Assembly (NCBI GenBank): GCA_016795505.1
Contig: JAEUHH010000076.1
Span: 1-64,000, forward strand
DNA length: 64,000 nt
Source of the DNA: Verrucomicrobiales bacterium
Lineage (GTDB): Bacteria > Verrucomicrobiota > Verrucomicrobiia > Verrucomicrobiales > DEV007
Reading direction: 5' to 3'
Made by a program: the position numbers and the translations under genes. The notes beneath the pieces are model-generated. The model ran no database searches and was not told where the DNA came from. It was given only the letters and a program-made list of their open reading frames with translations. Each line of letters begins with the position of its first letter. Positions within the stretch are counted from its first letter, which is position 1. This document shows, one piece after another, positions 1 through 64,000 of this stretch.

Positions 1-97
1 CTGGCATCCCTCCGGGATGCTCGACATGCGGGTGGATGGACCGGTGGTATCGCTGCGCTCAACCACCGGCTAATGGCTGTGATGCCTCCGGCATCCA
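1..97 (+). repeat. Interspersed multi-hairpin repeat, copy A
   Basis: This gene-free stretch consists of three consecutive inverted repeats: GCATCCC-tcc-GGGATGC, then CCGGTGGT...ACCACCGG with a 13-nt loop, then GATGCC-tcc-GGCATC. The same ordered set occurs twice more near 10.1 kb, once in each orientation. It may continue to the left of the window. This looks like a REP/BIME-type interspersed element. No coding capacity is supported here. Confidence 0.8.
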
Positions 98-140
98 ATC
101 GGCAGGGCAATCGACCCGACTCCCTTAATCCCGTGCCATT

Positions 141-185
141 CCGATCAGACCCTCTTTCATCGGAGATCGAACCGGGTCTGATCGG
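141..185 (+). repeat. 22-bp phased repeat, divergent two-unit copy
   Basis: Two units start 22 bp apart (ACC at 149 and at 171). The outer arms CCGATCAGACC (141-151) and GGTCTGATCGG (175-185) form a perfect 11-bp inverted repeat. It is one member of the 22-bp family described at 10321, 17962, 27569, 38598 and 54455. It lies about 90 bp upstream of the AsmA-like gene. Confidence 0.7.
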
Positions 186-274
186 AGCCGTCCCGCCGCG
201 GCGCTTGCGTGGCGAAGGGCTTGGGGCGACGATAGGCCTCCGGCCATTGATGAAGCCGGCTTTTCCCTCCCGCG

Positions 275-2713
275 ATGCGCCTGCTGCGACGGATAGTTCT
301 CGGATTGGTACTGGTGCTGATCGCTGCCGCGATCTGGGCGGGCATCTACGCGCAGAAGCGGGGCTTCTCCCGAACCTGGCGGGAACTGGTCGAGGCGGAA
401 TTCGCCAGCCGTGGCTACTACGTGGACATCGGCCGGCTCACGCTGGGGCCGTTCCAGGGGCTGGTGGCCGAGGATGTGCGCTTTTTCAATGATCCGCAAC
501 GCCGCCGGGAACTGGCCTTTGTCGACAATGTGCTGCTCGACCTGGACCTGACCGATGTGCTGAACCGGGATCTGGCGATCAACACGCTCGACGTGAAGGA
601 CGCCAAGGTGACGCTCCCGGTGACGCCGGGCCGGCGGGACAGTGAACTGCTGGTGGTGGACCGCTTCTCGGCGCGCATCGTGATGACGGAGAACCAGATC
701 GAGGTGGTCCGCGCCCAGGCGGCGGTCGCAGGGGTGCAACTGTCGATGAAGGGCTCGCTCTACCGCCCACCCCGCCACGCCGCCAAGCCGGCGGCGGTCG
801 CCACGGAGGAGGAGCTGGCCGAGCAACGCACCCGGCTGCTGGAGATCCGCCGCAGCCTGGCCCGGGTGCAGCAGGTGGTGCGGGAAATCGAGCAATTCAG
901 CTTTGCGCCGGATCATCCGCCGCGTCTGGAGCTGACATTCTCCGGTGATCTGGCGGATCTGCCGCAGGTCCGGGTGGAGGCGCGTCTGTCTGCGGAGCAG
1001 TTCCGACGCGGAACCTATGGGATCGAGTCGCTCCAGGCCGGCTTTTCCTACGCCGGAGCGACCGGCATCGCCCTGCTGCGGGATCTGCACCTGCGCGACC
1101 GGGTCGGCGCGCTGCGGGTGGAGGCGGAATGGTCGCCCACGGAGGAGACGGTCGATTTCGACCTGGAATCGACGTCCGACCTGCCATCGATGCTGGCCGC
1201 GCTGCATCCGTCGCCGAAATTGGGCGAGGTCGTGTTTTTCTCTCCGCCCCATGTGGAGGCCGAAGGCACCGTCTATCTGGGTGGCATGAAGCGCTTTCTG
1301 ACTCCGCCCGAGGGGGAGAGCCGGTGGCAGTATCTCCCGGTGCGGGCGATGGGTTCGGTGACGAGCGAGCGCTTCGGCAGCCGGGGCGCGGTCTTCGACG
1401 GGATGGAGGCGCAGTTCGCGATCGACGGGCGGCGCTACTACCTGCGGAATCTGCGACTCGATCACAAATCGGGAGTGATGTTCGCGCATTTCATGTTCGA
1501 TCCGTCGCTGACGGCGGAGCGGTTGCGTTTCCAGACCGAGATCAAGCTGGATCCGAAGCTGCTCGGCCCCTTTCTGACCACGGAGGAGGCGCGGCATTTC
1601 ATCGCCAACTGGCAGTTTGGCCCGGAATCCACTGTCTATCTCGCGGCGCTGGGCCAGGGCCCGTCGGCAGACCCGGGCACGTGGAAAATGACGGGGGCGG
1701 CCGATTTGCGGCGATTCCGGCTCAATAATGTGGCCTTCGATCATCTCGAGTCGAATTACGAGGCCGAGGCCGGGGTCCACCGTTTCCTCGATCTCACGGT
1801 GAGGCGGCCGGAGGGCTCGCTGACGGCGGAAAGCCTGAGCCACCAGTCGGCCACACGCCTGTGGGAGGCGACCGGCCTGCGCTCCACGCTGGATCTGCCC
1901 TCGCTGGTCAAGGCGGTGGCGCCACAGTGGCAGGAGCCGACGCGGCGCTATCAGTTTGCCCAACCGCCGGAGCTGACGCTGGCGGGCCGGATCGATCCGG
2001 CTGGTCAGGGGGGCGGACACGCGTTCGAACTGGGCTTTTCCAGCAGTCAGGGAGCGACTTTTGACTTCCTGGGCCGCCCGCTGCCGCTGTTTTCCCCGGG
2101 CGGACGGCTGAAGGTGCAGGGCGACCGCTGGGTGCTCGAGGAAATGAAGGCCGGGGTCTTCGGCGGGCAACTGACGGCCCGGATCGAAGCCGACTCACTC
2201 GCGGCGGGCGCCGGCTATCGGGCGGAGATCGCGGCCACCACGGTGGATTTCGACCAACTGCTCCACCTCTACGGCAACACGGTGCGCAACGGTGGCGGCA
2301 CCTGGACCGGGTCGGTGAAGGTGGCGGGAAAACTGAATGATCCCCGCTCGGTCACCGGCGGGGGGCAGGTCTCGCTGCAAAACGGCGATCTGCTGGCCAT
2401 CCCGCTGCTGGCCCCGGCTCTGGAGCCGCTGGTGAAGGCGGCAGGGATCGTCACCGAACCTGCCGACGACCTGGCCGACCGCAGCGGCCAGGGGGCGAGT
2501 GCCACGGTGCGGCTGGCAGGTGGCACGGTGACGGCGGAGGACCTCCAGATAGCCACGGAGCGTTTCGATCTGACCGGACGGCTGTCGCTGGACCGCATCG
2601 CGCGGACTTTTTCCTGTGAACTCGACCCTGGCATCCTGCCCGGTCTGACCCTGCGCGGCGACGGCCCGACCGATGCCCCCCGGTGGCGCCTGCTACCCGC
2701 CGGGAGCCGGTGA
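275..2713 (+). CDS. AsmA/TamB-like envelope protein
   Basis: This 812-residue protein has one N-terminal membrane segment (about residues 5-27, hydrophobic after MRLLRR) followed by a long periplasmic part rich in short beta-strand patterns. The C-terminal third, with repeats of the type 'GGxL...VxGxLxDP' and 'ATVRLAGGTVTAEDLQI', resembles the AsmA C-terminal and DUF3971 regions. Proteins of this class are bridge-like or regulatory factors for outer-membrane lipid and protein homeostasis. The ATG at 275 is chosen because it begins the membrane anchor directly and follows a pyrimidine-rich leader. There is no operon partner upstream in the window; lepA follows after 105 bp. A 22-bp-repeat copy lies in its 5' region. 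The family assignment is by general appearance and could be refined to a verrucomicrobial AsmA subfamily. Confidence 0.6.
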   Translation: MRLLRRIVLGLVLVLIAAAIWAGIYAQKRGFSRTWRELVEAEFASRGYYVDIGRLTLGPFQGLVAEDVRFFNDPQRRRELAFVDNVLLDLDLTDVLNRDLAINTLDVKDAKVTLPVTPGRRDSELLVVDRFSARIVMTENQIEVVRAQAAVAGVQLSMKGSLYRPPRHAAKPAAVATEEELAEQRTRLLEIRRSLARVQQVVREIEQFSFAPDHPPRLELTFSGDLADLPQVRVEARLSAEQFRRGTYGIESLQAGFSYAGATGIALLRDLHLRDRVGALRVEAEWSPTEETVDFDLESTSDLPSMLAALHPSPKLGEVVFFSPPHVEAEGTVYLGGMKRFLTPPEGESRWQYLPVRAMGSVTSERFGSRGAVFDGMEAQFAIDGRRYYLRNLRLDHKSGVMFAHFMFDPSLTAERLRFQTEIKLDPKLLGPFLTTEEARHFIANWQFGPESTVYLAALGQGPSADPGTWKMTGAADLRRFRLNNVAFDHLESNYEAEAGVHRFLDLTVRRPEGSLTAESLSHQSATRLWEATGLRSTLDLPSLVKAVAPQWQEPTRRYQFAQPPELTLAGRIDPAGQGGGHAFELGFSSSQGATFDFLGRPLPLFSPGGRLKVQGDRWVLEEMKAGVFGGQLTARIEADSLAAGAGYRAEIAATTVDFDQLLHLYGNTVRNGGGTWTGSVKVAGKLNDPRSVTGGGQVSLQNGDLLAIPLLAPALEPLVKAAGIVTEPADDLADRSGQGASATVRLAGGTVTAEDLQIATERFDLTGRLSLDRIARTFSCELDPGILPGLTLRGDGPTDAPRWRLLPAGSR

Positions 2714-2818
2714 CCGCGGGAGATGCTGCCGCTTTACTTTCCCCCGGTGTCCACGTAGTTTCCGCGCTCCCCGGCCGGGACTGACCGGCGGGTGAGACTC
2801 TCCCCTCCCCACTGCCAC

Positions 2819-4618
2819 ATGTCGACTGCCCTGACCCGCAACTTCTCGATCATCGCCCACATCGATCACGGGAAGACCACGCTCTCCGACCGGCTGCTGG
2901 AGGCGACCCAGACCATCACGGACCGGCAACGGCAGGACCAGTTGCTCGACTCGATGGACCTCGAGCGGGAGCGCGGCATCACCATCAAGTCGCATCCGGT
3001 GACGATGAGCTACAAGGCCCGGGACGGAAAGACCTACCAGCTCAACCTGCTCGACACGCCCGGTCACGTGGACTTTTCCTACGAGGTCAGCCGCAGCCTG
3101 GCCGCCTGCGAAGGCGCCCTGCTGCTGATCGACGCGGCCCAGGGGGTGGAGGCGCAGACGATGGCGAATGTCCACCTGGCTCACCAGCAGAACCTGACCG
3201 TCATCCCGGTGATCAATAAAATCGACCTGCCCGCGGCCGACATCCCGGCGGTGAAAAAGCAGCTCGAGGACATCATCGCGATCCCCGGCGAGGAAGCCAT
3301 CCCCGCCAGCGCCAAGATGGGCATCGGCATCTCGGATATCCTCGAAGCCATCGTGGAGCGCATCCCGCCCCCAGCGGAGCCCATCGACGACCGCCTGCGG
3401 GCGCTGGTGTTCGACTCGGTCTTCGACACCTACCGCGGCGTGGTGAGCTACGTCCGGGTCATTTCGGGCGAGATCAGGCGCGGCACGGCGATCGAGATGT
3501 TCAGCACGGGGAAACGCTACGAAGTCAAGGAGACCGGCGTTTTCACCCCGAAACAGACCCCGCGCGACCGCCTCGTCACCGGGGATGTGGGCTACCTCAT
3601 CGCAAACATGAAATCGTCGTCCGAAGTGAAGATCGGCGACACCATCACCGATGCCCAGCGCCCCTGCTCGGAGGCGCTGCCGGGCTTCAAGGAGATCCAG
3701 CCGATGGTTTTCGCGGGGATCTACCCGGTGAGTTCGGATGATTTCGAACAACTCAAGGTCGCCATGGGCAAGCTGCAGATCAACGACGCGGCTTTCACCT
3801 TCCAGGCGGAAAGCTCGGCCGCACTCGGCTTTGGCTTCCGCTGTGGTTTCCTCGGGCTGCTCCACATGGAGATCGTGCAGGAGCGTCTGCGCCGGGAATT
3901 CGACATGGACGTGATCTCGACCTACCCGGGCGTCATCTACCATGTGAAAAAGACCGATGGCGAGCAGATCGAGGTGGACAACCCCAGCTACCTGCCCGAG
4001 CCCCAGGTGATCGAGGAGATTCAGGAGCCGATCGTCCGGGTCTTCATCATGGTGCCCAACGAAAACATCGGCGACATGATGCAACTCGTGGCCGACAAGC
4101 GAGGCGAGTTGGAAAACACTGAAACGCTCGACACCACCCGCGTGCTGCTGACCGCCATCCTGCCGCTCAACGAGATCCTGGTCGATTTCAACGACAAGCT
4201 GAAGAGCGTGACCCGCGGCTACGGCAGCATGGACTACGAGCATGCCGGCTACCGCCCCGCCAAGCTGGTGAAGATGGAAATGATGATCAGCGGCGAGCCC
4301 GTCGACGCCTTTTCCACCATCGTCCATCGCGACAAGGCCGAATCCCGCGGCCGCGAACTGGCTGCCAAGCTGAAGGAGGTCATCCCCCAGCAGATGTTCG
4401 TGGTCGCGATCCAGGCCGCCATCGGTGGCAAGATCATCGCCCGCGAATCGATCAGCGCAATGCGCAAAAACGTGACCGCCAAATGCTATGGCGGCGACAT
4501 CACCCGGAAACGGAAGCTGCTGGAGAAGCAGAAGGAGGGCAAGAAGCGGATGAAAGCCATCGGCAAGGTCAACATCCCGCAGGAAGCCTTCATCCAAGTG
4601 CTCAAGACCAGCAACTGA
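2819..4618 (+). CDS. lepA: Elongation factor 4 (LepA), ribosomal back-translocase GTPase
   Basis: The protein is 599 residues, the normal LepA length. The GTPase motifs are intact: G1 around AHIDHGKTT (residues 13-21), the switch I region with [10 protein letters not shown]3 DTPGHVDF and G4 NKID. The C-terminal LepA domain ends with the family's typical basic tail ([19 protein letters not shown], then VNIPQEAF). LepA binds stalled or mistranslocated ribosomes. The ATG at 2819 ([12 protein letters not shown]) matches the family N-terminus; an in-frame ATG nine codons upstream is less likely. The start follows a C/T-rich leader with no Shine-Dalgarno sequence. Signal peptidase I follows 33 bp downstream, the lepA-lepB order also known from Escherichia coli, so the two are probably co-transcribed. 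Confidence 0.97.
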
Positions 4619-4651
4619 CGCCCACCGCCCCTCCCCTGCTCTCCCGCTCTG

Positions 4652-5833
4652 ATGGCAATCGACACCAAATCCGCCGCTTCCGAAGGTCCCGCCACCGCGA
4701 AGCACCTCAAGGAAGCGAAGCTGCTCCTCAAGGGCGTGGCGAAATTCCTCCGCTACAACGACGACCTCATCTCCGACGAGAACAAGTCGCGGATCGCCGC
4801 CCACGAAGCCGATTTCCGCGCCGCCATGGCGAAGCCCGGTGTGCCGGTGAAGGAACTGGAGGATCTCGCCGGGCTCCTCACCAAGGCCTGTGAAAAATCG
4901 GTGCCCGGCTACAAGGCCTCGGCCATCCGGGAAAACATCGAGATTATCTTCGTCGCCGTCGTCATCGCCATGGGTATCCGGGCCTACTTTGCCCAGCCGT
5001 TCAAGATTCCCACCGGGTCGATGCAGCCCACCCTGAACGGGGTGATCGGCCACCCGCACGACAGCATCAACTCCGGTCACGACTACGCGATCACCGAGGA
5101 GAATCCCGGCATCCTGCGCCGCGTGTGGGAAAAGGTCTGGTATGGCCGGAGCTGGGTCGAGATCGTCGCCGAGCAGGATGACGTGGTGCTGCTCCGTCCG
5201 GGATCGGGCTACGAGGAGCGGACCCGCTTCAAGTTCTTCACCTACACACGCATCCCGATGCAGAGCGGCAAGGCCTACAGCGTGCCGGGCACCATCGCCA
5301 AGGTGCAGGACCTCATCCAACCGCGATTGTTTCTCAATCCTGTGGTCAGAAAGGGAGACCTCATCGCAAAGGGCTTTGTCGACACCGGCGACCAGGTCAT
5401 CGTCGACAAGTTTTCCTACCACTGGATCCGGCCGCAACGGGATGATGTCTTCGTGTTCACCACCAACGACATTCCCTACATCCAGGCAGGCATCGACCCG
5501 CGGATGGGCTCGCAGCACTACATCAAGCGCCTCACCGGCACGCCGGGCGATCACCTCCAGGTGAAGGGCGGCAAGCTCTACATCAATGGCGAAGTCGCCT
5601 CCGAGCCGGGCATCCAGAAGGTCATGTCGGGTGAGAACGGCTACCGCGGCTACTCCAACCAGGGCGTCCACCTCGACGTCAAGCTGGGCGACAAACAGTA
5701 TTTCGCGATGGGCGACAACAGCTACAACAGCTCCGACAGCCGCACCTGGGGACAGGTGCCCGAGCAAAACATCGTCGGCAGGGCCATTTTCGTCTATCTG
5801 CCCTTCGGTCACCATTTCGGACCGATCCGCTGA
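4652..5833 (+). CDS. lepB: Signal peptidase I (S26 family)
   Basis: This inner-membrane serine protease removes signal peptides from exported preproteins. At 393 residues it is longer than most family members. A soluble N-terminal extension of about 90 residues precedes the membrane helix (about 92-112, IEIIFVAVVIAMGIRAYFA). The catalytic serine is S123 in the PTGSMQPTL box and the general-base lysine is K292 in HYIKRLTGTPGD. The C-terminal GDNSYNSSDSR box (box E) is present. The roughly 170 residues between serine and lysine include a large insertion around residues 145-260. Such extended signal peptidases are seen in PVC and Bacteroidetes-type bacteria. The gene sits directly behind lepA and probably shares its transcript. 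Confidence 0.95.
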   Translation: MAIDTKSAASEGPATAKHLKEAKLLLKGVAKFLRYNDDLISDENKSRIAAHEADFRAAMAKPGVPVKELEDLAGLLTKACEKSVPGYKASAIRENIEIIFVAVVIAMGIRAYFAQPFKIPTGSMQPTLNGVIGHPHDSINSGHDYAITEENPGILRRVWEKVWYGRSWVEIVAEQDDVVLLRPGSGYEERTRFKFFTYTRIPMQSGKAYSVPGTIAKVQDLIQPRLFLNPVVRKGDLIAKGFVDTGDQVIVDKFSYHWIRPQRDDVFVFTTNDIPYIQAGIDPRMGSQHYIKRLTGTPGDHLQVKGGKLYINGEVASEPGIQKVMSGENGYRGYSNQGVHLDVKLGDKQYFAMGDNSYNSSDSRTWGQVPEQNIVGRAIFVYLPFGHHFGPIR

Positions 5834-5868
5834 CCCGCCGGCTCCGGCCAGCCAGCCCCGCCGCCGCC

Positions 5869-6708
5869 ATGGCCCTCACCGACGCGCCCGCTCCCGCCGA
5901 GGCGATCGTCCGCGCCGCCGGGTCGAACCTCGCCTTTGCCCTCGCCGTGCTGCCACGGTCAATCCGCCGGGACATGCGGGTCTTCTACGCCTTCTGCCGG
6001 ATCGTTGACGACATCGTCGATGATGAAGCCGCGCCGATCGGCGACCGGAGGGCGGCCCTGGATCGCTGGCGCGCCTTGATCGCCGGCTCCGGCACTCCCC
6101 GCCCGGGCTTGGAGGCCGAAATGACCGAGCTGTGCACCCGCCGCCGCCTGCCCGTCGCCACGGTGACCGAGATCGTCGATGGCGTGGCCATGGATCTCGA
6201 CCGCGACCGCTACGAGACCTACCCGGAGCTACTCACCTACTGCCACGGCGTCGCCAGCGCGGTCGGCCTGGTCAGCATCGAGATTTTCGGCTATCGCCAG
6301 CCCGCCACCCGCGACTATGCCACGCGGTTGGGCTATGCTCTGCAACTGACCAACATCATCCGTGACGTGGCCGAGGACGCCGCCCGCGGCCGCATCTACC
6401 TGCCCCGGGAGGATCTCGCCCGCTTTGACCTGACTGACGACGACATCCTCTCGCGGCGCCACGCCGACCGGGTCGCGCGACTGCTCGCCTTCGAGGCAGA
6501 CCGCGCCACCGAGCACTATGCCGCGGCCGTCTCCGCCCTCGATGCCATCGACCGGCCCGCGATGCGATCGGCCGAACTCATGCGCGTCATTTACTCCCGC
6601 CTCCTCGACCGGATGCGCGCCGACGGCTTCCGCGTTTTTGACCGGCGCTACCGCCTCGGCAAGCTGGAAAAGCTCGCCTGCCTCACCCGTGCCCTGGCAC
6701 CGATCTGA
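5869..6708 (+). CDS. Squalene/phytoene synthase family protein (HpnD/CrtB-like)
   Basis: This 279-residue all-alpha trans-isoprenyl diphosphate synthase carries both aspartate-rich metal-binding motifs: RIVDDIVDDE (aspartates 47, 48, 51, 52) and NIIRDVAED (162-170), followed by RIYLPREDLARF. Enzymes of this family join two prenyl diphosphates head-to-head, giving presqualene or phytoene. The short length and the second-motif sequence resemble presqualene diphosphate synthase HpnD as much as CrtB. No other hopanoid or carotenoid gene lies in the window, so the substrate cannot be settled. It follows lepB by 35 bp and may be read through from it. Confidence 0.85.
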   Translation: MALTDAPAPAEAIVRAAGSNLAFALAVLPRSIRRDMRVFYAFCRIVDDIVDDEAAPIGDRRAALDRWRALIAGSGTPRPGLEAEMTELCTRRRLPVATVTEIVDGVAMDLDRDRYETYPELLTYCHGVASAVGLVSIEIFGYRQPATRDYATRLGYALQLTNIIRDVAEDAARGRIYLPREDLARFDLTDDDILSRRHADRVARLLAFEADRATEHYAAAVSALDAIDRPAMRSAELMRVIYSRLLDRMRADGFRVFDRRYRLGKLEKLACLTRALAPI

Positions 6709-6750
6709 TCTTGCCACGCGGGACGAACTGGGCGAAAACTCCGCTCGCCC

Positions 6751-8442
6751 ATGACCCTCCCCGCTCCCCGCCTCGCCCTGTGCCTGCTGGCACTCGCCCT
6801 GCCCGGTATCTCCGTCGCCGAACCCCCGGAATGGTCCGGCAATCCCGATGCCACCCTCGTCATCAAGACCCTGCCCGGCATGATGCGCTACGATCTCGGC
6901 GAACTGACCGCTGCGCCCGGCGCCCGCGTGAAGCTCACCCTCGAGAATCCCGACGATCTCCAGCACAATCTCGTCCTGCTCAAAGCCGACCCCCAGGACA
7001 AGGACGGGCAGAAATTCGCCCAGGACACCTGGCTTCTCGGCGAAAAGGTCATCGCCACCGGCTGGGTGCCGCGCGACCACCCGCGCATCCTCGCCGCTTC
7101 CGCCCTCCTCAATCCCGCCGCTTCGGAGACACTCTATTTCGTGGCGCCGGACGAGCCCGGCGACTACCCCTATGTCTGCACCGTGCCCGGGCACTCACTG
7201 CTCATGCGCGGCATCCTCCAGGTCCGCAAACCGGGAAAGGTGCTCACCGACCTCACCTACGCCATTTATCGCGGCGACTGGAACAAGCTGCCTGACTTTT
7301 CGACCCTCCAACCTGTCGAGACCGGCAAACTCCCCGACGGCCGCATCGACATCGGTGTCGCCAAAAAATTCCCCGGCGGCTTCGGCATCGTCTTCGAGGG
7401 CAAACTCACCGCCACGGAGGCGGAGGACTACCATTTCTTCCTCGCCTCGGACGACGGCTCCCGGATCATCGTCAACGGCGAGGGCATCGTCGATGTCGAC
7501 GGCATCCATCCCATGGGCGACCCCAAGGAGGGGAAGGAAAAGCTGACCGAAGGCACCCACAGCCTCCGCGTCCTCTATTTTGAAAAGAGCGGCAACCGCG
7601 GTCTCTCCGTCGGCTTGCGGACCAAGAGCCTCGGCTGGCAGGACCTGTCCGTCGAGCCCTCCAGCCGCCGGGCCACCAAGGCACCGCCCACACCAATTCT
7701 CCTCACCCCGAAAAATGGCGAAGCCATCACCCACCGCGCCTTCCTGCCCGGCGTGAATCCCCGCGGCATCGCCGTCGGCTATCCCGGTGGCGTGAATCTG
7801 GCCTGGGACGCCGACGCGCTGAGCCTCGCCCTCATCTGGCGCGGCGGCTTCCTCAACGTCGCCTCCCACTGGGAGGGCCGCGGTTCAGGCAGCCAGCTTT
7901 CCGGTTATGACCAGGTGAAGACGGGCCACGGGCTCCCCATGCAGCAGTTGAAAAGCCTCGACGAGCCCTGGGTTCCCACCTCCACCGCCACCATCAAATA
8001 CGAACGGGACAAGGACAATCCCGAGAAGGACATGACCTTCCATGTTCGGCATCCCGACTATCAGTTCCTCGGTTACCGGCTCGACCCGAAAAACCGCTTC
8101 CCCACCTTCCGCTACCGCTATCGCGACGCCGAGGTCTCCGAGCGATTCGGCCCCGACTCGATCGACGGCCGCGAAGCCCTCGTCCGGACCATCACCGTGA
8201 CCGGCTCCGTGCCCGCGGACACCTGGTTCCGCCTCGCCGACACCGGATCACTCGAAAAGAACGAAGCCGGCTGGCATCCCGTCGATTCAAAACTCTGGCT
8301 CAAGGTGGAAGGCGCCGAGCCCGTCGTCCGCAGCGTCGACGGCAAGAAGGAACTCCTCGTCCCCATCGAGGCCGCCGCCCCGGAGAAGCGCCTCACCGTC
8401 ACCTACTGGTGGCAGACCGAGATCGGCGGCCGGGTGAAGTGA
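6751..8442 (+). CDS. Secreted cupredoxin-PA14 fusion protein
   Basis: The protein is 563 residues and begins with a signal peptide (about 1-23, ending ISVAE). Residues about 35-150 form a plastocyanin/azurin-like domain. The candidate type-1 copper ligands are the histidine in LQHNLVL and the Cys-His-Met set in YVCTVPGHSLLM. Residues about 160-290 look like a PA14 domain (GGFGIVFEGKLTA, DYHFFLASDDGSRIIVNG). The remaining C-terminal half is unassigned. A secreted periplasmic electron carrier or sugar-binding redox protein is plausible. The next gene, 46 bp downstream, encodes a secreted beta-propeller, so the pair may be an oxidase or dehydrogenase and its electron acceptor. Confidence 0.75.
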   Translation: MTLPAPRLALCLLALALPGISVAEPPEWSGNPDATLVIKTLPGMMRYDLGELTAAPGARVKLTLENPDDLQHNLVLLKADPQDKDGQKFAQDTWLLGEKVIATGWVPRDHPRILAASALLNPAASETLYFVAPDEPGDYPYVCTVPGHSLLMRGILQVRKPGKVLTDLTYAIYRGDWNKLPDFSTLQPVETGKLPDGRIDIGVAKKFPGGFGIVFEGKLTATEAEDYHFFLASDDGSRIIVNGEGIVDVDGIHPMGDPKEGKEKLTEGTHSLRVLYFEKSGNRGLSVGLRTKSLGWQDLSVEPSSRRATKAPPTPILLTPKNGEAITHRAFLPGVNPRGIAVGYPGGVNLAWDADALSLALIWRGGFLNVASHWEGRGSGSQLSGYDQVKTGHGLPMQQLKSLDEPWVPTSTATIKYERDKDNPEKDMTFHVRHPDYQFLGYRLDPKNRFPTFRYRYRDAEVSERFGPDSIDGREALVRTITVTGSVPADTWFRLADTGSLEKNEAGWHPVDSKLWLKVEGAEPVVRSVDGKKELLVPIEAAAPEKRLTVTYWWQTEIGGRVK

Positions 8443-8488
8443 ACCGCGCCATCCGCTTCCAATACCCAATCCACTGAGACTCCTTTCC

Positions 8489-9976
8489 ATGAAAACGATC
8501 GTTCGCCTTGCCCTACTCACCGCCGTGCTGTCCGGCTCCGCTGCCGCCCAGCAGGCTCCCGGCGCATCGAAAGAGGCCGACTACTACACCATCACCACCT
8601 TCGAGGCCCCCGCCCCCGATGTCGCGCTCGAGGGAGGCGCCATCGCCCTGCTGCCCGATCGGAAGATCGCCGTCTGCACCCGCCGCGGACAGATCTGGGT
8701 GGTGGAGAACGCCTTCGAGCATCCCGCCAAACCGGCGAAGTGGACTCTCTTCGCCGAGTACCTCCACGAGACCCTCGGCCTCGCCTGGCGCGACGGCTGG
8801 CTCTACGCCGTGCAGCGCCCCGAGGTCACGCGGATGAAGGACGAGAACGGCGACGGCCGCGCAGATGTTTTTGAAACCGTCTCCGATGCCTGGGGCATCA
8901 AGGGCGACTACCACGAGTACAACTTCGGCTCCAGTTTCGACCCGCAGGGCAATCTCTACACCGTGCATTGCCTGACCGGCTCCTTCACCTCCGAGGCCCT
9001 CTACCGCGGCTGGGTGCTCAAGATCTCCGCCGACGGCAAAATGACGCCCTTCGCCTGCGGCGTCCGTTCCCCCGGCGGCATCGGCTTCAATGCGGCCGGC
9101 GATCTCTTCTACACCGATAACCAGGGTGCTTGGAATGGCTCCAGTTCGCTCAAATGGATCAAGCCGGGCTCGTTCCAGGGCAATCCCAACGGCAATATCT
9201 GGTTCGACTACGCCGGCGGTGCGATCGGCGACCGGCCGAAAAACCCGCCCCTCACCGAGCAGGGCAGCCGCACCGTGATCGAGCGCGACAACATCGCCAC
9301 CTACATCCCGCCGGCCGTCGTGCTCCCGCATGGCAAAGTGGGCAACTCCCCCACCGGCATCGTGCCCGACCTGTCGGGCGGAAAGTTCGGCCCCTTCGCC
9401 GGACAGACCTTCGTCGGCGAGCAGACCCACTCGAAGATCCACCGCGTCTTCCTCGAAAAAGTTAACGGGATCTACCAGGGCGCCATGTTTCCCTTCCGCG
9501 AGGGCTTCGACTCGGGCAACATCGGCCTGCTCCTCACCGACGACGGCGTGATGTTCACCAGCGGCTCCAATCGCGGCTGGGGCGCCCGGGGCACGCGGAA
9601 CTGGAACTTCGAGCGGGTGAACTGGACCGGCAAGGTGTCCTTCGAGATCCACGAGATGCGCGCCCGACCCGATGGCTTCGAGCTGACCTTCACCGAGCCG
9701 ATCGACCCGGCTTCGGCCACCGCTGCCGCCTTCACGATGGACGCCTACACCTACATCTACCAGAAAGCCTACGGCAGTCCCGAGGTGGATCAGGTCAAGC
9801 CGAAGCTCACCGTGCCGTCCGTCGCCCCCGATGGCAAATCCCTGCGCCTCACGGTGGAGCCGATGACCAAAGGACATGTCCACGAGCTTCGCCTCGCCGG
9901 CCTGAAGTCCGCCGCCGGCCTTCCGCTGCTGCATGACGTGGCCTACTACACGCTCAACGAGATCCCGGCCAAGTAA
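8489..9976 (+). CDS. Secreted beta-propeller protein, dehydrogenase-like
   Basis: This 495-residue protein has a clear signal peptide (about 1-20, ending SAAAQQ). Its repeated GLAW..GWLYAV, DENGDGRAD and PGGIGFNAAGDLFYTDNQG blocks are typical of the NHL/PQQ-dependent sugar-dehydrogenase-like propellers of PVC bacteria, often annotated as the membrane-bound dehydrogenase domain. A C-terminal immunoglobulin-like domain follows (about 390-480, FELTFTEPIDPASATAAAF). No CxxCH haem site is visible, so electrons would have to leave through another protein; the cupredoxin encoded just upstream is the obvious candidate. The substrate is unknown. Confidence 0.72.
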   Translation: MKTIVRLALLTAVLSGSAAAQQAPGASKEADYYTITTFEAPAPDVALEGGAIALLPDRKIAVCTRRGQIWVVENAFEHPAKPAKWTLFAEYLHETLGLAWRDGWLYAVQRPEVTRMKDENGDGRADVFETVSDAWGIKGDYHEYNFGSSFDPQGNLYTVHCLTGSFTSEALYRGWVLKISADGKMTPFACGVRSPGGIGFNAAGDLFYTDNQGAWNGSSSLKWIKPGSFQGNPNGNIWFDYAGGAIGDRPKNPPLTEQGSRTVIERDNIATYIPPAVVLPHGKVGNSPTGIVPDLSGGKFGPFAGQTFVGEQTHSKIHRVFLEKVNGIYQGAMFPFREGFDSGNIGLLLTDDGVMFTSGSNRGWGARGTRNWNFERVNWTGKVSFEIHEMRARPDGFELTFTEPIDPASATAAAFTMDAYTYIYQKAYGSPEVDQVKPKLTVPSVAPDGKSLRLTVEPMTKGHVHELRLAGLKSAAGLPLLHDVAYYTLNEIPAK

Positions 9977-10047
9977 GCCGTTGAGCGTTTCTGATCCGAC
10001 CCGGTCGCGGAATCAAGGCGATGGGTCGGTTGTCCAGAGGATCGGAA

Positions 10048-10139
10048 GCCGGAGGCATTACAGCCATTAGCCGGAGGTTGAGCGCAGCGACACCACCGGT
10101 CCATCCGCACGCATTCCGGGCATCCCGGAGGGATGCAAG
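10048..10139 (-). repeat. Interspersed multi-hairpin repeat, copy B (inverted)
   Basis: This is the reverse complement of the element at 1-97, with the same three hairpin blocks in reverse order and a few substitutions (for example GGAGGTTGAGCG where copy A predicts GGTGGTTGAGCG). It faces copy C, 31 bp away, so the two together form a large inverted structure in the 470-bp gene-free interval 9977-10446. Confidence 0.8.
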
Positions 10140-10170
10140 CCGGTTGCCATTCCGCCCGCAGCCTCGCACT

Positions 10171-10273
10171 CTGGCATCCCTCCGGGATGCTCGGTTTCCT
10201 TTCCCATTCTATCCGGTGGTGTCGTCGCTGCGCTCCTCAACCACCGGCTAACGGCTGTGATGCCTGCGGCATC
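10171..10273 (+). repeat. Interspersed multi-hairpin repeat, copy C
   Basis: This copy has the same orientation as copy A and starts with the same CTGGCATCCCTCCGGGATGC block. The central CCGGTGGT...ACCACCGG arms carry a small duplication in the loop (gtcgtcgctgcgctcctca). The rest of the interval 9977-10446 holds only copy B, the 22-bp tandem at 10321, and short sequence without a recognisable gene. Confidence 0.8.
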
Positions 10274-10320
10274 TTCTTGCTTTGAAACGCCCATTCGCGC
10301 CGACGAACCGTCTGAATCCC

Positions 10321-10390
10321 TTGCCTCTCCGATCAGACCCTGTTGCCTCTCCGATCAGACCCTGTTGCCTCTCCGATCAGACCCTGTTTG
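10321..10390 (+). repeat. 22-bp tandem repeat, three perfect units
   Basis: Three perfect 22-bp units occupy 10321-10342, 10343-10364 and 10365-10386. Each contains CTCCGATCAGACCCTG, and a partial fourth (TTTGATCG) follows. ACCCTG occurs at 10337, 10359 and 10381, exactly 22 bp apart. The array ends about 60 bp upstream of the start codon at 10447. It is the cleanest copy of the family. Confidence 0.9.
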
Positions 10391-10446
10391 ATCGTTCCAA
10401 ACGACCGCCCGATTTTGTAATCGCCGGTCTTCCGGGATTCGCTACC

Positions 10447-11145
10447 ATGGGCTCCGTCATGGATTCGTTCCCGTTGCCCTTCCTGCTCTTCGGAGGCTTC
10501 CTCGCCCTGGTTATCATCCTGGGCATCCACGGGCATTTGCAGGAAAAGAAGCGCCGGGAGGAACTGGCGCGCTTTGCCCTGGCCCGCCAGTGGACCTTCG
10601 ACCCGGATCGCGTGAGTGGCTACGACGCGCATTACCTGGAGTTCGATTTCCTCGACCGCGGCAGCAACCGCTACGCGCACAACATCCTCGCCGGCACGCA
10701 CAACGGCTACTCGTTGACCGCCTTCGATTACCACTACGAGACCCATTCGACCGATTCGAAGGGCAGGCGCCGGACGCATCACCACCGCTTCTCGGTGGCG
10801 ATCCTGGAGGCACATTTCGACCTGCGTCCTCTGGTGATCCGGCCGGAGGGCCTTTTTGACAAACTCTCGGCCGCCTTTGGCTGGGATGACATCGACTTCG
10901 AGAGCGCGGAGTTCAGCAGACGCTACCATGTCAGCTCACCGGACCGCCGGTGGGCCTACGATATCATCCACCAGCGCACCATGGAACTCCTGCTCGGCGC
11001 GCCGGCGTATGAGTTTCATTTCTCCGGCCGTCGCCTCGCCGTGAGGAGTGCGGGACGCTGGGAGCCGTGGGAGTTTGGCAAATCCATCGATCTCGGCGTG
11101 GCGGTGCTGGATGGCATCCCCGAGTTTGCGCGCCAGCCGGCGTGA
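10447..11145 (+). CDS. Membrane-anchored protein of unknown function, LemA neighbour
   Basis: This 232-residue protein has one N-terminal membrane helix (about 6-28, FPLPFLLFGGFLALVIILGI), then a charged linker and a cytosolic domain containing YDAHYLEFDFLDRGSNRYAHNI and an RWEPWEFGKSIDLGVAVLDG ending. The domain is reminiscent of the DUF3137-type proteins often encoded beside lemA, but I do not recognise it with certainty. An ATG at 10447 (MGSVMDSF) or 10459 (MDSF) is preferred. The reading frame is open further upstream only because it runs through the 22-bp repeats. LemA follows 42 bp later, which suggests a joint membrane or stress-related role. Confidence 0.65.
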   Translation: MGSVMDSFPLPFLLFGGFLALVIILGIHGHLQEKKRREELARFALARQWTFDPDRVSGYDAHYLEFDFLDRGSNRYAHNILAGTHNGYSLTAFDYHYETHSTDSKGRRRTHHHRFSVAILEAHFDLRPLVIRPEGLFDKLSAAFGWDDIDFESAEFSRRYHVSSPDRRWAYDIIHQRTMELLLGAPAYEFHFSGRRLAVRSAGRWEPWEFGKSIDLGVAVLDGIPEFARQPA

Positions 11146-11187
11146 ACGATCATCGCGACACAGCCACCCCTCCCCTTTCTCCCCGCC

Positions 11188-11760
11188 ATGGACAGCAACC
11201 CGCTTCTCTTCCTCGCCCTCTTCGGTGGCATCGGCCTGCTGGGCCTGCTCTGGGTCATCGGCACCTTCAACGGCTTTGTCCGGCTGCGGAATCACTGCCG
11301 CGAGTCGTGGTCGGACATCGATACGGAGCTGAAGCGCCGCCACGACCTGATCCCGAACCTGGTCTCGACGGTGAAAGCCTACGCCGCACACGAGCGCGAC
11401 ACGCTGGAGCGCGTCATCGCCGCCCGCGACCGCGCCGGTCTGGCCCATACATCAGTGCGGGAGCAGGCCCGCGACGAGGACGCCCTGAACCGCGAGGTCG
11501 GTCACCTCTTCGCCGTGGCCGAAGGCTATCCGGACCTGAAAGCCGACGCGAACTTCCTCCATCTCCAGCGGGAATTGGTCAACACCGAGGACCGCATCCA
11601 GGCGGCGAGGCGATTTTACAACGCCAACGTCCGGGACTTGAACAATCGTATCGAGATGTTTCCATCCAGCATGATTGCCGGCCTGATGCACGTGACCCCA
11701 TGGGACTATTTCGAGATTTCCGACCTTGCGGTGCGGGAGACGCCCTCCGTCTCGCTGTGA
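11188..11760 (+). CDS. lemA: LemA family membrane protein
   Basis: This 190-residue protein has the standard LemA plan: a short periplasmic N-terminus, one membrane helix (about 6-28), then a long alpha-helical domain. It contains the family block RNHCRESWSDIDTELKRRHD followed by LIPNLVSTVKAYAAHE, and the C-terminal ARRFYNANVRDLNNRIEMFPS. The LemA family function is not firmly defined; it is linked to the membrane and often co-occurs with DUF3137 or TPM-domain proteins. It lies 42 bp behind the unknown membrane protein and 7 bp before the next start, so this is a tight cluster. Confidence 0.93.
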   Translation: MDSNPLLFLALFGGIGLLGLLWVIGTFNGFVRLRNHCRESWSDIDTELKRRHDLIPNLVSTVKAYAAHERDTLERVIAARDRAGLAHTSVREQARDEDALNREVGHLFAVAEGYPDLKADANFLHLQRELVNTEDRIQAARRFYNANVRDLNNRIEMFPSSMIAGLMHVTPWDYFEISDLAVRETPSVSL

Positions 11761-11767
11761 TCGGCGC

Positions 11768-12832
11768 ATGAAAGTCGACACGCTCATCGTCGGCCAGGGG
11801 CTGGCCGGATCGCTGCTGGCTTGGGAGCTGATCTCACGGGGGCAGCGCGTCCTCGCGGTCGATCGCGACGAGCCGGTGACCTCATCAAAGATCGCCGCCG
11901 GCATCGTGACACCCATCACGGGCCAGCGGCTCGTGCCGACGTGGCGGCTGGATGAGTTTTGGCGTTATGCCATCGCCGCCTACCGGCGGGTGGAGATCGA
12001 GACGGGTGAGTGGCTTTTCCATCCCGTGCCGATCGCGCGCCTCCTCGCCGGCGGGACAGAGAAGCAGCGCTGGCAGCGACGCCTCGCCGAGAATGGCGGC
12101 AAACACCCGCGGGGTGCCCTGCCACTGACCATCGACGAGTCGATTTTCCGCGCCGGGGACGGTGGTTTCGAGATGCCGGGTGCCGGCTGGCTCGACGTGC
12201 CACGCTTCCTCGAAGCCACCCGCCAGCGCCTCCTGATGCGAAGCGGCTGGGTGGCGGCGGAGTTCGACGCGGACGAACTCGAGGTGATGCCCGGCGGGGT
12301 CCGGTGGCGGGGTGTCGCGGCCGAGCGGGTGATTTTTTGCCAGGGTTGGGAGGGCAACCGGAACCGCTTTTTTGACTGGGTGCCTTTCCGGAATGCCAAG
12401 GGCCACATACTCGACCTGTTGTGCCCCGGCGCGGCAATGGAGACCCGGATCGTGAACCGGGCCGGCTGGCTCTTGCCTCTGGGCGAAGGCCGGTTCCGCG
12501 CCGGCGCCACCTACGAGTGGCAGTTCGAGCCCGAGAATGCCACCCTCGCCACGGTGGCGGGCTGTCTGGAGGTGGAGTCGAAGCTGACCAACCTGCTGCG
12601 CGTGCCCTGGACGGTCGTCGGCCAGCAGGCGGCGGTGCGACCCGTGATCCGCGAGAGCCGCGCGCTGATCGGCCTGCATCCGGCGCCGGATCTGTGGGGA
12701 CGGGTCGGCTTTTTCAACGGACTCGGCTCGAAAGGCGTGCTGAACGGTCCCTTTTTCGCCCGCCAGTTCGCCTCCCACCTCGTCGAGGACACCCCCATCG
12801 AGGAGGCGGTCGATCTGCGGCGCAATTTTTGA
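11768..12832 (+). CDS. FAD-dependent oxidoreductase (DAO family)
   Basis: The 354-residue protein starts with a dinucleotide-binding fold, VDTLIVGQGLAGSLLAWELI (the expected GxGxxG pattern), followed by an acidic strand end VLAVDRDEP. The C-terminal GFFNGLGSKGVLNGPFFA block matches the end of D-amino-acid-oxidase-like flavoproteins. The substrate is not evident; glycine/D-amino-acid oxidase-like and MnmC-type flavoproteins share this fold. The next gene encodes an MnmM-like tRNA wobble-uridine methyltransferase, so a role in mnm5U formation is worth testing. The ATG at 11768 fits the N-terminal fold and leaves a 7-bp gap after lemA. Confidence 0.75.
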   Translation: MKVDTLIVGQGLAGSLLAWELISRGQRVLAVDRDEPVTSSKIAAGIVTPITGQRLVPTWRLDEFWRYAIAAYRRVEIETGEWLFHPVPIARLLAGGTEKQRWQRRLAENGGKHPRGALPLTIDESIFRAGDGGFEMPGAGWLDVPRFLEATRQRLLMRSGWVAAEFDADELEVMPGGVRWRGVAAERVIFCQGWEGNRNRFFDWVPFRNAKGHILDLLCPGAAMETRIVNRAGWLLPLGEGRFRAGATYEWQFEPENATLATVAGCLEVESKLTNLLRVPWTVVGQQAAVRPVIRESRALIGLHPAPDLWGRVGFFNGLGSKGVLNGPFFARQFASHLVEDTPIEEAVDLRRNF

Positions 12833-12836
12833 TGCC

Positions 12837-13466
12837 ATGATGCCGCCTTCGCCGCTACCCAACCGGCTTCCCCGCGCGACAGAACTCGCCCACGGGCTCA
12901 TCGCGACCCGCCTCGGCCCGGGCGCGATCGCCATCGATGCCACGGCGGGAAATGGTCACGACACGGTGTTTTTGGCCGACCGGGTGGGACCGGATGGCCG
13001 GGTGCATGCCTTTGACATCCAGGCGGCGGCGATCACAGTCACCCGCCAGCGCTGCGAGTCGGCCGGCGTCGCGGATCGGGTGCGACTCTGGCAGGCGTGC
13101 CATTCGCTGCTGGGTGAAGAGCTCCGCCAAGCGGGCGAAGCCACCGAGTCGGCGGGAGCCATCATGTTCAATCTTGGTTACCTGCCCGGGAGCGACAAAA
13201 GCTGCCTGACGCGAGCCGACACCACCCTCGCCGCCCTGCGCAAGGCCCTCGACTGGCTCGCGCCCGGCGGACTGCTCACCGTGGTGGCCTATCCGGGGCA
13301 TGCCGGGGGCGACGAGGAGACCGCCGCCGTGGAGACGTGGTCCGCTGGTCTCGATCAGGCGGCTTTTGCTGTCGCCACCTACCGCTTTCTCAATCAAACC
13401 AACCCGCCGCCGCGCCTCGTCGCCGTGGAACGGCGCTTGCCGGATCCCGCATCCCGGACTAAATAA
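12837..13466 (+). CDS. MnmM/YtqB-like class I SAM-dependent RNA methyltransferase
   Basis: The protein is 209 residues. Motif I is [17 protein letters not shown] (about 31-47), followed by VHAFDIQ, and the family-specific [14 protein letters not shown] segment (about 105-118) is a near match to the NLGYLPGGDK signature of the YtqB (MnmM, rRNA_methylase PF06962) family. In Bacillus the family methylates 5-aminomethyl-uridine at the tRNA wobble position. The gene starts 4 bp after the oxidoreductase stop and is probably translationally coupled to it. Two adjacent ATGs (12837 and 12840) are possible. Confidence 0.85.
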
Positions 13467-13495
13467 GCGGCTCCGATATTTCCTCCCCTTTTCCC

Positions 13496-14476
13496 ATGAA
13501 GATCCTCGTCACCGGCGGCGCCGGCTACATCGGCAGTGTCACCACCGAAGTCCTCATCCGGAGCGGCTACGAGGTGGTGGTGCTCGACAACCTGTTCCAG
13601 GGACACCGCGAAGCCGTTCACCCCGATGCCGCTTTCGTCGAAGTCGACCTCGCGGACAAAGCCGCGGTGGAAGCCGTGCTGAGAGATCACCGACCGCGGG
13701 GAATCATGCATTTCGCCTCAAAGACCCTCGTGGGCGAGTCGATGGAGCACCCCTTCCGCTATCTCGGGGAAAATGTGCGCAATGCCCTGAATCTGCTCGA
13801 AGCCGCCGTCGACCACGGGGTCGAGCGCTTCATTCTCTCCTCTACCGCCAACTTGTTCGACAAACCCGAGCGCATGCCGATCGCGGAGACCGAACGCATC
13901 GAGCCGGGCAGCCCCTACGGCGAATCGAAGTACCTCATCGAGCGCATCCTGCACTGGCTGCAGGTGACCAAGGGACTCCGCTATGCCGCACTCCGCTATT
14001 TCAATGCCGCCGGCGCCACCGCCGAGCGGGGCGAAGACCACAGCCCGGAGATGCACCTGATCCCCCTGGTCCTGCAGGTCGCACTGGGTCAGCGGCAGGC
14101 CATCCGCATTTTTGGCGATGACTATCCCACGCCCGATGGCACCTGCGTGCGCGACTACATCCACATCGCCGACCTCGCGCGGGCTCACATCCTCGCCTTC
14201 GAAGCCCTCGCCGACCGGCCCGTGCTGCGGTACAACCTGGGAAATGGCAACGGCTTCAGCGTGCGCGAAGTCATCGAGACCGCCCGGCGCATCACCGGCC
14301 ACGAGATCCCCGCCATCGTCGATCCGAGACGCCCCGGCGACCCGGCCACTCTGGTCGCCGACAGCACCGGGATTCGCCGGGATCTGGGCTGGGAACCCGC
14401 CTACCCGACCCTCGAGTCGATCGTTCAGAGCGCATGGGACTGGCACCGCCGCCACCCGAACGGCTACGCGGGCTGA
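13496..14476 (+). CDS. galE: UDP-glucose 4-epimerase (extended SDR)
   Basis: This 326-residue extended short-chain dehydrogenase carries the NAD-binding TGGAGYIGS at residues 6-14, the [11 protein letters not shown] strand with the catalytic serine/threonine region, the YGESK catalytic Tyr-Lys pair, and the LRYFNAAGA motif. The C-terminal half has [15 protein letters not shown] and [15 protein letters not shown], diagnostic of GalE. The reaction interconverts UDP-glucose and UDP-galactose for polysaccharide synthesis. It starts 29 bp after the methyltransferase, with a CCCCTTTTCCC leader and no Shine-Dalgarno sequence. Confidence 0.92.
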
Positions 14477-14512
14477 CCGAACGGCGGCCAGCCGCCTCCG
14501 CCCGTCACGCCG

Positions 14513-14914
14513 TCACCAGGCGGCGTGGTTTTTCGGCGAATGGCCCTCTTCGCTGCAACTCATGTAGAGTTCCCCGACCTGCGGGAGGATATTTCCACGA
14601 AACGTGTAGACTCCATTGGCCGGGCAACGGGGCTCGATGGGAATGAACTTGTCGGAGCCGAAAATCTCGCCCTTCAGATTGTCCACCGCATTTCCCGGCA
14701 CCAGTTGGTGAAGATTGCCGTAGGCCCGCACCGCCTTTTGGACGGAAGCCAGATTCTGCAGGCACACCGCCCGGTCGGCGCCCTTCAGATAGGCCTGGGT
14801 GCCGATGAACAGGATGCCAACGAGCGAAAGCAACACTGCCAGCACCAGGGTCACCTCAACCAGAGTGTACCCGAAGTGCCGGTGCAGATAGGAGGACGAC
14901 CGGAAACGCAACAT
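14513..14914 (-). CDS. Prepilin-like type IV pilin/pseudopilin protein
   Basis: The product is about 133 residues. A basic leader (MLRFRSSSYLHRHFG) is followed by a prepilin peptidase site, G|YTLVEVTLVLAVLLSLVG, with glutamate at the fifth position of the mature protein and a hydrophobic helix of about 20 residues. Only a short globular part follows, with four cysteines in all. Proteins like this are minor pilins or type II secretion pseudopilins, processed by PilD. The ATG at 14914 is preferred; one six codons upstream at 14932 is possible. The gene converges with galE, and no other pilus gene is adjacent. Confidence 0.8.
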   Translation of the reverse strand: MLRFRSSSYLHRHFGYTLVEVTLVLAVLLSLVGILFIGTQAYLKGADRAVCLQNLASVQKAVRAYGNLHQLVPGNAVDNLKGEIFGSDKFIPIEPRCPANGVYTFRGNILPQVGELYMSCSEEGHSPKNHAAW

Positions 14915-15093
14915 GGTAGGGTAACAAAGCATAAAAACCGTAATTTCTATAATTAAATTTCGAAAAATGCCGCATTTTTTGCCATCCTACGGTTCTGCTG
15001 GCGCGAGCCCCGCTTCAGTGGCGCCCGACCGGATCTTGATCGATAGTGCCGTTTCCTCCACTCAAACCGCCTCCCGGCTTTTTCCCTTTGCCC
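14915..15093. promoter_or_regulatory. AT-rich divergent promoter interval
   Basis: This intergenic stretch between the pilin-like gene (minus) and the PHP phosphatase gene (plus) contains an unusually AT-rich block at 14925-14980 in otherwise GC-rich DNA, with ATAAAAACCGTAATTTCTAT and AATTAAATTT. It probably holds the promoter of the pilin gene and perhaps a divergent one. I could not assign exact -35/-10 boxes. Confidence 0.4.
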
Positions 15094-15945
15094 ATGTCCG
15101 CCACCGAGCCCCAGCGCCTCTTTTTCGACAGCCACATGCACACGCCCCTCTGCAAACACGCCGAGGGACATCCGGCGGAGTATGCCGAGCAGGGATGGCG
15201 GGCGGGTTTGGCCGGCATTGTGATGACCTGCCACAGCCCCATGCCCGACGGCTTTTCCCATCGCGTCCGCATGGACCCGTCGGAGTTCGACGACTATGTG
15301 GCGCTCGTCGCCGAGGGGGCCGACGAGGCACCGGAGGGCTTCACGGTGCGGCTTGGCCTCGAGAGCGATTTTTTTCCCGGCATGGAGGAGTGGCTGTCGG
15401 AGCTGCACCGCCGCGCCGAATTTCACTACATCCTCGGTAGCGTCCACTGGCATATCCCCGAATACCTCGACGCCTTCTGGACCGGCGACACCCTGGCTTT
15501 CCGCCGCCAATATTTCTGGCACCTGGCCGAGTCTGCGGAATCCGGCCTCTTCGACTGCCTTTCCCACCCCGACCTGATCAAGAATGCCGTCGCCGAGGAG
15601 TGGGACTTCGCCCAGGTCCGCCCCATCGTGGCCGAGACCCTCGACCGGATCGCCCGCACCGGCGTGGCCATGGAGCTGAACACGTCCGGCCTCTACAAGG
15701 CCACTCCCGAGATGAATCCCGGCCCGGAGATGCTCCGCATGATCGCCGAGCGTGACATACCCATCGTCCTCGGCTCCGACTCGCACGTGCCGGGTCGCGT
15801 CGGCGACCAGTTCCCCGTCGCCCTGGACATCCTCGAAGAAGCGGGATTCACCACCGTCTCCCTTTTCGAGCACCGCCGCCGCCGCGACCTGCCCATCGCC
15901 CTCGTTCGCGAAAGCCTGCTCGCCCACGCGCTCCAGCCGGCTTGA
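15094..15945 (+). CDS. PHP-domain phosphatase, histidinol-phosphatase (HisK/HisJ) type
   Basis: This 283-residue PHP superfamily enzyme has the metal-binding motif DSHMHTPLCKHAEG at the start, MTCHSP, GLESDFFPG, GSVHWH, DCLSHPDLI, and GSDSHVPGRVGD near the end. All the expected His/Asp metal ligands are present. The closest plan is histidinol-phosphate phosphatase of the HisK type, the penultimate step of histidine synthesis, although related PHP phosphatases cannot be excluded. No his genes adjoin it. The ATG at 15094 (MSATEPQ) is chosen over an upstream in-frame ATG at 15046 because it leaves the usual N-terminus and follows the leader TTTTTCCCTTTGCCC. Confidence 0.82.
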   Translation: MSATEPQRLFFDSHMHTPLCKHAEGHPAEYAEQGWRAGLAGIVMTCHSPMPDGFSHRVRMDPSEFDDYVALVAEGADEAPEGFTVRLGLESDFFPGMEEWLSELHRRAEFHYILGSVHWHIPEYLDAFWTGDTLAFRRQYFWHLAESAESGLFDCLSHPDLIKNAVAEEWDFAQVRPIVAETLDRIARTGVAMELNTSGLYKATPEMNPGPEMLRMIAERDIPIVLGSDSHVPGRVGDQFPVALDILEEAGFTTVSLFEHRRRRDLPIALVRESLLAHALQPA

Positions 15946-15960
15946 AGAAAAGCGGCCGCC

Positions 15961-16746
15961 TCACAGCTTCACCGACCGCGTCGCCATAAACAGCGGCATC
16001 CAGCGGTGCAGCGCGCTCGACTCCTCGTCCCAGCCATCCTCATAGAGTCCCGTGATCGCCAGGCCGGCATCGCACTGCCCACCGAGCTGATCCTCCAGAC
16101 TGTGGCTGAACTCCAGCGTCAACTCGGCGTCCAGTTGTTCCTCCAGCATTTCCCCGTCCATGTCCTTGATGTCCGAGTAGGGCAGCGGATGGATCACTCT
16201 CAGCTCACCGGTCTCCTCGGCCAGCCGGTGATCGAACAGGAAAAAGCACGGATTCATCACCCCCGTCAGCAACCGGCCTCCCGGACGGAGCACGCGGGCG
16301 CACTCCCGCCAGATCGGCCGCACTGCCTCGGCAAAGACATTCGACACCGGATTGAAAATCAGGTCGAACGACCCGTCGGCAAAGCGACCCAGATTCGCCA
16401 TGTCGCCCTGCTCCACGGACACACTCAGCCCGTGTCGCGCCGCGGTATCGAGATCCTTTTCCAACTGGATGTCCGAGGCATCGAACGACGTCACCCGCGC
16501 ACCAGCCGCCGCAAAGATCGGCACCTGCTGTCCGCCTCCCGACGCCAAAGCCAGCAAGTCGACGCCATCCAGCCGCGGCTGCGACGGGAACCAGTCCGCC
16601 GGAACCGCCCGGTTCGGCGTCAGCCTCACCTCCCAGTCTCCCGCCAGCGCCCGTTCGATCACCTCGTCGGGATACGGCGTGCTCCAGCGGCATCCCTCGG
16701 CCGATTGCAGGTTCCAGGCGTGGCGGTTGTAGTCGTGGATATTCAT
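15961..16746 (-). CDS. Class I SAM-dependent methyltransferase
   Basis: The product is 261 residues. Motif I is read as LLALASGGGQQVPIFAAAGA, followed by VTSFDASDIQLEKD, GDMANLGRFADGSFDLIFNP, and the post-III PGGRLLTGVMNPC. This is the SAM-binding half of a class I methyltransferase with a C-terminal substrate region rich in acidic residues. The substrate is unknown. The ATG at 16746 (MNIHDYNRHAWN) gives a family-like N-terminus. The gene lies 63 bp behind the AttH-like gene in the same direction, so it may be the last gene of the ABC/AttH operon. Confidence 0.8.
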   Translation of the reverse strand: MNIHDYNRHAWNLQSAEGCRWSTPYPDEVIERALAGDWEVRLTPNRAVPADWFPSQPRLDGVDLLALASGGGQQVPIFAAAGARVTSFDASDIQLEKDLDTAARHGLSVSVEQGDMANLGRFADGSFDLIFNPVSNVFAEAVRPIWRECARVLRPGGRLLTGVMNPCFFLFDHRLAEETGELRVIHPLPYSDIKDMDGEMLEEQLDAELTLEFSHSLEDQLGGQCDAGLAITGLYEDGWDEESSALHRWMPLFMATRSVKL

Positions 16747-16809
16747 GGCGATGGCACCGATAGCCCGGCACCCGGTCGATTGCCATCGCCAACTGCCCAA
16801 GCGCCGCCG

Positions 16810-17970
16810 TCAGTCGCCCCGCAGCCGCTTCTGCAGGTCGTCTCCCGTATAGCCCGTGAGTTCCAGGTAGGCGCGTCCGACTTCGCCACCGGCCTCATCG
16901 AGCACGTCGCATGCCCCCTCCCAGTAAGCCACTCCACCCAGGCCGCCCGTCATCTCCTGCGCCTCCATCACCGGTCTCAGGGAAAAACGTCGTTCCTTGC
17001 CGCTGGTGGGATCGATGGAGCCGAAGCGCGGCCGGATCGGATAGCGCCCACCCGTCTCGGGGCTTTCCCAGATCCCTCCCGGCTCCCACTCGAATTCACC
17101 AGCATAGCGGTGCGCGACACGACCGTCCGTTTCGATCCAAGCCAGTGTCGAATGCTGGTCGGGCGAGCCATCCGGCTTTCTCAACACGTAAGCCATCAGT
17201 TCGCGCCCGTCGTCAAACTGCACGCTCACCCAGTCCCAGCCCACCTGTTCCCGGCCCAGTTGCGAGCTGGACACCTCGTGATCCATCCACAGGCTGCCCG
17301 TCACCTCCAGGTCGCGGCCATCGATCCGCAGCAGCCCCCTGGCCTTGAGACGCGGAAACGTCACATACAGGCTCACCGCCGCCGGTTCGTCGCCCTTGCG
17401 CGAGACGCCGTCGCGGCCGAAACGCACCGCTGGCTTCGCCGTCTCCAGGACCAGGTCCACGGCGGCCTCGCTTCTCACTCCCCCCATCAACCGCATCGAA
17501 CCGTGATCCTCCAGACTGCCCAATCCACTCAGCCGCTTCAGCGACCAGTTGCCATTCCACAATTCCAGATCGCCCACCCGGGCCCCCGCATCCCACCCCT
17601 GCCGGTTCAGCCGTTCCTCGTGCAGAAATCGCCCGCCCGCCACGTCCGTCACTGCAAAATGGGCCAGATAGAGCTGGCTGTCGCCAAAGGCCGCATTCGC
17701 ATCGTCTAACACGGGCCGCTGGGCCAATCGGAAAAAAATCGCCTGCATCCCGAAGCGACGCCCGCCCGCGAACAGGTGTCCCGTCAGATACCACCACTCG
17801 ATCCGATGATCCGGATGGCTCCCATGAACCGCCGGAAACGCCAACTCCCCACCCGCCTGCGGAATCCGGAAGCCATCAGCGGTGCGCTCCGCACCTGCGA
17901 GGGGACGAAACGCGCAGGTAAGCCCGGCGGCGATCAGCGAGCGTCGGGTGAGTCGATGAGACAGGGTCAT
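16810..17970 (-). CDS. AttH/CrtC-like lipocalin-domain protein with Tat-type leader
   Basis: The 386-residue protein begins with a Tat-like signal (RLTRRSLIAAGLTCAFRPLA). The body carries the DHRIEWWYLTGHLF block and YLAHFAVTD, then GSLWMDHEVSSSQ and GWDWVSVQFDDGRELM, the signature segments of the double-lipocalin AttH/carotenoid 1,2-hydratase (CrtC-like) family. Such proteins are commonly encoded behind an ATPase and FtsX-like permease pair, exactly as here. A role in exporting or handling a lipophilic molecule at the envelope is inferred; carotenoid hydration is not implied. The first codons, ATG ACC CTG TCT CAT CGA, are formed by a unit of the 22-bp repeat family. Confidence 0.82.
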   Translation of the reverse strand: MTLSHRLTRRSLIAAGLTCAFRPLAGAERTADGFRIPQAGGELAFPAVHGSHPDHRIEWWYLTGHLFAGGRRFGMQAIFFRLAQRPVLDDANAAFGDSQLYLAHFAVTDVAGGRFLHEERLNRQGWDAGARVGDLELWNGNWSLKRLSGLGSLEDHGSMRLMGGVRSEAAVDLVLETAKPAVRFGRDGVSRKGDEPAAVSLYVTFPRLKARGLLRIDGRDLEVTGSLWMDHEVSSSQLGREQVGWDWVSVQFDDGRELMAYVLRKPDGSPDQHSTLAWIETDGRVAHRYAGEFEWEPGGIWESPETGGRYPIRPRFGSIDPTSGKERRFSLRPVMEAQEMTGGLGGVAYWEGACDVLDEAGGEVGRAYLELTGYTGDDLQKRLRGD

Positions 17971-18018
17971 ATCGTCGGTGCAACAGGGTTGGATCGGAGA
18001 TCAAACAGGGTATCATCG
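17962..18018 (-). repeat. 22-bp phased repeat, three units overlapping a start codon
   Basis: On the minus strand three units occur with ACCCTG exactly 22 bp apart (complement CAGGGT at 17962, 17984 and 18006). The distal unit reads CCGATGATACCCTG then TTTGATCT, and the middle one CCGATCCAACCCTG. The proximal unit contains the start codon of the AttH-like gene. Confidence 0.85.
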
Positions 18019-18031
18019 GAAATCCGCCGGA

Positions 18032-20653
18032 CTACTCACTCCGGTCGCCTTTCAGCCGCGCACTGCGCGCCCCGACCCACGCGGACACGGTGGCACTGGT
18101 GAGAAGGGTTATCAGGCTTAGCCCAATGAACAATCCGACCGGCACGCGATAATCGAGCGTCCAGCCGAAGCTCTGGCGATTGATCACCCGGATCAACAAA
18201 TCGCCGAGGACGAGGCTCAGGATCAATCCCGCCACCAGCCCCATCGCCGCCAGCACGGCTCCCTCGACGGCCGCCGCCGAGGCGATCTGTCCGCGGGTGA
18301 AGCCGATGCTCTTCAGGGTCGCCAGCTCATCTCGTCTCTCCACCAGCAGGCTCGCCAGGGCCAGGCCCAGGCCGATCACCGCCACCGCCACGCCGATCGC
18401 CTCCAGGGAATAGGTGACGGCAAAGGTCTCGCGAAAAACCCGCAGGGCATCGGCCCGCAGCCGGGCATTCTCCCGGATCGATGCCGCCGGCAGAGCCACC
18501 TGCCAACGCGCCCGGACCACCTCGGCATTGACACCCGGTTTCAGATAAGCCGCCAAGTTCGAGACGCCATCATCACCAAACCACTCGGTCACCCGGTCCA
18601 GTTTCGTCAGCACCGTGCCGCCTTCGTCGCTGTAGTCCGCATAGACGCCGAGTATGGACAGAGTCTTTTCACCAGCCGGCGTCGGAACCGTGATCGCATC
18701 GCCGCGGCCCAGTCCGAAGCGGCGACTCATTGCCTCGTTGATCCACGCGGGCGGATCGGCACCGTCGGCGACAGCCCGGAGCGCCTGCGGCGTCCGCCCC
18801 GGTTCGGGAGCCTCGATCCAGCGCATCTGCATGACGCGAGCGGCATCCTCGTGATAGTCCGAGCCGGCCAGACGGATGGTCCGCCCGCCATACTCGACCG
18901 GCAGTCGGCGGATCGTATCGACTCCGGCCACATCGGAATCGGCTGCCAGCGATCGCCACACTGCCGCCGGCAGGACACTGCCAGCGCCCGCCTGATTCGC
19001 CGCCGCCGGAGCCACATACAGGTCGGCACGAAGCATCTGGCCGATCCAGCCGGTCAGCGTGCCTTCAAAACTGTGCACCAGCACGCCCATGCCGGCGGAC
19101 ATCCCGGTCGCCGCCACCAATCCCGCCACCGCCAGTCGGTGCCGACCGGTGGGACGGCGCAGTTGCGACCCCGCCACCACCAGCGAGGAATACCGGTCAC
19201 CCATTCCGACCAGCCAACGGCTCAGGGGCCGAAAAAGCAAGCCCGCCATCATCGACAGCGCCGCCAGCCAGAGGAACGCCGATGCATAGCCAGCCACCGG
19301 CAGTCCGTCGCCCGCTCCGTTCCGCCACGGCGGCAACCAGGAGATCGCAAACGCCACCAAACCAACCACCACGCCCCACCCGGGTCTGGCCAGCCAAGCC
19401 AAGCCCCTCGCCCGCGATCCCGAGCGGAGCATCTGCGCCGGTGGAGTCTCAGCCGCATCCCGGGCCGGCAGCCAGCCCGCCGCCAGGCTGGCCAGAATTC
19501 CGAAGCCGAGGCCAAAAATCGCCTCTGTCGGATGCAGGGCGGCGGATCGCGTCGCCGTGTCATGATACAGACTGTTCACTGTCCTCGCCACGCCGCCGAC
19601 GGTCACCTGAGCTGCCGCCCAGCCGATCCAGACGCCCAATCCGCCACCCAGGATTCCCAACACAGTGGATTCCAACAGCCACAGGCGCCGGATCGTCCCC
19701 GCTCCCACTCCGAGGGAACGCAGGATCGCCATCTCAGACCGGCGACGCACCACGGCGGCCTCCAAAGCCTGAAAAATCAGGTAAACGCCAACCAACAGGG
19801 CCAGGGTGGACAACACGGTGAGATTCAGCCGAAAGGCCCGGCTCATCTTGGCGACCGCTTCGCGCCGATCCTCCGGCGTCTCGACACGCCAGCCCTGATC
19901 CGACGCCGCAGAGGTGAGAATTCGTCGCGCCTCCCGGCGCCAGCGTTCCGCATCGATGCCATCGGCCACGCGGATCTCGAGGCGGCTCAGCTTTTCTGGC
20001 CGACCGACGAGTTGTTGCAGGCCTGGCAGATCCATGAGCAGCAGGTGCGGCGGCACCGCGGGCCTCAGCGGATCATTTCTCAGCACTCCCGCCACGCGAA
20101 GGGACACGCGGCGTTCGTTGATCGAGAGGTCGAACACGCTTCCCGCCGACAGACCGTGCCGCGAGGCCAAGTCGGGCGACACGAACGCCTGATCATCCCG
20201 GCCCAGCCCGACATCGCCAGAGACTTCCGGCACGGAATCGCCGGCAGCATTTCTCAACGCCACCAGATCGGCCCCCAACAGGCGCAAAGGCCCCGGCTCG
20301 GCCGCGTCGAGCGTCTGCGCCACTTCCACCGCTGTCGCCTCTACCACCGGCAGGATCGCGACCGGCAACGCGCCAAGCCGCTGCCTCACCTCCCGGGCCG
20401 ACATTTCCGGCAGACTGTCGCCCGACACTGGGCGGATCAAAAAATCGCTCTCCCCGGTCAGGGATTCCGTGAATAGTGAGAAACCCGACACCGCGGCCCG
20501 GCTGGCCAGGCGGATGGATAAAAACACACCCACCCCATGCGCCAGGATGCCGACCAGCAACAAGGTCGAACCCAACCGACGTCGCCAATGCCGCCAGGTG
20601 GTCTGTCGCAACAGCAGCACCAGCCACCGCGCCTCTGCCGGACTGCCATTCAT
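18032..20653 (-). CDS. ABC transporter permease, FtsX-like, two MacB/FtsX domains
   Basis: This membrane protein of about 873 residues has a first helix near residues 30-52 (LGSTLLLVGILAHGVGVFLS), a large periplasmic part, and then three helices with the FtsX-type ALLVGVYLIFQALEAAVVRRRSEMAILRSLGV pattern. Four helices follow in the middle, then a second periplasmic part and a C-terminal FtsX domain (VAVIGLGLALASLLVERRDELATLKSIGF). The ATG at 20653 overlaps the ATPase stop codon by 4 bp (ATGA), which implies translational coupling; an ATG seven codons upstream is less likely. With the ATPase and AttH-like protein it forms a lipid or envelope-export module similar to ABC-FtsX-AttH operons elsewhere. 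Confidence 0.9.
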   Translation of the reverse strand: MNGSPAEARWLVLLLRQTTWRHWRRRLGSTLLLVGILAHGVGVFLSIRLASRAAVSGFSLFTESLTGESDFLIRPVSGDSLPEMSAREVRQRLGALPVAILPVVEATAVEVAQTLDAAEPGPLRLLGADLVALRNAAGDSVPEVSGDVGLGRDDQAFVSPDLASRHGLSAGSVFDLSINERRVSLRVAGVLRNDPLRPAVPPHLLLMDLPGLQQLVGRPEKLSRLEIRVADGIDAERWRREARRILTSAASDQGWRVETPEDRREAVAKMSRAFRLNLTVLSTLALLVGVYLIFQALEAAVVRRRSEMAILRSLGVGAGTIRRLWLLESTVLGILGGGLGVWIGWAAAQVTVGGVARTVNSLYHDTATRSAALHPTEAIFGLGFGILASLAAGWLPARDAAETPPAQMLRSGSRARGLAWLARPGWGVVVGLVAFAISWLPPWRNGAGDGLPVAGYASAFLWLAALSMMAGLLFRPLSRWLVGMGDRYSSLVVAGSQLRRPTGRHRLAVAGLVAATGMSAGMGVLVHSFEGTLTGWIGQMLRADLYVAPAAANQAGAGSVLPAAVWRSLAADSDVAGVDTIRRLPVEYGGRTIRLAGSDYHEDAARVMQMRWIEAPEPGRTPQALRAVADGADPPAWINEAMSRRFGLGRGDAITVPTPAGEKTLSILGVYADYSDEGGTVLTKLDRVTEWFGDDGVSNLAAYLKPGVNAEVVRARWQVALPAASIRENARLRADALRVFRETFAVTYSLEAIGVAVAVIGLGLALASLLVERRDELATLKSIGFTRGQIASAAAVEGAVLAAMGLVAGLILSLVLGDLLIRVINRQSFGWTLDYRVPVGLFIGLSLITLLTSATVSAWVGARSARLKGDRSE

Positions 20654-21363
20654 GCCTCGAAAGGTCCTTCGCACAGCCGGCCATCGCGCAGATGCAGGCT
20701 ACGGGAGCAGATGCCGGCGGCATGCCGGCTGTGGGTGACCAGCAACAGGGCAAAGCCCAGTTCGTCACCCAGTCGGGCCAGCAATTCCAGGATCGCATCG
20801 CCGGTCGCGCTGTCGAGATTGCCGGTCGGCTCGTCGGCCAGCACGAGATCCGGTCCGGGTGCCAGCGCGCGCGCGATCGCCACCCGCTGCATCTCACCTC
20901 CGCTCAGTTCATCCGGCCAGGCATCCGCCCGGTGATCCACCCGCACCGCAGCGAGCAATTCCGCCACGCGACGCTCGCGATCGGCCCGATCCACACCCAG
21001 GAGTTGGAGGGGAAACGCCACATTCTCCGCCGCGGTCAGCGTCGGGAGCAGATGAAAAAACTGAAACACCGTCGTCACCGCCCGGCGCCGCAGGCGTGAC
21101 AGCCCATCGCCATCGAGCCGGCTCAGGGATTGCCCGGCGACCGAGATATCCCCCGAGTCCGGCCGATCGATGCCGCCGATGCAGTTGAGCAGCGTACTCT
21201 TGCCCGCTCCGGAAGGCCCCATCAGCGCCACCCGTTCGCCCCGTCCGAGCGCAAAGGAGACCTCGTCCAGCACGCGGCGCGGGCCATACGATTTCGTCAC
21301 CCGGTCGAGGCGCAGGGCCTCGCCGGGCGTCGGATAAGTTGGAAGGGAAGGATCGCCATTCAC
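20650..21363 (-). CDS. ABC transporter ATP-binding protein (LolD/MacB type)
   Basis: This 237-residue ATPase has Walker A GPSGAGKST, Q-loop VFQFFHLLPTLTAAENV, signature [15 protein letters not shown] and Walker B LVLADEPTGNLD followed by the H-loop LLVTHSRHA. These are the hallmarks of the LolD/MacB/FtsE-type ATPases that drive mechanotransmission rather than import. The start is GTG at 21363. It is the first gene of the minus-strand operon with the FtsX-like permease and AttH-like protein. Confidence 0.93.
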   Translation of the reverse strand: MNGDPSLPTYPTPGEALRLDRVTKSYGPRRVLDEVSFALGRGERVALMGPSGAGKSTLLNCIGGIDRPDSGDISVAGQSLSRLDGDGLSRLRRRAVTTVFQFFHLLPTLTAAENVAFPLQLLGVDRADRERRVAELLAAVRVDHRADAWPDELSGGEMQRVAIARALAPGPDLVLADEPTGNLDSATGDAILELLARLGDELGFALLLVTHSRHAAGICSRSLHLRDGRLCEGPFEA

Positions 21364-21397
21364 CGGCAGACATTACGCCGGCCGGGGCAACCATGTC

Positions 21398-21688
21398 TCA
21401 CTTTTCCCCGAGAATCGCCGCAAACTGCGTCGCATCGAAGGCCTGCAGCGTCTCGGTGCGGACATTCCCTCCCTCCACCAGGGCGACGAGCCAGTGCAGG
21501 GCTTTTTCCTCCGAAGGAGCGGAGACGATCAGGACCCCGTCGTAGCCGCCGATGGTCCAGTATTGTCCGACGATCTTCACTCCCGCGGCTTCCGCGGCGT
21601 GATCGAAGGCGGCTGCACGATCGATCGATTTCTTGATCTCTTTTGCGCCTTTTTCAGTGAATCGGATGAGGCTGATGTAGGTGGCCAT
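21398..21688 (-). CDS. GYD domain protein
   Basis: This 96-residue protein starts MATYISLIRFTEKGAKEIKKS and contains the diagnostic IGGYDGVLIVSAPSEEKAL segment of the small GYD family, a ferredoxin-like alpha/beta fold of unknown function. The ATG at 21688 matches the family N-terminus; the frame is open further upstream but without support. It lies 34 bp before the ABC ATPase in the same direction, so it may be co-transcribed. Confidence 0.85.
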   Translation of the reverse strand: MATYISLIRFTEKGAKEIKKSIDRAAAFDHAAEAAGVKIVGQYWTIGGYDGVLIVSAPSEEKALHWLVALVEGGNVRTETLQAFDATQFAAILGEK

Positions 21689-21884
21689 GAGTTTGGGTGG
21701 GTTTGGTTCAATGCCGCGACCGTGGGGACAGTAGTGCGCGTGCGTGGCACCATCCGCCCGCGCCAATGACCTCACTGTGCGCATTCTGGCCTTTCTTCTC
21801 CCTATCTTGAACCGCAAAGCCGTATGCCGCTTGACCTGCCGCACCGCGGGCACAACTTGGCAAAGGAAAGCCCTGTCCCACCCC

Positions 21885-22820
21885 ATGAATCCCAGCATCA
21901 TCCGTCACTCAATCACCCTGACCATCCTGGTCATCCTGTCCCTTTCCGGCGCGATCGCCGCCGAAGCGGAAGCGGCCGCCGCCACTGCGGCATCGTTCGA
22001 CTGGCGGGCCTTTCTGGCGCCGTTTCACACCGTGACCCTGCATCTTCCGATCGGCTTCGTCACCATCGCCGTCATTCTGGAGGTCTATGCGCTCTTTCGC
22101 CCCAGCGAGGCGCTGCGCCGGGCACTCACGCTGATTCTCTGGGTCAGCGGCATCAGCGCCGTCGTCGTCACGCTGCTCGGGCTCTTCCGTGCCGCCGGCG
22201 GGGGCTATGAGGAGGAGATGCTGCGCCACCACGAGTTCTACGGCATCGCCGTCGCCTTCGCCACCATGCTCATCGCGCTCGTCCACGTCATCGCCTATCG
22301 ACGGGGCGAGGTCCGCAGTCGCTTCATGGTCGGGATCTACCGACTCATGCTACTCGGTGACATGGTGCTGCTCACCATCGCCGGCCACGGTGGCGGGAAT
22401 CTCACTCACGGTTCGAAATACCTCATCGAAGGCGCCCCGGAATGGGCCAAAAAATGGCTCGCCGAGCATCCGGAGGTGCAACCCGAAGCCACCACGCCCG
22501 GTGCCGCTTCCGACTCGCCCGGACAGGTCTATGCCTCGCGCATTCGCCCCATTTTCGAGAAAAAGTGTTACTCCTGCCACGGCCCGGAGAAACAGAAGGG
22601 CGACTACCGCATGGACACCGTGGAGGGGCTCTTCCAGGCCGGCGAAAGCGAGCTCGATCCCATCGTCGCCAACAAGCCGCTGGAAAGCTACCTCGTCGAA
22701 CTCATCACCCTGCCCCGCGAGGACGACGCCGTCATGCCGCCCGACGGCAAGGAAGCCCTCACCGGCGACGAGATCCTCGCCGTGATGCAGTGGATCTGGG
22801 ACGGCGCCAAGACCGAGTGA
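21885..22820 (+). CDS. DUF2231-type membrane protein fused to a cytochrome c (PSCyt1) domain
   Basis: The 311-residue protein begins with a signal or anchor segment (residues 1-25), then four membrane segments between about 40 and 170 (HLPIGFVTIAVILEVYALF, ALTLILWVSGISAVVVTLLG and two more), matching DUF2231-like membrane domains. Its C-terminal part carries KKCYSCHGPEKQKGDYRMDT, the CxxCH haem-c site and follow-on sequence of the planctomycete-type cytochrome c (PSCyt1). A membrane-tethered electron carrier is likely. The ATG at 21885 follows CCCACCCC and begins the hydrophobic leader. Confidence 0.82.
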   Translation: MNPSIIRHSITLTILVILSLSGAIAAEAEAAAATAASFDWRAFLAPFHTVTLHLPIGFVTIAVILEVYALFRPSEALRRALTLILWVSGISAVVVTLLGLFRAAGGGYEEEMLRHHEFYGIAVAFATMLIALVHVIAYRRGEVRSRFMVGIYRLMLLGDMVLLTIAGHGGGNLTHGSKYLIEGAPEWAKKWLAEHPEVQPEATTPGAASDSPGQVYASRIRPIFEKKCYSCHGPEKQKGDYRMDTVEGLFQAGESELDPIVANKPLESYLVELITLPREDDAVMPPDGKEALTGDEILAVMQWIWDGAKTE

Positions 22821-22863
22821 CTGGCCAGACAGACCTTGATTTCTCGACTGGCGGCGGTAGGAA

Positions 22864-23682
22864 ATGGCCCCGACCGCCATGCCCATCGAAGACCGCGACT
22901 GGTACGACACCCCGCTCTATTACGACATCGTCTTCGATGGCGGCACCCGCACCGAGGCCGGCTTCCTCGACGCCCTCCACCGCACCCATGGGCCGCCGCC
23001 CGGCCGTCGCACCACCCAGCCACGCCTGCTGGAGCCGGCCTGCGGCAGCGGACGCCTGCTCGCCGAGATGAGCCGGCGCGGCTGGGAGGTGGCCGGCTTC
23101 GATGCCAGCGAGGCCTCGCTAGACTTTGCCCGCCGCCGGCTGAGCCGCGCCCCCGTCCCGGCCCGCCTCTGGCGTGACCGCCTCGAGTCCTTTGCCGTGC
23201 CCAGCCGCGCCGGATTCGACCTGGCTCATTGCCTCGTCAGCACCTTCAAATACCTCGCCACCGAAGCAGACGCCCGCTCTCATCTCAGCCTCGTCGGTCA
23301 GGCCCTGCGGCCCGGTGGACTCTATGTCCTCGGCATTCACCTGACCGACTATACCCGCACCCGAACCGAGCACGAGCGCTGGGAGGGCTCGCGGCGAGGC
23401 ACCCACGTCGTGTGCAATACCAGAACGTGGCCAGCCGATCCCAGCCGCCGCGTCGAGGAACTCCGCTGCCGCCTCCGCGTCACCGCCCAAGGCCGCACCC
23501 GGGAACAGGAAACCCGCTGGAGCTTCCGCACCTACGACGCCGCCCAGTTCCGTCGCACCCTTCGTGCCGCCCTCCCCGGCTTCGCCATCGTGGCCTGCCA
23601 CGACTTCAATCACGACATCGACCTCACCCGCCGCTTCGACGATGAGTATTCCGACCTCGTGGTGGTGCTGAAGAAGCCGTAA
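22864..23682 (+). CDS. Class I SAM-dependent methyltransferase
   Basis: This 272-residue protein has motif I LLEPACGSGRLLAEMSRRG (about 57-75), then VAGFDASEASLDFARRRL, the acidic FDLAHCLVSTFKYL and the ALRPGGLYVLGIHL segment. The N-terminal DWYDTPLYYDIVFDGGTRTEAGFL is typical of a methyltransferase subfamily acting on small molecules or lipids. The substrate is unknown. The start could be ATG 22864 or ATG 22879 (MPIEDRD). Confidence 0.8.
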   Translation: MAPTAMPIEDRDWYDTPLYYDIVFDGGTRTEAGFLDALHRTHGPPPGRRTTQPRLLEPACGSGRLLAEMSRRGWEVAGFDASEASLDFARRRLSRAPVPARLWRDRLESFAVPSRAGFDLAHCLVSTFKYLATEADARSHLSLVGQALRPGGLYVLGIHLTDYTRTRTEHERWEGSRRGTHVVCNTRTWPADPSRRVEELRCRLRVTAQGRTREQETRWSFRTYDAAQFRRTLRAALPGFAIVACHDFNHDIDLTRRFDDEYSDLVVVLKKP

Positions 23683-23807
23683 GACGCGGCATCGGATCTG
23701 CTCCCTCTCCACAGCGGGAATGCCCCCTTTTTCCTCGCATCCTCGCCTCGCCAGTGCCATGGTTCGGCTTTCCCGATCTTCTCCTTTTCTTCATCGATCA
23801 CACCCCC

Positions 23808-25541
23808 ATGGCGAAACCCGCGATTCCCCGTTTTCTGGTCACCAGCCTCGTGGTGGGCTCGCTCCTCGGCACCGGGATCTACCTCACCGGACGCCAGCGC
23901 GACTGGGCCGCCTCCACCACCGGGGCCGCGGTTGGCGCCGGGAAGTCGGAGACTCCGCCACCGCCAAAGGCGACCAAGCCGGACCGTCCTGATGCCGACC
24001 TGTGGCTGACGTGGAAAGACAAGCCGATCCCGGAGATATTGGCCGCGCTCGCCCCGGCACCAACCGGTGACGCCGCAGCGGCGCAGCTATCTCTAGACCT
24101 CACCCCTCCGGCGGGAACGACGCCCGATCTCTTCCAGCCACGCTTCTCTCCGCGCCTCGACGCCGCTTTTCCCGCGGCCGAAAGCATCGCCGCGCTCGAT
24201 GGGGCCTGGCTGTTTTCCGGGGAAAGCCAGCCACCCGCCTTGCGCACCCTCGAAGGCGGCGCCCTGGCCGATCGCACCGCCGCAGCCGGCCTCGCCGCCA
24301 TCGTCGGTGGCCGGATGGTGTTGCCGGCTGATTTCGATCAGGATGGCGACACCGATTTGTTCATCGGCCGTGCCGGCGTGCTGCCCGACTCCCTTCTGCG
24401 CCGCACCGGACCCGACGCCTGGGAAGACATCACGGTCGCAGCGGGTCTGCTGGAGTTTCTCGATCTCGCCGCCGCCGCGTGGGTCGACTACGATCGGGAC
24501 GGCTGGCTCGACCTGTGCGTGGTGCAGCACCCCCCGGTGCCCGGCTCCGGCTCCCTGATCCGCCTGTTTCACAATGAATCGGGAAACCGCTTCACCGAGG
24601 TCGCCACCCGCGCCGGCCTGTCGATTCCAGGTCGGATATCCTCCCTGCTGTGGCGCGACTTTGACGACGATGGCTACCCGGATCTGCTGCTGTCGCTGAC
24701 GACCCCGTCCGCCGGTCTGATGATCTGGCTTTCCCAGCCAGGAACGGAGGGAAATGGCCGGTCCTTCACCGACGCCACCGCCGCCATGAGCCTTTCGGGC
24801 GCAGCAGGAGGCGGTCCGCTGGCATCCGCCGATTTCGACGGAGACGGCCGCGACGATCTCGCCGCAGCGGCAGAGGGCACCGTCTCACTTTTCATAACCC
24901 AGCCCGGTTCGCCAGCCCGGTTCGAGGATCGTTCCCGCGAACTGACCGGCGGAGGCGTCGCCCAGCCCCGCGCCCTGCTCGCCGGGGATCTCGATCTCGA
25001 TGGCCTGCCGGACCTCGTCGTCATCGGAGCCACCGCCCGCGCGTGGTGGCATGCCGGAGCACTCGCTTTCCGCGAGATCCCCGAGGGCGCCGGCTTTGCC
25101 ACCGCCGGACCAGTCACAGGAGTTCTCGCCACCCAGGCCGACGACCGCGGCACCCCCGCCTACCTGATCGCAGGCGGCTCGAAATGGCACAGCTCGTTCC
25201 GGTTGGCGGAGAATGCCCCGGCCCTCACCCGATCCCGCGTCCGGCTGCGCCTGAACGCCCCCGATGGAGTCGCCCCAGGCGCCCCCGGGGCCCGGGTCGA
25301 ACTGGTGACCCGCGACCGTTTCTGGATCTACCGCACCCAGACGCTGACGATCGACGAGCCGGAGGAAATCATCGGCCTCGACGAAGCCGTCGCCATCGAG
25401 TCGCTCACGATCCGCTGGCCCGACCGTGCCCGTACCGAGACCCGTTTGGAAAAGCTGCCGGTCGACCACCTGCTCGAACTTTCCACCGGCTCCGCGGCGC
25501 CGGTGGTCACGCCATTGCCGCCCGCCCCGGCCACGCCATGA
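23808..25541 (+). CDS. Secreted FG-GAP/VCBS repeat protein with ASPIC/UnbV domain
   Basis: The 577-residue protein starts with a signal anchor (about 5-28, IPRFLVTSLVVGSLLGTGIYL). It contains repeated calcium-binding-like blades such as DFDQDGDTDLFIG, DYDRDGWLDLCVV, DFDDDGYPDLLLS, DFDGDGRDDLAAA and DLDLDGLPDLVVI, which form an FG-GAP beta-propeller. The last about 90 residues match the ASPIC/UnbV domain (VELVTRDRFWIYRTQTL, then TIRWPDRARTET). This is the CRTAC1-like architecture common in PVC genomes; its role is unknown, probably extracellular binding. The ATG at 23808 starts the signal. Confidence 0.85.
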   Translation: MAKPAIPRFLVTSLVVGSLLGTGIYLTGRQRDWAASTTGAAVGAGKSETPPPPKATKPDRPDADLWLTWKDKPIPEILAALAPAPTGDAAAAQLSLDLTPPAGTTPDLFQPRFSPRLDAAFPAAESIAALDGAWLFSGESQPPALRTLEGGALADRTAAAGLAAIVGGRMVLPADFDQDGDTDLFIGRAGVLPDSLLRRTGPDAWEDITVAAGLLEFLDLAAAAWVDYDRDGWLDLCVVQHPPVPGSGSLIRLFHNESGNRFTEVATRAGLSIPGRISSLLWRDFDDDGYPDLLLSLTTPSAGLMIWLSQPGTEGNGRSFTDATAAMSLSGAAGGGPLASADFDGDGRDDLAAAAEGTVSLFITQPGSPARFEDRSRELTGGGVAQPRALLAGDLDLDGLPDLVVIGATARAWWHAGALAFREIPEGAGFATAGPVTGVLATQADDRGTPAYLIAGGSKWHSSFRLAENAPALTRSRVRLRLNAPDGVAPGAPGARVELVTRDRFWIYRTQTLTIDEPEEIIGLDEAVAIESLTIRWPDRARTETRLEKLPVDHLLELSTGSAAPVVTPLPPAPATP

Positions 25542-26086
25542 GCCCCGCGTCCCCGCAACCGGTCATCCGCGACGCCGGCCCGGCCGATATCGACATCATT
25601 CGCGATCTGGCCGACCGGATCTGGCGGCAGTGCTACCCGGGCATCATCACCGTCGAGCAGATCGACTACATGCTCGGCTGGATGTATGCGGCCGAAAAGA
25701 TCCGCTCCGAAATGACGAGTTGCCAGGCCCATTACCTGCTCATCTCGCCCACAGAGGCGGCTCCACCGGCCGGCTTTGCCGCCCACGGACCGGGCGAGGC
25801 GCCAGGCGACTGGCTGTTGCACAAACTCTACATCGAGCCCGCCCACCAGCGCACCGGTCTCGGCTCCGCGCTCATCACCGCCGTGCTCCGCGAGGCGGCG
25901 CAATCCGGAGCCAAGCACCTGAGCCTCCGGGTGAATCGGGCCAATGCCCCCGCCATCGGCACCTATCGGCGCCACGGCTTCGTTGTCATGGCCACCGACC
26001 GCGCCGATATCGGGGGTGGCTTCGTGATGGATGACTACGTGATGAACCGGCCAATCGGTCCTGACACTTTTTTGACAAATCCCTGA
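25538..26086 (+). CDS. GNAT family N-acetyltransferase
   Basis: The protein is 182 residues. It carries the N-terminal IRDAGPADIDIIRDLADRIW pattern and the acetyl-CoA pyrophosphate-binding region LYIEPAHQRTGLGSALITAV (matching the R/QxxGxG/A motif), followed by LRVNRANAPAIGTYRRHGF. The substrate is unknown. The ATG overlaps the previous stop by 4 bp (ATGA), so it is translationally coupled to the FG-GAP gene. The TGAC-phased sites of the next gene start inside its last codons. Confidence 0.88.
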   Translation: MSPASPQPVIRDAGPADIDIIRDLADRIWRQCYPGIITVEQIDYMLGWMYAAEKIRSEMTSCQAHYLLISPTEAAPPAGFAAHGPGEAPGDWLLHKLYIEPAHQRTGLGSALITAVLREAAQSGAKHLSLRVNRANAPAIGTYRRHGFVVMATDRADIGGGFVMDDYVMNRPIGPDTFLTNP

Positions 26087-26099
26087 CGTGCCCCTGACA
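26062..26099 (+). promoter_or_regulatory. PHO-box-like array: four TGAC half-sites at 11-bp spacing
   Basis: TGAC occurs at 26062, 26073, 26084 and 26095, exactly 11 bp apart, mostly as (C/T)TGACA. Direct half-sites with an 11-bp period are the layout bound by OmpR/PhoB-family regulators. The array ends 36 bp before the start codon of the VWA gene, whose run of genes ends with an OmpR-family regulator. A 6-bp inverted repeat (CTCTAC...GTAGAG, 26108-26124) lies between array and gene. Its role is inferred, not shown. Confidence 0.6.
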
Positions 26100-26134
26100 A
26101 CAGCCCGCTCTACTCCGCGTAGAGTCGGCTTGTC

Positions 26135-27520
26135 ATGAAAATAGCACCTCTACCCACCCTACTCGTCGTCGCCGCCCTGCCGGCGATCTCCCTCGTGGCC
26201 CGCACCGAGGCTCCCGCCAACCGCGCGCCGCTCAACTTCTCGGTCATGACCGACCGGCCGCTGATCGACCGATCCGGCGGACCGCAGGAAGTCGTGGTCC
26301 GCGTCGAACTCACCGGCCACCCGCGCGACCGCCGCGCCCGGCAACCCATGAACCTGGCCATCGTGCTCGACCGCAGCGGCTCCATGAGCGGCGCGAAGCT
26401 CGAACAGGCCCGCCAGGCCGCGGAGATGCTGGTCGACCGCCTCGCGCCCGACGACATTTTCTCCCTCGTCACCTACGACACCGAGGTGACGGTGCTGGTC
26501 CCGCCCCAACCGATCGGCCAACGCGCCGATGCCATCCGCCGCCAGATCCGGGCCATCGAACCCGGCGGCAGCACCGCTCTCTACCACGGCGTCGAGGCCG
26601 GAGGACGGCAGTTGGCCGAATTCTTCGACGAAAAGCGCATCAACCGCGTCCTGTTGCTCTCCGACGGCATCGCCAACGTGGGACCGTCGTCGAACCAGGA
26701 AATTGCCCGTCTCGGCCAGTCCCTCGCCCGCCAGGGCCGGTCCGTCACCACCATCGGCCTGGGTGACGACTACAACGAAGACCTGATGACCGCCCTGGCC
26801 GAGGCCAGCGACGCGAACTATTACCACGTCGCCGATGTCGAGGCCCTGCCAGATGTCTTTCGCCGCGAGTTGGGCGAACTGGAGACTGTCATCGCCCGCC
26901 GCCTCACCATCGACATCGAGTTTCCCGACGGCGTCGAGCCACTCGGCATCCTCGGCCGCGGCGAGACGATCGCAGGCAACCGGACCCGGATCGCCTTCAA
27001 CACGCTCGCAGCAGAACAGCGCCGCGAAGTCTTCATCGCCTGCCGGGTCGATCCTACCGTGTGGAAAGAAGCCACCACCACACTGGCCCGCGCGACCCTG
27101 ACCTGTCAGGCCGCCGAGGACGACTCCGACGTCCGGCTCACCGGCGAGGTCGCCGCCAAGGCCACCGATGACCGCGCACTCGCTGCCAAGGCCCAGGTGG
27201 CCGACATCGCTGCGCAGGCCGAGATCTATCGCAACACCGATGCCACCCGACTGGCTCTCGCCAAGGCCGACGGCGGAGACCGCGCGGCCGCCCAAGCCAT
27301 GATCGGCTCCCAGATCAAGCGGCTCGAGGCCGCCGCCGCCTCGGCTCCCGCCCCGGCCGCCGCCACCCTCAACGCCGAGGCTGATCAACTTCGCCAAGCC
27401 GAAAGCGAACTCGGAAGCAGCGCGGGCCTGTCGAAGGAAGGCCGGAAACAGATGCAGTGGAACGTGTTCCAGCGGAGCAACTCCAAACCGGTCGATCGTT
27501 CCGCCTCCGGCACCCGGTAA
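26135..27520 (+). CDS. Secreted VWA-domain protein
   Basis: The 461-residue protein has a signal peptide (about 1-21, PTLLVVAALPAISLVA). A von Willebrand factor A domain spans about residues 70-250 with an intact MIDAS motif DRSGSMSG and LLLSDGIANVGPS. The C-terminal 200 residues are alpha-helical and alanine-rich. VWA domains with metal-ion sites bind protein partners. It heads a run with a histidine kinase and response regulator, so a periplasmic sensing or ligand-binding role for that kinase is plausible. The TGAC array at 26062-26099 lies directly upstream. Confidence 0.85.
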   Translation: MKIAPLPTLLVVAALPAISLVARTEAPANRAPLNFSVMTDRPLIDRSGGPQEVVVRVELTGHPRDRRARQPMNLAIVLDRSGSMSGAKLEQARQAAEMLVDRLAPDDIFSLVTYDTEVTVLVPPQPIGQRADAIRRQIRAIEPGGSTALYHGVEAGGRQLAEFFDEKRINRVLLLSDGIANVGPSSNQEIARLGQSLARQGRSVTTIGLGDDYNEDLMTALAEASDANYYHVADVEALPDVFRRELGELETVIARRLTIDIEFPDGVEPLGILGRGETIAGNRTRIAFNTLAAEQRREVFIACRVDPTVWKEATTTLARATLTCQAAEDDSDVRLTGEVAAKATDDRALAAKAQVADIAAQAEIYRNTDATRLALAKADGGDRAAAQAMIGSQIKRLEAAAASAPAPAAATLNAEADQLRQAESELGSSAGLSKEGRKQMQWNVFQRSNSKPVDRSASGTR

Positions 27521-27568
27521 AAGTCATGGGCTGGCGGGGCGATCGGGAGTATCTTGTCGACCGGTTCC

Positions 27569-27632
27569 GATGAGACCCTGTCCGGTCTCCGATCGAACCC
27601 TGTTTGATCGCCGATCCTACCCTGTTGCCTCG
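27569..27632 (+). repeat. 22-bp phased repeat, three units
   Basis: ACCCTG occurs at 27575, 27597 and 27619, again exactly 22 bp apart. The central unit reads CCGATCGAACCCTG then TTTGATCG. The array ends about 7 bp before the ATG of the histidine kinase gene at 27639, so it occupies the position of the ribosome-binding site. Confidence 0.88.
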
Positions 27633-27638
27633 CCACCG

Positions 27639-29699
27639 ATGAAAAAACTCGCCGCCGTGTTCGCCATCGCCGTGCTCGGTCCCTCGCTGGTGCTGGGCTG
27701 GCTGGCGACGCGGTCGTTGCGGGATCAGGAGGTGATCGTCCACAGCCAGCGCGCCCTGCTCCATCAGGGGGCGACCGACGCCCTGGCTGCCGAGCTGAAT
27801 CGGTTTCTCGACGATGTCCGGGTCTTCTACGGCAGCCTGCTGGAGGAGATGATCGCAGAACGCGGAGCCGAGCCGCTCGCCGCCGATTTCGATGCCGCGA
27901 TCCGCAGCCGCTGGAGCCAGGCGGCCGTCGGCGCCGCCGTCACGGTGGAGGGACGCTGGCTGCACCCGCCCTCTGCTGAGGCCGATCCCCGGATGCGGCG
28001 CTTCCTGAGCGACACCCAGTCATTCCTGCAGAACGAAGCCGCCACGGACTTCTACCTCGCACCCTCCATCACGGGCAATGTCGTGACCGTCGAGAGGGAG
28101 GGATCCAAGCGACCCTCAGACGAACGTGCGGCCACGTCATCCACCCCGGAGGCGGGTGCGATGCCTGCGACCGCCTCCGCCGCGGCTTCTTCATTTGGGA
28201 AGGCGCCCGCGGACCCTTCGCCCAAAAGTGCCGAGACCCGGCAATCGACGGCTCAACAAAAGGTGACCGTGGCTCCCCCTGCGGCTCCCGCCAGCCCTCC
28301 TCTGGCCGCCGCCGCACCGGCTCCTGCTGCCGCGCCCGCCGCCTCCGCCGCACCAGCTGACGCCGCCGCGGAGGCTCCGCGCAGCCGGAACGTCAAACCA
28401 CTGTCCCAGCTCGATCGTCTCCAAAGCGACGGCCGGATCGCCCAACTGGCCGAGGCGGCCTCGAATGTTCTCGAACCGTTTGCCAACGGCAGCCCGTGGT
28501 CCGCGCTCGACCTGAACAGCGGCCAGCTCAGCGATCTCATTGCCACCGGACCCGAGGGTGCCATCAGCCGCTTCGTCTCCGGCGGCCTGCAGATTCTCCT
28601 GTGGCGGCGCGACCCGGCGGCTCCGGACCTCGTCTTCTGGGTGCAGCTCGACCTCGAGGCGCTGAAACAGGAACTGTCCGAAGTCATTCGTCAGAGTGGC
28701 ACGTCTCTGGCCCGACCCGAGGCCTGTCTCGCCCTGCTCGATGCCGGGGGCCAGGTAGTGGCGCGCACGCACGAAGATTTCAACGCCGATTGGGAAAGGC
28801 CTTTCGTCGCCAGCGAAGTCGGCGCCCTGCTGCCCCACTGGGAAGTGGCCGCCTACCTGATCGATCCCCGCGCCGTCGCCCGGACGGCCCAAACCGCCCG
28901 GCTGATGCTCTGGATGCTGGTGCCGGTCCTGCTGGGAGCGATCGGACTGGGCAGCGCCCTCATCATTCGCGAGATCGGCCGCGAAATGGCGCTCGCCCGG
29001 CAGAAGACCGACTTTGTCAGCAACGTGAGCCACGAGCTGAAAACGCCGCTGACCTCCATCCGCCTGTTTTCCGATCTGCTCAGCCAGCGCAGCGGTCTCG
29101 ATGAGACGAAGCGCACCGAGTACTCGGGCATCATCTCCCGCGAGGCAGCGCGACTGAGCCGCCTGATCAACAACCTGCTCGACTTCTCCCGCATGGAGCG
29201 CGGCGAGCGCCGCTACCGGATGGAACCCATCGACGCGCGCGCCGTGGTTCGCGACACGGTGGAAATGTGCCGGCATCAGATCGAGTCGGACGGCTACACC
29301 CTGAAGCTGCGCGACGACGGCGATGCCAGACCGGCGCCGGTGGCCGGCGACCGTGACGCGCTCGCCCAGGTCCTGCTGAACCTGCTGAGCAACGCCGAAA
29401 AATACGGCGGATCGGGCCGCCATATCGAGGTGGAGACCCGTCTCACCGGCCCGTTCATTGAAATCGATGTGCTAGACCGCGGTCCCGGCGTGCCACGGCG
29501 CCTCGCGGCGAAAATCTTCGAGAAGTTCTACCGCGCCGACGATTCCCTGAGCAGCGGCATCGAGGGCTCGGGGCTCGGTCTCACCCTCGCCCGGCAGATC
29601 GCCCGCGCCCATCGCGGCGAGGTCGAATACCACCCGCGGCCCGGCGGCGGCAGCCGTTTCACCCTGCGTCTGCCACTCGACACCACCGCCACCGCCTGA
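27639..29699 (+). CDS. Sensor histidine kinase with a long Ala/Pro-rich sensor linker
   Basis: The protein is 686 residues. Two membrane helices (about 3-22 and 421-443) flank a periplasmic sensor that contains a low-complexity Ala/Pro/Ser-rich stretch (about residues 150-250). The kinase core has the phosphorylated His465 in SNVSHELKTPLTS, an N-box LLNLLSNAEKYGG and the G-boxes DRGPGVP and GSGLGLTLA. No HAMP domain is evident. The ATG at 27639 starts the first helix. The response regulator follows by 4 bp, so this is a co-transcribed pair, and the VWA gene upstream may be part of the same unit. The low-complexity linker length is unusual. Confidence 0.9.
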   Translation: MKKLAAVFAIAVLGPSLVLGWLATRSLRDQEVIVHSQRALLHQGATDALAAELNRFLDDVRVFYGSLLEEMIAERGAEPLAADFDAAIRSRWSQAAVGAAVTVEGRWLHPPSAEADPRMRRFLSDTQSFLQNEAATDFYLAPSITGNVVTVEREGSKRPSDERAATSSTPEAGAMPATASAAASSFGKAPADPSPKSAETRQSTAQQKVTVAPPAAPASPPLAAAAPAPAAAPAASAAPADAAAEAPRSRNVKPLSQLDRLQSDGRIAQLAEAASNVLEPFANGSPWSALDLNSGQLSDLIATGPEGAISRFVSGGLQILLWRRDPAAPDLVFWVQLDLEALKQELSEVIRQSGTSLARPEACLALLDAGGQVVARTHEDFNADWERPFVASEVGALLPHWEVAAYLIDPRAVARTAQTARLMLWMLVPVLLGAIGLGSALIIREIGREMALARQKTDFVSNVSHELKTPLTSIRLFSDLLSQRSGLDETKRTEYSGIISREAARLSRLINNLLDFSRMERGERRYRMEPIDARAVVRDTVEMCRHQIESDGYTLKLRDDGDARPAPVAGDRDALAQVLLNLLSNAEKYGGSGRHIEVETRLTGPFIEIDVLDRGPGVPRRLAAKIFEKFYRADDSLSSGIEGSGLGLTLARQIARAHRGEVEYHPRPGGGSRFTLRLPLDTTATA

Positions 29700-29703
29700 C
29701 TTT

Positions 29704-30429
29704 ATGCACTCAGACACGAAACTGTTCATCGTCGAGGACGATCCGGGCATCCGATACGGGCTGGTCGAGATCTTCACCGCCGAGCACTACGCGGTCGCGG
29801 CCTGTGAGCGCGGCGATCAGGCGGAGGAACGGATCGCGGAGGAGCTACCCGACCTGATTGTGCTCGACGTGATGCTGCCCGGCAAGAACGGCTACGAAAT
29901 CTGCCGCGACCTGCGCCGGCGCGGCTGCCGGGTGCCCATCCTGATGCTCACCGCCAAAGGGCAGGAGATCGACAAGGTGGTCGGCTTCGACTCCGGGGCG
30001 GACGACTATGTGACGAAGCCTTTCGGCGTGCGCGAATTGGTCGCCCGCGTCCAGGCCCTGCTGCGTCGCTGCGAGCGGACCGGAAATGGCGGAGGCGGTC
30101 CCGGGATCGGCAGTGGAGGCGCGTCGAGTTTTACAGTCGGCGGAGCCACAGTGCATCCCGATACCTGGGAGATCCGGCGGCCCGATGGCGGTTGCGACCG
30201 CCTGACGCCGAAAGAAATGGAACTGCTCAAGTATTTCCACCGCCAGCGGGGCCGGGTGCTGAGCCGCGATGATCTGCTCGATGCCGTGTGGGGCGTGCGC
30301 TACTACGGGACCACCCGGACGCTCGACCAGTGTGTCGCGCAGTTGCGCAAAAAGATTGGCGATGCCGGACCCAATCCCCGGCACCTGATCACCATCCACG
30401 GCGTGGGTTACAAGCTCGAAGCCAGCTGA
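29704..30429 (+). CDS. OmpR/PhoB-family response regulator
   Basis: This 241-residue regulator has a receiver domain with acidic pocket VEDDPG, phospho-acceptor D55 in VLDVMLPG and the LTAK lysine. A glycine-rich linker follows, then a winged-helix domain (LTPKEMELLKYFHRQRGRVL ... TTRTLDQCVAQLRKKIG ... ITIHGVGYKLE) typical of the OmpR/PhoB class. It is 4 bp behind the kinase gene. The TGAC half-sites at 26062-26099 are a possible binding site for it, which would make the run autoregulated; this is inference. Confidence 0.93.
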   Translation: MHSDTKLFIVEDDPGIRYGLVEIFTAEHYAVAACERGDQAEERIAEELPDLIVLDVMLPGKNGYEICRDLRRRGCRVPILMLTAKGQEIDKVVGFDSGADDYVTKPFGVRELVARVQALLRRCERTGNGGGGPGIGSGGASSFTVGGATVHPDTWEIRRPDGGCDRLTPKEMELLKYFHRQRGRVLSRDDLLDAVWGVRYYGTTRTLDQCVAQLRKKIGDAGPNPRHLITIHGVGYKLEAS

Positions 30430-30488
30430 GAATCTGGAGGCAGGCCGGAACTCGCCAAGGTGCCCTGGAAACGGACACCCGGCATGAC

Positions 30489-31955
30489 TCACCCCAGCCG
30501 GGCAAATTGGAACGGCAGCCGCTCCAGCCGGCCCGTGCAGGGCCCGGGCGTGTCCACCCAGAAGCTGCGCGCCGCGATGGGATCGTAGACTCGCCGATGC
30601 GCGACCGCGGCCTTCACCACAATGGCCCGCAGGCATGCCGGATCGATGCCCTGACTGCGCCACTGGCCCAGATCCATCGGCGGCGTCTTGTGAGTGGTCA
30701 GTAGGATCGTCAGGCCGCCGTGCCGCACCACGGCGCTGGGCCCCATGTCGAATGAATCGCCCGCCACGGAGGCGAGATGGCTGTTCTTGTCTTCCAGGGA
30801 AAAACGCCCGTCGCTCCGCGAGACCAACTCCACTTCCAGTGTCACCGGTCCCGCATCCAGCCGGCTGCCCCGCCCGCCGAGCGGCAGCGTGATCCGACCG
30901 CCGATCGGGATTTCCGCGAGCGCCCGCACCGCCGCCGCGTCGGCCAGGCAGATGGCGGCATCCCGGATGCCTCGCTCGATCAAGCCGCGCATCAGCCCGG
31001 TGCCGTCACCGGGCGCGCCACCGCCGATGTTGTCACTGGGCTCCACCAGCACGGTCAGGCCTTCGACCGGTTGCTGCTCGAGCCGGTCGAGCGCCTCGGT
31101 CAGGGAAATCTCCACGATCTCCGGGGGCCGGGCATCGCCCTCGCGCGCCAAAGCCTCCAGCCGGTCCAGCGCCGCCTCGGTGGTCATGGCGTCAGCGGTG
31201 CCGATCACCTGAAACGTGACTCCCGTGTCGGGCGTGTCGCCATAGGCAAAGCCGGCCGCCACATTCACGGCCCAGATCGACTCGTCAGCGGCTTCGATTT
31301 CCCGCGCCAGTCGCTCCAGCGATGCCATGGGCTCCGTCGCCGTGCCGGTCCGGCTCGGGATCCAGATCAAGCCGGTGCGACGCAGCGTCATCCGCGGTCT
31401 GACTCCCGTCTCGAGGCAGCGGCGCAGCAGCGTGGCACCACGCACCGCGGACTCGCGGGCATCGGTGTGGGGATTCTCCCGGTAAGCCACCAGCGCATCC
31501 GCCCCCGCAGCCATGGCGGGTGAAAAATTGGCATGCAGATCGTAAACGCCGCACAGCGGCAGCGCCGCAGCGCCCGGCAAGCGGCGGATTCGCCCCAGGA
31601 TCTCACCCTCCACGTCGGGAAACGACACCGAGCTCATCGCGCCGTGCAGCACCAGAAAGATCGCATCCACCTCCCCGCGCCAGGCCTCCGCGACGCCGGC
31701 CCAGAAGGTCTCGACCACTTCGTCCTCGACCAATCCGCTCGGCATCGCCCGGAAATCGACCGCGGGCACCCATTCCCAGCCTGCCTCCCGACCATAAGCC
31801 ACCACACCTCCCAGTGGCGAGCTGTCGCCCGCGCAGGCGAGCAATTCGCCGCCCCGGCGCACCTCGAAGTCGGCCGGCCCGGTCCTGTCATCCACAAAGC
31901 AGTGGGTCTCATGAAACAGACCGGCCAGGAAGACTCGCGGCGCACGGTGATTCAT
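30489..31955 (-). CDS. M81 family metallopeptidase (MlrC-like)
   Basis: The protein is 488 residues. The MlrC-type N-terminal metal motif GLFHETHCF is at about residues 11-19, followed by FLVLHGAM and VYDLHANFSPAM, then VAYRENPHTD. The C-terminal half contains VEPSDNIGGGAPGDGT, typical of MlrC domains. Family members hydrolyse peptide or amide bonds in small cyclic or branched compounds, such as microcystin and amidated amino acids. The ATG at 31955 follows a pyrimidine-rich leader. RraA-like is encoded 81 bp upstream in the same direction, so both may serve one catabolic pathway. Confidence 0.88.
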   Translation of the reverse strand: MNHRAPRVFLAGLFHETHCFVDDRTGPADFEVRRGGELLACAGDSSPLGGVVAYGREAGWEWVPAVDFRAMPSGLVEDEVVETFWAGVAEAWRGEVDAIFLVLHGAMSSVSFPDVEGEILGRIRRLPGAAALPLCGVYDLHANFSPAMAAGADALVAYRENPHTDARESAVRGATLLRRCLETGVRPRMTLRRTGLIWIPSRTGTATEPMASLERLAREIEAADESIWAVNVAAGFAYGDTPDTGVTFQVIGTADAMTTEAALDRLEALAREGDARPPEIVEISLTEALDRLEQQPVEGLTVLVEPSDNIGGGAPGDGTGLMRGLIERGIRDAAICLADAAAVRALAEIPIGGRITLPLGGRGSRLDAGPVTLEVELVSRSDGRFSLEDKNSHLASVAGDSFDMGPSAVVRHGGLTILLTTHKTPPMDLGQWRSQGIDPACLRAIVVKAAVAHRRVYDPIAARSFWVDTPGPCTGRLERLPFQFARLG

Positions 31956-32036
31956 GATGGAGACAGGGCTTTTGGGAAAATCATCGACCCGACTGCGGCG
32001 ACGCGAGCCGCCCATTCTGCCGGCCGGCTCCGGGCA

Positions 32037-32687
32037 TCACAGGATGCCGTGTTTGGCGAAGACCTCGGCCACGGACACGCCGGCGGCCAGTTCGTCGCGC
32101 ACCGTGTTTTCCCCCGAGACCTTTTCCATCGCCAGCCGGAGGGCTTCGTCAGCCGCCTCGCTCGGGATCACCACCACGCCGTCCAGATCGCCCAGGATGT
32201 AGTCGCCGCTCTTCACCATCACGCCGTCGAGCGCGATCGGCGCGCCAATGCTCACGACATCGAGGCGGCCCTTGCTGTCCGCCGGTGTCGCGCCGATGCC
32301 GAAGACCGGGAAATCCATCCGGTTCAGCGCCCACAGGTCCCGGGTGCAGCCGCTCATCACGATGCCACGCACGCCCTTGGCCTTGCAGGCCGTGGACAGC
32401 AGCTCTCCCCAAAAAGCCGAAGCCGTATTGTGTCCCGCGTCCACCACCAGCACGTCGCCGCGCACCATCTGATCGATGGCCGCCATCTCCAGCTTGTAGG
32501 GTTCGGCCGGGATTTCCTCCACCGTCTCGGCCACCGCCGTAAAGACCCGCCCGCAGACCTTCGTCGCCGGCGTCAGGGCGCGAATGCTGGCGTTGAGACA
32601 CTGGTGACGATAGCCCATGCCATCCAGCACGTCGGCGACGACGGCGGAGTAGAGCCCCTCGAGCAAAGAAATCGGGTCGGAATCCAT
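32037..32687 (-). CDS. RraA/HMG-CHA aldolase family protein
   Basis: The protein is 216 residues. The family hallmarks are VVADVLDGMG near the N-terminus, DVLVVDAGHNTASAFWGELL, and a GIVMSGCTRDLWALNRMDFP block. In the family this region carries the metal-binding aspartate and the arginine of 4-hydroxy-4-methyl-2-oxoglutarate aldolase. The family also includes the RNase E regulator RraA; here the aldolase/decarboxylase reading is preferred because of the peptidase partner gene. The ATG at 32687 is chosen, as it begins the expected N-terminal helix. The divergent PSCyt1 gene starts 168 bp away. Confidence 0.85.
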   Translation of the reverse strand: MDSDPISLLEGLYSAVVADVLDGMGYRHQCLNASIRALTPATKVCGRVFTAVAETVEEIPAEPYKLEMAAIDQMVRGDVLVVDAGHNTASAFWGELLSTACKAKGVRGIVMSGCTRDLWALNRMDFPVFGIGATPADSKGRLDVVSIGAPIALDGVMVKSGDYILGDLDGVVVIPSEAADEALRLAMEKVSGENTVRDELAAGVSVAEVFAKHGIL

Positions 32688-32855
32688 GGTAATGAAGCCA
32701 TTGAGAGCCCACACCGGCACGCCGTGCAAGACCCGAATCACGCCGCAGCCGACCCGAAGCCCGAATCAGAGGAATCGCCGCCTGATCCGATCCTACCAAA
32801 AATCGCCGAAACACGCTACAAGACAGCCCCGGTGGATCGGTGCGTTATTGGCGGC

Positions 32856-35800
32856 ATGTCGAGCCTCTGCCGCCGCTTGTTCCTCCTGCTGTCCCTGCTG
32901 CCGGGGCTCTGGGCTTTCTCCGCGTCCGGACAGGAGGGAGGCGTGAACTTCAGCCGCGAAGTCCTGCCGATCCTGGCCGACCGCTGTTTCCATTGCCACG
33001 GTCCCGATGCCAGCCATCGCAAGGCCGATCTCCGGCTCGATGAGGAATCCGAAGCCAAGCGCGATCTCGGCGGCGGGCTCGTGGCCATCCTGCCGGGCAA
33101 ACCCGAGGACAGCGAGGTGTGGAAACGGATTCTCTCCAGTGATCCCGACGAAGTCATGCCGCCGCCGGATTCCCACCGGAAACCGCTCGACGCCCGCGAG
33201 CGCGATCTGGTCCGGCGCTGGATCGCGGAGGGCGCCCGCTGGGGCCGACACTGGGCCTTCGAGCGCCCCGTCCGGCCGCCGCTGCCCGATCCATCCGCCC
33301 ATCCCGTGGATGCCTTTGTCCAAAAACGCCTCGCGGGGGAAAATCTGCTCCCCTCGCCCCCGGCGCCGCCGGCCACCCAACTGCGCCGGCTGGCTTTTGA
33401 CCTCACCGGCCTGCCACCCTCGCCCGAGGCTGTGACCGCCTACGAGCGCGATCCATCGGACGCGGCGTGGCAGGCGGCGGTGGAGACCCTGCTGGCCTCG
33501 CCCCACCATGGCGAACGGCTGGCGATGTGGTGGCTGGATGCCGCGCGCTACTCAGACACCGACGGCTACCAGGGCGACGCCGAGCGCACCAACTGGCCGT
33601 GGCGCGACTGGGTGGTGCGGGCCTTCAATGACAACGTGCCCTTCGACCGCTTCACCCTCGAGCAATTCGCCGGTGACCTGCTGCCCGGAGCCACTCCCGA
33701 GCAGATCCTCGCGACGGCCTTTCACCGCCACCACATGACCAACGGCGAGGGCGGTCGCGATCCCGAGGAGTCGCGCATCGACTACGTGATCGACCGGGTG
33801 AACACCATGGGCACCGTCTGGATGGGCCTCACCCTCGGCTGCACCCAGTGCCATACCCACAAGTTCGACCCCATCGAGCAGCGCGACTACTACCGCCTGT
33901 TCGCCTTTTTCGACAGCATCGACGAGGACGGCAAAGCCGGCACCGCCGCCAAACCCTACCTGAAATACCGCTCCCCCCAGGCAGACCGGGCGGTGAAAGA
34001 AATGGAGGCCCATCTCGCCACCCTGCAGCCCCGCGTGGCGGCCGCCCGCGCCGCCGCCGAGGCCCGGTTCGCGCGGCATCTGGACTCGCAGGTCGCATCC
34101 CAGGCCACCGGCTACCGCGCCTGGCGCCCGCTGACACCCACCGCGGCGACCTCTGCGGAGGGCACCACGTTGCGCATCGAGCCCGACGCAACCATCCAGG
34201 CGACCGGGCCGAACCCACGCCAGGACGACTACCGCATCACCCTGCCCGCGCCGACCGACCTGCCCCGCGTCACCGGCTGGCGGCTGGAAGTGCTGCCGCA
34301 CGATTCCCACACCGGCGGCAAGCTTTCGCGGGGGAAAACGGGTGAGTTCATCCTGACCAACGTCAAGCTGCTGGTGCGCAGGAAAGGCCAGTCCCAGGTG
34401 CGCGAACTGGAAATGGCCGGGGCCGTGGCTGACTATGAAAAGGAGGCCAAGACCCGCGCCTACGGCAAGGTCCGCGACACCCTCGACGACGATCCGCGGA
34501 ACGGCTGGACCACCGAGGGCGCCGACGCCACCAAGCCCCACACCGCCGTCTATGAGCTCGCCGAGCCCTACCGTCCCAGTCCCGACGAGGAGCTGACCTT
34601 TGTGCTGTTCCAGCGATCCACCATCGGCGATGCGAACATCGGGCGCTTCCGCCTCTCCGCCACGGACGAAGCCGGTGAGACCGTTCGCGGCCTGAAGCCC
34701 TCGCCCCTCGAAGATCTCGCCGCCGCCCGGCCCGCCAAAGCCGACATGATCGATCCCGCGCTGCGCAAACGGCTGCTCGACCAGTTCCTCCTCGATGAAT
34801 CCGCCTACCAGACCGAGTTGGCCACCCAAAACGAAGCCAACCGGCAGCTCGGCGAACTCCGCAAGGCCGCCGGCGACCTGAACGTGATGGTGCTGGCCGA
34901 GAAAGCCGAGCCCCGACAGTCCCACGTGCTGGTCCGCGGCGTCTGGGATGCCAAGGGCGAAACCGTCAGCCGCGGCGTCCTGCCCGAGATCCTGCCCTGG
35001 CCTGACGAAAAGACCCGCACCCGTCTCGACCTCGCCCGGTGGCTCACGGCGCCCGAGCATCCCCTCACCGCCCGCGTCGTGGCGAATCACGTGTGGCAGT
35101 TGCTCTTCGGCGCCGGCCTCGTCCGCACCACCGAGGATTTCGGCCTCCAGGGCGAGATGCCGACCCATCCCGAGTTGCTCGACTGGCTCGCGGTGGAACT
35201 GGTCGAAAGCGGCTGGGACCTGCGCCATCTCATCCGGCTCATCGTCACCAGCGACACCTACCGACAGAGCAGTGACGCCTCGCCGGATCTGCTGGAGCGA
35301 GACCCGGAAAATCGCCTGCTCGCCCGCGCCCCGCGCTTCCGCCTGCCGGCCTGGATGATCCGCGACAATGCCCTCGCCGCCTCGGGTCTGCTGAACCCCG
35401 CGCTGGGCGGTCCTCCCGTGAAACCCTGGCAGCCCGAGGGCGTGTGGGAAGAGATTTTCATGGGCCGCTACACCTACCAGCCCAGCGTCGGCCCCGCCCA
35501 GTATCGCCGCACCCTCTATGCCTTCTGGCGCCGCTCCAGCGCCCCCACCTTCCTGTTCGACAGCGCCCAGCGCCGCGTCTGCGAAGTCCGCCAGAGCCGC
35601 ACCAACACCCCTCTCCACGCCCTGACCCTGCTCAATGACACGACCTTGCTGGAGGCCGCCCGGGTCCTCGCCGACCGCGCCGCCGCCGAGCCGGCCCGCG
35701 GGCACGCCATCCTCTCCCGACACATCCTGAGCCGCGATCTCGACCCCGCAGAGCGCGCCGTCACCGAACGCGAGCACCAACGCGCGCTCGATCACTACCG

Positions 35801-35942
35801 TGTCCATCCCGAGGCCGCCCTCGCCTTCGCCACCGTCGGCCAGCAGCCCTCCCCCACCCCCGAAAGCGCCCCCGCCATCGCCGCCTGGATGGTCACCGCC
35901 AGCCTGATGCTCAATCTCGATGAGGCGATGACGCGGGAGTGA
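32856..35942 (+). CDS. PSCyt1-DUF1549-DUF1553 cytochrome c protein
   Basis: The 1028-residue protein has a signal peptide (about 1-25), then the planctomycete cytochrome c domain (LADRCFHCHGPDASHRKADL; CxxCH haem site). A DUF1549 (PSCyt2) domain follows with a second CxxCH in TLGCTQCHTHKFDP, and a DUF1553 (PSD1) domain fills the C-terminal third (MPTHPELLDWLA, NTPLHALTLLNDTTLLEAAR). It is a large periplasmic multidomain protein, characteristic of Planctomycetota and Verrucomicrobiota, probably in polysaccharide or organic-sulfate breakdown. DUF1501 is its usual genetic partner and follows at 36089. The ATG at 32856 opens the signal peptide. Confidence 0.92.
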   Translation: MSSLCRRLFLLLSLLPGLWAFSASGQEGGVNFSREVLPILADRCFHCHGPDASHRKADLRLDEESEAKRDLGGGLVAILPGKPEDSEVWKRILSSDPDEVMPPPDSHRKPLDARERDLVRRWIAEGARWGRHWAFERPVRPPLPDPSAHPVDAFVQKRLAGENLLPSPPAPPATQLRRLAFDLTGLPPSPEAVTAYERDPSDAAWQAAVETLLASPHHGERLAMWWLDAARYSDTDGYQGDAERTNWPWRDWVVRAFNDNVPFDRFTLEQFAGDLLPGATPEQILATAFHRHHMTNGEGGRDPEESRIDYVIDRVNTMGTVWMGLTLGCTQCHTHKFDPIEQRDYYRLFAFFDSIDEDGKAGTAAKPYLKYRSPQADRAVKEMEAHLATLQPRVAAARAAAEARFARHLDSQVASQATGYRAWRPLTPTAATSAEGTTLRIEPDATIQATGPNPRQDDYRITLPAPTDLPRVTGWRLEVLPHDSHTGGKLSRGKTGEFILTNVKLLVRRKGQSQVRELEMAGAVADYEKEAKTRAYGKVRDTLDDDPRNGWTTEGADATKPHTAVYELAEPYRPSPDEELTFVLFQRSTIGDANIGRFRLSATDEAGETVRGLKPSPLEDLAAARPAKADMIDPALRKRLLDQFLLDESAYQTELATQNEANRQLGELRKAAGDLNVMVLAEKAEPRQSHVLVRGVWDAKGETVSRGVLPEILPWPDEKTRTRLDLARWLTAPEHPLTARVVANHVWQLLFGAGLVRTTEDFGLQGEMPTHPELLDWLAVELVESGWDLRHLIRLIVTSDTYRQSSDASPDLLERDPENRLLARAPRFRLPAWMIRDNALAASGLLNPALGGPPVKPWQPEGVWEEIFMGRYTYQPSVGPAQYRRTLYAFWRRSSAPTFLFDSAQRRVCEVRQSRTNTPLHALTLLNDTTLLEAARVLADRAAAEPARGHAILSRHILSRDLDPAERAVTEREHQRALDHYRVHPEAALAFATVGQQPSPTPESAPAIAAWMVTASLMLNLDEAMTRE

Positions 35943-35965
35943 CTGGATCTCGGGAAGAAGTAGAA

Positions 35966-36067
35966 AGTGAAAAGTAAAAAGTGAAGAGACGAAAGTCACC
36001 CGGCCACTACAACTCTTGAGACCTGAAGACTGACCACTTTTTTACTCTTCACTTTTTACTCTTCACT
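35966..36067. repeat. 23-bp AT-rich inverted repeat between partner genes
   Basis: The arms at 35966-35988 (AGTGAAAAGTAAAAAGTGAA-type, purine-rich) and 36045-36067 (CTCTTCACTTTTTACTCTTC-type) are reverse complements with one mismatch. They are separated by a 56-bp loop containing further partial copies. The whole stretch is strikingly AT-rich compared with its surroundings. It lies between the cytochrome gene stop and the DUF1501 start. It could be a transcript-level hairpin that alters the gene ratio, or an interspersed element remnant. Confidence 0.85.
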
Positions 36068-36088
36068 CCCCACTAAAAAAACTACCCA

Positions 36089-37501
36089 ATGAACCGCCGC
36101 CTATTCCTCAACCAAACCGGCGTCAACCTCGGAGCCATCGCCCTGGGATCACTGCTGGCGCGTGACAGCGCCTCCGGCGCGGCCGGGTTGCCGGCGGGCC
36201 TGTCGCATCGCGTGGCGCGGGCGAAGCGGGTCATCTTCCTCACCCAGTCGGGCGGCCCGTCCCAGCTGGAGCTGTTCGATCACAAGCCCGGCCTGATGAA
36301 ATGGGCCGGCACGGAGCTGCCCGACAGCGTGCGCCAGGGCCAGCGGCTCACCACCATGACCTCCGGGCAGAAGCAGCTCATCCTGCCCGGCATCGCGAAG
36401 TTCTCCCGCTGGGGCGAGAGCGGCGCCACCGTCAGTGAGTGGCTCCCGCACACCGGCGCGGTGGCGGACGACCTGTGCTTCATCAAGTCCATGGTCACCG
36501 ACCAGATCAACCACGCGCCGGCGATGACCAAGTTCCTCACCGGCCACCAGCTCCCCGGCCGTCCCAGTTTCGGGGCCTGGGCCAGCTACGGACTCGGCAG
36601 CCCGAACCGCAACCTGCCCGACTACATCGTCCTGATCTCGCGGATGAAACGCCCCAGCGACCAGCCCCTCTACGACCACTACTGGGGCAGCGGCTTCCTG
36701 CCCTCCCGGTATCAGGGGGTGAAGCTCCGCAATTCCAAAGATCCCGTGCTCTACCTGCGCGATCCCGACGGCCTGCCCCGCGAGCTGCGACGCGGCATGC
36801 TCGATGGCATCGGCGAGCTGAACCGCATGCGCCACGACGCCACCGGCGATCCCGAGATCACCACCCGCATCCAGCAGTATGAGATGGCCTTCCGCATGCA
36901 GGCCAGCGTGCCGGAGCTGAACGACCTCTCCGACGAGCCCGAGTCCGTCTTCGAGCTGTATGGCCCCGACTCCCGCCGGCCCGGCAGCTATGCCGCCAAT
37001 TGCATCCTCGCCCGCCGCCTCGCCGAGCGCGGCGTGCGGTTCATCCAGTTGTTCCATCCCGACTGGGATCACCACAGCCGCCTGCCGAGTTGGTGCACCG
37101 CCCGCTGCCGCGACACCGACCAGCCCAGCGCCGCCCTGATCACCGATCTGAAAAACCGCGGCCTCCTCGACGACACCCTCGTGATTTGGGGCGGCGAATT
37201 CGGCCGCGGCGTCGCCGGCCAGGGCCAGTGGGACAGCCCCGAGGCCGGCCGCGACCACCACCCGCGCTGTTTCACCATCTGGATGGCCGGCGGCGGCGTG
37301 AAGGCCGGCATCACCCACGGCGCGACCGATGACTTCAGCTACAACGTGGCGGAAAATCCCGTCCCCGTTTACGACCTCCACGCCACCGCCCTGCACCTGC
37401 TCGGCATCGACCACGAGCGCTTCACCCACCGCTTCCAGGGCCTCGACTACCGCCTCACCGGCGTGGAACCGGCCCAGGTGGTGCGGGAGATCCTGGCGTA
37501 A
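36089..37501 (+). CDS. DUF1501 domain protein (alkaline-phosphatase-like fold)
   Basis: This 470-residue protein starts MNRRLFLNQTGVNLGAIALG, a Tat-like leader without a full RR motif. It has the DUF1501 sequence features VIFLTQSGGPSQLELFDHKP, DLCFIKSMVTDQINHAPAM and VIWGGEFGRG ... GRDHHPRCFTIWMAGGG. Family members adopt an alkaline phosphatase/sulfatase-like fold and are almost always paired with DUF1549/DUF1553 cytochromes. The pairing here (147 bp apart, same strand) is standard. The substrate is not known. Confidence 0.92.
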   Translation: MNRRLFLNQTGVNLGAIALGSLLARDSASGAAGLPAGLSHRVARAKRVIFLTQSGGPSQLELFDHKPGLMKWAGTELPDSVRQGQRLTTMTSGQKQLILPGIAKFSRWGESGATVSEWLPHTGAVADDLCFIKSMVTDQINHAPAMTKFLTGHQLPGRPSFGAWASYGLGSPNRNLPDYIVLISRMKRPSDQPLYDHYWGSGFLPSRYQGVKLRNSKDPVLYLRDPDGLPRELRRGMLDGIGELNRMRHDATGDPEITTRIQQYEMAFRMQASVPELNDLSDEPESVFELYGPDSRRPGSYAANCILARRLAERGVRFIQLFHPDWDHHSRLPSWCTARCRDTDQPSAALITDLKNRGLLDDTLVIWGGEFGRGVAGQGQWDSPEAGRDHHPRCFTIWMAGGGVKAGITHGATDDFSYNVAENPVPVYDLHATALHLLGIDHERFTHRFQGLDYRLTGVEPAQVVREILA

Positions 37502-37532
37502 GGAATCCCGCGCCGCAGCAGTCATTCCCCCC

Positions 37533-38591
37533 ATGAGACGGAGAGCGGCGATCATCGGCATCGGAGCCGGAGTCATCCTGGCCGCCATGGGGTGGCTCAG
37601 CCGAACACCACCGACGCCCGCTCCCAGTCGCGACGAGGCAGCGACGGTCGCTGCCGCGCCCGGGGGCGGATCAGCCGCCGCCACCACCACGAGCCCCAGC
37701 GCCAGCGAGCAACTGATGCGCCTCGGCGATGAGGGAATCCCGGAACTGAGCGACTCCGAGATCGAGGCATTCGTCGAGTCCCGCCAGCGCGACGCCACCA
37801 GCCTGATTGCCGCTCTTTACCTCAGCGGGGATCCCGCCTGGCTCGACGAGGCCGCCGAGCGCTTTCCCGACCGGCCCGAGGTCGCTCTCGCCGTCCTGAT
37901 GCGGGGTGAGGCAGCGGAGACGCAGGGCCTCTGGATCGAGCGTCTCAAACGAAACGATCCCGAGAATGCGGTCGGCCACCTCTTCGCCGCCCGGCAGGCC
38001 TTTGCCGACGGCGACTCGACCGCAGCGCTCAGTGAGCTCGCCAGCCTGGCAGATAAGCCACGCACCCAATTTTACATGACCTCCGTCCGCCAGGCCATGA
38101 CCGACGCCTACCGGCAGGCCGGCCACGGCGATCTCACCGCGGAATGGAGCGGGATGGCTAGATCACCGGTCCCTGCCAGCGAACTCCGGAGCCTCGGCAA
38201 ATCACTCGCCACCGCGATGGAGACCGCCCACGCCGCCGGCGATCCGGCGATGACCCAGCAGTTCGGTCAGATCGGCCTGGAGGTGGCCCGCCGCGTCGTC
38301 CAGGACGAGCCCGGCGACTTTCTCATCACCCGCCTCATCGGCCTGTCCCTGCAGCGCCAGGTGCTCCATCAGCTCGACGTCTTCGAACTCGTCCCCGGCG
38401 ACCGCCAGATCGTGGCCGACCGCCTGATAGAAATGGATCGCGACCTCGCCACCCTCCGCGACCTGACCACCCGCCACGCCGAGGCCGTGGCCCGGCTTTC
38501 CGACACAGAGGCCGTCGAGTTTACCCGCCGGCTCAAGCAGCAGGGAGAGTTCCGCGCCCTGCGATGGCTGGCGGAAAAGGACCGCTCCTGA
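37533..38591 (+). CDS. Membrane-anchored TPR-like hypothetical protein
   Basis: The 352-residue protein has one N-terminal membrane helix (about 6-24, AIIGIGAGVILAAMGWLS), a low-complexity linker (Ala/Thr/Pro-rich, about 25-55) and an all-alpha C-terminal domain. The pairwise helices (DPAWLDEAAERFPDRPEVAL, NAVGHLFAARQAFADGDSTA) look like tetratricopeptide-type repeats. I do not recognise a specific family. The ATG at 37533 follows TTCCCCCC. It is 31 bp behind the DUF1501 gene and may be in the same operon. Confidence 0.6.
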   Translation: MRRRAAIIGIGAGVILAAMGWLSRTPPTPAPSRDEAATVAAAPGGGSAAATTTSPSASEQLMRLGDEGIPELSDSEIEAFVESRQRDATSLIAALYLSGDPAWLDEAAERFPDRPEVALAVLMRGEAAETQGLWIERLKRNDPENAVGHLFAARQAFADGDSTAALSELASLADKPRTQFYMTSVRQAMTDAYRQAGHGDLTAEWSGMARSPVPASELRSLGKSLATAMETAHAAGDPAMTQQFGQIGLEVARRVVQDEPGDFLITRLIGLSLQRQVLHQLDVFELVPGDRQIVADRLIEMDRDLATLRDLTTRHAEAVARLSDTEAVEFTRRLKQQGEFRALRWLAEKDRS

Positions 38592-38597
38592 GGCCCT

Positions 38598-38652
38598 TCC
38601 GATCAGACCCTGTTCAGTCGGAGAGACAAGAGGGTTTGATCGGACGGGTTCC
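38598..38652. repeat. 22-bp family, inverted pair
   Basis: A forward unit (TTCCGATCAGACCCTG then TTCAGTCGG) is followed by an inverted one (GAGGGTTTGATCGG). It lies directly after the TPR-like gene and about 50 bp before the MarR-like gene, at the boundary to the accessory stretch 38.7-45.8 kb. Confidence 0.75.
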
Positions 38653-38704
38653 CGGCGTGGCAAGAGAAGGGAGAGGTTGAAAAAGCGAATGCCAGGCCGT
38701 AGCT

Positions 38705-39466
38705 ATGAAAGCGGTCTCTTCCCCCATGAAAGGTGCAAAAAACAGAAGTCACGCAGACGACGAATCGGAAACTGGCCTTCAGAACGAGGCTGAGATAGAT
38801 CGTTTGGCCGATTTCATCATGTTCGCGCAACGTTCCTACTTGCTCGACCTGTCGAAGGAACTGAACAACTACAGCATCTCCTTCACTCAGTTCTTCCTGA
38901 TCGGGTATCTCGCCAACGAGGAATATCTTACCTTGGTGGAGATTGCGAACAAAGTGGGCCACTCGACCGCCGCCGCCACCGGGTTGGTGGATCGACTGGA
39001 GAAGCTCGGATACGTTCAACGTATTCATGCCGCGGATGATCGCCGCAAGGTCATGGTCCAGATCAGCCGCAAAGGGATTGAATTGGTGAGCCATCTGCGC
39101 AATCTCATTGCCGAAAACCTCAGAGTAGTTGGCGAAGTCAATGATCTGAATACCGGTGCATCGCTTTTGACACCCTCGACAGCCTTTGGAAGAAACTTCG
39201 GTCGTGGCGGCGATGAATCTTACCTGATCGAGGCGATCAACCGCGGTTTTCCCCAGGAATTTTGGGAGAAATTTAGGGAGCTGAAAGAGAAGGGAGAAAA
39301 CGCCGACCTCAGTGGGGACGAGGTGCGGGAGATGACCGAGATGGCCGATCGGATCGAGGAAACGGACGCCGAGAGGATGGCCGCCGTGGCCGAGCTGGCC
39401 GAGTTGCGTGGCGAGCCCTTCGAAAAGGTGCTGGCTGAGTTTGAAATCGAAACGGCCATCCACTGA
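38705..39466 (+). CDS. MarR-family winged-helix regulator with extra C-terminal domain
   Basis: This 253-residue protein has a MarR-type winged helix in its middle: ISFTQFFLIGYLANEEYLTL, then VEIANKVGHSTAAATGLVDR as the recognition helix and RIHAADDRRKVMVQISRKG as the wing. It is longer than ordinary MarR proteins (140-160 residues), with an acidic, helical C-terminal region of about 100 residues (EMTEMADRIEETDAERMAAV). Its codon use looks less GC-biased than that of its neighbours. The stop overlaps the HNH start (TGATG), so the two are translationally coupled. Confidence 0.78.
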   Translation: MKAVSSPMKGAKNRSHADDESETGLQNEAEIDRLADFIMFAQRSYLLDLSKELNNYSISFTQFFLIGYLANEEYLTLVEIANKVGHSTAAATGLVDRLEKLGYVQRIHAADDRRKVMVQISRKGIELVSHLRNLIAENLRVVGEVNDLNTGASLLTPSTAFGRNFGRGGDESYLIEAINRGFPQEFWEKFRELKEKGENADLSGDEVREMTEMADRIEETDAERMAAVAELAELRGEPFEKVLAEFEIETAIH

Positions 39467-39885
39467 TGGGTGCCTTTACAGAAGCCATCCGTCAGGAGGT
39501 CAGGGAGAGGGCCAAAGGATGCTGCGAGTATTGCCGGCATCAGGAGGCCTTCTCCAGTGATTCATTTGCCGTGGATCACATCCTGCCGCGATCCCGCGGG
39601 GGTTCCGATGCACCGGAAAACCTGGCTCTCGCCTGTGGTGGCTGCAACGGACGGAAATACAACAAGACAGAGTCGATCGACCCGGTGAGTGGTTTGATGA
39701 CGCCGCTTTTCAATCCCCGGGAAGAACGTTGGGACGATGCCTTCCGGTGGTCGGATGATTTCACCCGGATCATTGGAATCACCGCGAGAGGCAGGGCCAC
39801 GGTGTCGGTACTGCAACTGAACCGGTCAAGTCTGATGCGGCTGCGCAGGGTCTTGAGATCAGTGGGAAAACATCCCCCGGTCTGA
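39466..39885 (+). CDS. HNH endonuclease domain protein
   Basis: The protein is 139 residues. The N-terminal half contains CCEYCRHQEAFSSD, FAVDHILPRSRGG and LALACGGCNGRKYN, giving the HNH ββα-metal motif plus a CxxC...CxxC zinc knuckle. The core is complete, so a metal-dependent DNA nuclease is likely. The C-terminal half (FNPREERWDDAFRWSDDF) is shared with other small HNH proteins. It overlaps the MarR-like gene by one base. The coupled regulator and nuclease could be a toxin-like or defence pair. Confidence 0.85.
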   Translation: MGAFTEAIRQEVRERAKGCCEYCRHQEAFSSDSFAVDHILPRSRGGSDAPENLALACGGCNGRKYNKTESIDPVSGLMTPLFNPREERWDDAFRWSDDFTRIIGITARGRATVSVLQLNRSSLMRLRRVLRSVGKHPPV

Positions 39886-39939
39886 GGTGGGTCTCGCCCC
39901 AAACGCGATCCACTTTCTCTGAAACCAGGCCGGTTCCGG

Positions 39940-39959
39940 AATCGCCTGCGATTTTTTTT
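39940..39959 (+). terminator. Small hairpin-plus-T-run terminator after the HNH gene
   Basis: The stem AATCG-cctg-CGATT runs directly into seven or more T residues. It lies 55 bp downstream of the HNH stop. The stem is short (5 bp), so strength is uncertain. Confidence 0.5.
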
Positions 39960-40015
39960 CGCCTGCTTTGAAAATTTCGTTGACGTGAGACCGGATTTTT
40001 GGGCAACCTCCCCCC

Positions 40016-40591
40016 ATGGCAGAACAACTACGATGGGATACTCCGGGCCTGAGTTGGGATTCGGGGCTGACGTGGGATGGCTCTGTCCCAAACTCAAACC
40101 CACCCTCGACTACTATGCATCAGGACCTTCTGAACCTCGACATCAGTCCCGAAGACTGGACCGCCATCGACGCAGCCTTGACGGTGCTGGAAACCAAACT
40201 CTCGTCCAAGCTCATCGATCTCAGCATCGATCAGCGCCAGGCCTTGACCAAGATGGGCAACAAGAGCGAGGCGTTCTGCCGACAGACGCTGATCCTGGCC
40301 CGGCAACAGGTGGCGAAGCTGCCCACCGACTTCGCCACCGACCTCCCGGAGGCCGAGGCCGATCTCGCGGCCCGCGACTCGCTGCTGATCCGTCTGGGCC
40401 GGCTCCAGTCGGTGTGCGAAAAGTCGGACGACTCCGAGATGGCTCTGGGCAGCGACGTGATGGTCTATTGCCTGGAGACCTACGGCGTCCTGAAGGCGAT
40501 CGGGGTCGGCGACGGTCTGGATGAACTGCGGGCCCAGGTGGGCACCCGGTTCAAAAGAGGGCCGCGGAAGAAACAGGCGCCGCAAGCGTGA
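40016..40591 (+). CDS. Unrecognised 191-residue alpha-helical protein
   Basis: The N-terminal 30 residues hold a short Trp-Asp repeat (LRWDTPGLSWDSGLTWDGS). The remainder is predicted helical with two conspicuous blocks, LTKMGNKSEAFCRQTL (about 75-90) and SEMALGSDVMVYCLETYGVL (about 140-160). I recall similar unnamed proteins in PVC and Bacteroidetes-type genomes but cannot name a function. The ATG at 40016 follows CAACCTCCCCCC; an internal ATG at 40115 (MHQDLLNLDIS) is an alternative. It is followed after about 64 bp by the 21-bp hairpin array and converges with the TIR-NACHT gene. Confidence 0.65.
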   Translation: MAEQLRWDTPGLSWDSGLTWDGSVPNSNPPSTTMHQDLLNLDISPEDWTAIDAALTVLETKLSSKLIDLSIDQRQALTKMGNKSEAFCRQTLILARQQVAKLPTDFATDLPEAEADLAARDSLLIRLGRLQSVCEKSDDSEMALGSDVMVYCLETYGVLKAIGVGDGLDELRAQVGTRFKRGPRKKQAPQA

Positions 40592-40654
40592 CGGCGGCGG
40601 GGCCGTCCGGAAACGGGCGGATTCCCCCCAAGCGAGGCCCTGGAATCCCGTCAT

Positions 40655-40846
40655 GGGGCTCCGGGGCTCTTTTTTGGGGCTCAGAGCCCCGATTTCGGAG
40701 GTCAAAGCTCCGTTTTCGGAGGTCAAAGCTCCGAATTCGGAGGTCAAAGCTCCGAATTCGGAGGTCAAAGCTCCGTTTTCGGAGGTCAAAGCTCCGTTTT
40801 CGGAGGTCAGAGCTCCGTTTTCGGAGGTCAGAGCTCCGATCAGGGT
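40655..40846. repeat. 21-bp tandem array of small perfect hairpins
   Basis: The core is six units with a 21-bp period starting at 40708, 40729, 40750, 40771, 40792 and 40813. Each is CTCCG-NNNN-CGGAG (loop TTTT or AATT) joined by the spacer GTCAAAG or GTCAGAG. Degenerate units flank it at about 40687 and 40834. Upstream are three GGGGCTC copies (40655, 40663, 40676) and the palindrome GGGGCTC-A-GAGCCCC (40676-40690). It occupies the convergent gap 40592-40867 and is free of stops in several frames only because the period is a multiple of three. Confidence 0.92.
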
Positions 40847-40867
40847 TCCCGCGGAGGTGCGGTGGGC

Positions 40868-43800
40868 TCACCACGGGGGCAGAGGGCCGAAGATCTCGGC
40901 GGGGAGGAGGCGGTTGCGATTGGCCTGGGCGTCCCAGCCACGCCAGCCGAGGAGCCGCCAGGCATTCGAGGAGGCATGGAGGACGCGATTGCCGGGAAAA
41001 TCGACCAGGGCGGTTTCGCCATTACCGATGACCCAGGAGCGAATCATTTCACCGGAATTCGCGTCCCACTCTCTTAAAGTGCCGTCGGCTCCCCCGGAAA
41101 CCAGCCGGGCCCCGTCCGGCGACCAGGCCACGCTCCTGACCCCCCGGCCATGGCCCTCGAGGGTGAGTGCGGCCCGCCCGCTGGCCGCGTCCCAGACCCG
41201 AACGGTGCCGTCACCGCCTCCGGAAACCAACCGAGCCCCGTCCGGCGACCAAGCGACACTGTTGACCCCCTGGCCGTGGCCCTTCAGGGCGAGGAGGACC
41301 CGCCCGCTGGCCGCTTCCCACACACGGACAATGCCGTCCCCCCCCCCGGAAACCAATTGGGCTCCGTCTGGCGACCAACCTACGCTCCCGACCCACCCGC
41401 CATGGCCGTCCAAGGCGAGGAGAGCCAATCCACTGGCCGCGTCCCACACCCGAACTTTACCGTCTTCGCCACCAGAAACCAGCCGGGCTCCATCCGGCGA
41501 CCATGCCACGCTTAAGATCCTATCTTCGTGGGCTTCGAACGTAAGAAGGGCTTGCCCGCTAGCCGCGTCCCACACTCGGACCATGCCATCATCGCCCCCA
41601 TAAACTAGGCGAGCCCCGTCGGGTGACCAGCTAACGCTCCAGACCCACCCGCAACGGCCCTCCAAAGCGAGGAGCGCCCGCCCGCTGCCCGCGTCCCAGG
41701 ACCGCACAATCCCATCATCACCCCCGGAAACCAGTTGGGCTCCGTCCGGCGACCAAGACACACTGTTGATCCCCTTGCGATGGCCCTCAATGGCTAAAGG
41801 GGCCCGACCTCTGGCCGCGTCCCAAACCCGAACCGTGCCGTCTTCGCCCCCGGAAACCAGCTGGGTCCCGTCCGGCGACAAGCCTAAACTGTTGACCCAC
41901 TGCCGATGCCCCTCAATGGCAAAAAGAGGCCGACCGCTCGCCGCATCCCACACCCGGACCGTGGCATCATCGCCCCCAGAAACCAGCCGGGCCCCGTCCG
42001 GCGACCAACTTAAACTGTTGATCCACGTCCAATGCCCCTCAATAGCATGAAGGGTCCGCCCGCTTGCCGCGTCCCATACCCGGATAGTGGCGTCATATCC
42101 CCCGGAAACTAGCCTAGACCCATCGGGCGACCATGCCACGCTATTGACCCACCCGGCGCACTTATTGAAGACTAAAAGGGCCCGCCCGCTGGCCGTATCC
42201 CACACCCGGACGGTGCCGTCATTGTCCCCTGAAGCCAACTGGGTCCCATCCGGCGACCACGCTACGCTACCGACCCATTGCCCATGGCCTTCCAGGGCGA
42301 GGAGGGCGCGCCCGCTGGCCGCTTCCCACACTCGGACGGTGCCATCATCGCCCCCAGAAACTAGCCGGGCCCCGTCTGGCGACCAGGCCACGCTCCCGAC
42401 CCACTTGGCATGCCCCTCGAAGTCGATGATGGCCCGCCCACTGGCCGCATCCCACACTCGGACGGCTCCATCATATCCCCCGGAAACCAGCCTAGCCCCG
42501 TCGGGCGACCACGCCACGCTGTTGACACCATTTAGATGCCCATCCAGAGCGAAGAGGGCCCGCCCGGCAGCCACGTCCCACACTCGGACGGTGCCGTCCT
42601 GACTCCCGGAAACCAGCAGAGTCCCGTCCGGCGACCAAGCCACGCTGCAGACCGTATTGCCGCGCTGCTCCAGGGCGAGGAGAGCCCGCCCGCTGGCCGC
42701 GTCCCAGACCCGGACGCTGCCGTCGGTTCCCCCGGAAACCAGCCGTGTGCCGTCCGGCGACCAGGCCACGCTGTTGGCGTTGCCGGAATGCCCCTGGCGC
42801 AGGCTCAATTGCCATTCATCGGAAATCACCTGAACACTGGCAGCCTCGTGGCTCCAATCGGCGGGGAGCGCGGCCCCTGCCAGATCCGAGGCGATCACGT
42901 CGCAATCATGCCAAACGGCGGTCGTGGCCCGCAGGCCCCGCAAATCGCAGCCCCGCCAGGTGCCGCCGCAGAGATCGGCCCCCTCGAAGTCCGCTCCGAC
43001 CAGATCGACGCCATGTAGCTCAGCCAACCGGGCGGAGAGACCAGTGGCGTGGGCTCCGGTTAGGAGGGCGCAGTGAATATCGGCGTGATCGAGCCGGCTC
43101 CCAGATAGATCGGCGTGGCGCAGGTCGAAGCGTGGCCCCTCCGGCGTGCCGATCACCCAGCCCTCCAGATCGAGGTTCTGGAGGGCGGCCCGGACCGGAG
43201 AGGGCTGAGGCCACCCGGCACAGCGGGCGACGATCCAAGCGCGAAAGGCATTCCGCCGGGTGTTCGCCGGCAGGGAGCCATCGTCCAGCCAGCGGGTCCA
43301 CTGTGCCACGGCAGCGGCGGGGTCGATCTTTTCCCCTTCGGCCAGCAATTGACCGGCGAAATCGAGGGTTTCGTCCGAGGGCAGGGGCAGATCCCAATCG
43401 GCGGGGCGGTCCTCCTCCCAGGCGCGCACGAGATGGAGGGCGAGGAAGTACTCGTAGAGGGAGGTGTGAGCGAAGCGGAAACCGTCCTTTTCCCCATCGG
43501 GCCGCAGGCAGAAGGTGGCGGCGCGAAAGTCCTGATTGAGGACTTCGGCGGGTTTGTCCTGATAGCGGTCGCGGATCTCGGGGTGGGCGGCGAGGAAGCT
43601 GTCGAGCCATTTGGACACCTTGGCCCAGGGAAGGGTCTTCTGATTGATCCGGCAGAGGTGGGCAGCGAGGGCCTCCATCATCTGGAGTTTGTGCTCGGGG
43701 GTGAACTGGTGCTTGTACTCATCGCGCCGCAGCCATTTCTCGACGAAGAGGCCGTAGAGGGTGACGCCGAGAACGGTGCGGCCCGCGGCTTTCATCTGCT

Positions 43801-45655
43801 CCAGGGCATTGAGCTCGGGCGCGATCAACGACAGGAGGAAGGGCCGGGTGGAGAGGTCGGTCAGATTGTGAACGGACCGGATGACGCCGACAGCCTCCTC
43901 GACCCGTTCCTCCCCGAGCATCTTGCCGAGGTAGGCGCGGACCTGGGCATCATTGAAGGGCAGGATGACGCAGGCGGTGTAGTCCTGCTGGCGGATGCCC
44001 TCGCGGTCCTCGCCGGTGAAGGCGGAGCTGAGGGCGGTGATGGTGGGAAAGTAATGGGAGCGGCAGGAGATGATGAGCCTGCCGGGCCGGGTGCCAGGCT
44101 TGGGCTTTTGCGAGAGGGGCGGCAGCACGCTCCAGAGTTGGCGGATGAAGGCATCGCGCCGCCCCTGTGGCAGGGGGATGATGCGCTCGTCGAGGCCATC
44201 GAAGATGATGAGGGCGCCGCGCTCGCGGACAGCCCGGATGATCATCTCGGGTGTGATGGCGCGACCGGCGTCGCCTTTCCAATGGCGGGAGATGACGACG
44301 CGGAGGATATCTTCGAGGACGGGATCGTTCTCAAAGTAGTAGTCCTTCAGATCGATGAAAATGACGGCGGGAACAGTGGCGTCCTGTTCCCGGCGGCGTT
44401 CCAGTTCCTCCGCCAACAACATGAGAGTGGTGGTCTTGCCGATGCCAGTCTCACCGAGGACGGCGCAGAAGGGAGTGCCCTCGGGCTTGATGGCCCAGTC
44501 GGCGAGGAAATCGACGGCTTTGGTGCGGTTCTGCTCCAACTGGGAGGCGTCTTTTTCCCAGTTTTGAAGGCTGACGTTGGCCCCGTGGGGATCGACCGGG
44601 CACTCGGGGGTGACGTTGTTGAGAACGATATGGTGGCCCAAATCGGCGGTGGCGGCGTGGGCCACCTCGGCATCATCGAGAGGGAATGGCTCTGGGGTGC
44701 GGGACGGGCGGAGAGGCTTTGCCTTCGGCGCAGTGGGTTTGCGGGAGGATTTGATTTTTTCGAGGATCTTGCCGGCGAGATCCTGAGCGAATTCGTCGGC
44801 AATGTGCCCGGTGCATTGAGAGTAGAAACGGGGCTCACCGCTGTCGCGCTGGAGGCGGTAGATCTGTGTGACCTCAAGGCCTTTCATATCGATGCGATCG
44901 AAGACCAGCGGGGTGAGACCCACGGGGATGACGGGTTTTGTTCCCGTGACGAAGGGTGGCAGTTCCTTGCCGGTGATGTAGCGACTGAGGAGGAAATCCC
45001 GGGACACGAAGAGCAACCCGAAATCGCAACTTTTAAGGGCGGTCTGAATGCGCTCGTCCCAATCGGCGCCGACCTCGATCTTTTTGTCGGACCAGATCTC
45101 GAAGCGGTAGTCCTTAATAAGCGCCAGCTCCTTTTCGAGAGAATCCTGAAGCCGGGTGACCCGCTCGCGGTCCGCATGGGCATAGGACACGAAGAAGCGG
45201 ATGAGGGGTTTGATTTTCTCCGGATGCTCCTGCTCCTCCTGATTGAGGATGGCGGCGGCGGGAGGCACGAGATCCTGGCCTTCGATGGTGCTGACGGCCT
45301 CGCGGGTGAACTGCGCAAGATTGGCGACATCGGGCGAGGGACCTTCGATCCAGGTCTTCCGGATTTCGGGATCGGCTTTCTTTTGGGTATCGACCTTGAT
45401 GGCGAGTTCCAGGTTCGCCTCACGGGCGGCTTCATTGGCTCGAACGACGAAAGTCTGATACGCAGCGAGGGCGGCGACGCGGTCTTTGCCCGGTGCGATC
45501 ACTTGGAGGGCCGAGGCAAGGGAGGCCTCGCCGGTTTCGAACAGGGGCAACAGAGCCGACAGGCGCTCGGCATTGACGCGACCCAAGTGGTCGAGCCACG
45601 TCTGGGTGGAGGGGCCGATCTGCGCGGCGGAAAGGGGCTGGAGGTCAGCGGGCAT
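40868..45655 (-). CDS. TIR-NACHT NTPase with pentapeptide and 14 WD40 repeats, candidate defence sensor
   Basis: The protein is 1595 residues. An unassigned N-terminal region (1-150) is followed by a TIR domain (about 151-280: IRFFVSYAHADRERV, a D-rich SDKKIEVGADWDERIQTAL segment, and the candidate catalytic Glu231 in ITGKELPPF). A NACHT/STAND NTPase comes next (Walker A GETGIGKTT at 401-409; Walker B ALIIFDGLDERI; the later FRFAHTSLYEYFLALHL at about 726-742). Pentapeptide-like repeats follow (about 843-925: DLRHADLSGSRLDHADI). Fourteen WD40 repeats of 42 residues fill about 950-1540, each with SVAWSPDGxxLVSGGxDGTVRVWD. TIR effectors degrade NAD+ in related anti-phage STAND systems; sensing by WD40 and NACHT-driven oligomerisation is inferred. 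The start at 45655 follows a C/T-rich leader. A micropeptide gene lies 6 bp upstream. Confidence 0.88.
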   Translation of the reverse strand: MPADLQPLSAAQIGPSTQTWLDHLGRVNAERLSALLPLFETGEASLASALQVIAPGKDRVAALAAYQTFVVRANEAAREANLELAIKVDTQKKADPEIRKTWIEGPSPDVANLAQFTREAVSTIEGQDLVPPAAAILNQEEQEHPEKIKPLIRFFVSYAHADRERVTRLQDSLEKELALIKDYRFEIWSDKKIEVGADWDERIQTALKSCDFGLLFVSRDFLLSRYITGKELPPFVTGTKPVIPVGLTPLVFDRIDMKGLEVTQIYRLQRDSGEPRFYSQCTGHIADEFAQDLAGKILEKIKSSRKPTAPKAKPLRPSRTPEPFPLDDAEVAHAATADLGHHIVLNNVTPECPVDPHGANVSLQNWEKDASQLEQNRTKAVDFLADWAIKPEGTPFCAVLGETGIGKTTTLMLLAEELERRREQDATVPAVIFIDLKDYYFENDPVLEDILRVVISRHWKGDAGRAITPEMIIRAVRERGALIIFDGLDERIIPLPQGRRDAFIRQLWSVLPPLSQKPKPGTRPGRLIISCRSHYFPTITALSSAFTGEDREGIRQQDYTACVILPFNDAQVRAYLGKMLGEERVEEAVGVIRSVHNLTDLSTRPFLLSLIAPELNALEQMKAAGRTVLGVTLYGLFVEKWLRRDEYKHQFTPEHKLQMMEALAAHLCRINQKTLPWAKVSKWLDSFLAAHPEIRDRYQDKPAEVLNQDFRAATFCLRPDGEKDGFRFAHTSLYEYFLALHLVRAWEEDRPADWDLPLPSDETLDFAGQLLAEGEKIDPAAAVAQWTRWLDDGSLPANTRRNAFRAWIVARCAGWPQPSPVRAALQNLDLEGWVIGTPEGPRFDLRHADLSGSRLDHADIHCALLTGAHATGLSARLAELHGVDLVGADFEGADLCGGTWRGCDLRGLRATTAVWHDCDVIASDLAGAALPADWSHEAASVQVISDEWQLSLRQGHSGNANSVAWSPDGTRLVSGGTDGSVRVWDAASGRALLALEQRGNTVCSVAWSPDGTLLVSGSQDGTVRVWDVAAGRALFALDGHLNGVNSVAWSPDGARLVSGGYDGAVRVWDAASGRAIIDFEGHAKWVGSVAWSPDGARLVSGGDDGTVRVWEAASGRALLALEGHGQWVGSVAWSPDGTQLASGDNDGTVRVWDTASGRALLVFNKCAGWVNSVAWSPDGSRLVSGGYDATIRVWDAASGRTLHAIEGHWTWINSLSWSPDGARLVSGGDDATVRVWDAASGRPLFAIEGHRQWVNSLGLSPDGTQLVSGGEDGTVRVWDAARGRAPLAIEGHRKGINSVSWSPDGAQLVSGGDDGIVRSWDAGSGRALLALEGRCGWVWSVSWSPDGARLVYGGDDGMVRVWDAASGQALLTFEAHEDRILSVAWSPDGARLVSGGEDGKVRVWDAASGLALLALDGHGGWVGSVGWSPDGAQLVSGGGDGIVRVWEAASGRVLLALKGHGQGVNSVAWSPDGARLVSGGGDGTVRVWDAASGRAALTLEGHGRGVRSVAWSPDGARLVSGGADGTLREWDANSGEMIRSWVIGNGETALVDFPGNRVLHASSNAWRLLGWRGWDAQANRNRLLPAEIFGPLPPW
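41040..42808 (-). repeat. 126-bp tandem coding repeat (14 near-identical WD40 units)
   Basis: Fourteen head-to-tail units of 126 bp encode the WD40 region. Adjacent and distant units share long runs of identical bases, including at silent positions. Such DNA-level similarity favours recombinational change in repeat number, as in fungal HET-E/NACHT-WD40 genes. The assembly of this region should be confirmed with long reads. Confidence 0.85.
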
Positions 45656-45661
45656 GGCGAG

Positions 45662-45775
45662 TCAGGAGTGGAGGTCTTTGAGGAGTTTCTTGGCGACGAG
45701 GATCACCAAGCTGGCGAAACACCCCGCTTTGATGACCCAGACGGAGGCTTCAGTGAAGAAATCGGGAGAGATCAT
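45662..45775 (-). CDS. 37-residue single-pass membrane peptide
   Basis: This small gene encodes MISPDFFTEASVWVIKAGCF and a further 17 residues: an acidic N-terminus, one membrane helix (about 11-28) and a basic tail (AKKLLKDLHS). It ends 6 bp before the start codon of the TIR-NACHT gene on the same strand, so it is the first gene of a two-gene unit. Longer in-frame starts exist upstream (up to 45874) but add a basic region without clear support. It may anchor or regulate the TIR-NACHT protein. Confidence 0.55.
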   Translation of the reverse strand: MISPDFFTEASVWVIKAGCFASLVILVAKKLLKDLHS

Positions 45776-46012
45776 CGCAGCGGCTTTTCGGGGTTGGGAG
45801 AAGGTTGTTCTGATTTTGTCACGATTGCAACGATTAAAAACGGGTTTTTGCAGCTTTACGCATTCCAGAAGCACGCCAGTGGTTTGGGCGGGACCCTATA
45901 AAGGGCCAAACAATTGAGAGCACACCCATCCAGCAAACCCTGGCCGATCGGCTGTCAGGTGGACAGGTCGACCAATCTGGGCGAATAGGGCGCTCCCCCA
46001 ATCTTCCGACCC

Positions 46013-46579
46013 ATGTCCCTTCCGACCCTCTCAACGATGACTGGTGGGTTCGCTTTTCTGGTGACGCTCGTGGCCGGTCCCGCCGCCGGCTTGGGGCAAA
46101 CACTCCCCGCCCCGGCCTCGCCAGCGTCAGTTTCGCTGGGCGATAGCGGGCTCTCGCTCACCCTGCCGACCGGCTGGCGCCGCACGGATCGCCAGCCGGA
46201 ACACGCGGAGACGCTCGGCGCCTTCCAGTCGGCCGACAGCACCGCCTCGGCCTTCGTCTCCGTGGCCAAGGCCCCCGCCCAAGCCGACATGACCCAGATC
46301 ATGCAGGGCGTGCTCGCCAATTTCGAGACCGCTTTCATCACTCGACGGCTCGGCGACATCAAGACCGGCACCCTGGCCGATTCGCCGGCCGCCTTTGCCA
46401 CTCTTGAGGCCGATCTGCGCTCGGCGACGGGGCCGGACCGGCTCCCGTTCCACTTTTACTTGGCCGTGGTCGATACCGGTCGCGGGCTGTATCTGTTTCA
46501 AGGCAGCATCCAGGCCCCCGTGTCGCCGGCCCGGGAGGCGGAGATGATGAGCCTGCTGCGATCGCTGGCGAAGCGGTGA
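46013..46579 (+). CDS. Secreted hypothetical protein (PsbP/DUF1795-like)
   Basis: The protein is 188 residues with a signal peptide (about 1-29, GFAFLVTLVAGPAAGLGQ). The mature part starts with LSLTLPTGWRR and has an alternating strand/helix pattern (SAFVSVAKAPAQADMTQIMQ, LYLFQGSIQAP) similar to PsbP/DUF1795-type periplasmic proteins. The function is unknown. The ATG at 46013 lies behind a CTTCCGACCC leader. It is divergent from the TIR-NACHT unit. Confidence 0.6.
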   Translation: MSLPTLSTMTGGFAFLVTLVAGPAAGLGQTLPAPASPASVSLGDSGLSLTLPTGWRRTDRQPEHAETLGAFQSADSTASAFVSVAKAPAQADMTQIMQGVLANFETAFITRRLGDIKTGTLADSPAAFATLEADLRSATGPDRLPFHFYLAVVDTGRGLYLFQGSIQAPVSPAREAEMMSLLRSLAKR

Positions 46580-46703
46580 TGCCCGATCTGTGACTCCATC
46601 GATGGGGCCTCTGGACAATGGCCTCCGGCTGGTCGGCCCCTCTGAAGAAAGGTTGATCTTCAGAGCCGATCGGTCTAAATTATGATAATTATAGCAATCT
46701 ACC

Positions 46704-47363
46704 GTGAAGCAATCTCCTTTCCGCATCCCACTTGTCGGCTTGGCGCTTTTTCTGGTGGCCGGTTCGGTCCAGACTCGCGCCCAGGAAGAAGACCTGAATC
46801 GAGCCATCGCCGATCAGGAACGCCGGACCTCCGGTCTCAATGCCCTGGCGAGCAATCTCCGGAACATGATCGCCGACTGGCTCCCGGCCGGCATGGTCTC
46901 CACTCCGGAGGAAACCGCGCAGACTCCCGAACCGGCCGAAAAGGTCGAGGTGAAGGAGGTGAAACTCGCCGAGACAGCGGCGACCGATTCCAGCACCCTC
47001 GCCCAACAGGAAGCCGAGCAGCAGCGACTCTACCGCGAAGCCCTGCAAACAGCGGTCACCAAACTCGAGATCCGCGGCACCTTTCCCCGCCGCAAGCAGA
47101 TCCTGATCGGCGCCAAAAACCTGAACGTGGGAGACAAGATCGACATCGAGTTCCGGCAGAAGCGTTTCCATCTCGAGATCCTCGACATCACCGCCGAAGA
47201 ACTGAAAATGCGGGACACTGACTCGCAGATCCAGGTCAGTCTGGCGATCGGCCTGACCCACGCCCTCCCGCCCGGCATGTCTCGGGAGCGTCCGCCCGGC
47301 ACCTTCGGCATGAGCAGTGACCCCGCGCCCGGCTCGCCGGAACCCACTCCAGCCAAGCCCTGA
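46704..47363 (+). CDS. Secreted hypothetical protein with acidic/proline-rich linker
   Basis: The protein is 219 residues: a signal peptide (about 1-26, PLVGLALFLVAGSVQTRAQ), a helical N-terminal part, an acidic Pro/Glu/Lys-rich linker (about 63-95) and a small beta-rich domain (RKQILIGAKNLNVGDKIDIE, HLEILDITAEELKMRD) that looks like a pilus- or secretion-associated beta fold. I do not recognise a family. The AT-rich region 46675-46700 upstream (TAAATTATGATAATTATAGC) is the probable promoter. Confidence 0.6.
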   Translation: MKQSPFRIPLVGLALFLVAGSVQTRAQEEDLNRAIADQERRTSGLNALASNLRNMIADWLPAGMVSTPEETAQTPEPAEKVEVKEVKLAETAATDSSTLAQQEAEQQRLYREALQTAVTKLEIRGTFPRRKQILIGAKNLNVGDKIDIEFRQKRFHLEILDITAEELKMRDTDSQIQVSLAIGLTHALPPGMSRERPPGTFGMSSDPAPGSPEPTPAKP

Positions 47364-47527
47364 AGATTCGGCTGGGCGGCAGATGGCGGATCGGCGGATT
47401 TCTCCGGAATGGGTGAGAAACATCTGTCCGGACGGCTTTCGCCGGAAGATTCAGCCCGATACGGCCGGGCTCGGGTGAAGCCGTCCCCGTGACCCTGTCT
47501 GGACATCCTGGCAGGTTCCCCACTTCG

Positions 47528-49129
47528 CTACTTCGCCTTCGCCGGCAGGCGGAAACAGACGGCCTCGCGGTCGTTCCGCACCAGCAGGTAGCGGCCGGCC
47601 AGAGTCGGGGGATTCCAGGTCATCGAAGTCAGGGCCGGCAGGCGGGCCAGTTCTTCAAAACGCTCGGGCGTCGCGGCGACGACGGCGAGATAACCTTCCT
47701 CGGCCTGGACCAGCAGGCGGTCGCCGACCTGAAGATGCTGGCCGAAGCCGTACTTGCCGTCCTTCCACACCCGCGAACCATCGGCGAGGTTCACGCAGGC
47801 GAGCCGCCCCTCGTCGAGGCCATAGGCATGGCCGTCGCGCACGGTGACGGAGCTGAATTTGGTCTTCAGCCGGAGCGTCTCCCAAACCTGCTCGACCGAC
47901 CAGGCGCCGGACTCGTGCTTCACCTGCAACAAAAAGCTGCCCGCGCCATAGCTGGCGGTGACGAGCAGGCGGCTGCCGGGCAGCTCGATCGGCTGACCGA
48001 CTTTGGGATTCACACCGGGCCAGGGAAACGTCCACCACTCCTGTCCGGTCGCGGGGTCGTGGCCGGTCACATCATACTGGTTCACGCTGACGATCTGCGT
48101 CACGCCGTGGAGGGAGATCAGCCGGGGCGAGCTGTAGCTGGCGCCTTTTCCGCCGCTGCGCCAGGCCTCGGTGCCGGTCTCGGTCTCGTAGGCGACCAGG
48201 GACGGTCCGCCGCTCTCCCCGGCGCTCACGATGACGATCTGCCGCTCGGGATCGACCAGGGGCGAGGTGCTTTTGCCCCATTTGGGCAGGGGTTTGTCGA
48301 GTTCCTCGAGCACGTTGCGCTGCCAGACGAGCTGACCGGTCTCGAGGCGCAGGCAATTGAGCAGACCGGTGGCGCCGTAGGTGAAAACGTGATCTCCATG
48401 CACCGTCGGCACGGAGCGCGGACCATCGCCGGCCATCTCGCGGGCGACGGCCTCGGCGGAATCGAAGAAGCGCGCCACATCGCGATGGGCCCAGAGCAGA
48501 TCACCGGTGAGGAGGTCGTAGCAGGTCACCCACTCCTCGGCACCGCGCTGCTCCTGAGTCAGCGCCCGGCGTCCCACGACGGCAAAGCCGGACCACCCCT
48601 GGCCGATGGGGCGTCGCCAGAGTTCCTCCGGCTTTTCGGTGTTCCAGTCGAGGCTGGCGATCACGCCGTCAGCCGGCCAGGTAGCGTCGCGATTGGGACC
48701 GAAAAACTGGGGAGAATCGACCACTCCCTCGACCCGGGGTTCGGCCAGCGGCTTCGGAAGCACTTCTCCTTCATCGGCCGGCAGGGCGGCCTGGGTGGGA
48801 GTGGTGGCGGGAGCCCATCTCCACACGAATCGGGGCAGCGAGGTGCCGCCGGTGGAACCGTCGTAGCGCGTCAGGGCATTGAAAATGAGCCCCGTCACGA
48901 CGGCGGCCACGCCGAGCTTCCACACGATGCCCCAGCGCCGCTCCCACGTGCCCCAGCCGAAAAACAGATACCACAGGACCAGGAGGCCCACCCCGGCGAA
49001 GGGCATCACGAGAGCCGCCCAATAGCGGGCAAAATGCTCCGTCTCGAAGGTCCACCAGATGGCCAACGGCGCGGCCGCCAGCGCCACCAAGGCGGCCAGG
49101 ACTCGGATCAGATTCCAGAAAAATCGCAT
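47528..49129 (-). CDS. Membrane-anchored PQQ-like beta-propeller protein
   Basis: This 533-residue protein has three membrane segments in the first about 95 residues (NLIRVLAALVALAAAPLAIW, YWAALVMPFAGVGLLVLWYL, and LGVAAVVTGLIFNAL). A PQQ-enzyme-like propeller follows with repeating strands ending in TGDLLWAHRDV, TGQLVWQRNVL, TGTEAWRSGG, TGQEWWTFPW and DGSRVWKDGKY. The repeats with W near the end of each blade are typical. A dehydrogenase or outer-membrane-protein scaffold function is possible; the PQQ contacts cannot be judged from this. The ATG at 49129 gives the first membrane helix. Confidence 0.82.
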   Translation of the reverse strand: MRFFWNLIRVLAALVALAAAPLAIWWTFETEHFARYWAALVMPFAGVGLLVLWYLFFGWGTWERRWGIVWKLGVAAVVTGLIFNALTRYDGSTGGTSLPRFVWRWAPATTPTQAALPADEGEVLPKPLAEPRVEGVVDSPQFFGPNRDATWPADGVIASLDWNTEKPEELWRRPIGQGWSGFAVVGRRALTQEQRGAEEWVTCYDLLTGDLLWAHRDVARFFDSAEAVAREMAGDGPRSVPTVHGDHVFTYGATGLLNCLRLETGQLVWQRNVLEELDKPLPKWGKSTSPLVDPERQIVIVSAGESGGPSLVAYETETGTEAWRSGGKGASYSSPRLISLHGVTQIVSVNQYDVTGHDPATGQEWWTFPWPGVNPKVGQPIELPGSRLLVTASYGAGSFLLQVKHESGAWSVEQVWETLRLKTKFSSVTVRDGHAYGLDEGRLACVNLADGSRVWKDGKYGFGQHLQVGDRLLVQAEEGYLAVVAATPERFEELARLPALTSMTWNPPTLAGRYLLVRNDREAVCFRLPAKAK

Positions 49130-49333
49130 CGTTCGCAGGTATCCGGCTGGAAATCGCCCCTCTTCCCTCTCATTTCCCCCCAAGCCCTGACGGATGCCTT
49201 CATCGACGCACCAATCTGGCGGCGGGCCAAGCGTTTTTTTCGCTGAAATTGCCCCGCCTTCCCCGCCGGAGAATGGCGGAATGCTCCCTGCGTCCGGCCT
49301 TGACCCCGCGGCGGCATCCTGCCACCATCCGGA

Positions 49334-50869
49334 ATGATGATACGCCCCCGATTCCCCTCCCCCGCCGCCTGCATCGCGCTGGTCCTGGCCTTTGGCGCCC
49401 TGGCCACCCGCGCCGCCGAGCGGAACATCATCTTTGTCATCGCCGACGACATGAGCCCCACCATCGGAGCCTACGGCGACCCGGTCGCAAAGACGCCCGC
49501 CCTCGACGCCCTCGCCGCGGATGGGACGCTTTTTGAAAAGGCCTTTGCCACGACGGCCAGTTGCTCGGCGAGCCGATCGGTGGTGATGAGCGGCCTGCAC
49601 AATCACGCGAACGGCCAGTACGGGCACCAGCATTCGTTCCACAAATTCTCCAGTTGGCACAATGTGGTGAGCCTCTCGCTGCCCCGGGTGCTCGCGGGCG
49701 CGGGCTATCGCACCGCCCAGATCGGCAAACACCACGTCGCTCCGGAGGAAGTCTACCGCTTCGAGACCTATCTGAAGGGGAATGGCCGGAATCCCGTCGA
49801 GATGGCCGACCAATGCCGCGATTTCATCACGGCGGCCGGGGAGAAGCCCTTCTTCCTGTATTTCGGCACGGCGGATCCGCACCGCGGCGGCGGCGAGGAC
49901 CAGTCATCGTCCCGCGAGCTGAAGCCCGACCTTTTTGGCAACAAGCCGAACCGCGGCTCCTTTCCCGGGGTGAACGAGGTCTTCTTCAAGCCCTCCGAAG
50001 TGCCGATCCCGCCCTTTCTCACCGATTCGCCCGAGACGCGCGAGGAACTGGCTCATTACTACCAGAGCTGCTCACGGGTGGATCAGGGGATCGCCCGGCT
50101 CGTGACCATTCTGAAAGAGGCAGGGCTCTATGAGAAGACGATGATCGTCTTCACCAGCGACCACGGCATGGCCTTTCCCGGAGGAAAAACGACCGTTTAC
50201 GAGGGCGGTCTGCGCGTGCCTTTCATCGTGCGCAATCCCTACGAGCCCACCCGCGGCGTGCGGCATACCGGCATGATCAGCCACATCGACATCGTGCCCT
50301 CGCTGCTGGACTTTGCCGGTGGACTCGATCCGGAGAAGAATCGGCCGAAGAACTGGATCGATCCCAACGACTACTGGAAGGACAAGCCCTACGCGGCGAT
50401 GGAGAATCGCGGACCGCGCAAGGGGCTCGACCGCTACCACGGCAAGTCGTGGGTGCCGATCCTGGGCAAGGCCGATGCGCCGCACTGGGAGACGATCTTC
50501 GCCTCCCACACCTTCCACGAGATCCAGATGTATTACCCGATGCGGGCGATCCGCGACGGGGAATACAAGCTGATCTGGAACATCGCCAACGGGCTCCCCT
50601 ACCCATTCGCCTCCGACCTGTGGGCGGCGAGCAGTTGGCAGGCCCAGTACCGCACCAGCCTCGACGCGCCCTACGGCCAGAAATCGGTCGGTCAATACAT
50701 CCACCGGCCCGCCTTCGAACTCTATCGGATCGACACCGATCCGAATGAATCGAAGAACCTCGCCGACGATCCCGCCCACGCCGAGGTGCTGCGCCGCTAT
50801 CAGGAAAAACTGAAGGCCTTCCAGAAGGAATACGGCGATCCCTGGATCCAAAAGTGGGACTACGAGTGA
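49334..50869 (+). CDS. Sulfatase (S1 family, SGSH-like)
   Basis: The 511-residue protein has a signal peptide (about 1-27) and the sulfatase core: N-terminal metal-binding [19 protein letters not shown] and the modification site C77 in [11 protein letters not shown], which is a Cys-type CxAxR motif (formylglycine). [19 protein letters not shown] and [20 protein letters not shown] complete the active-site segments. Sequence features suggest the heparan N-sulfatase/SGSH-like subfamily, but the substrate is not proven. It precedes the orphan ABC ATPase gene, whose start overlaps its stop. Confidence 0.9.
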
Positions 50870-51585
50870 GCGCCGCCTCCCCCACCGTCGTCTTTGAGAC
50901 CCGCGACATCGCGAAGGTCTACCACATGGGCGAGGTGTCCGTCCACGCCCTGCGCGGAGTGGACGTCCAGCTCTTCGAAGGCGAATTCGTCGTGTTGCTG
51001 GGGCGCTCCGGCAGCGGCAAGTCCACGTTGCTGAATATCCTCGGCGGGCTCGACGTGCCCAGCTCAGGTGAGGTGCTTTATCGGGGCCGCGACATGTCGC
51101 GCTTTGACGAAGCCGAGCTGACCCGTTACCGGCGCGACCATGTCGGATTCGTGTTCCAATTTTACAACCTCATCCCCAGCCTGACCGCCCGGGAAAATGT
51201 CGCCCTCGTCACCGAGATCTCCCGCGATCCCATGCGCCCCGAGGATGCCCTGGCTCTGGTCGATCTCGGAGACCGGCTCGACCATTTTCCCTCCCAGATG
51301 TCCGGGGGCGAACAGCAGCGCGTCGCCATCGCCCGGGCCATCGCGAAACGGCCCGATGTGCTCCTCTGCGACGAGCCCACCGGCGCGCTGGACCTGAACA
51401 CCGGTGTGCTGGTGCTGGAAGCCCTCCAGTCGGTGAACCGGGAACTCGGCACCACCACGGCCGTCATCACCCACAATGCCGGCATCGCCGACATCGCCCA
51501 CCGTGTCATCACCCTCTCTGACGGGCGCATCGAATCCGTGCGGCAGAATGAACATCGGCGTCAGGCGCGGGAGATCGAGTGGTGA
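50866..51585 (+). CDS. Orphan LolD/MacB-like ABC ATPase
   Basis: The protein is 239 residues, starting at GTG 50866 (overlapping the sulfatase stop, GTGA) or GTG 50854. Walker [11 protein letters not shown]-loop [17 protein letters not shown], signature [14 protein letters not shown], Walker [12 protein letters not shown] and H-loop VITHN are all present. This class normally works with an FtsX-type permease encoded next door; none follows here, as the next gene is a convergent response regulator. It may work with a permease encoded elsewhere. Confidence 0.88.
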
Positions 51586-51633
51586 GTCTCTCCGGGAGCT
51601 CGTGGCAGATTGTCAACACTCGGCTGGCGGGTG

Positions 51634-52350
51634 TCATTCTGCGACGAACCGGTAGCCGAACTCACGAATGGTTTCGATGTGGCGGGGATGAGTTGGGTCC
51701 GGCTCGATCTTTCTCCGCAGGGTCGTCACGAAGCGATCGATCGTGCGGCTCGTGACCCGCGAATCGTAGCCCCAGACCTCGTCCATCAGGTCGTCCCGAC
51801 TCATCGCCCGCCCGGGATGGCTCGCCAGACAATCGAGCAGTCCATACTCCTTCGGAGACAGCGGCACGACCTGTCCAGTCAACGTGAGCAGCCGATGGGA
51901 TCGCCGGTCGAGCACGTAGCCTCCGAATCTCACCTCCCCGCCCGTCTCGTCACCAGCCGGCCCGTGGGTCTCACCGCCACCCGCGCTCCGGCGGAGCACG
52001 GCCTCGACCCGTGCCAGCAGTTCACGAATGCCAAAGGGCTTCCGGATGTAATCGTCCGCACCCAGGCCCAACCCGAGCAGCACATCGCTCTCATCGGCCT
52101 TCGCCGTGAGGAAAATGATCGGCGCCGACCAGCCCTCATGCCGGAGATAACGACAGATCTCATACCCATTGATGCGCGGCAGCATCACATCCAGCACCAG
52201 CAGATCCACCCGGCCGCGGCGGGCTTTCTCCAAGCCGCGTTCACCGTCCGCCGCCGTCTCCACGTGATAGCCACGGGCCGCGAAATTGTCCGAGACGCCC
52301 CGCAACAGGGCGGGATCGTCCTCCACGATGAGGATGCGGGATGCTTTCAT
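51634..52350 (-). CDS. OmpR-family response regulator
   Basis: The protein is 238 residues. Its receiver domain has the acidic pocket VEDDPA, D54 in VLDVMLPR and LTAKADES, followed by a winged-helix domain (LSPKEYGLLDCLASHPGRAM ... SRTIDRFVTTLRRKIE ... IETIREFGYRFV). The ATG at 52350 overlaps the kinase stop by 4 bp (ATGA), so it is translated together with the kinase. Signal and target genes are unknown. Confidence 0.92.
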   Translation of the reverse strand: MKASRILIVEDDPALLRGVSDNFAARGYHVETAADGERGLEKARRGRVDLLVLDVMLPRINGYEICRYLRHEGWSAPIIFLTAKADESDVLLGLGLGADDYIRKPFGIRELLARVEAVLRRSAGGGETHGPAGDETGGEVRFGGYVLDRRSHRLLTLTGQVVPLSPKEYGLLDCLASHPGRAMSRDDLMDEVWGYDSRVTSRTIDRFVTTLRRKIEPDPTHPRHIETIREFGYRFVAE

Positions 52351-53669
52351 GTCCGTTTCAGGTTGGGAATCCACCAAATCGACCGGGGCCTCCGCTGAGA
52401 GGCGGGAACCTCTGCCGGGACGGCCGGCAATCGGATCAAAAACCGGCACCCACCCGCATCCGGTGTCTCCAGCCAGAGGCTGCCACCCATCCGACGCACC
52501 AGATGCCGCGTGATCGCCAGTCCGAGCCCGACACCGGCTCCGCGACCGGAGAGGCGCTGGTCGACGCGGTAGAACCGCCGGAATACCGCCCGCCGATGCT
52601 CCGCCGGGATGCCCGGCCCCTCGTCGCAGACGCCCAGCACCAGACAGGAGCCGCTGACACCCGCCGCGATCGTCACCTGGGGCGGCTCGCCCTCGCGGGC
52701 ACCGTATTTCAGGGCATTCTCCACCAAATTTCTCAGCACGGCAGTCAGCGCGTCCGCGTCGCCCCATGCGGTCAGCCCATTGGGCAGGCGTACCGTGATC
52801 CGGGCCCCGGTCGCATCCAGAGCGGGGCTCAGTTCCTCGAGCATTGACGCGACGATCGCCTCCACGTCGCATGCTTCCCGGCGCAATCGCAAGTCTCCGC
52901 GTTCCAGTCGGGCAAAGGTCAGGAAATCCTCCGCCAAACGGGAAAGCCGGCGATTTTCCTTCAGGACGAGATCGAGATACTCCCGTCGTCGCTCCTCCGT
53001 CGCCACGATGCCTGCGTCGTCGTCGGCCAGCGTCTCCAGCAGCACCCGCATCGCGGCCAGCGGAGTCTTCATCTCATGCGAGACCGTGGTGAGCAGGTCG
53101 CTGCGCAACTCATCCACCCGCAGGCCCCGGTGAACCGTGAACCACACGGCCGCAGCCACCGCCGCCACGCCGACCGCCCAGCCAGCCGCGCGCCACCAGG
53201 CCATGCGCAACTGTTCGTCGATGTAGTAGGGCAGTTCCACCACCCGGTCGAGCACCACCGTCCAGCCAGCGTAGCGACCCTCGGGAATCTCTGCCACGAT
53301 GGCATTCTGGGTCGGAGGCTCGCCCCAACTCCAGGTCCCGCCCCCGGCCGGCGCGCGCAGCACCAGCGTCACGTCATCGCCGAAAATGCGGCGGAACTGG
53401 GCAAACAACACCTCGCCGCCCCCGACGGCACTGACATTCTGCGAAGTGCGGCCGATCAGATGGATGAGCTGCTCGCGGTAGTCCCGCGTCTCCACCGCCA
53501 CCGCCTCGTCCCGGTCGCGCTGCGCATTGTCCAGCATCAGCCGCACCATCAGGATGGCCGGCACCATCGGCAGCAGGGCCAGCAGCACCACCAACCAGCG
53601 CATTTGCCGGCGGCTCAGCCACATGCCGCTGCCTTTCATGGTGTCCAGCATAGCAAATCCAGCTTTCAT
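52347..53669 (-). CDS. Sensor histidine kinase
   Basis: This 440-residue kinase has two membrane helices (about 25-45 and 160-180) flanking a short periplasmic sensor of roughly 110 residues. The DHp contains H198 in TTVSHEMKTPLAAM, and the catalytic domain has LRNLVENALKYG, CDEGPGIP and GAGVGLGLAI. No HAMP is evident. The start at 53669 (MKAGFAML) follows a CATTTTTTCCTTCCC leader, which supports it. The gene lies immediately upstream of its response regulator. Confidence 0.92.
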   Translation of the reverse strand: MKAGFAMLDTMKGSGMWLSRRQMRWLVVLLALLPMVPAILMVRLMLDNAQRDRDEAVAVETRDYREQLIHLIGRTSQNVSAVGGGEVLFAQFRRIFGDDVTLVLRAPAGGGTWSWGEPPTQNAIVAEIPEGRYAGWTVVLDRVVELPYYIDEQLRMAWWRAAGWAVGVAAVAAAVWFTVHRGLRVDELRSDLLTTVSHEMKTPLAAMRVLLETLADDDAGIVATEERRREYLDLVLKENRRLSRLAEDFLTFARLERGDLRLRREACDVEAIVASMLEELSPALDATGARITVRLPNGLTAWGDADALTAVLRNLVENALKYGAREGEPPQVTIAAGVSGSCLVLGVCDEGPGIPAEHRRAVFRRFYRVDQRLSGRGAGVGLGLAITRHLVRRMGGSLWLETPDAGGCRFLIRLPAVPAEVPASQRRPRSIWWIPNLKRT

Positions 53670-53679
53670 TTGGGAAGGA

Positions 53680-53747
53680 AAAAATGTCGCGGGTGCCCGG
53701 AAAAATTCGCCACCGTCTCCCGGCTGACGACTTCTTCCCGGGCACCC
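53680..53747 (-). terminator. Hairpin with T-run downstream of the pilin-like gene
   Basis: On the minus strand, GGGTGCCCGGGAA (53747-53735) pairs with the later TTCCGGGCACCC (53702-53691), separated by about 32 nt. A T-run (ATTTTTTCC) follows within 12 bp. It is placed as a terminator for the pilin-like gene ending at 53771. Confidence 0.55.
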
Positions 53748-53770
53748 TGCTGCAGCCAGACAGACCGGGC

Positions 53771-54493
53771 TCAGCCCTCCGGGTCCAACAGCCTCGCCAG
53801 ATCGCCCATGTAGGCCCCGACCTCGAGGGCGTTCTCCTCGTCATAGCCGACCCGGGGCAGGAAGCGGGCGTCGTCGTCCCCTTTCAGCGGCACAGCCTCC
53901 GCGCTGCCGCCGATCCGAACCACGATGCCTTTGCGCCCCTCCCAAGTGCCGCCCTTCGTGCCCGGCTTGCGGTTGTATTTGCCCGAGCCATCGGTGCCGT
54001 CCACCACCAGCGGCCAGTCGCTGCGAGACGCGGTCGTCAAACCGGCGATGTAAGCCCAGTGATTCTCTCCCGCCCGCAGCCGGTCGCTCTCCTCCTCGAT
54101 CCGTCCGTCGGCCCTAGGCCCCCAGGCACTCGCGCCGACCGAGAAGATCCGCTCGGTGTCGATGTAGTCCACGATGAGCAGGCGGAAGACTTCGTTCGAA
54201 TTGCTGAACTCCTCCTCGGTCACGGGATGCACGGTACCGGGAAACATGCCGTCGAAGTCATTGGCCCAGGCCCTCAGGCCCATGCCGAGTTGCTTGGCAT
54301 TCTGCATCGCGGCATTCATCTGGGCCGCCCGGATGGCGGCCTGGAGTCCGGGCATGGCCACGGCAGCGAGGATGGCGATGATGGCGGTCACGGCCATCAA
54401 TTCCATCAGGGTGAAGGCCGCCGCGGACCGGTGAACGGCACGGCAGCGGAACGATCCAACAGGGTTGGTCCGGCGATCAAACAGGGTATTCAT
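53771..54493 (-). CDS. Type II secretion/pilin-like prepilin protein
   Basis: The 240-residue protein has a leader (about 26 residues) followed by a type IV prepilin motif AFTLMELMAVTAIIAILAAV, with glutamate at position 5 after the cleavage site. Its globular part is about 190 residues (NEVFRLLIVDYIDTERIFSV, LVVDGTDGSGKYN), similar to pseudopilins of verrucomicrobial or planctomycete secretion systems. Only the ATG at 54493 is available; the first about 13 codons (MNTLFDRRTNPVG) are written by two units of the 22-bp repeat family, so the leader is partly repeat-derived. The substrate and system are unknown. Confidence 0.82.
   Translation of the reverse strand: MNTLFDRRTNPVGSFRCRAVHRSAAAFTLMELMAVTAIIAILAAVAMPGLQAAIRAAQMNAAMQNAKQLGMGLRAWANDFDGMFPGTVHPVTEEEFSNSNEVFRLLIVDYIDTERIFSVGASAWGPRADGRIEEESDRLRAGENHWAYIAGLTTASRSDWPLVVDGTDGSGKYNRKPGTKGGTWEGRKGIVVRIGGSAEAVPLKGDDDARFLPRVGYDEENALEVGAYMGDLARLLDPEG
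54455..54491 (-). repeat. 22-bp phased repeat, two units inside a coding start
   Basis: CAGGGT (complement of ACCCTG) occurs at 54460 and 54482, 22 bp apart. Translated on the minus strand they give TLFDR and NPVG, the N-terminal codons of the prepilin-like gene. Confidence 0.85.
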
Positions 54494-54689
54494 AGGATGG
54501 ATGGTAGGTAGGTTCGATTCTCACCGGTCTGCCGGGAGGGAGGAGATCCCACCCGGTCCGGTTCGAAGCCCATCCTCCGCGGTCCGTGTTACCGATTTGT
54601 TACCGCGGCGTGCCGATTCCGTGAAAAAGCCGGAAAATTCGTCAGCCGTCCCGGCTGCTAGCTCAAAAGCCAGCTCACGTGGCCACCCG

Positions 54690-57281
54690 TCACATCTCCC
54701 CCGGCTCGGGCCAGGCGTGTTTCGGATAGCGGCCCCGCAGTTGCGCCCGCACCCCGGCATAGCTGCCGGCCCAGAATCCGGCCAGATCCTCCGTCGTCTG
54801 GCAGGGCCGGGAATTCGGCGCCAGGATCTCGATGACCAGCGGGACGCGACCCTCGGCCAGCCTCGGCGTGGCCTTGATGCCAAAAAGATGCTGGATCATC
54901 ACGGAAATCTTCGGTTTCACACCCGGCTCAGGAGAATACGTCACCTTCACCGACCGCCCCCCGGGCAGGTCCGTGCGCTCGGGCACGAGCCGGTCGAGCA
55001 GATGCGCCTGATGCGGCGGCAACCAGGCCCGCAGTTCCGGCCACGGATCGCGCTCCTTGATATCCTTGTAGCTCGCCGCCCCCTGGCAGATCTCGGTCAG
55101 CAGCAACAACCGCTCCTCGGCCCCAATGCGCGGAATCTCGTATTCGGGAAACGCTTCTGCCAGGGTGTTCACGCGGCCGATCCACTGTTCCACCGCCGTG
55201 TCCCAGCGTTTCATGGTCAGGTTCCCGGCAGCCACCTGTGCAGCCAGGATCGCCGCCGCCTCTTCGCCGGGTGGCTTGCCGCTCTCCTTTGATTCCAATA
55301 CCAGATCGCGGAAACGCCGCTCCTGCCGGGCCACCACCCGCCGGCCGGTCTCATCCCACATCGCACCGGCCTTTTCGACAAAATCGCCGGGGTACAAGTC
55401 GCGCAGCCAGCCTTCCTCGATGCGGGTGGCGAGACTTAGCCTCACCGTCACGTCACGCCCCTCGACTTCCATCATCTCGCCCGCCACGAACAGGCGCGTG
55501 TGCCGCGCGGCCACGCTCTGCTTTTCCAGGAGCCCGCGCCGGCCATCCACGATCGCACAGGCCAGGGTCGCTTCGCTGAGCCGGGCACAAACCCGATCGG
55601 AAAAGCCGGTCAACAACACCCGGCCGATCGTCTCCGCATCCGGGTCGAGATCCTCGGACACTCCGGGAAACAGGGGCTCCACCAGATCGAGGAATTGCCG
55701 CGCCACTTTGCCCATCTCCCGGGCCGCCGCCACATTGATCCCCATGCCGGCACAGGTATCGAAGTCATACCGCACCCGCCGGGCCGCGGAAAAGGCCCGG
55801 AACAGCGCCTGGAAGTCCGAGCCATCCTCCGGCGTCGCGAAATCCGTCAAGTCGAGGTGCGATGCGTGCCTTTTTTGATTGGGAAACAACGACCGGGTCT
55901 GGGTGGCCGCCGCCGCCACGGCGAAAAACTCCAGACACCCCCGTTGCCCCGCCTCCAGCAGCACCCGACCGTAGCGGGGAGCCAGCGGCAGACGGCTCAG
56001 ATCCCTGCCCAGAGGAGTGATCGACTCCGTCTCCCGGTCGATCGCCCCCAGGGTCTTCAGCCAGCCGTGGGCGCGCTCCATCGCCGCCGGTTCCGGAGCC
56101 TCGAACCAGCGAAAGCCCCGCGCATCGTCGATCCCGCTCGCCTTGAGCAGCAGCACCGCCTCGCTGAGGTCCATGCGATGGATCTCCGCCGGCGTCGCCG
56201 CCGGTCGGGATGCATGGTCGGCCTCGCTCCACAGCCTCAGGCAGGTGCCCGGAGCGGTGCGGCCCGCCCGGCCCGCACGCTGGTCCGCAGAGGCGCGGGA
56301 GATCTTCTGCACGATCAGCGTCTCGATGCCCCGCCGCGTGTCAAAGTCGCTCCGTCTTTCCCATCCGCTGTCCACCACAAGCCGCACCCCGTCGATGGTG
56401 ATCGAGGTCTCAGCCACATTGGTCGCCACCACGATCTTCGGCGTCTCGCTGGGGGACACCGCGGCATCCTGCGCCTGCGGCGACAGATCACCGTAGAGTG
56501 GACAAATTTGAAAGCCCTTTGACCAGTTCGACCGCTGGAGCAGGTCCACCGTCTTGCGAATCTCATGGGTGCCAGGTAAAAAGACGAGCGTGTGCCCCTC
56601 CACTCCTTTCTCCCGAAAGTAAGCCTGCAAGGATCGCGCCACCAGATCCCAGATCTCGTCCCCATGGCGCTCCTTGGCCGGCACGTGGCGGATCTCGACC
56701 GGGTAGGTGCGTCCCAGGGACACCAGATAGGTGCAGTCGGGGCCGAGATAGGCCTTCAGCGCCTCCGTCTCGAGCGTAGCCGACATCACAATGAGTTTCA
56801 GGTCCGGTCGCCGGGTCTCCTGGGTCTCCAGACATCGCGCCAGCGTCACGTCGCCGTAAAAATGGCGTTCGTGGAACTCATCGAAAACCACCGCGGCCAC
56901 GCCGGAGAGATCCGGATCGTTGAGCAACTGCCGGAGCAGCACGCCCTCGGTCACGTAGCGGATGCGGGTGTCGCGGCTGGTCTGATTCTCGAACCTCACC
57001 TGACAGCCCACCTCGCCACCGACCTGCCCACCGCGCTCCCAGGCCACTCGCCGGGCCAGCATCCGGGCGGCAAGCCGGCGCGGCTGCAGCACCACGATCT
57101 CCCCCCGGTCGCCACAAACGCCGGAATCCAGCAACATCTGCGGCACCTGGGTCGATTTTCCCGATCCCGTCGGCGCCTCGATCACCACTCGTGCTCCAGA
57201 GGCGGATCTCGGGCCGGAAACCGCCTGGATCAGCGGGATCTCGATGTCAAAAATGGGCAGTTTTCGGTCGCGGCGGGACAT
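54690..57281 (-). CDS. hrpB: DEAH-box ATP-dependent helicase HrpB
   Basis: This 863-residue helicase has Walker A APTGSGKSTQVPQ, the DEFH box in AAVVFDEFHERHF, MSATLE, TNVAETSITIDGV and the RAGRAGRTAPGTC motif VI. The C-terminal half contains the HrpB-type ending CQTTEDLAGFWAGSY and RGRYPKHAWPE. HrpB enzymes are monomeric SF2 helicases related to HrpA/DHX proteins; the in vivo role is unclear. The ATG at 57281 follows a C/T-rich leader and gives the standard MSRRDRKLPIF start. It stands alone in its neighbourhood. Confidence 0.92.
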   Translation of the reverse strand: MSRRDRKLPIFDIEIPLIQAVSGPRSASGARVVIEAPTGSGKSTQVPQMLLDSGVCGDRGEIVVLQPRRLAARMLARRVAWERGGQVGGEVGCQVRFENQTSRDTRIRYVTEGVLLRQLLNDPDLSGVAAVVFDEFHERHFYGDVTLARCLETQETRRPDLKLIVMSATLETEALKAYLGPDCTYLVSLGRTYPVEIRHVPAKERHGDEIWDLVARSLQAYFREKGVEGHTLVFLPGTHEIRKTVDLLQRSNWSKGFQICPLYGDLSPQAQDAAVSPSETPKIVVATNVAETSITIDGVRLVVDSGWERRSDFDTRRGIETLIVQKISRASADQRAGRAGRTAPGTCLRLWSEADHASRPAATPAEIHRMDLSEAVLLLKASGIDDARGFRWFEAPEPAAMERAHGWLKTLGAIDRETESITPLGRDLSRLPLAPRYGRVLLEAGQRGCLEFFAVAAAATQTRSLFPNQKRHASHLDLTDFATPEDGSDFQALFRAFSAARRVRYDFDTCAGMGINVAAAREMGKVARQFLDLVEPLFPGVSEDLDPDAETIGRVLLTGFSDRVCARLSEATLACAIVDGRRGLLEKQSVAARHTRLFVAGEMMEVEGRDVTVRLSLATRIEEGWLRDLYPGDFVEKAGAMWDETGRRVVARQERRFRDLVLESKESGKPPGEEAAAILAAQVAAGNLTMKRWDTAVEQWIGRVNTLAEAFPEYEIPRIGAEERLLLLTEICQGAASYKDIKERDPWPELRAWLPPHQAHLLDRLVPERTDLPGGRSVKVTYSPEPGVKPKISVMIQHLFGIKATPRLAEGRVPLVIEILAPNSRPCQTTEDLAGFWAGSYAGVRAQLRGRYPKHAWPEPGEM

Positions 57282-57336
57282 GAAAAAGGGAAAAGCGGGT
57301 CAGAGGGACGGCACTTTAGCCGCAAGGGTGGAATTT

Positions 57337-57391
57337 TCGAAATCCGAAGCTCGAAATCCGAAACAATTTCGTCGTTCAAGCGGGGAACGAC
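57337..57391. repeat. Short direct and inverted repeats between HrpB and LDT genes
   Basis: Two copies of TCGAAATCCGAA (57337-57348, 57351-57362) lie 14 bp apart. A perfect 7-bp inverted repeat GTCGTTC...GAACGAC (57371-57391) follows, which may act as a weak terminator for the L,D-transpeptidase-like gene. The stretch is AT-richer than average. Confidence 0.65.
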
Positions 57392-57419
57392 TTGAAACCT
57401 CCTAACTCAATAAAATCCC

Positions 57420-58256
57420 TCAAGACCCCACCTCAGGCAGATCCCAGGCACCCCGCAACCGCTCGTATTCCGCCTGCGGCAACAACACGTAATGCGGCCG
57501 GGCGTCCGCCCGGAGCCAGCGGATCACATTTTCCAAATCGGAGCGCGCCATCACCGTGCAGCCGTGGGAGGTCCGGTCCGGACCGCGGCGGGTGTGAAAA
57601 AAAATCGCCGAGCCTCCTCCGGGCACGGGCTTTGGATCCATGTTGTGCCGGATCTCGATGAGCCAGTGGTAGGCGGCATCGCCCAGGCGCATGCGTTGCT
57701 TTTCGAACCACGGCGGCACTCCGGCAGCGGGATCGATGACGACATGGCGGTTGTAGAAGGGATTCTTCGGGTCATCGGGCCAGGCATCCCATCGCGTCAC
57801 CTGCCGGTAGGGGTAAGCCGGGTCGCTGCCCGTGGGCAGGCCACCGTCGTAGCCGTAGATCTGGCCGATCGCAAAAAAGCCGGCCGGTGCCTTGCGATCG
57901 CCCTCGGCTTTGCGCCCCCCCTCGGGAACGGGCACCACGCCGCGGCCCCACGCGAGGCCTCCCTTGCCAAAAAGCACCTCGATGGGCCGATCGAACGAGG
58001 CGACCCATCCGCCATTGGCCCCCCGATGATACGGGTAAAGCCTGCCCCGTGTGCTGGACCACTGGGGCGCGATGCCCAGCAGAATCTGGCCGGCTTTGGG
58101 CACCGCAACCGGATCCCCGGCAGCCCGGCCGGCAGCCGTTGGGCCAAAAAGACCAACCAGAACGAAGAGAGGGAGAAAGCGACCGGAGGAAATCACCGCC
58201 AAGAGTTCCACAGATCGCCCGAGGCGGCAAGGTGGGACAAAACCGGCGAATTTCAT
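57420..58256 (-). CDS. L,D-transpeptidase-like (YkuD/ErfK family) protein
   Basis: This 278-residue protein has an N-terminal hydrophobic segment (about 25-44, FLPLFVLVGLFGPTAAGRA), consistent with a signal peptide. A YkuD-type catalytic domain spans about residues 70-250, with the motif IFFHTRRGPDRTSHGCTVM, containing the conserved histidine and the SHGC cysteine. Such enzymes make 3-3 crosslinks in peptidoglycan or attach lipoproteins. The ATG at 58256 is the first to give the whole signal; a SD-like GGGAG precedes it. It is divergent from the GT2 fusion gene. Confidence 0.85.
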   Translation of the reverse strand: MKFAGFVPPCRLGRSVELLAVISSGRFLPLFVLVGLFGPTAAGRAAGDPVAVPKAGQILLGIAPQWSSTRGRLYPYHRGANGGWVASFDRPIEVLFGKGGLAWGRGVVPVPEGGRKAEGDRKAPAGFFAIGQIYGYDGGLPTGSDPAYPYRQVTRWDAWPDDPKNPFYNRHVVIDPAAGVPPWFEKQRMRLGDAAYHWLIEIRHNMDPKPVPGGGSAIFFHTRRGPDRTSHGCTVMARSDLENVIRWLRADARPHYVLLPQAEYERLRGAWDLPEVGS

Positions 58257-58295
58257 CGATTGATCCGCTCCCTTGTTCCGTCTGAACGCTGTGTC

Positions 58296-60869
58296 ATGGT
58301 TTCCGCAGTGTCCGCCGCCCCCATCAACGCCCCGGCCGCCTGCCCCGTCCGCACGCGCTGGACGGTGTCGGGCAAGTTCTTCCGCGACGCGGAGACGGGC
58401 ACCGCCGTGTTCGTGAAGGCCGTGACCTGGGGGCCATTTCCTCCCGGAGAGGATCCGAACCCGATCGCGGAACTCCGCCGGGTGCGCGACGAACTCGGAG
58501 CCAATGCCCTGCGGGTTTACGAGACGCCGGACCGCACCTTCCTCGATACCTGTGCCTCGCTCGGCCTCCGGGTTTTCATCGGCTTCGCCTGGGCTCAGCA
58601 CGTCGATTTTCTCCACGACCGGAGACTGTTCCGGACCGAGCAGGAGCGCTTCCGCCATGAGGTATCCCAGCTTCGCGGCCACCCGGCCGTGGCGGGCTGG
58701 CTGGTCGCGAACGAGATCCCCGCGCCGCTGGTCCGCTGGATGGGTCCCCACCGGGTGAACCGGGCGCTGGAGGAACTCATCCGGGCGGGCCGCGAAGCCG
58801 ATCCCGGCGCCTTGTTCGCCTACGCCAACTACCCGAGCACCGAATACCTGAGCCCGCGCGGCCAGGATTTCATCGCCTTCAATCTCTATCTGGAGGACCG
58901 CGAAGCCTACGCACGCTATCTGCGGCGGCTCCAGCATCAGGCGGGAAACCGGCCGCTGCTTGTGGCCGAAACCGGCCTCGACTCGGGAACCCACGGTGAA
59001 TCGGCCCAGGCCGACGCCCTGGCATGGCAGATCGAAGAGGCCGCTCTGGCGGGAGCGTCAGGTGCGGTATTGTTTGCGTGGTCAGACCGCTGGTATCGGG
59101 GCGGTGAACGCGTGGAGGGCTGGCATTTCGGACTGACACGATCCGACGGCAGCGCCCGACCGGCATTGCATCGGGTGTCGGACGTCTGGCGAGATTGGCA
59201 GGGACCCGCGGATGCCCTCAAGAGCAAGTCCTTTCCGCGCCCGCGGATGTCGATCGTGGTGTGCACCTACCGCGGCGCGCGACTGTTGCGCCCCTGTCTG
59301 GAATCACTCCGCCGGCTGGACTACCCCGACCGGGAGACGATCGTGGTGAACGACGGCGGCGATGCGGACGTGGCAGCCGTGCTCGCCGACTTTCCCGAGG
59401 CGCGGGTCGTCAATCTCTCACCCCATGGCGGACTCAGCGCGGCCCGGAACGCCGGTGCACGCGCCGCCACGGGGGAGATCATCGTTTACACTGACGACGA
59501 CTGCGAAGCCGATCCCGACTGGCTGATGTGGTTGGCTTATGCCTTCGAAACAGACTGCCTGGCTGCCGCCGGGGGGCCGAACATACCGCCTCCACCTGCG
59601 GACCGGCTGCGCGCACTGGTCGCAGCCGCCCCGGGCGGACCAGCCCATGTGTTGATCGATGACCTGACTGCGGAGCACTTGCCGGGGTGCAACCTGGCGG
59701 TGCGGCGCGAAGTCTCCGAAGCGGTCGGCGGCTTTGACGAGCGATTCTGGACCGCGGGCGACGACGTCGATTTCTGCTGGCGCCTGATCGCCGCCGGTCA
59801 CCGCATCGGCTTTCATCCGGCCGCCATGGTCTGGCACCATCGTCGCTTCACGGTGAAGGCTTATCTCAAACAGCAACTCGGCTACGGCCGGGCCGAGGCG
59901 ATGCTCATGCCGCTCTATCCGGGCCGGTTCGGACTGCGCGGCGGCGCCCGCTGGCGCGGAAGGATCTATCTGGAAGGCCCCGCCGCCTGGCTGGCGACGA
60001 GCGGCTCGCGCATCTATCATGGACTTCGGGGTCTGGCACCCTACCAGATGCTCTACGGCAACGGCCCGTCCCACTCGGCCGCGGCTTTGCTACTGGACTG
60101 GACCTGGATGGCCACCGCATTTTTGCTGATCGCATTGGGCATGCTGTTCGCCATTCCCGTCACCGCCCTCGCCGGCGCGGCCATGGCGATCGCCAGCGTG
60201 GCGAGAGCATGGACTATCGCCGACCGGGCCGAAATCGCCACGCCCCATGCCAGCCGAATGGCCAGGGTCGGGATCGCCCTGCTCGCGCTGGCTCAAGGAC
60301 CGATGCGGAGCGCGCGGCGGTCCCTCGGCCTGCTCCAACGGCGCGAGCCCGCCCCGGCGGACGCGCCGCTCCGGCCACCCGCGGTCTCCCGGCGGCCATC
60401 GCCCCGCTGGTCTTTTGGCGGCAGGCGGTTCGCCTTCTGGAGTGAGGAAGGCATCGACCGCGAGACCTGGCTGCATCGATTCGAATCCCGCTGTCAGTCA
60501 CGGAACCTGCCCCTGAGTCCTCCGCCGGAAGACAGCGATGACGATGTCCGGATCGGCCCGTGGCATGGCTGGCTCTGCCGCGTGACGACGGTGACCGAAT
60601 ATCATGAGAAAGGCCGCACCCTCATCCGCGTCGGTGTGCGCTACAGCCCCACCCGCTCGCTGGCCTGGCTGGGCGGCTCAGCCCTGGCGATCCTTGGTCT
60701 CGCCGCCATCTATGCCTGGCTTGCCACCGCCGGATGGTCCGGACAGATCGCCACTTGGGCCGTACTGCTCGTCACCGCCGGCTTCCTCTCTCCGCGGCGC
60801 CCCGGCCTGCCCGCCATCGAAGGGGAAATCCAAGCCACCGCCCGGGATCTGGGCCTGAAGCCACTCTGA
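58296..60869 (+). CDS. GH-like TIM-barrel fused to a GT2 glycosyltransferase
   Basis: The 857-residue protein begins with a cytoplasmic glycoside-hydrolase-like TIM barrel (about 20-310: FVKAVTWGPFPPGEDPNPIA, FIGFAWAQHVDF, NEIPAPLVRWM, PLLVAETGLDSG with candidate acid glutamates). A GT2 domain starts at 318 (MSIVVCTYRGARLLRPCLES, then YTDDDCEADPDW as the DxD motif, GGFDERFWTAGDDVDFCWRL). Two membrane segments at about 593-635 and two more at 787-833 follow, with a soluble segment between. The fusion order GH-GT2-membrane suggests a synthase for an exported polysaccharide. The ATG at 58296 is used; the frame is open further upstream without support. Confidence 0.8.
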   Translation: MVSAVSAAPINAPAACPVRTRWTVSGKFFRDAETGTAVFVKAVTWGPFPPGEDPNPIAELRRVRDELGANALRVYETPDRTFLDTCASLGLRVFIGFAWAQHVDFLHDRRLFRTEQERFRHEVSQLRGHPAVAGWLVANEIPAPLVRWMGPHRVNRALEELIRAGREADPGALFAYANYPSTEYLSPRGQDFIAFNLYLEDREAYARYLRRLQHQAGNRPLLVAETGLDSGTHGESAQADALAWQIEEAALAGASGAVLFAWSDRWYRGGERVEGWHFGLTRSDGSARPALHRVSDVWRDWQGPADALKSKSFPRPRMSIVVCTYRGARLLRPCLESLRRLDYPDRETIVVNDGGDADVAAVLADFPEARVVNLSPHGGLSAARNAGARAATGEIIVYTDDDCEADPDWLMWLAYAFETDCLAAAGGPNIPPPPADRLRALVAAAPGGPAHVLIDDLTAEHLPGCNLAVRREVSEAVGGFDERFWTAGDDVDFCWRLIAAGHRIGFHPAAMVWHHRRFTVKAYLKQQLGYGRAEAMLMPLYPGRFGLRGGARWRGRIYLEGPAAWLATSGSRIYHGLRGLAPYQMLYGNGPSHSAAALLLDWTWMATAFLLIALGMLFAIPVTALAGAAMAIASVARAWTIADRAEIATPHASRMARVGIALLALAQGPMRSARRSLGLLQRREPAPADAPLRPPAVSRRPSPRWSFGGRRFAFWSEEGIDRETWLHRFESRCQSRNLPLSPPPEDSDDDVRIGPWHGWLCRVTTVTEYHEKGRTLIRVGVRYSPTRSLAWLGGSALAILGLAAIYAWLATAGWSGQIATWAVLLVTAGFLSPRRPGLPAIEGEIQATARDLGLKPL

Positions 60870-60889
60870 AAGCGGATACCGATCCCGTT

Positions 60890-62890
60890 TCAGTCCACAT
60901 ACAGGAATTCATTGCTGCCCAGCAGCGCCTGGGTGTATTCCGCCCACGCCTCCGCGCCCGGCTGCTCTCCGAGATAAGCCCTCGCCAGAGCCCTTTCGCG
61001 ATCGCTGGGGCCACGCTGGAAGAGGGTGGCGTAGGCCAGGTCGACCTTTCCGTCGCCGCCGGTCCCGGCTGACAGGCGCGTGCCCAGCGCCTCGGCCTGC
61101 TGACGGACAAACGGCCCATTCAACGTGAACAACAACTGGAGCGGCGTGGTCGTCTCCTGCCGCTTCGGGCTGTGATCCAGCGGTTCGGGAAAATCGTGCA
61201 GCCGCAGCATCTGATCCATCTCGCGGCGGTGAACCACGCCATAGACCGTCCGCCGCCGGTTGGTGCCATCCGCCAGATTGGTCGAGGCGCCGCCGATGGT
61301 CCGGTCCAACTGGCCCGTGACCGCCAGCATCCCGTCGCGCCAGGCCTCCACATCGAGCCGGCGGCGCAGCATACGAGCATAGTGGGCGTTGGCCGGATCT
61401 TTCGCCTCGGATTCCGGGGCGATCGAGCTTTGCTGCCAGGCGGCGGCATTGAGAATCTCGCGGTGCAGCCACTTGATCGACCAGCCCTGGGCGATGAATC
61501 GCGCGGTCAGGTCGTCCAGCAACTCCGGATGCGTCGGTGCCTCTCCGAGGACGCCGAATTCGCTCGGCGTCTCCACCAGCCCTCGGCCGAAGTGATGCCG
61601 CCAGACCCGGTTCACGATGACCCGGGCCGACAGGGGCGCGCCTTCTTCGACGATGGCCTCGGCCAGTTCCAGCCGGCCGCTGCCTTTGACAAAGCGCCGC
61701 GGCTGACCATTCGCGGCAGGCAGGGCGGAGAGAAAGCCGCGCGGCACCGTCTCGCCGGTGACATTCGGGTCGCCCCGCATCTGCATCTCGAGGTCGCGGG
61801 TCTTGCCCGGCTGATACGCCAGCGTCGTGCCATGCTGACCGCCGCCCTTCGGCACCACATAGAGCGCCGCATCCTGGACTCCGCCGGCCATCGGCACATC
61901 GTAGTGCGGCGTCGCCCGCTTGATCGTATCAATCTGGGCCGTCAATGCATCCAACTGCGCCTTCAAATCCTCCGGAGCCGGCTTTTTCTTCTTCAGTTCC
62001 GCCTGCTGTGCCTCGATCTTCGCCACCTCGGCCTTGGCTTTGGCCACCGGAGCCCAGATCCGCTCATCGACGGTGGGCTTGTCGACTGCCTGGATCGAGG
62101 CAAAGACTCCCGCGATCGCATAGTAGTCGCGCGCCGTCACCGGATCGCTCTTGTGATCGTGGCAGCGCGCGCAGGCCAGGGTGAGCCCGAGGAACGTGCG
62201 ACCGACCGCGTCCACGCGCTCCTCCCACTCCTCGGCCACGGTGACCTTGATGATCTCCGGCGGCAGTTGCAGTTCCTTCCAATAGGTCGGCCCGAGCCCG
62301 AGGAAGCCCAGCGCCGCGTTGTCCTCCGGCCGGGCTCCTTCCATCAGGTCGGCGGCGAGTTGGCGTTTCACAAACACGTCGTAAGGCATGTCCTCGTTGA
62401 AAGCCCTCACCACCCAGTCACGATACAGCCAGGTGGCCGACTTCGTGCCCAGCCATTCCTCCGGGATGTCGGCATAGCGCGCCAGATCCAACCAATGCCG
62501 CCCCCAGCGCTCGCCATAGTGGGGAGAGGCCAGCAACTCATCCACCGCCGCGCGCACCGCAGCCGGTCGATCGCGCTCGGCCGCCGCGACAAAGGCCTCC
62601 ACTGCCTCGGGTGAGGGCGGGAGGCCCACCAGATCGAACCAGAGCCGGCGCAACAGCGTGCGGGCATCGGCCGGCGGCGCGGGTTTCAGGCCCGCCCGAT
62701 CCATCCCTGCGAGGAGAAACGCATCGATGCGACCCTGGCCCCACGCGGGATCGGACACCGCAGGCAGTTCCCGTTCCCGCGGCGGGTCGAACGACCACGG
62801 CCGGACTTTCACAGCCTCGTCGGCAGCAAACACGGACGGAGCCACCAGGGCACCAACTACGAGCGCAACAAAGCCGGAAACGCGATTCAT
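60890..62890 (-). CDS. DUF1549-DUF1553 protein lacking the cytochrome N-domain
   Basis: The 666-residue protein has a signal peptide (about 1-24) and then DUF1549 (PSCyt2) with a CxxCH in LACARCHDHKSDP. A coiled-coil stretch (about 275-310, KIEAQQAELKKKKPAPEDLK) and a DUF1553 (PSD1) domain (PTHPELLDDLTARFIAQGWS) follow. Unlike the 32856 gene it has no N-terminal PSCyt1 haem domain and no adjacent DUF1501 partner in the window. The ATG at 62890 opens the signal peptide. It converges with the GT2 fusion gene, 20 bp apart. Confidence 0.88.
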   Translation of the reverse strand: MNRVSGFVALVVGALVAPSVFAADEAVKVRPWSFDPPRERELPAVSDPAWGQGRIDAFLLAGMDRAGLKPAPPADARTLLRRLWFDLVGLPPSPEAVEAFVAAAERDRPAAVRAAVDELLASPHYGERWGRHWLDLARYADIPEEWLGTKSATWLYRDWVVRAFNEDMPYDVFVKRQLAADLMEGARPEDNAALGFLGLGPTYWKELQLPPEIIKVTVAEEWEERVDAVGRTFLGLTLACARCHDHKSDPVTARDYYAIAGVFASIQAVDKPTVDERIWAPVAKAKAEVAKIEAQQAELKKKKPAPEDLKAQLDALTAQIDTIKRATPHYDVPMAGGVQDAALYVVPKGGGQHGTTLAYQPGKTRDLEMQMRGDPNVTGETVPRGFLSALPAANGQPRRFVKGSGRLELAEAIVEEGAPLSARVIVNRVWRHHFGRGLVETPSEFGVLGEAPTHPELLDDLTARFIAQGWSIKWLHREILNAAAWQQSSIAPESEAKDPANAHYARMLRRRLDVEAWRDGMLAVTGQLDRTIGGASTNLADGTNRRRTVYGVVHRREMDQMLRLHDFPEPLDHSPKRQETTTPLQLLFTLNGPFVRQQAEALGTRLSAGTGGDGKVDLAYATLFQRGPSDRERALARAYLGEQPGAEAWAEYTQALLGSNEFLYVD

Positions 62891-63031
62891 GACGCGCTCA
62901 GGGAACCGGAAATCCACCCGCTTGCCAAGACACGCGTCCGCGTCTCACCCCACGTGTGGCAGCCGGCCATTCCAGACAAATTCCCCAAGCCCGGAGTTGC
63001 GCGCGGGACGATTTCCGCCTGTCATCTCCCT

Positions 63032-63874
63032 GTGAACGCCCGACTCCGCCTCCCGACCCTGCTTCTGCTCGCCGCGCTGCCCTCCCTCGCCTCGGCAGGG
63101 GAAATCGTGCCGATCGACTCCCTCGTGCCCGGCCGGCAGGCCACGGTGCGCTTCACCACCTCGCCGCCGCAGTCGTCCGATCCCCTCCAGGTCCGTTACC
63201 GCCTCATGGCCGCAGAGACGCCGCCGGACTACGATGTCGCGAAGGAATCCTTCGAGATCCTGCTCCCCGCCACCTATCGCCCGGACCGGCCCCACGGCCT
63301 GTTCATCTGGATTCCCGCCGGCGACAGCCCTGCCATCCCGCCGGACTGGCAGGCACTCCTCGCCCGGCACAACATCATCTACATCGGCGCCAACCAATCG
63401 GGCAACCGGCGCAATATCTTCGACCGCATCCGGCTGGCCATCGATGCCAATCACAACACGCGGCAGCACCTCGCCATCGACGGCCGGCGCGTCTATGTCT
63501 CCGGCTTTTCCGGAGGCAGCCGGGTGGCCAGCATGCTGGGAGTCGCCTGGGGCGAAATGTTCAGCGGCACCATCTGCTGCATGGGGGTCAATTTCTACAC
63601 CGACGTGACGGCTCCGGACGGCAAAGTCTACGGACTCAGCTATCTCCCCGACGAGACCCTGCTCCCGCTGGTCAAAGCCAACTGCCGCTTCGCCCTCATC
63701 ACGGGAGAGAAGGATTTCAACCTCGCCAACACCCGCGGCGCCTACGAGAATGGCTTCGTCAAAGAAGGCTTCCGCCACGTCGAGCTGCTGGAGATTCCCG
63801 CGCATGGCCATGCCGCCCCGCCGGCCGAGTGGCTGGAAAAGGCGATCCGGTTCCTCGACACGGGCAAGCGCTGA
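63032..63874 (+). CDS. Secreted alpha/beta hydrolase fold protein
   Basis: The protein is 280 residues from the GTG at 63032, which begins a signal peptide (ARLRLPTLLLLAALPSLASA). Alternative starts upstream are GTG too. The nucleophile elbow is VYVSGFSGGSRVASM (GFSGG), the acid lies near ALITGEKDFNL, and the histidine is in IPAHGHAAPP. This is an esterase/polyhydroxybutyrate-depolymerase-like fold; the substrate is unknown. The dgoK-like gene starts 10 bp after it. Confidence 0.75.
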   Translation: MNARLRLPTLLLLAALPSLASAGEIVPIDSLVPGRQATVRFTTSPPQSSDPLQVRYRLMAAETPPDYDVAKESFEILLPATYRPDRPHGLFIWIPAGDSPAIPPDWQALLARHNIIYIGANQSGNRRNIFDRIRLAIDANHNTRQHLAIDGRRVYVSGFSGGSRVASMLGVAWGEMFSGTICCMGVNFYTDVTAPDGKVYGLSYLPDETLLPLVKANCRFALITGEKDFNLANTRGAYENGFVKEGFRHVELLEIPAHGHAAPPAEWLEKAIRFLDTGKR

Positions 63875-63884
63875 TTCCCCTCCC

Positions 63885-64000
63885 ATGCCAACGCCAGATC
63901 ACACCCTCATCGCCGTCGACTGGGGCTCCACCAACCTGCGGGCGCGGCTGGTGTGCGACGGCCAACTGGTCGCCACCGCCTCCTCCGCCGACGGCATCCG
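63885..64000 (+). CDS. dgoK: 2-dehydro-3-deoxygalactonokinase-like, N-terminal fragment (cut by window end)
   Basis: The first 38 codons (MPTPDHTLIAVDWGSTNLRA and following) show the N-terminal phosphate-binding motif VDWGSTNLRAR of the DgoK sugar-acid kinase family. DgoK phosphorylates 2-dehydro-3-deoxygalactonate in De Ley-Doudoroff type galactose or galacturonate catabolism. The rest lies beyond the window, so the family call rests on this short segment. Confidence 0.65.
   Translation, partial: MPTPDHTLIAVDWGSTNLRARLVCDGQLVATASSADGI

Follow-up and report, generated by a model that had tools for sequence, protein, structure and literature searches.

Iterons and centromere-like arrays of the parS/parC type are direct repeats of about 20 bp, set in helical phase beside the gene for a small protein. 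Type III toxin–antitoxin systems of the ToxIN kind have tandem structured repeats by the gene for a protein of ~160–190 aa, and REP/BIME elements with RAYT are extragenic palindromes tied to a gene family. REPs are dispersed elements of 20–40 bp whose sequence is conserved within a family and whose partner is an HUH tyrosine transposase (e.g. PMC3733652). The locus described here shares part of its layout with each of these. It lies in a window (the whole stretch of verrucomicrobial DNA that was analysed, 64,000 nucleotides) and consists of a tandem array of palindromes next to the gene for a 191-aa protein. The association of this gene with an array, and the palindromic architecture of the array, recur in relatives from two phyla, among Verrucomicrobia and among beta- and gammaproteobacteria.

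The array in the window and in its genome

The window array contains six perfect CTCCG-N4-CGGAG palindromes that start at 40708, 40729, 40750, 40771, 40792, and 40813, a step of exactly 21 bp, with 7-nt spacers reading GTCAAAG or GTCAGAG. An imperfect seventh unit, CCCCG-ATTT-CGGAG, stands ahead of the six and a half unit behind them; TRF treats the tract as one repeat of period 21 with a 94% match and 0 indels (Table 1). The 64-kb window holds 7 matches to CTCCG-NNNN-CGGAG against 0.25 expected, a number reached by no shuffle. Compared with shuffles, positions 40655–40846 fold with z-scores of −10.3 (DNA) and −8.8 (RNA). A preliminary description, made from the letters of the window, had the perfect units, the period, the spacers, and the convergent flanking genes right. 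The extent that it gave, 40655–40846, covers the array core and at its start takes in a separate GGGGCTC/GAGCCCC stem region (bases 40655–40680) outside the array, and the alternation of TTTT and AATT loops that it claimed is not strict, the order being TTTT, AATT, AATT, TTTT, TTTT, TTTT.

Table 1. Features of the array locus, in window positions
Feature	Position	Strand	Basis or remark
191-aa gene, array-associated helical family, motif KMGxKSEAF	40016..40591	+	relatives; AlphaFold2
N-terminal leader LRWDTPG-LSWDSG-LTWDG of the 191-aa gene	40016..40114	+	sequence comparison
GGGGCTC/GAGCCCC stem region and T6 tract, between gene and array	40655..40691		weak terminator-like match only
Non-coding array, 7.5 x 21-bp units (TCAAAGCTCCGTTTTCGGAGG)	40681..40838		TRF, sequence, no codon-position bias in unit mismatches
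Six perfect CTCCG-N4-CGGAG palindromes	40708..40826		pattern count vs expectation
TIR-NACHT-pentapeptide-like-WD40 gene, convergent neighbour	40868..45655	-	not judged part of the unit

Three other contigs of the 6.5-Mb genome, C30, C45, and C50, also carry arrays with the pattern GCTCCGNNNNCGGAG; elsewhere, apart from a few arrays, the palindrome pattern is no commoner than background and has other loops. The array on C30 has 10 units with a different spacer (CGGAGCAAAAAGCTCCGACCT) and begins ~50 bp behind a homologue of the window's 191-aa gene. On C50, 8.4 units lie by a decayed copy of that gene, interrupted by an in-frame stop, with the relative order unchanged. C45 carries 16 units and no detectable copy of the gene. 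Its array is directly behind the apparent 3' end of a WD40 gene resembling the window array's neighbour, and the locus probably arose by duplication of part of an arrangement like the window's. A fourth full copy of the gene, on C47, has 22-bp, 14-bp, and 7-bp repeats behind it in place of a 21-bp array.

Other short repeats were observed as well. Heptamer (7/14-bp) tandem repeats, for example 19 copies of GGATCTT, are found at L018 2150–2379, L019 368–438, and window positions 36035–36067, and one stands by the C47 gene copy that has no 21-bp array. A 22-bp palindromic family (core CGATCRRACCCTSTT), often present as 2–3 tandem units, has 257 exact core matches genome-wide, with 0 for the reversed-pattern control. 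It occurs in the window at 10321–10388, 17982–18024, and 27561–27634, and is REP-like and distinct from the 21-bp array.

The gene family and its arrays

The 191-aa protein has no match above chance in Pfam, NCBIfam, or PADLOC, and none among PDB sequences. AlphaFold2 predicts an all-helical monomer with a 58-residue helix (mean pLDDT 85, pTM 0.64). No DNA-binding domain is recognisable in this predicted structure, and a search with it of PDB and BFVD returned nothing with E below 1. In a scan of 84,980 species genomes, 225 relatives were matched. The protein is homologous over its full domain to relatives in two phyla at 28–60% identity, with invariant residues K79, G81, S84, A86, F87, D116, L123, D139, Y156, and R178 and an almost invariant core, KMGDKSEAFCRQ. 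The best 80 of the 225 come from Verrucomicrobia, Ralstonia and other Burkholderiales, Zoogloea, Accumulibacter, Pseudoxanthomonas, Rhodanobacter, Lysobacter, and Luteimonas, and among these 80 the family is often multicopy, with two to four divergent copies per genome. Its distribution is patchy (7 of 384 verrucomicrobial genomes sampled). The N-terminal leader is common to other verrucomicrobial genes with a different body and is absent in proteobacterial members. A phage or plasmid origin was rejected, as a search of 50,697 phage records did not find the family, 2.9 million viral contigs contained no confirmed relative, and the only match among plasmids was a distant copy without an array, on a Thiodictyon plasmid.

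Periodicity was scored as an identity of at least 0.52 over 105 bp at a lag of 21, 42, or 63 bp, within flanks of up to 700 bp. It is present beside the gene in 60 of the best 80 of 225 relatives and in 4 of 138 stretches 1.2–2.6 kb away (p 4e-31), while control lags of 18, 19, 20, 22, 23, 24, and 27 bp and their multiples are positive in 0–5 of the 80. When non-coding gaps serve as the control (at least 200 bp long and farther than 800 bp from the gene), the counts are 61 of 80 relatives and 1 of 74 gaps, and the sole positive gap, at L037, is itself a palindromic 21-bp array of like type, 1.7 kb from its gene. About a quarter of the 80 relatives are without an array; several of these, not all, are on contigs that end beside the gene.

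The check suggested in the preliminary description, whether an array always follows a 191-aa homologue, thus comes out in favour of accompaniment (60–61 of 80 relatives against 1 of 74 distant non-coding gaps) and only in part in favour of order. The array is downstream of the gene in Verrucomicrobia, Aquabacterium, Zoogloea, Accumulibacter, and Luteimonas, and upstream in Ralstonia, Rhodanobacter, Pseudoxanthomonas, and Lysobacter. Upstream arrays make up about half of the loci and usually lie 30–330 bp before the gene start. TRF periods in the vicinity of the family or of a related one are within 0.5 bp of a multiple of 10.5 in 36 of 44 cases. The one clear exception to the 21-bp rule beside a family member is at L104 2247–2532, where 8 copies of a 35-bp unit carry GGAATTC inverted repeats.

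Several gene copies sit among accessory genes, such as HNH and TIR-NACHT-WD40 genes in the window, an HsdR-like restriction subunit in Rhodanobacter, and an FRG-domain gene in Ralstonia; no neighbour conserved across genera was found. The large TIR-NACHT-pentapeptide-like-WD40 gene is a candidate defence gene. It looks incidental to the array, and a role for it is not supported, since other genomes have arrays and the gene family without such a neighbour and neighbours vary. Near the Pseudoxanthomonas and Lysobacter copies lies sRNA-Xcc1, an RNA that in Xanthomonas is known to occur together with symE in integron cassettes (PMC12444791). Several divergent Ralstonia paralogues are accompanied, at different sites, by a ~540-bp cassette that travels with array and gene and contains a C4 antisense RNA and, on the other strand, an orphan ORF of 122 aa. 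In Ralstonia-type loci, C4 antisense RNAs and the conserved 122-aa orphan ORF are placed upstream of the array and on the opposite strand (L036 2255–2343, L039 3345–3434, L057 3404–3492, L082 3322–3410, and L072 2541–3584), and L072 has three C4 RNAs and an isrK match. A conserved partner was rejected, C4/isrK being found in Ralstonia only and no partner recurring across genera, and so was tRNA targeting, as 20 loci contained no tRNA genes.

A second family combines a helical part with FnIII, often behind an xxWDSGxxWDG leader common to the 191-aa protein. Copies lie at L019 2430–3152, L106 910–1641, and L109 42–788 and on contigs C71, C108, C76, and C15 of the window's own genome, and the family carries palindromic arrays of 21, 22, 44, or 10–11 bp. 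Collagen-like genes (start MxxDPxLPxxxSPL) follow loci at L009 1067–1654, L027 5025–5777, L140, and L141, and two further collagen-like copies have 21-bp arrays of their own, one built from GGAGGCGCGCCTCC and one from a CCATGG-centred unit. Palindromic 21/22-bp arrays of FnIII and collagen-like genes are found in the window's genome and in a few relatives, and the array class may be wider than the 191-aa family alone. Because of these arrays, and of the C45 array that has no family gene, the partner of an array need not be the 191-aa protein.

Conserved geometry and a possible role

The preliminary description had proposed the literal 21-mer as a search term, yet what the arrays conserve is the period and the palindromy, not the 21-mer. 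When the proteins are less than ~80% identical, their arrays have no more 7-mers in common than unrelated arrays have, whereas the arrays of orthologues have more. Some cores, among them GAGC-AAAAA-GCTC and GAGCTC-N-GAGCTC, turn up repeatedly in different taxa, and GCAAAAAGC is present in 12 of 52 arrays against 0.8 expected. A common sequence code was rejected, as the shared cores are weak and array likeness tracks the protein only above ~80% identity.

Palindromy was compared with a column-permutation null, in which the 21 columns are permuted identically in all units so that repetition is kept. In 34 of 41 arrays, folding surpasses that of at least 95% of the array's own permuted versions, and the mean z-scores for the two strands are −3.46 and −3.47. 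Dinucleotide shuffles give means of −4.3 and −4.45, with 10 arrays better forward and 10 better in reverse. Since both strands fold equally well against the nulls, the symmetry of the arrays has no preferred strand. Pairing of units about their best axis is above the null; covariation among units shrinks to a weak signal against a null in which the axis is optimised anew (91.9 excess pairs vs 73.1 ± 10.9, ~1.7 sd), and a covariation Stouffer value of 6.9 was set aside because the axis had been picked on the same data.

The array is perhaps, with slightly less than even confidence, a DNA-level platform of helically phased palindromes for a dimeric or oligomeric protein, likeliest the product of the neighbouring gene. 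Because 21.0 bp corresponds to two turns of B-DNA, the dyads all face the same side of the helix, as would suit protein dimers bound next to one another. The binder, a dimer or oligomer that the gene beside the array most likely encodes, would occupy the dyads side by side, and the occupied dyads would form a multivalent nucleoprotein patch beside the gene. Such a patch might further, and more speculatively, exert local control over the unit or the accessory region as autoregulation, maintenance, or an immunity-like switch, a purpose suggested by the multicopy and patchy distribution in accessory regions. Helical phase, strand symmetry, an extragenic position on either side of the gene, and drift of the letters with the geometry kept all favour a platform of double-stranded DNA. 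The preliminary description had left the choice between protein binding and an RNA role; the DNA protein-binding role is favoured over the RNA role because the two strands fold alike and terminators often keep the array out of the gene's transcript.

A broader proposal is possible rather than probable. The loci may be chromosomal units, spread horizontally, whose new all-helical protein assembles on palindrome arrays recognised by geometry, not by conserved sequence. The geometry to be read would be dyads every two helical turns, often with A/T5 tracts between GC arms. Each paralogue would have its own fast-evolving array, and the verrucomicrobial FnIII and collagen-like module genes would share the design.

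It is somewhat unlikely that the array works as RNA, that is, as a transcribed chain of 21-nt hairpins forming a stable 3' end, a terminator cluster, a protein-binding RNA, or an RNA antitoxin-like element. A single strand does fold very well, and many downstream-type arrays, including that of the window, start within ~60 bases of the stop without a clear terminator. The equal folding of the two strands against their own nulls, the lack of a preferred orientation relative to the gene, and the roughly half of arrays that stand before the gene start all speak against such a role, and no Rfam model matches over the arrays, so that a known structured RNA was rejected. Terminators point the same way in a fair part of the loci. 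Intrinsic terminators lie behind the gene at 19 of 55 loci compared with 5 of 410 random stretches. A canonical one is directly behind the gene at 13 of 26 upstream-type loci, and one within 130 bases of the stop is found at 6 of 29 downstream-type loci, mostly before the array (5–6 loci), which places these arrays outside the gene's transcript. At 36 of 55 loci, the window included, there is no clear terminator between gene and array. The window search found 2 terminator-like sites vs 1.0 expected and no strong terminator between the 191-aa gene and the array, which leaves room for an RNA role at that locus.

An origin as a by-product or selfish repeat is unlikely. In that case slippage, the extrusion of palindromes, or a process tied to mobile elements would have built the arrays where they are tolerated, with no function for the protein. 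Such an origin would account for the fast turnover of sequence and for arrays that persist by the decayed gene on C50 or without a gene on C45, in a genome rich in other short palindromic repeats such as the 22-bp family. However, exact 21-bp spacing with palindromy across two phyla is not expected of neutral repeats, nor should these stay confined to the flanks of one gene family, and repetition alone does not produce the palindromes, as the column-permutation null indicates. The multicopy, patchy occurrence of the unit and the Ralstonia cassette (C4 RNA, one isrK match, and the 122-aa ORF), which travels into different flanks, would suit palindromes that are ends or targets for moving the gene unit as a cassette. 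This is improbable given an array on one side of the gene only, no conserved recombinase or transposase alongside, no terminal repeats or target duplications seen, and a family missing from phage, viral, and plasmid collections apart from the distant array-less plasmid match. That the array encodes a heptad-repeat protein, 21 bp being 7 codons, is very improbable. Frames read LTSENGA in the window and EARSLKR in L096, but the peptides read from different loci are unrelated, many arrays have stops in all six frames, and unit mismatches show no overall codon-position bias, although single arrays such as L090 and C45 deviate. The arrays are therefore non-coding, as the preliminary description had suggested for that of the window.

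Comparison with described systems

The DNA platform favoured above is most readily set beside iterons and parS/parC-type arrays, with which the locus has in common ~20-bp helically phased direct repeats by a small-protein gene. It differs from them in being chromosomal, in occurring as several divergent copies, in a unit sequence that is not conserved, and in a partner fold without a match; Pfam, NCBIfam, and fold searches gave no Rep, ParA, or ParB homology for the 191-aa protein. In contrast to REP/BIME and RAYT, the palindromes form locus-specific head-to-tail arrays, not dispersed single elements, and neither the 191-aa protein nor its immediate neighbours include an HUH tyrosine transposase. 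CRISPR arrays have unique spacers of 25–40 bp, whereas the spacers here are 7-nt and repeated, with no cas gene among the neighbours examined. ToxIN-like systems encode a beta-barrel nuclease whose gene is preceded, within a single transcript, by the repeats of the antitoxin RNA; here the array lies on either side of the gene and is strand-symmetric, and the protein is predicted to be all-helical, with no family match to a ToxN/AbiQ/CptN-like fold. C4 antisense RNA and isrK (RF01695, RF01394) lie ~0.5–0.8 kb upstream of the gene in the Ralstonia copies examined, and are absent from other genera and from the window; they accompany the Ralstonia version as a passenger and are distinct from the array.

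An unannotated family is thus tied across two phyla to a two-turn DNA spacing while the letters change between loci. If the protein does read geometry, this would be a new bacterial way of marking DNA, and the pairing of gene and array makes it directly testable in culturable relatives from Ralstonia, Aquabacterium, and Pseudoxanthomonas. For annotators, gene plus array is a signature for many ‘hypothetical proteins’. Open-access literature searched for the repeat length, the palindromes, and the protein motifs gave no description of a gene–array unit. The two-part unit is apparently new, though it may prove to act much as some known type of DNA-binding array does.

Follow-up and report, generated by a model that had tools for sequence, protein, structure and literature searches.

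A dispersed 22-bp repeat in the leader of a prepilin-like gene and in other genes of a Verrucomicrobiales bacterium

Two units of a 22-bp dyad repeat, a dispersed element restricted to one lineage, lie in the leader of a prepilin-like gene in a Verrucomicrobiales bacterium; they were probably acquired in frame behind an older start codon and tolerated there. The gene lies in the window, which is the whole stretch of 64,000 nucleotides analyzed in this study (GenBank assembly GCA_016795505.1, contig JAEUHH010000076.1, positions 1 to 64,000). Copies of the same repeat are read as protein in other genes, and we consider a REP-like, lineage-specific element that is tolerated in dispensable protein segments to be the likeliest explanation of the family.

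The prepilin-like gene and its leader

The minus-strand open reading frame at positions 53771 to 54493 encodes a prepilin-like or pseudopilin protein of 240 amino acids. It matched the Pfam profile N_methyl (3e-05, above the cut-off, residues 22-47) and the NCBIfam profile TIGR02532 (above the cut-off), and these matches identify the N_methyl / GFxxxE processing motif of type IV prepilins. The translation starts with MNTLFDRRTNPVGSFRCRAVHRSAAA|FTLMELM, so that a leader of 26 codons (54416 to 54493, minus strand) precedes the F of the motif, in agreement with the length of about 26 residues given in the preliminary description. As in type IV prepilin and pseudopilin leaders, the sequence has a positive charge, A at position -1, E at position +5, and a hydrophobic N-terminal helix; unlike those leaders, it contains a repeat, of which the examined orthologues have no good copy. 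The upstream neighbor of the gene is an HrpB-type helicase gene, and downstream on the same strand are genes for a histidine kinase and then a winged-helix response regulator (51634-54493).

Both copies in the leader are exact matches to ACCCTGTTNGATCG on the minus strand (54487-54474 and 54465-54452), placed 22 bp apart, and belong to a large genome-wide family, which bears out the earlier report of a repeat at this place. The right part of unit 1 (ACCCTGTTTGATCG, 54474 to 54487) is exact, with a degenerate left half that extends over the start region; unit 2 (ACCCTGTTGGATCG, 54452 to 54465) is also exact. In the leader, the repeat accounts for roughly codons 3-14. Folding of this copy was no better than that of shuffled sequences (z 0.53; 144 of 200 shuffles as good).

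The ATG at 54491 to 54493 (minus strand) is the sole in-frame ATG, GTG, or TTG between the upstream stop and the processing motif. The preliminary description was thus right that only one start is available, but not that it lies inside the repeat: the repeat core (ACCC) begins 4 nt 3' of this ATG, which is outside the well-matching part, and unit 1, which would span the ATG, scored 7.9 bits against the family profile versus 19.7 bits for unit 2. Alternatively, the repeat might be part of a non-coding 5' untranslated region with translation beginning downstream, which we regard as improbable. Our home-made gene caller, whose starts are approximate, sets the start inside the reading frame at 54406, a Shine-Dalgarno sequence is not clear ahead of the ATG at 54493, and the passages of PMC3733652 used here caution that REP sequences at predicted N-termini are often perhaps extragenic, the true start being downstream of the predicted one. 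However, a start at 54406 would delete the processing motif, no in-frame ATG, GTG, or TTG occurs from 54493 to that motif, and the ATG at 54493 matches the start context of orthologues.

We scanned 22 orthologous prepilin loci over an interval reaching 300 bp upstream and 60 bp downstream of the residue-25 codon; the named contigs with close orthologues are metagenome-assembled genomes labelled Verrucomicrobiia, Verrucomicrobiales, or Akkermansiaceae. A 22-bp-phased pair with at most three mismatches in total was found at none of the 22 loci in this interval. Weak pairs with five mismatches were located before the residue-25 codon at two of them (174 nt in L032 of genome G061 and 46 nt in L048 of G024), versus about 0.3 expected in 22 stretches (reversed-sequence rate of 0.0125 per 360 nt), and an older, decayed copy in G061 and G024 is therefore possible.

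The orthologues in G062 (same genus, 73% identity) and G013 (68%) open with ATGAATACC, and that in G061 (71%) opens with ATGAAAACC, all without a good copy of the repeat. On this comparison, the start codon is probably older than the repeat and inherited, and the earlier proposal of a start provided by the repeat is not supported. Among the seven closest orthologues, the leaders are unrelated in sequence to the one studied here and are 13-25 residues long (25 in G061, 22 in G062, 19 in G003, 18 in G015, 16 in G013 and G012, and 13 in G068); these lengths are minima, counted from the nearest plausible ATG, as several orthologues, including those of G061 and G062, have further in-frame starts upstream. 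A leader therefore existed regardless of the repeat. The repeat does form much of the first part of the present leader, as had been described, with a start that was probably already in place. Of the orthologue results, the missing pair supports the preliminary description, and the start context common to three of them does not.

We infer that the repeat was inserted and did not arise through substitutions, although insertion and gradual replacement look alike at this locus because the proteins of the nearest orthologues are only 71-73% identical. Translation and cleavage of the leader, and persistence of the repeat through tolerance, are likewise inferred. A REP-like element would spread and be kept where it is harmless, and a cleaved prepilin leader would be such a place: it would be removed by the prepilin peptidase and would be free to vary between species. 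We prefer this tolerated element for the prepilin leader because other species have no good copy there.

Abundance, phasing, and location of the repeat family

The window contained 12 matches to the 14-bp motif with at most two mismatches, versus 1.48 expected, and none of 100 shuffled sequences reached 12. No Rfam family matched the whole window at gathering thresholds. Across genome G000, to which the window belongs, a 20-base form of the repeat gave 279 and 246 matches with at most three mismatches, versus none and none for the reversed pattern. Arrays were characterized in a sample of 1.26 Mb of G000 (10 contigs, about 19% of the 6.55-Mb genome), where an array was defined by a summed unit score of at least 18, with units joined if their starts were 12-26 bp apart. 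This definition was adopted since a scan for single units gave many intragenic singles, many of which were probably due to chance. The sample contained 136 arrays and its reversed sequence none; a separate count in G000 gave 126 arrays versus 2 in reversed sequence. Most arrays consisted of two (98) or three (34) units, and the others were two single strong units, one four-unit array, and one eight-unit array. The spacing was exactly 22 bp in all 176 joined neighboring units. The unit consensus was GA-N4-AACCCTGTT-N4-TC, with CCT or AGG at the center and looser outermost A and T bases of the core, and units of G060 and G061 kept the core and the GA and TC boxes and differed from G000 in the loose bases.

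We also surveyed 74 genomes from 18 genera of the family for the pair AACCCTGTT-N13-AACCCTGTT with at most two mismatches. Abundant phased pairs were confined to genera g1, g2, and g9, with 343 in G000, 593 in G026, 368 in G020, and 149 in G058, and genus g2 varied from none (G001 and G019) upward. The genomes sampled from the other 15 genera had none or one pair each. No paper naming this repeat was found in a limited literature search, which is not possible by sequence and does not prove novelty.

A short, very frequent sequence that is found in frame in genes and often as inverted pairs by stop codons resembles a DNA-uptake-type signal. DNA uptake signals act singly. In this family, 61 of the 64 perfect copies of the 9-mer core (AACCCTGTT or AACAGGGTT) within the 1.26 Mb belonged to arrays, so that a lone core does not constitute the unit, and no single motif was over-represented alone. 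We have accordingly rejected an uptake signal, which is highly improbable.

In terms of location, 97 of the 136 arrays were intergenic, 14 lay over 3' ends, 5 over 5' ends, and 20 inside called genes, which make up 82% of the sampled sequence. Arrays were found at 0.96 per kb of gap between convergent genes, 0.54 between tandem genes, and 0.27 between divergent genes, and their median distance was 26 bp to a stop and 113 bp to a called start. The arrays of the prepilin-like gene and of a CrtC-like gene were tallied as intergenic because the caller starts both genes too far downstream (54406 and 17748, respectively), and N-terminal coding copies are under-counted for this reason. The distribution would suit a REP- or Rickettsia palindromic element (RPE)-like family that resides mostly in intergenic sequence just past stop codons and may sometimes be coding in linkers, signal peptides, and termini.

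Intergenic arrays of the window include a three-unit direct array at 10323 to 10396 (plus strand) and an inverted pair at 135 to 186, which folds at -26.6 kcal/mol (z -4.39). A three-unit array at 27561 to 27634 (plus strand) ends 4 nt before a called start at 27639, and an inverted pair at 38598 to 38644 begins 6 nt past the stop of a gene ending at 38591. For the segment 38593-38650, the folding energy is -35.9 kcal/mol (z -6.99), and very stable folds were obtained for two of six arrays folded, both of them inverted pairs.

Other repeats were observed in the window. Inverted arms of 131 nt (83% identity) at 1-131 and 10009-10139, close to the arrays beginning at 135 and 10323, apparently represent another dispersed repeat family. 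A 126-bp tandem repeat of thirteen copies (42 codons each) occupies 41034-42856 inside a minus-strand open reading frame of 1595 amino acids (40868-45655), and a partly palindromic 21-bp tandem repeat around TTCGGAGGTCAAAGCTCCG lies just past the 3' end of that frame (40631-40860).

Arrays read as protein and the same places in other genomes

The family was found in frame in unrelated conserved genes. Nineteen of the 20 genes with an intragenic array had a Pfam family at E ≤ 1e-5, including DnaE, Hsp70, TsaD, and a lipoyl E2 protein. The array was outside the listed Pfam stretches in 15 of these 19 hosts, a figure with no random expectation behind it. Examples are the linker between the lipoyl and E3-binding domains of E2, the hydantoinase A/B junction, the MobA-like/FdhD junction, the tail of TsaD, the region beyond HHH_6 in DnaE, and the N-termini of a DUF2071 protein and an esterase; an aldehyde dehydrogenase was also counted as outside, with uncertain status owing to a partial Pfam match. 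In the remaining four hosts (HsdR, an epimerase, Hsp70, and a HEAT protein), the array was inside a Pfam stretch. A few intragenic arrays, several of which have weak units, may be chance or natural sequence.

Recurrent repeat peptides were PIKQGLIADQTGSDR in DnaE and PIQQGLIADPTGSDR in a PSCyt2 protein, and the insert SDPTLFDRRSNPVSSE of the Hsp70-like protein is read in the same frame as TLFDRRTNPVGS of the prepilin-like protein. The intragenic arrays were read in the three frames 15, 3, and 2 times, counts that are not usable as evidence because only intact reading frames can be counted. The preliminary description had presented the prepilin leader as an example of a non-coding repeat that became coding; this holds for leader codons 3-14 and is too narrow, as the family is in frame in other genes, and in two of them other genera carry an array at the corresponding position.

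The CrtC/lipocalin-like gene on the minus strand at 16810 to 17970 (Pfam CrtC, 1.4e-43) illustrates a start provided by the repeat better than the prepilin-like gene does. The last unit of a three-unit array at 17954 to 18013 (minus strand) holds its ATG (17968-17970), and the start codon and the residues MTLSHR are within the array. In the protein, MTLSHR is followed by RRSLIAAGL, which we take to be a twin-arginine-like motif.

The same places were compared between genomes on DNA, with at most three mismatches allowed in a pair. In the Hsp70-like gene, a pair was present between conserved flanks in 6 of 11 genomes (G000, G060, G061, and G062 of g1, and G057 and G058 of g9, which are all the g1 and g9 genomes included) and absent from G068, G012, G020, G003, and G026, of which G020 and G026 are repeat-rich. 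The array site corresponds to extra residues in the g1 proteins; in G057 and G058 the units add no length over the protein of G068, a pattern that is closer to replacement than to simple insertion. The central triplets at this site, read by eye, were CCT/CCT in G000, AGG/CCT in four genomes, and AGG/AGG in G058. The linker of DnaE had a pair in 6 of 12 genomes (G000, G062, G061, G057, G020, and G026, with three units in G020 and G026), a count that excludes G060, whose contig ends there; no pair was found in G015, G006, G012, G003, or G068, and G058 had only a pair with four mismatches. The C-terminal linker of DnaE is hypervariable in the family (L126:11039-14623 and orthologues). For the CrtC-like start, a pair was present in 5 of 11 genomes (G000, G061, G062, G020, and G058), absent from G060, G015, G003, G026, and G068, and recognizable only with four mismatches in G012; by eye, the ATG is within a unit in G000 and G062. 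In these small numbers, some array places persist across genus-level divergence, in contrast to the prepilin locus, where other species have no good copy.

These places bear on a different possibility, namely that the arrays are putative protein-binding sites, with a dyad core and GA and TC boxes about one helical turn apart, and that the encoded peptide is a by-product. Such a site could then have formed or settled in the prepilin leader. We regard this as a tentative and rather unlikely explanation. It gains from the invariant phasing of joined units, as 22 bp corresponds to two helical turns, and from a core that is constant while the flanks differ between G000 and G060 or G061 and the mirrored flanks show no covariation. 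Arrays recurring at equivalent positions of the Hsp70-like gene, the DnaE linker, and the CrtC-like start are further support, as are the core orientation, which varies between species by eye, and the 46 gaps that are collinear between G000 and G060: G060 had an array in both of the two gaps with one in G000 and in 1 of the 44 gaps that lack one in G000 (Fisher p 0.003; small numbers). On the other hand, about half of the orthologous places are without an array, even at the Hsp70-like gene of the repeat-rich G020 and G026, and some inverted pairs form very stable hairpins. In addition, synonymous conservation at the Hsp70 site was only mildly higher (0.69-0.80 versus 0.52-0.62), in the direction expected of constraint but over 10-13 codons and thus numbers too small to weigh, and the 22 prepilin orthologues have no good copy.

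Relation to known repeats and significance

Repeats inside bacterial genes have been described previously. The parts of PMC3733652 considered here report REP sequences tagged with GTAG or CGTC, which also occur inside genes of Opitutus terrae (Verrucomicrobia); intragenic REPs are a minority there, and their hosts include genes for DNA synthesis and repair. In the portion of PMC2229807 consulted, Rickettsia palindromic elements, ERIC, and a 107-bp form of the Correia element are fused in frame to proteins.

The 22-bp family is, like REP sequences, a short, palindromic, high-copy, and mostly intergenic unit, and it shares with the REPs described in those parts of PMC3733652 palindromic units of 20-40 bp, frequent pairs, a preference for 3' ends and for gaps between genes that converge or run in the same direction, and a minority of intragenic copies. 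Unlike those REPs, it has no tag, its units abut at exactly 22 bp, and it has neither a link to a Y1 transposase nor covariation. Neither GTAG nor CGTC was seen by eye in the 33-nt consensus (283 units of G000, 154 of G060, and 22 of G061). The 17 Pfam matches to Y1_Tnp in G000 formed 16 neighborhoods, of which five contained an array versus about 5.8 expected from a background of about one array per 10 kb, and thus no association with RAYT transposases was enriched. Pairing at the mirrored positions ±4 to ±7 was not above shuffled values in G000 and G060, and this missing covariation counts against the stem-loop as the selected feature.

The family also resembles the RPEs of PMC2229807, as far as the portion consulted describes them, in being dispersed, in frame inside unrelated conserved genes (20 of 136 arrays intragenic), and present in intergenic sequence. 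In contrast, the RPEs described there are elements of 105-146 bp with long stem-loops, and the arrays analyzed here are mostly 44-66 bp, in Verrucomicrobiota; 132 of the 136 have two or three 22-bp units, which does not fit an element about 100-150 bp in size that carries a long stem-loop. We have therefore filed the 22-bp family neither as REP nor as RPE, as it differs in tag, transposase, covariation, and size.

According to the parts of PMC2229807 and PMC3733652 considered here, protein-coding palindromic repeats were previously described in Rickettsia, among tagged REPs, and in a few other small repeats. The present family is distinguished by being untagged and strictly phased at 22 bp, by its abundance in three genera, by its occurrence in core genes (dnaE and Hsp70), and by its ability to provide start codons. 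It raises the question of whether a selfish element settles in harmless protein segments or the site of a chromosomal protein overrules protein sequence, and a direct test between the two is possible because some arrays persist across genera with cores in either orientation. There is perhaps about one chance in a few that the array is a selected protein-binding site, which would then dictate, in three genera of a single verrucomicrobial family, the amino acids of linkers, signal peptides, and prepilin leaders as well as those at start codons. A repeat of the kind called non-coding writes pieces of proteins in one bacterial group, among them a DNA polymerase and an Hsp70 chaperone.
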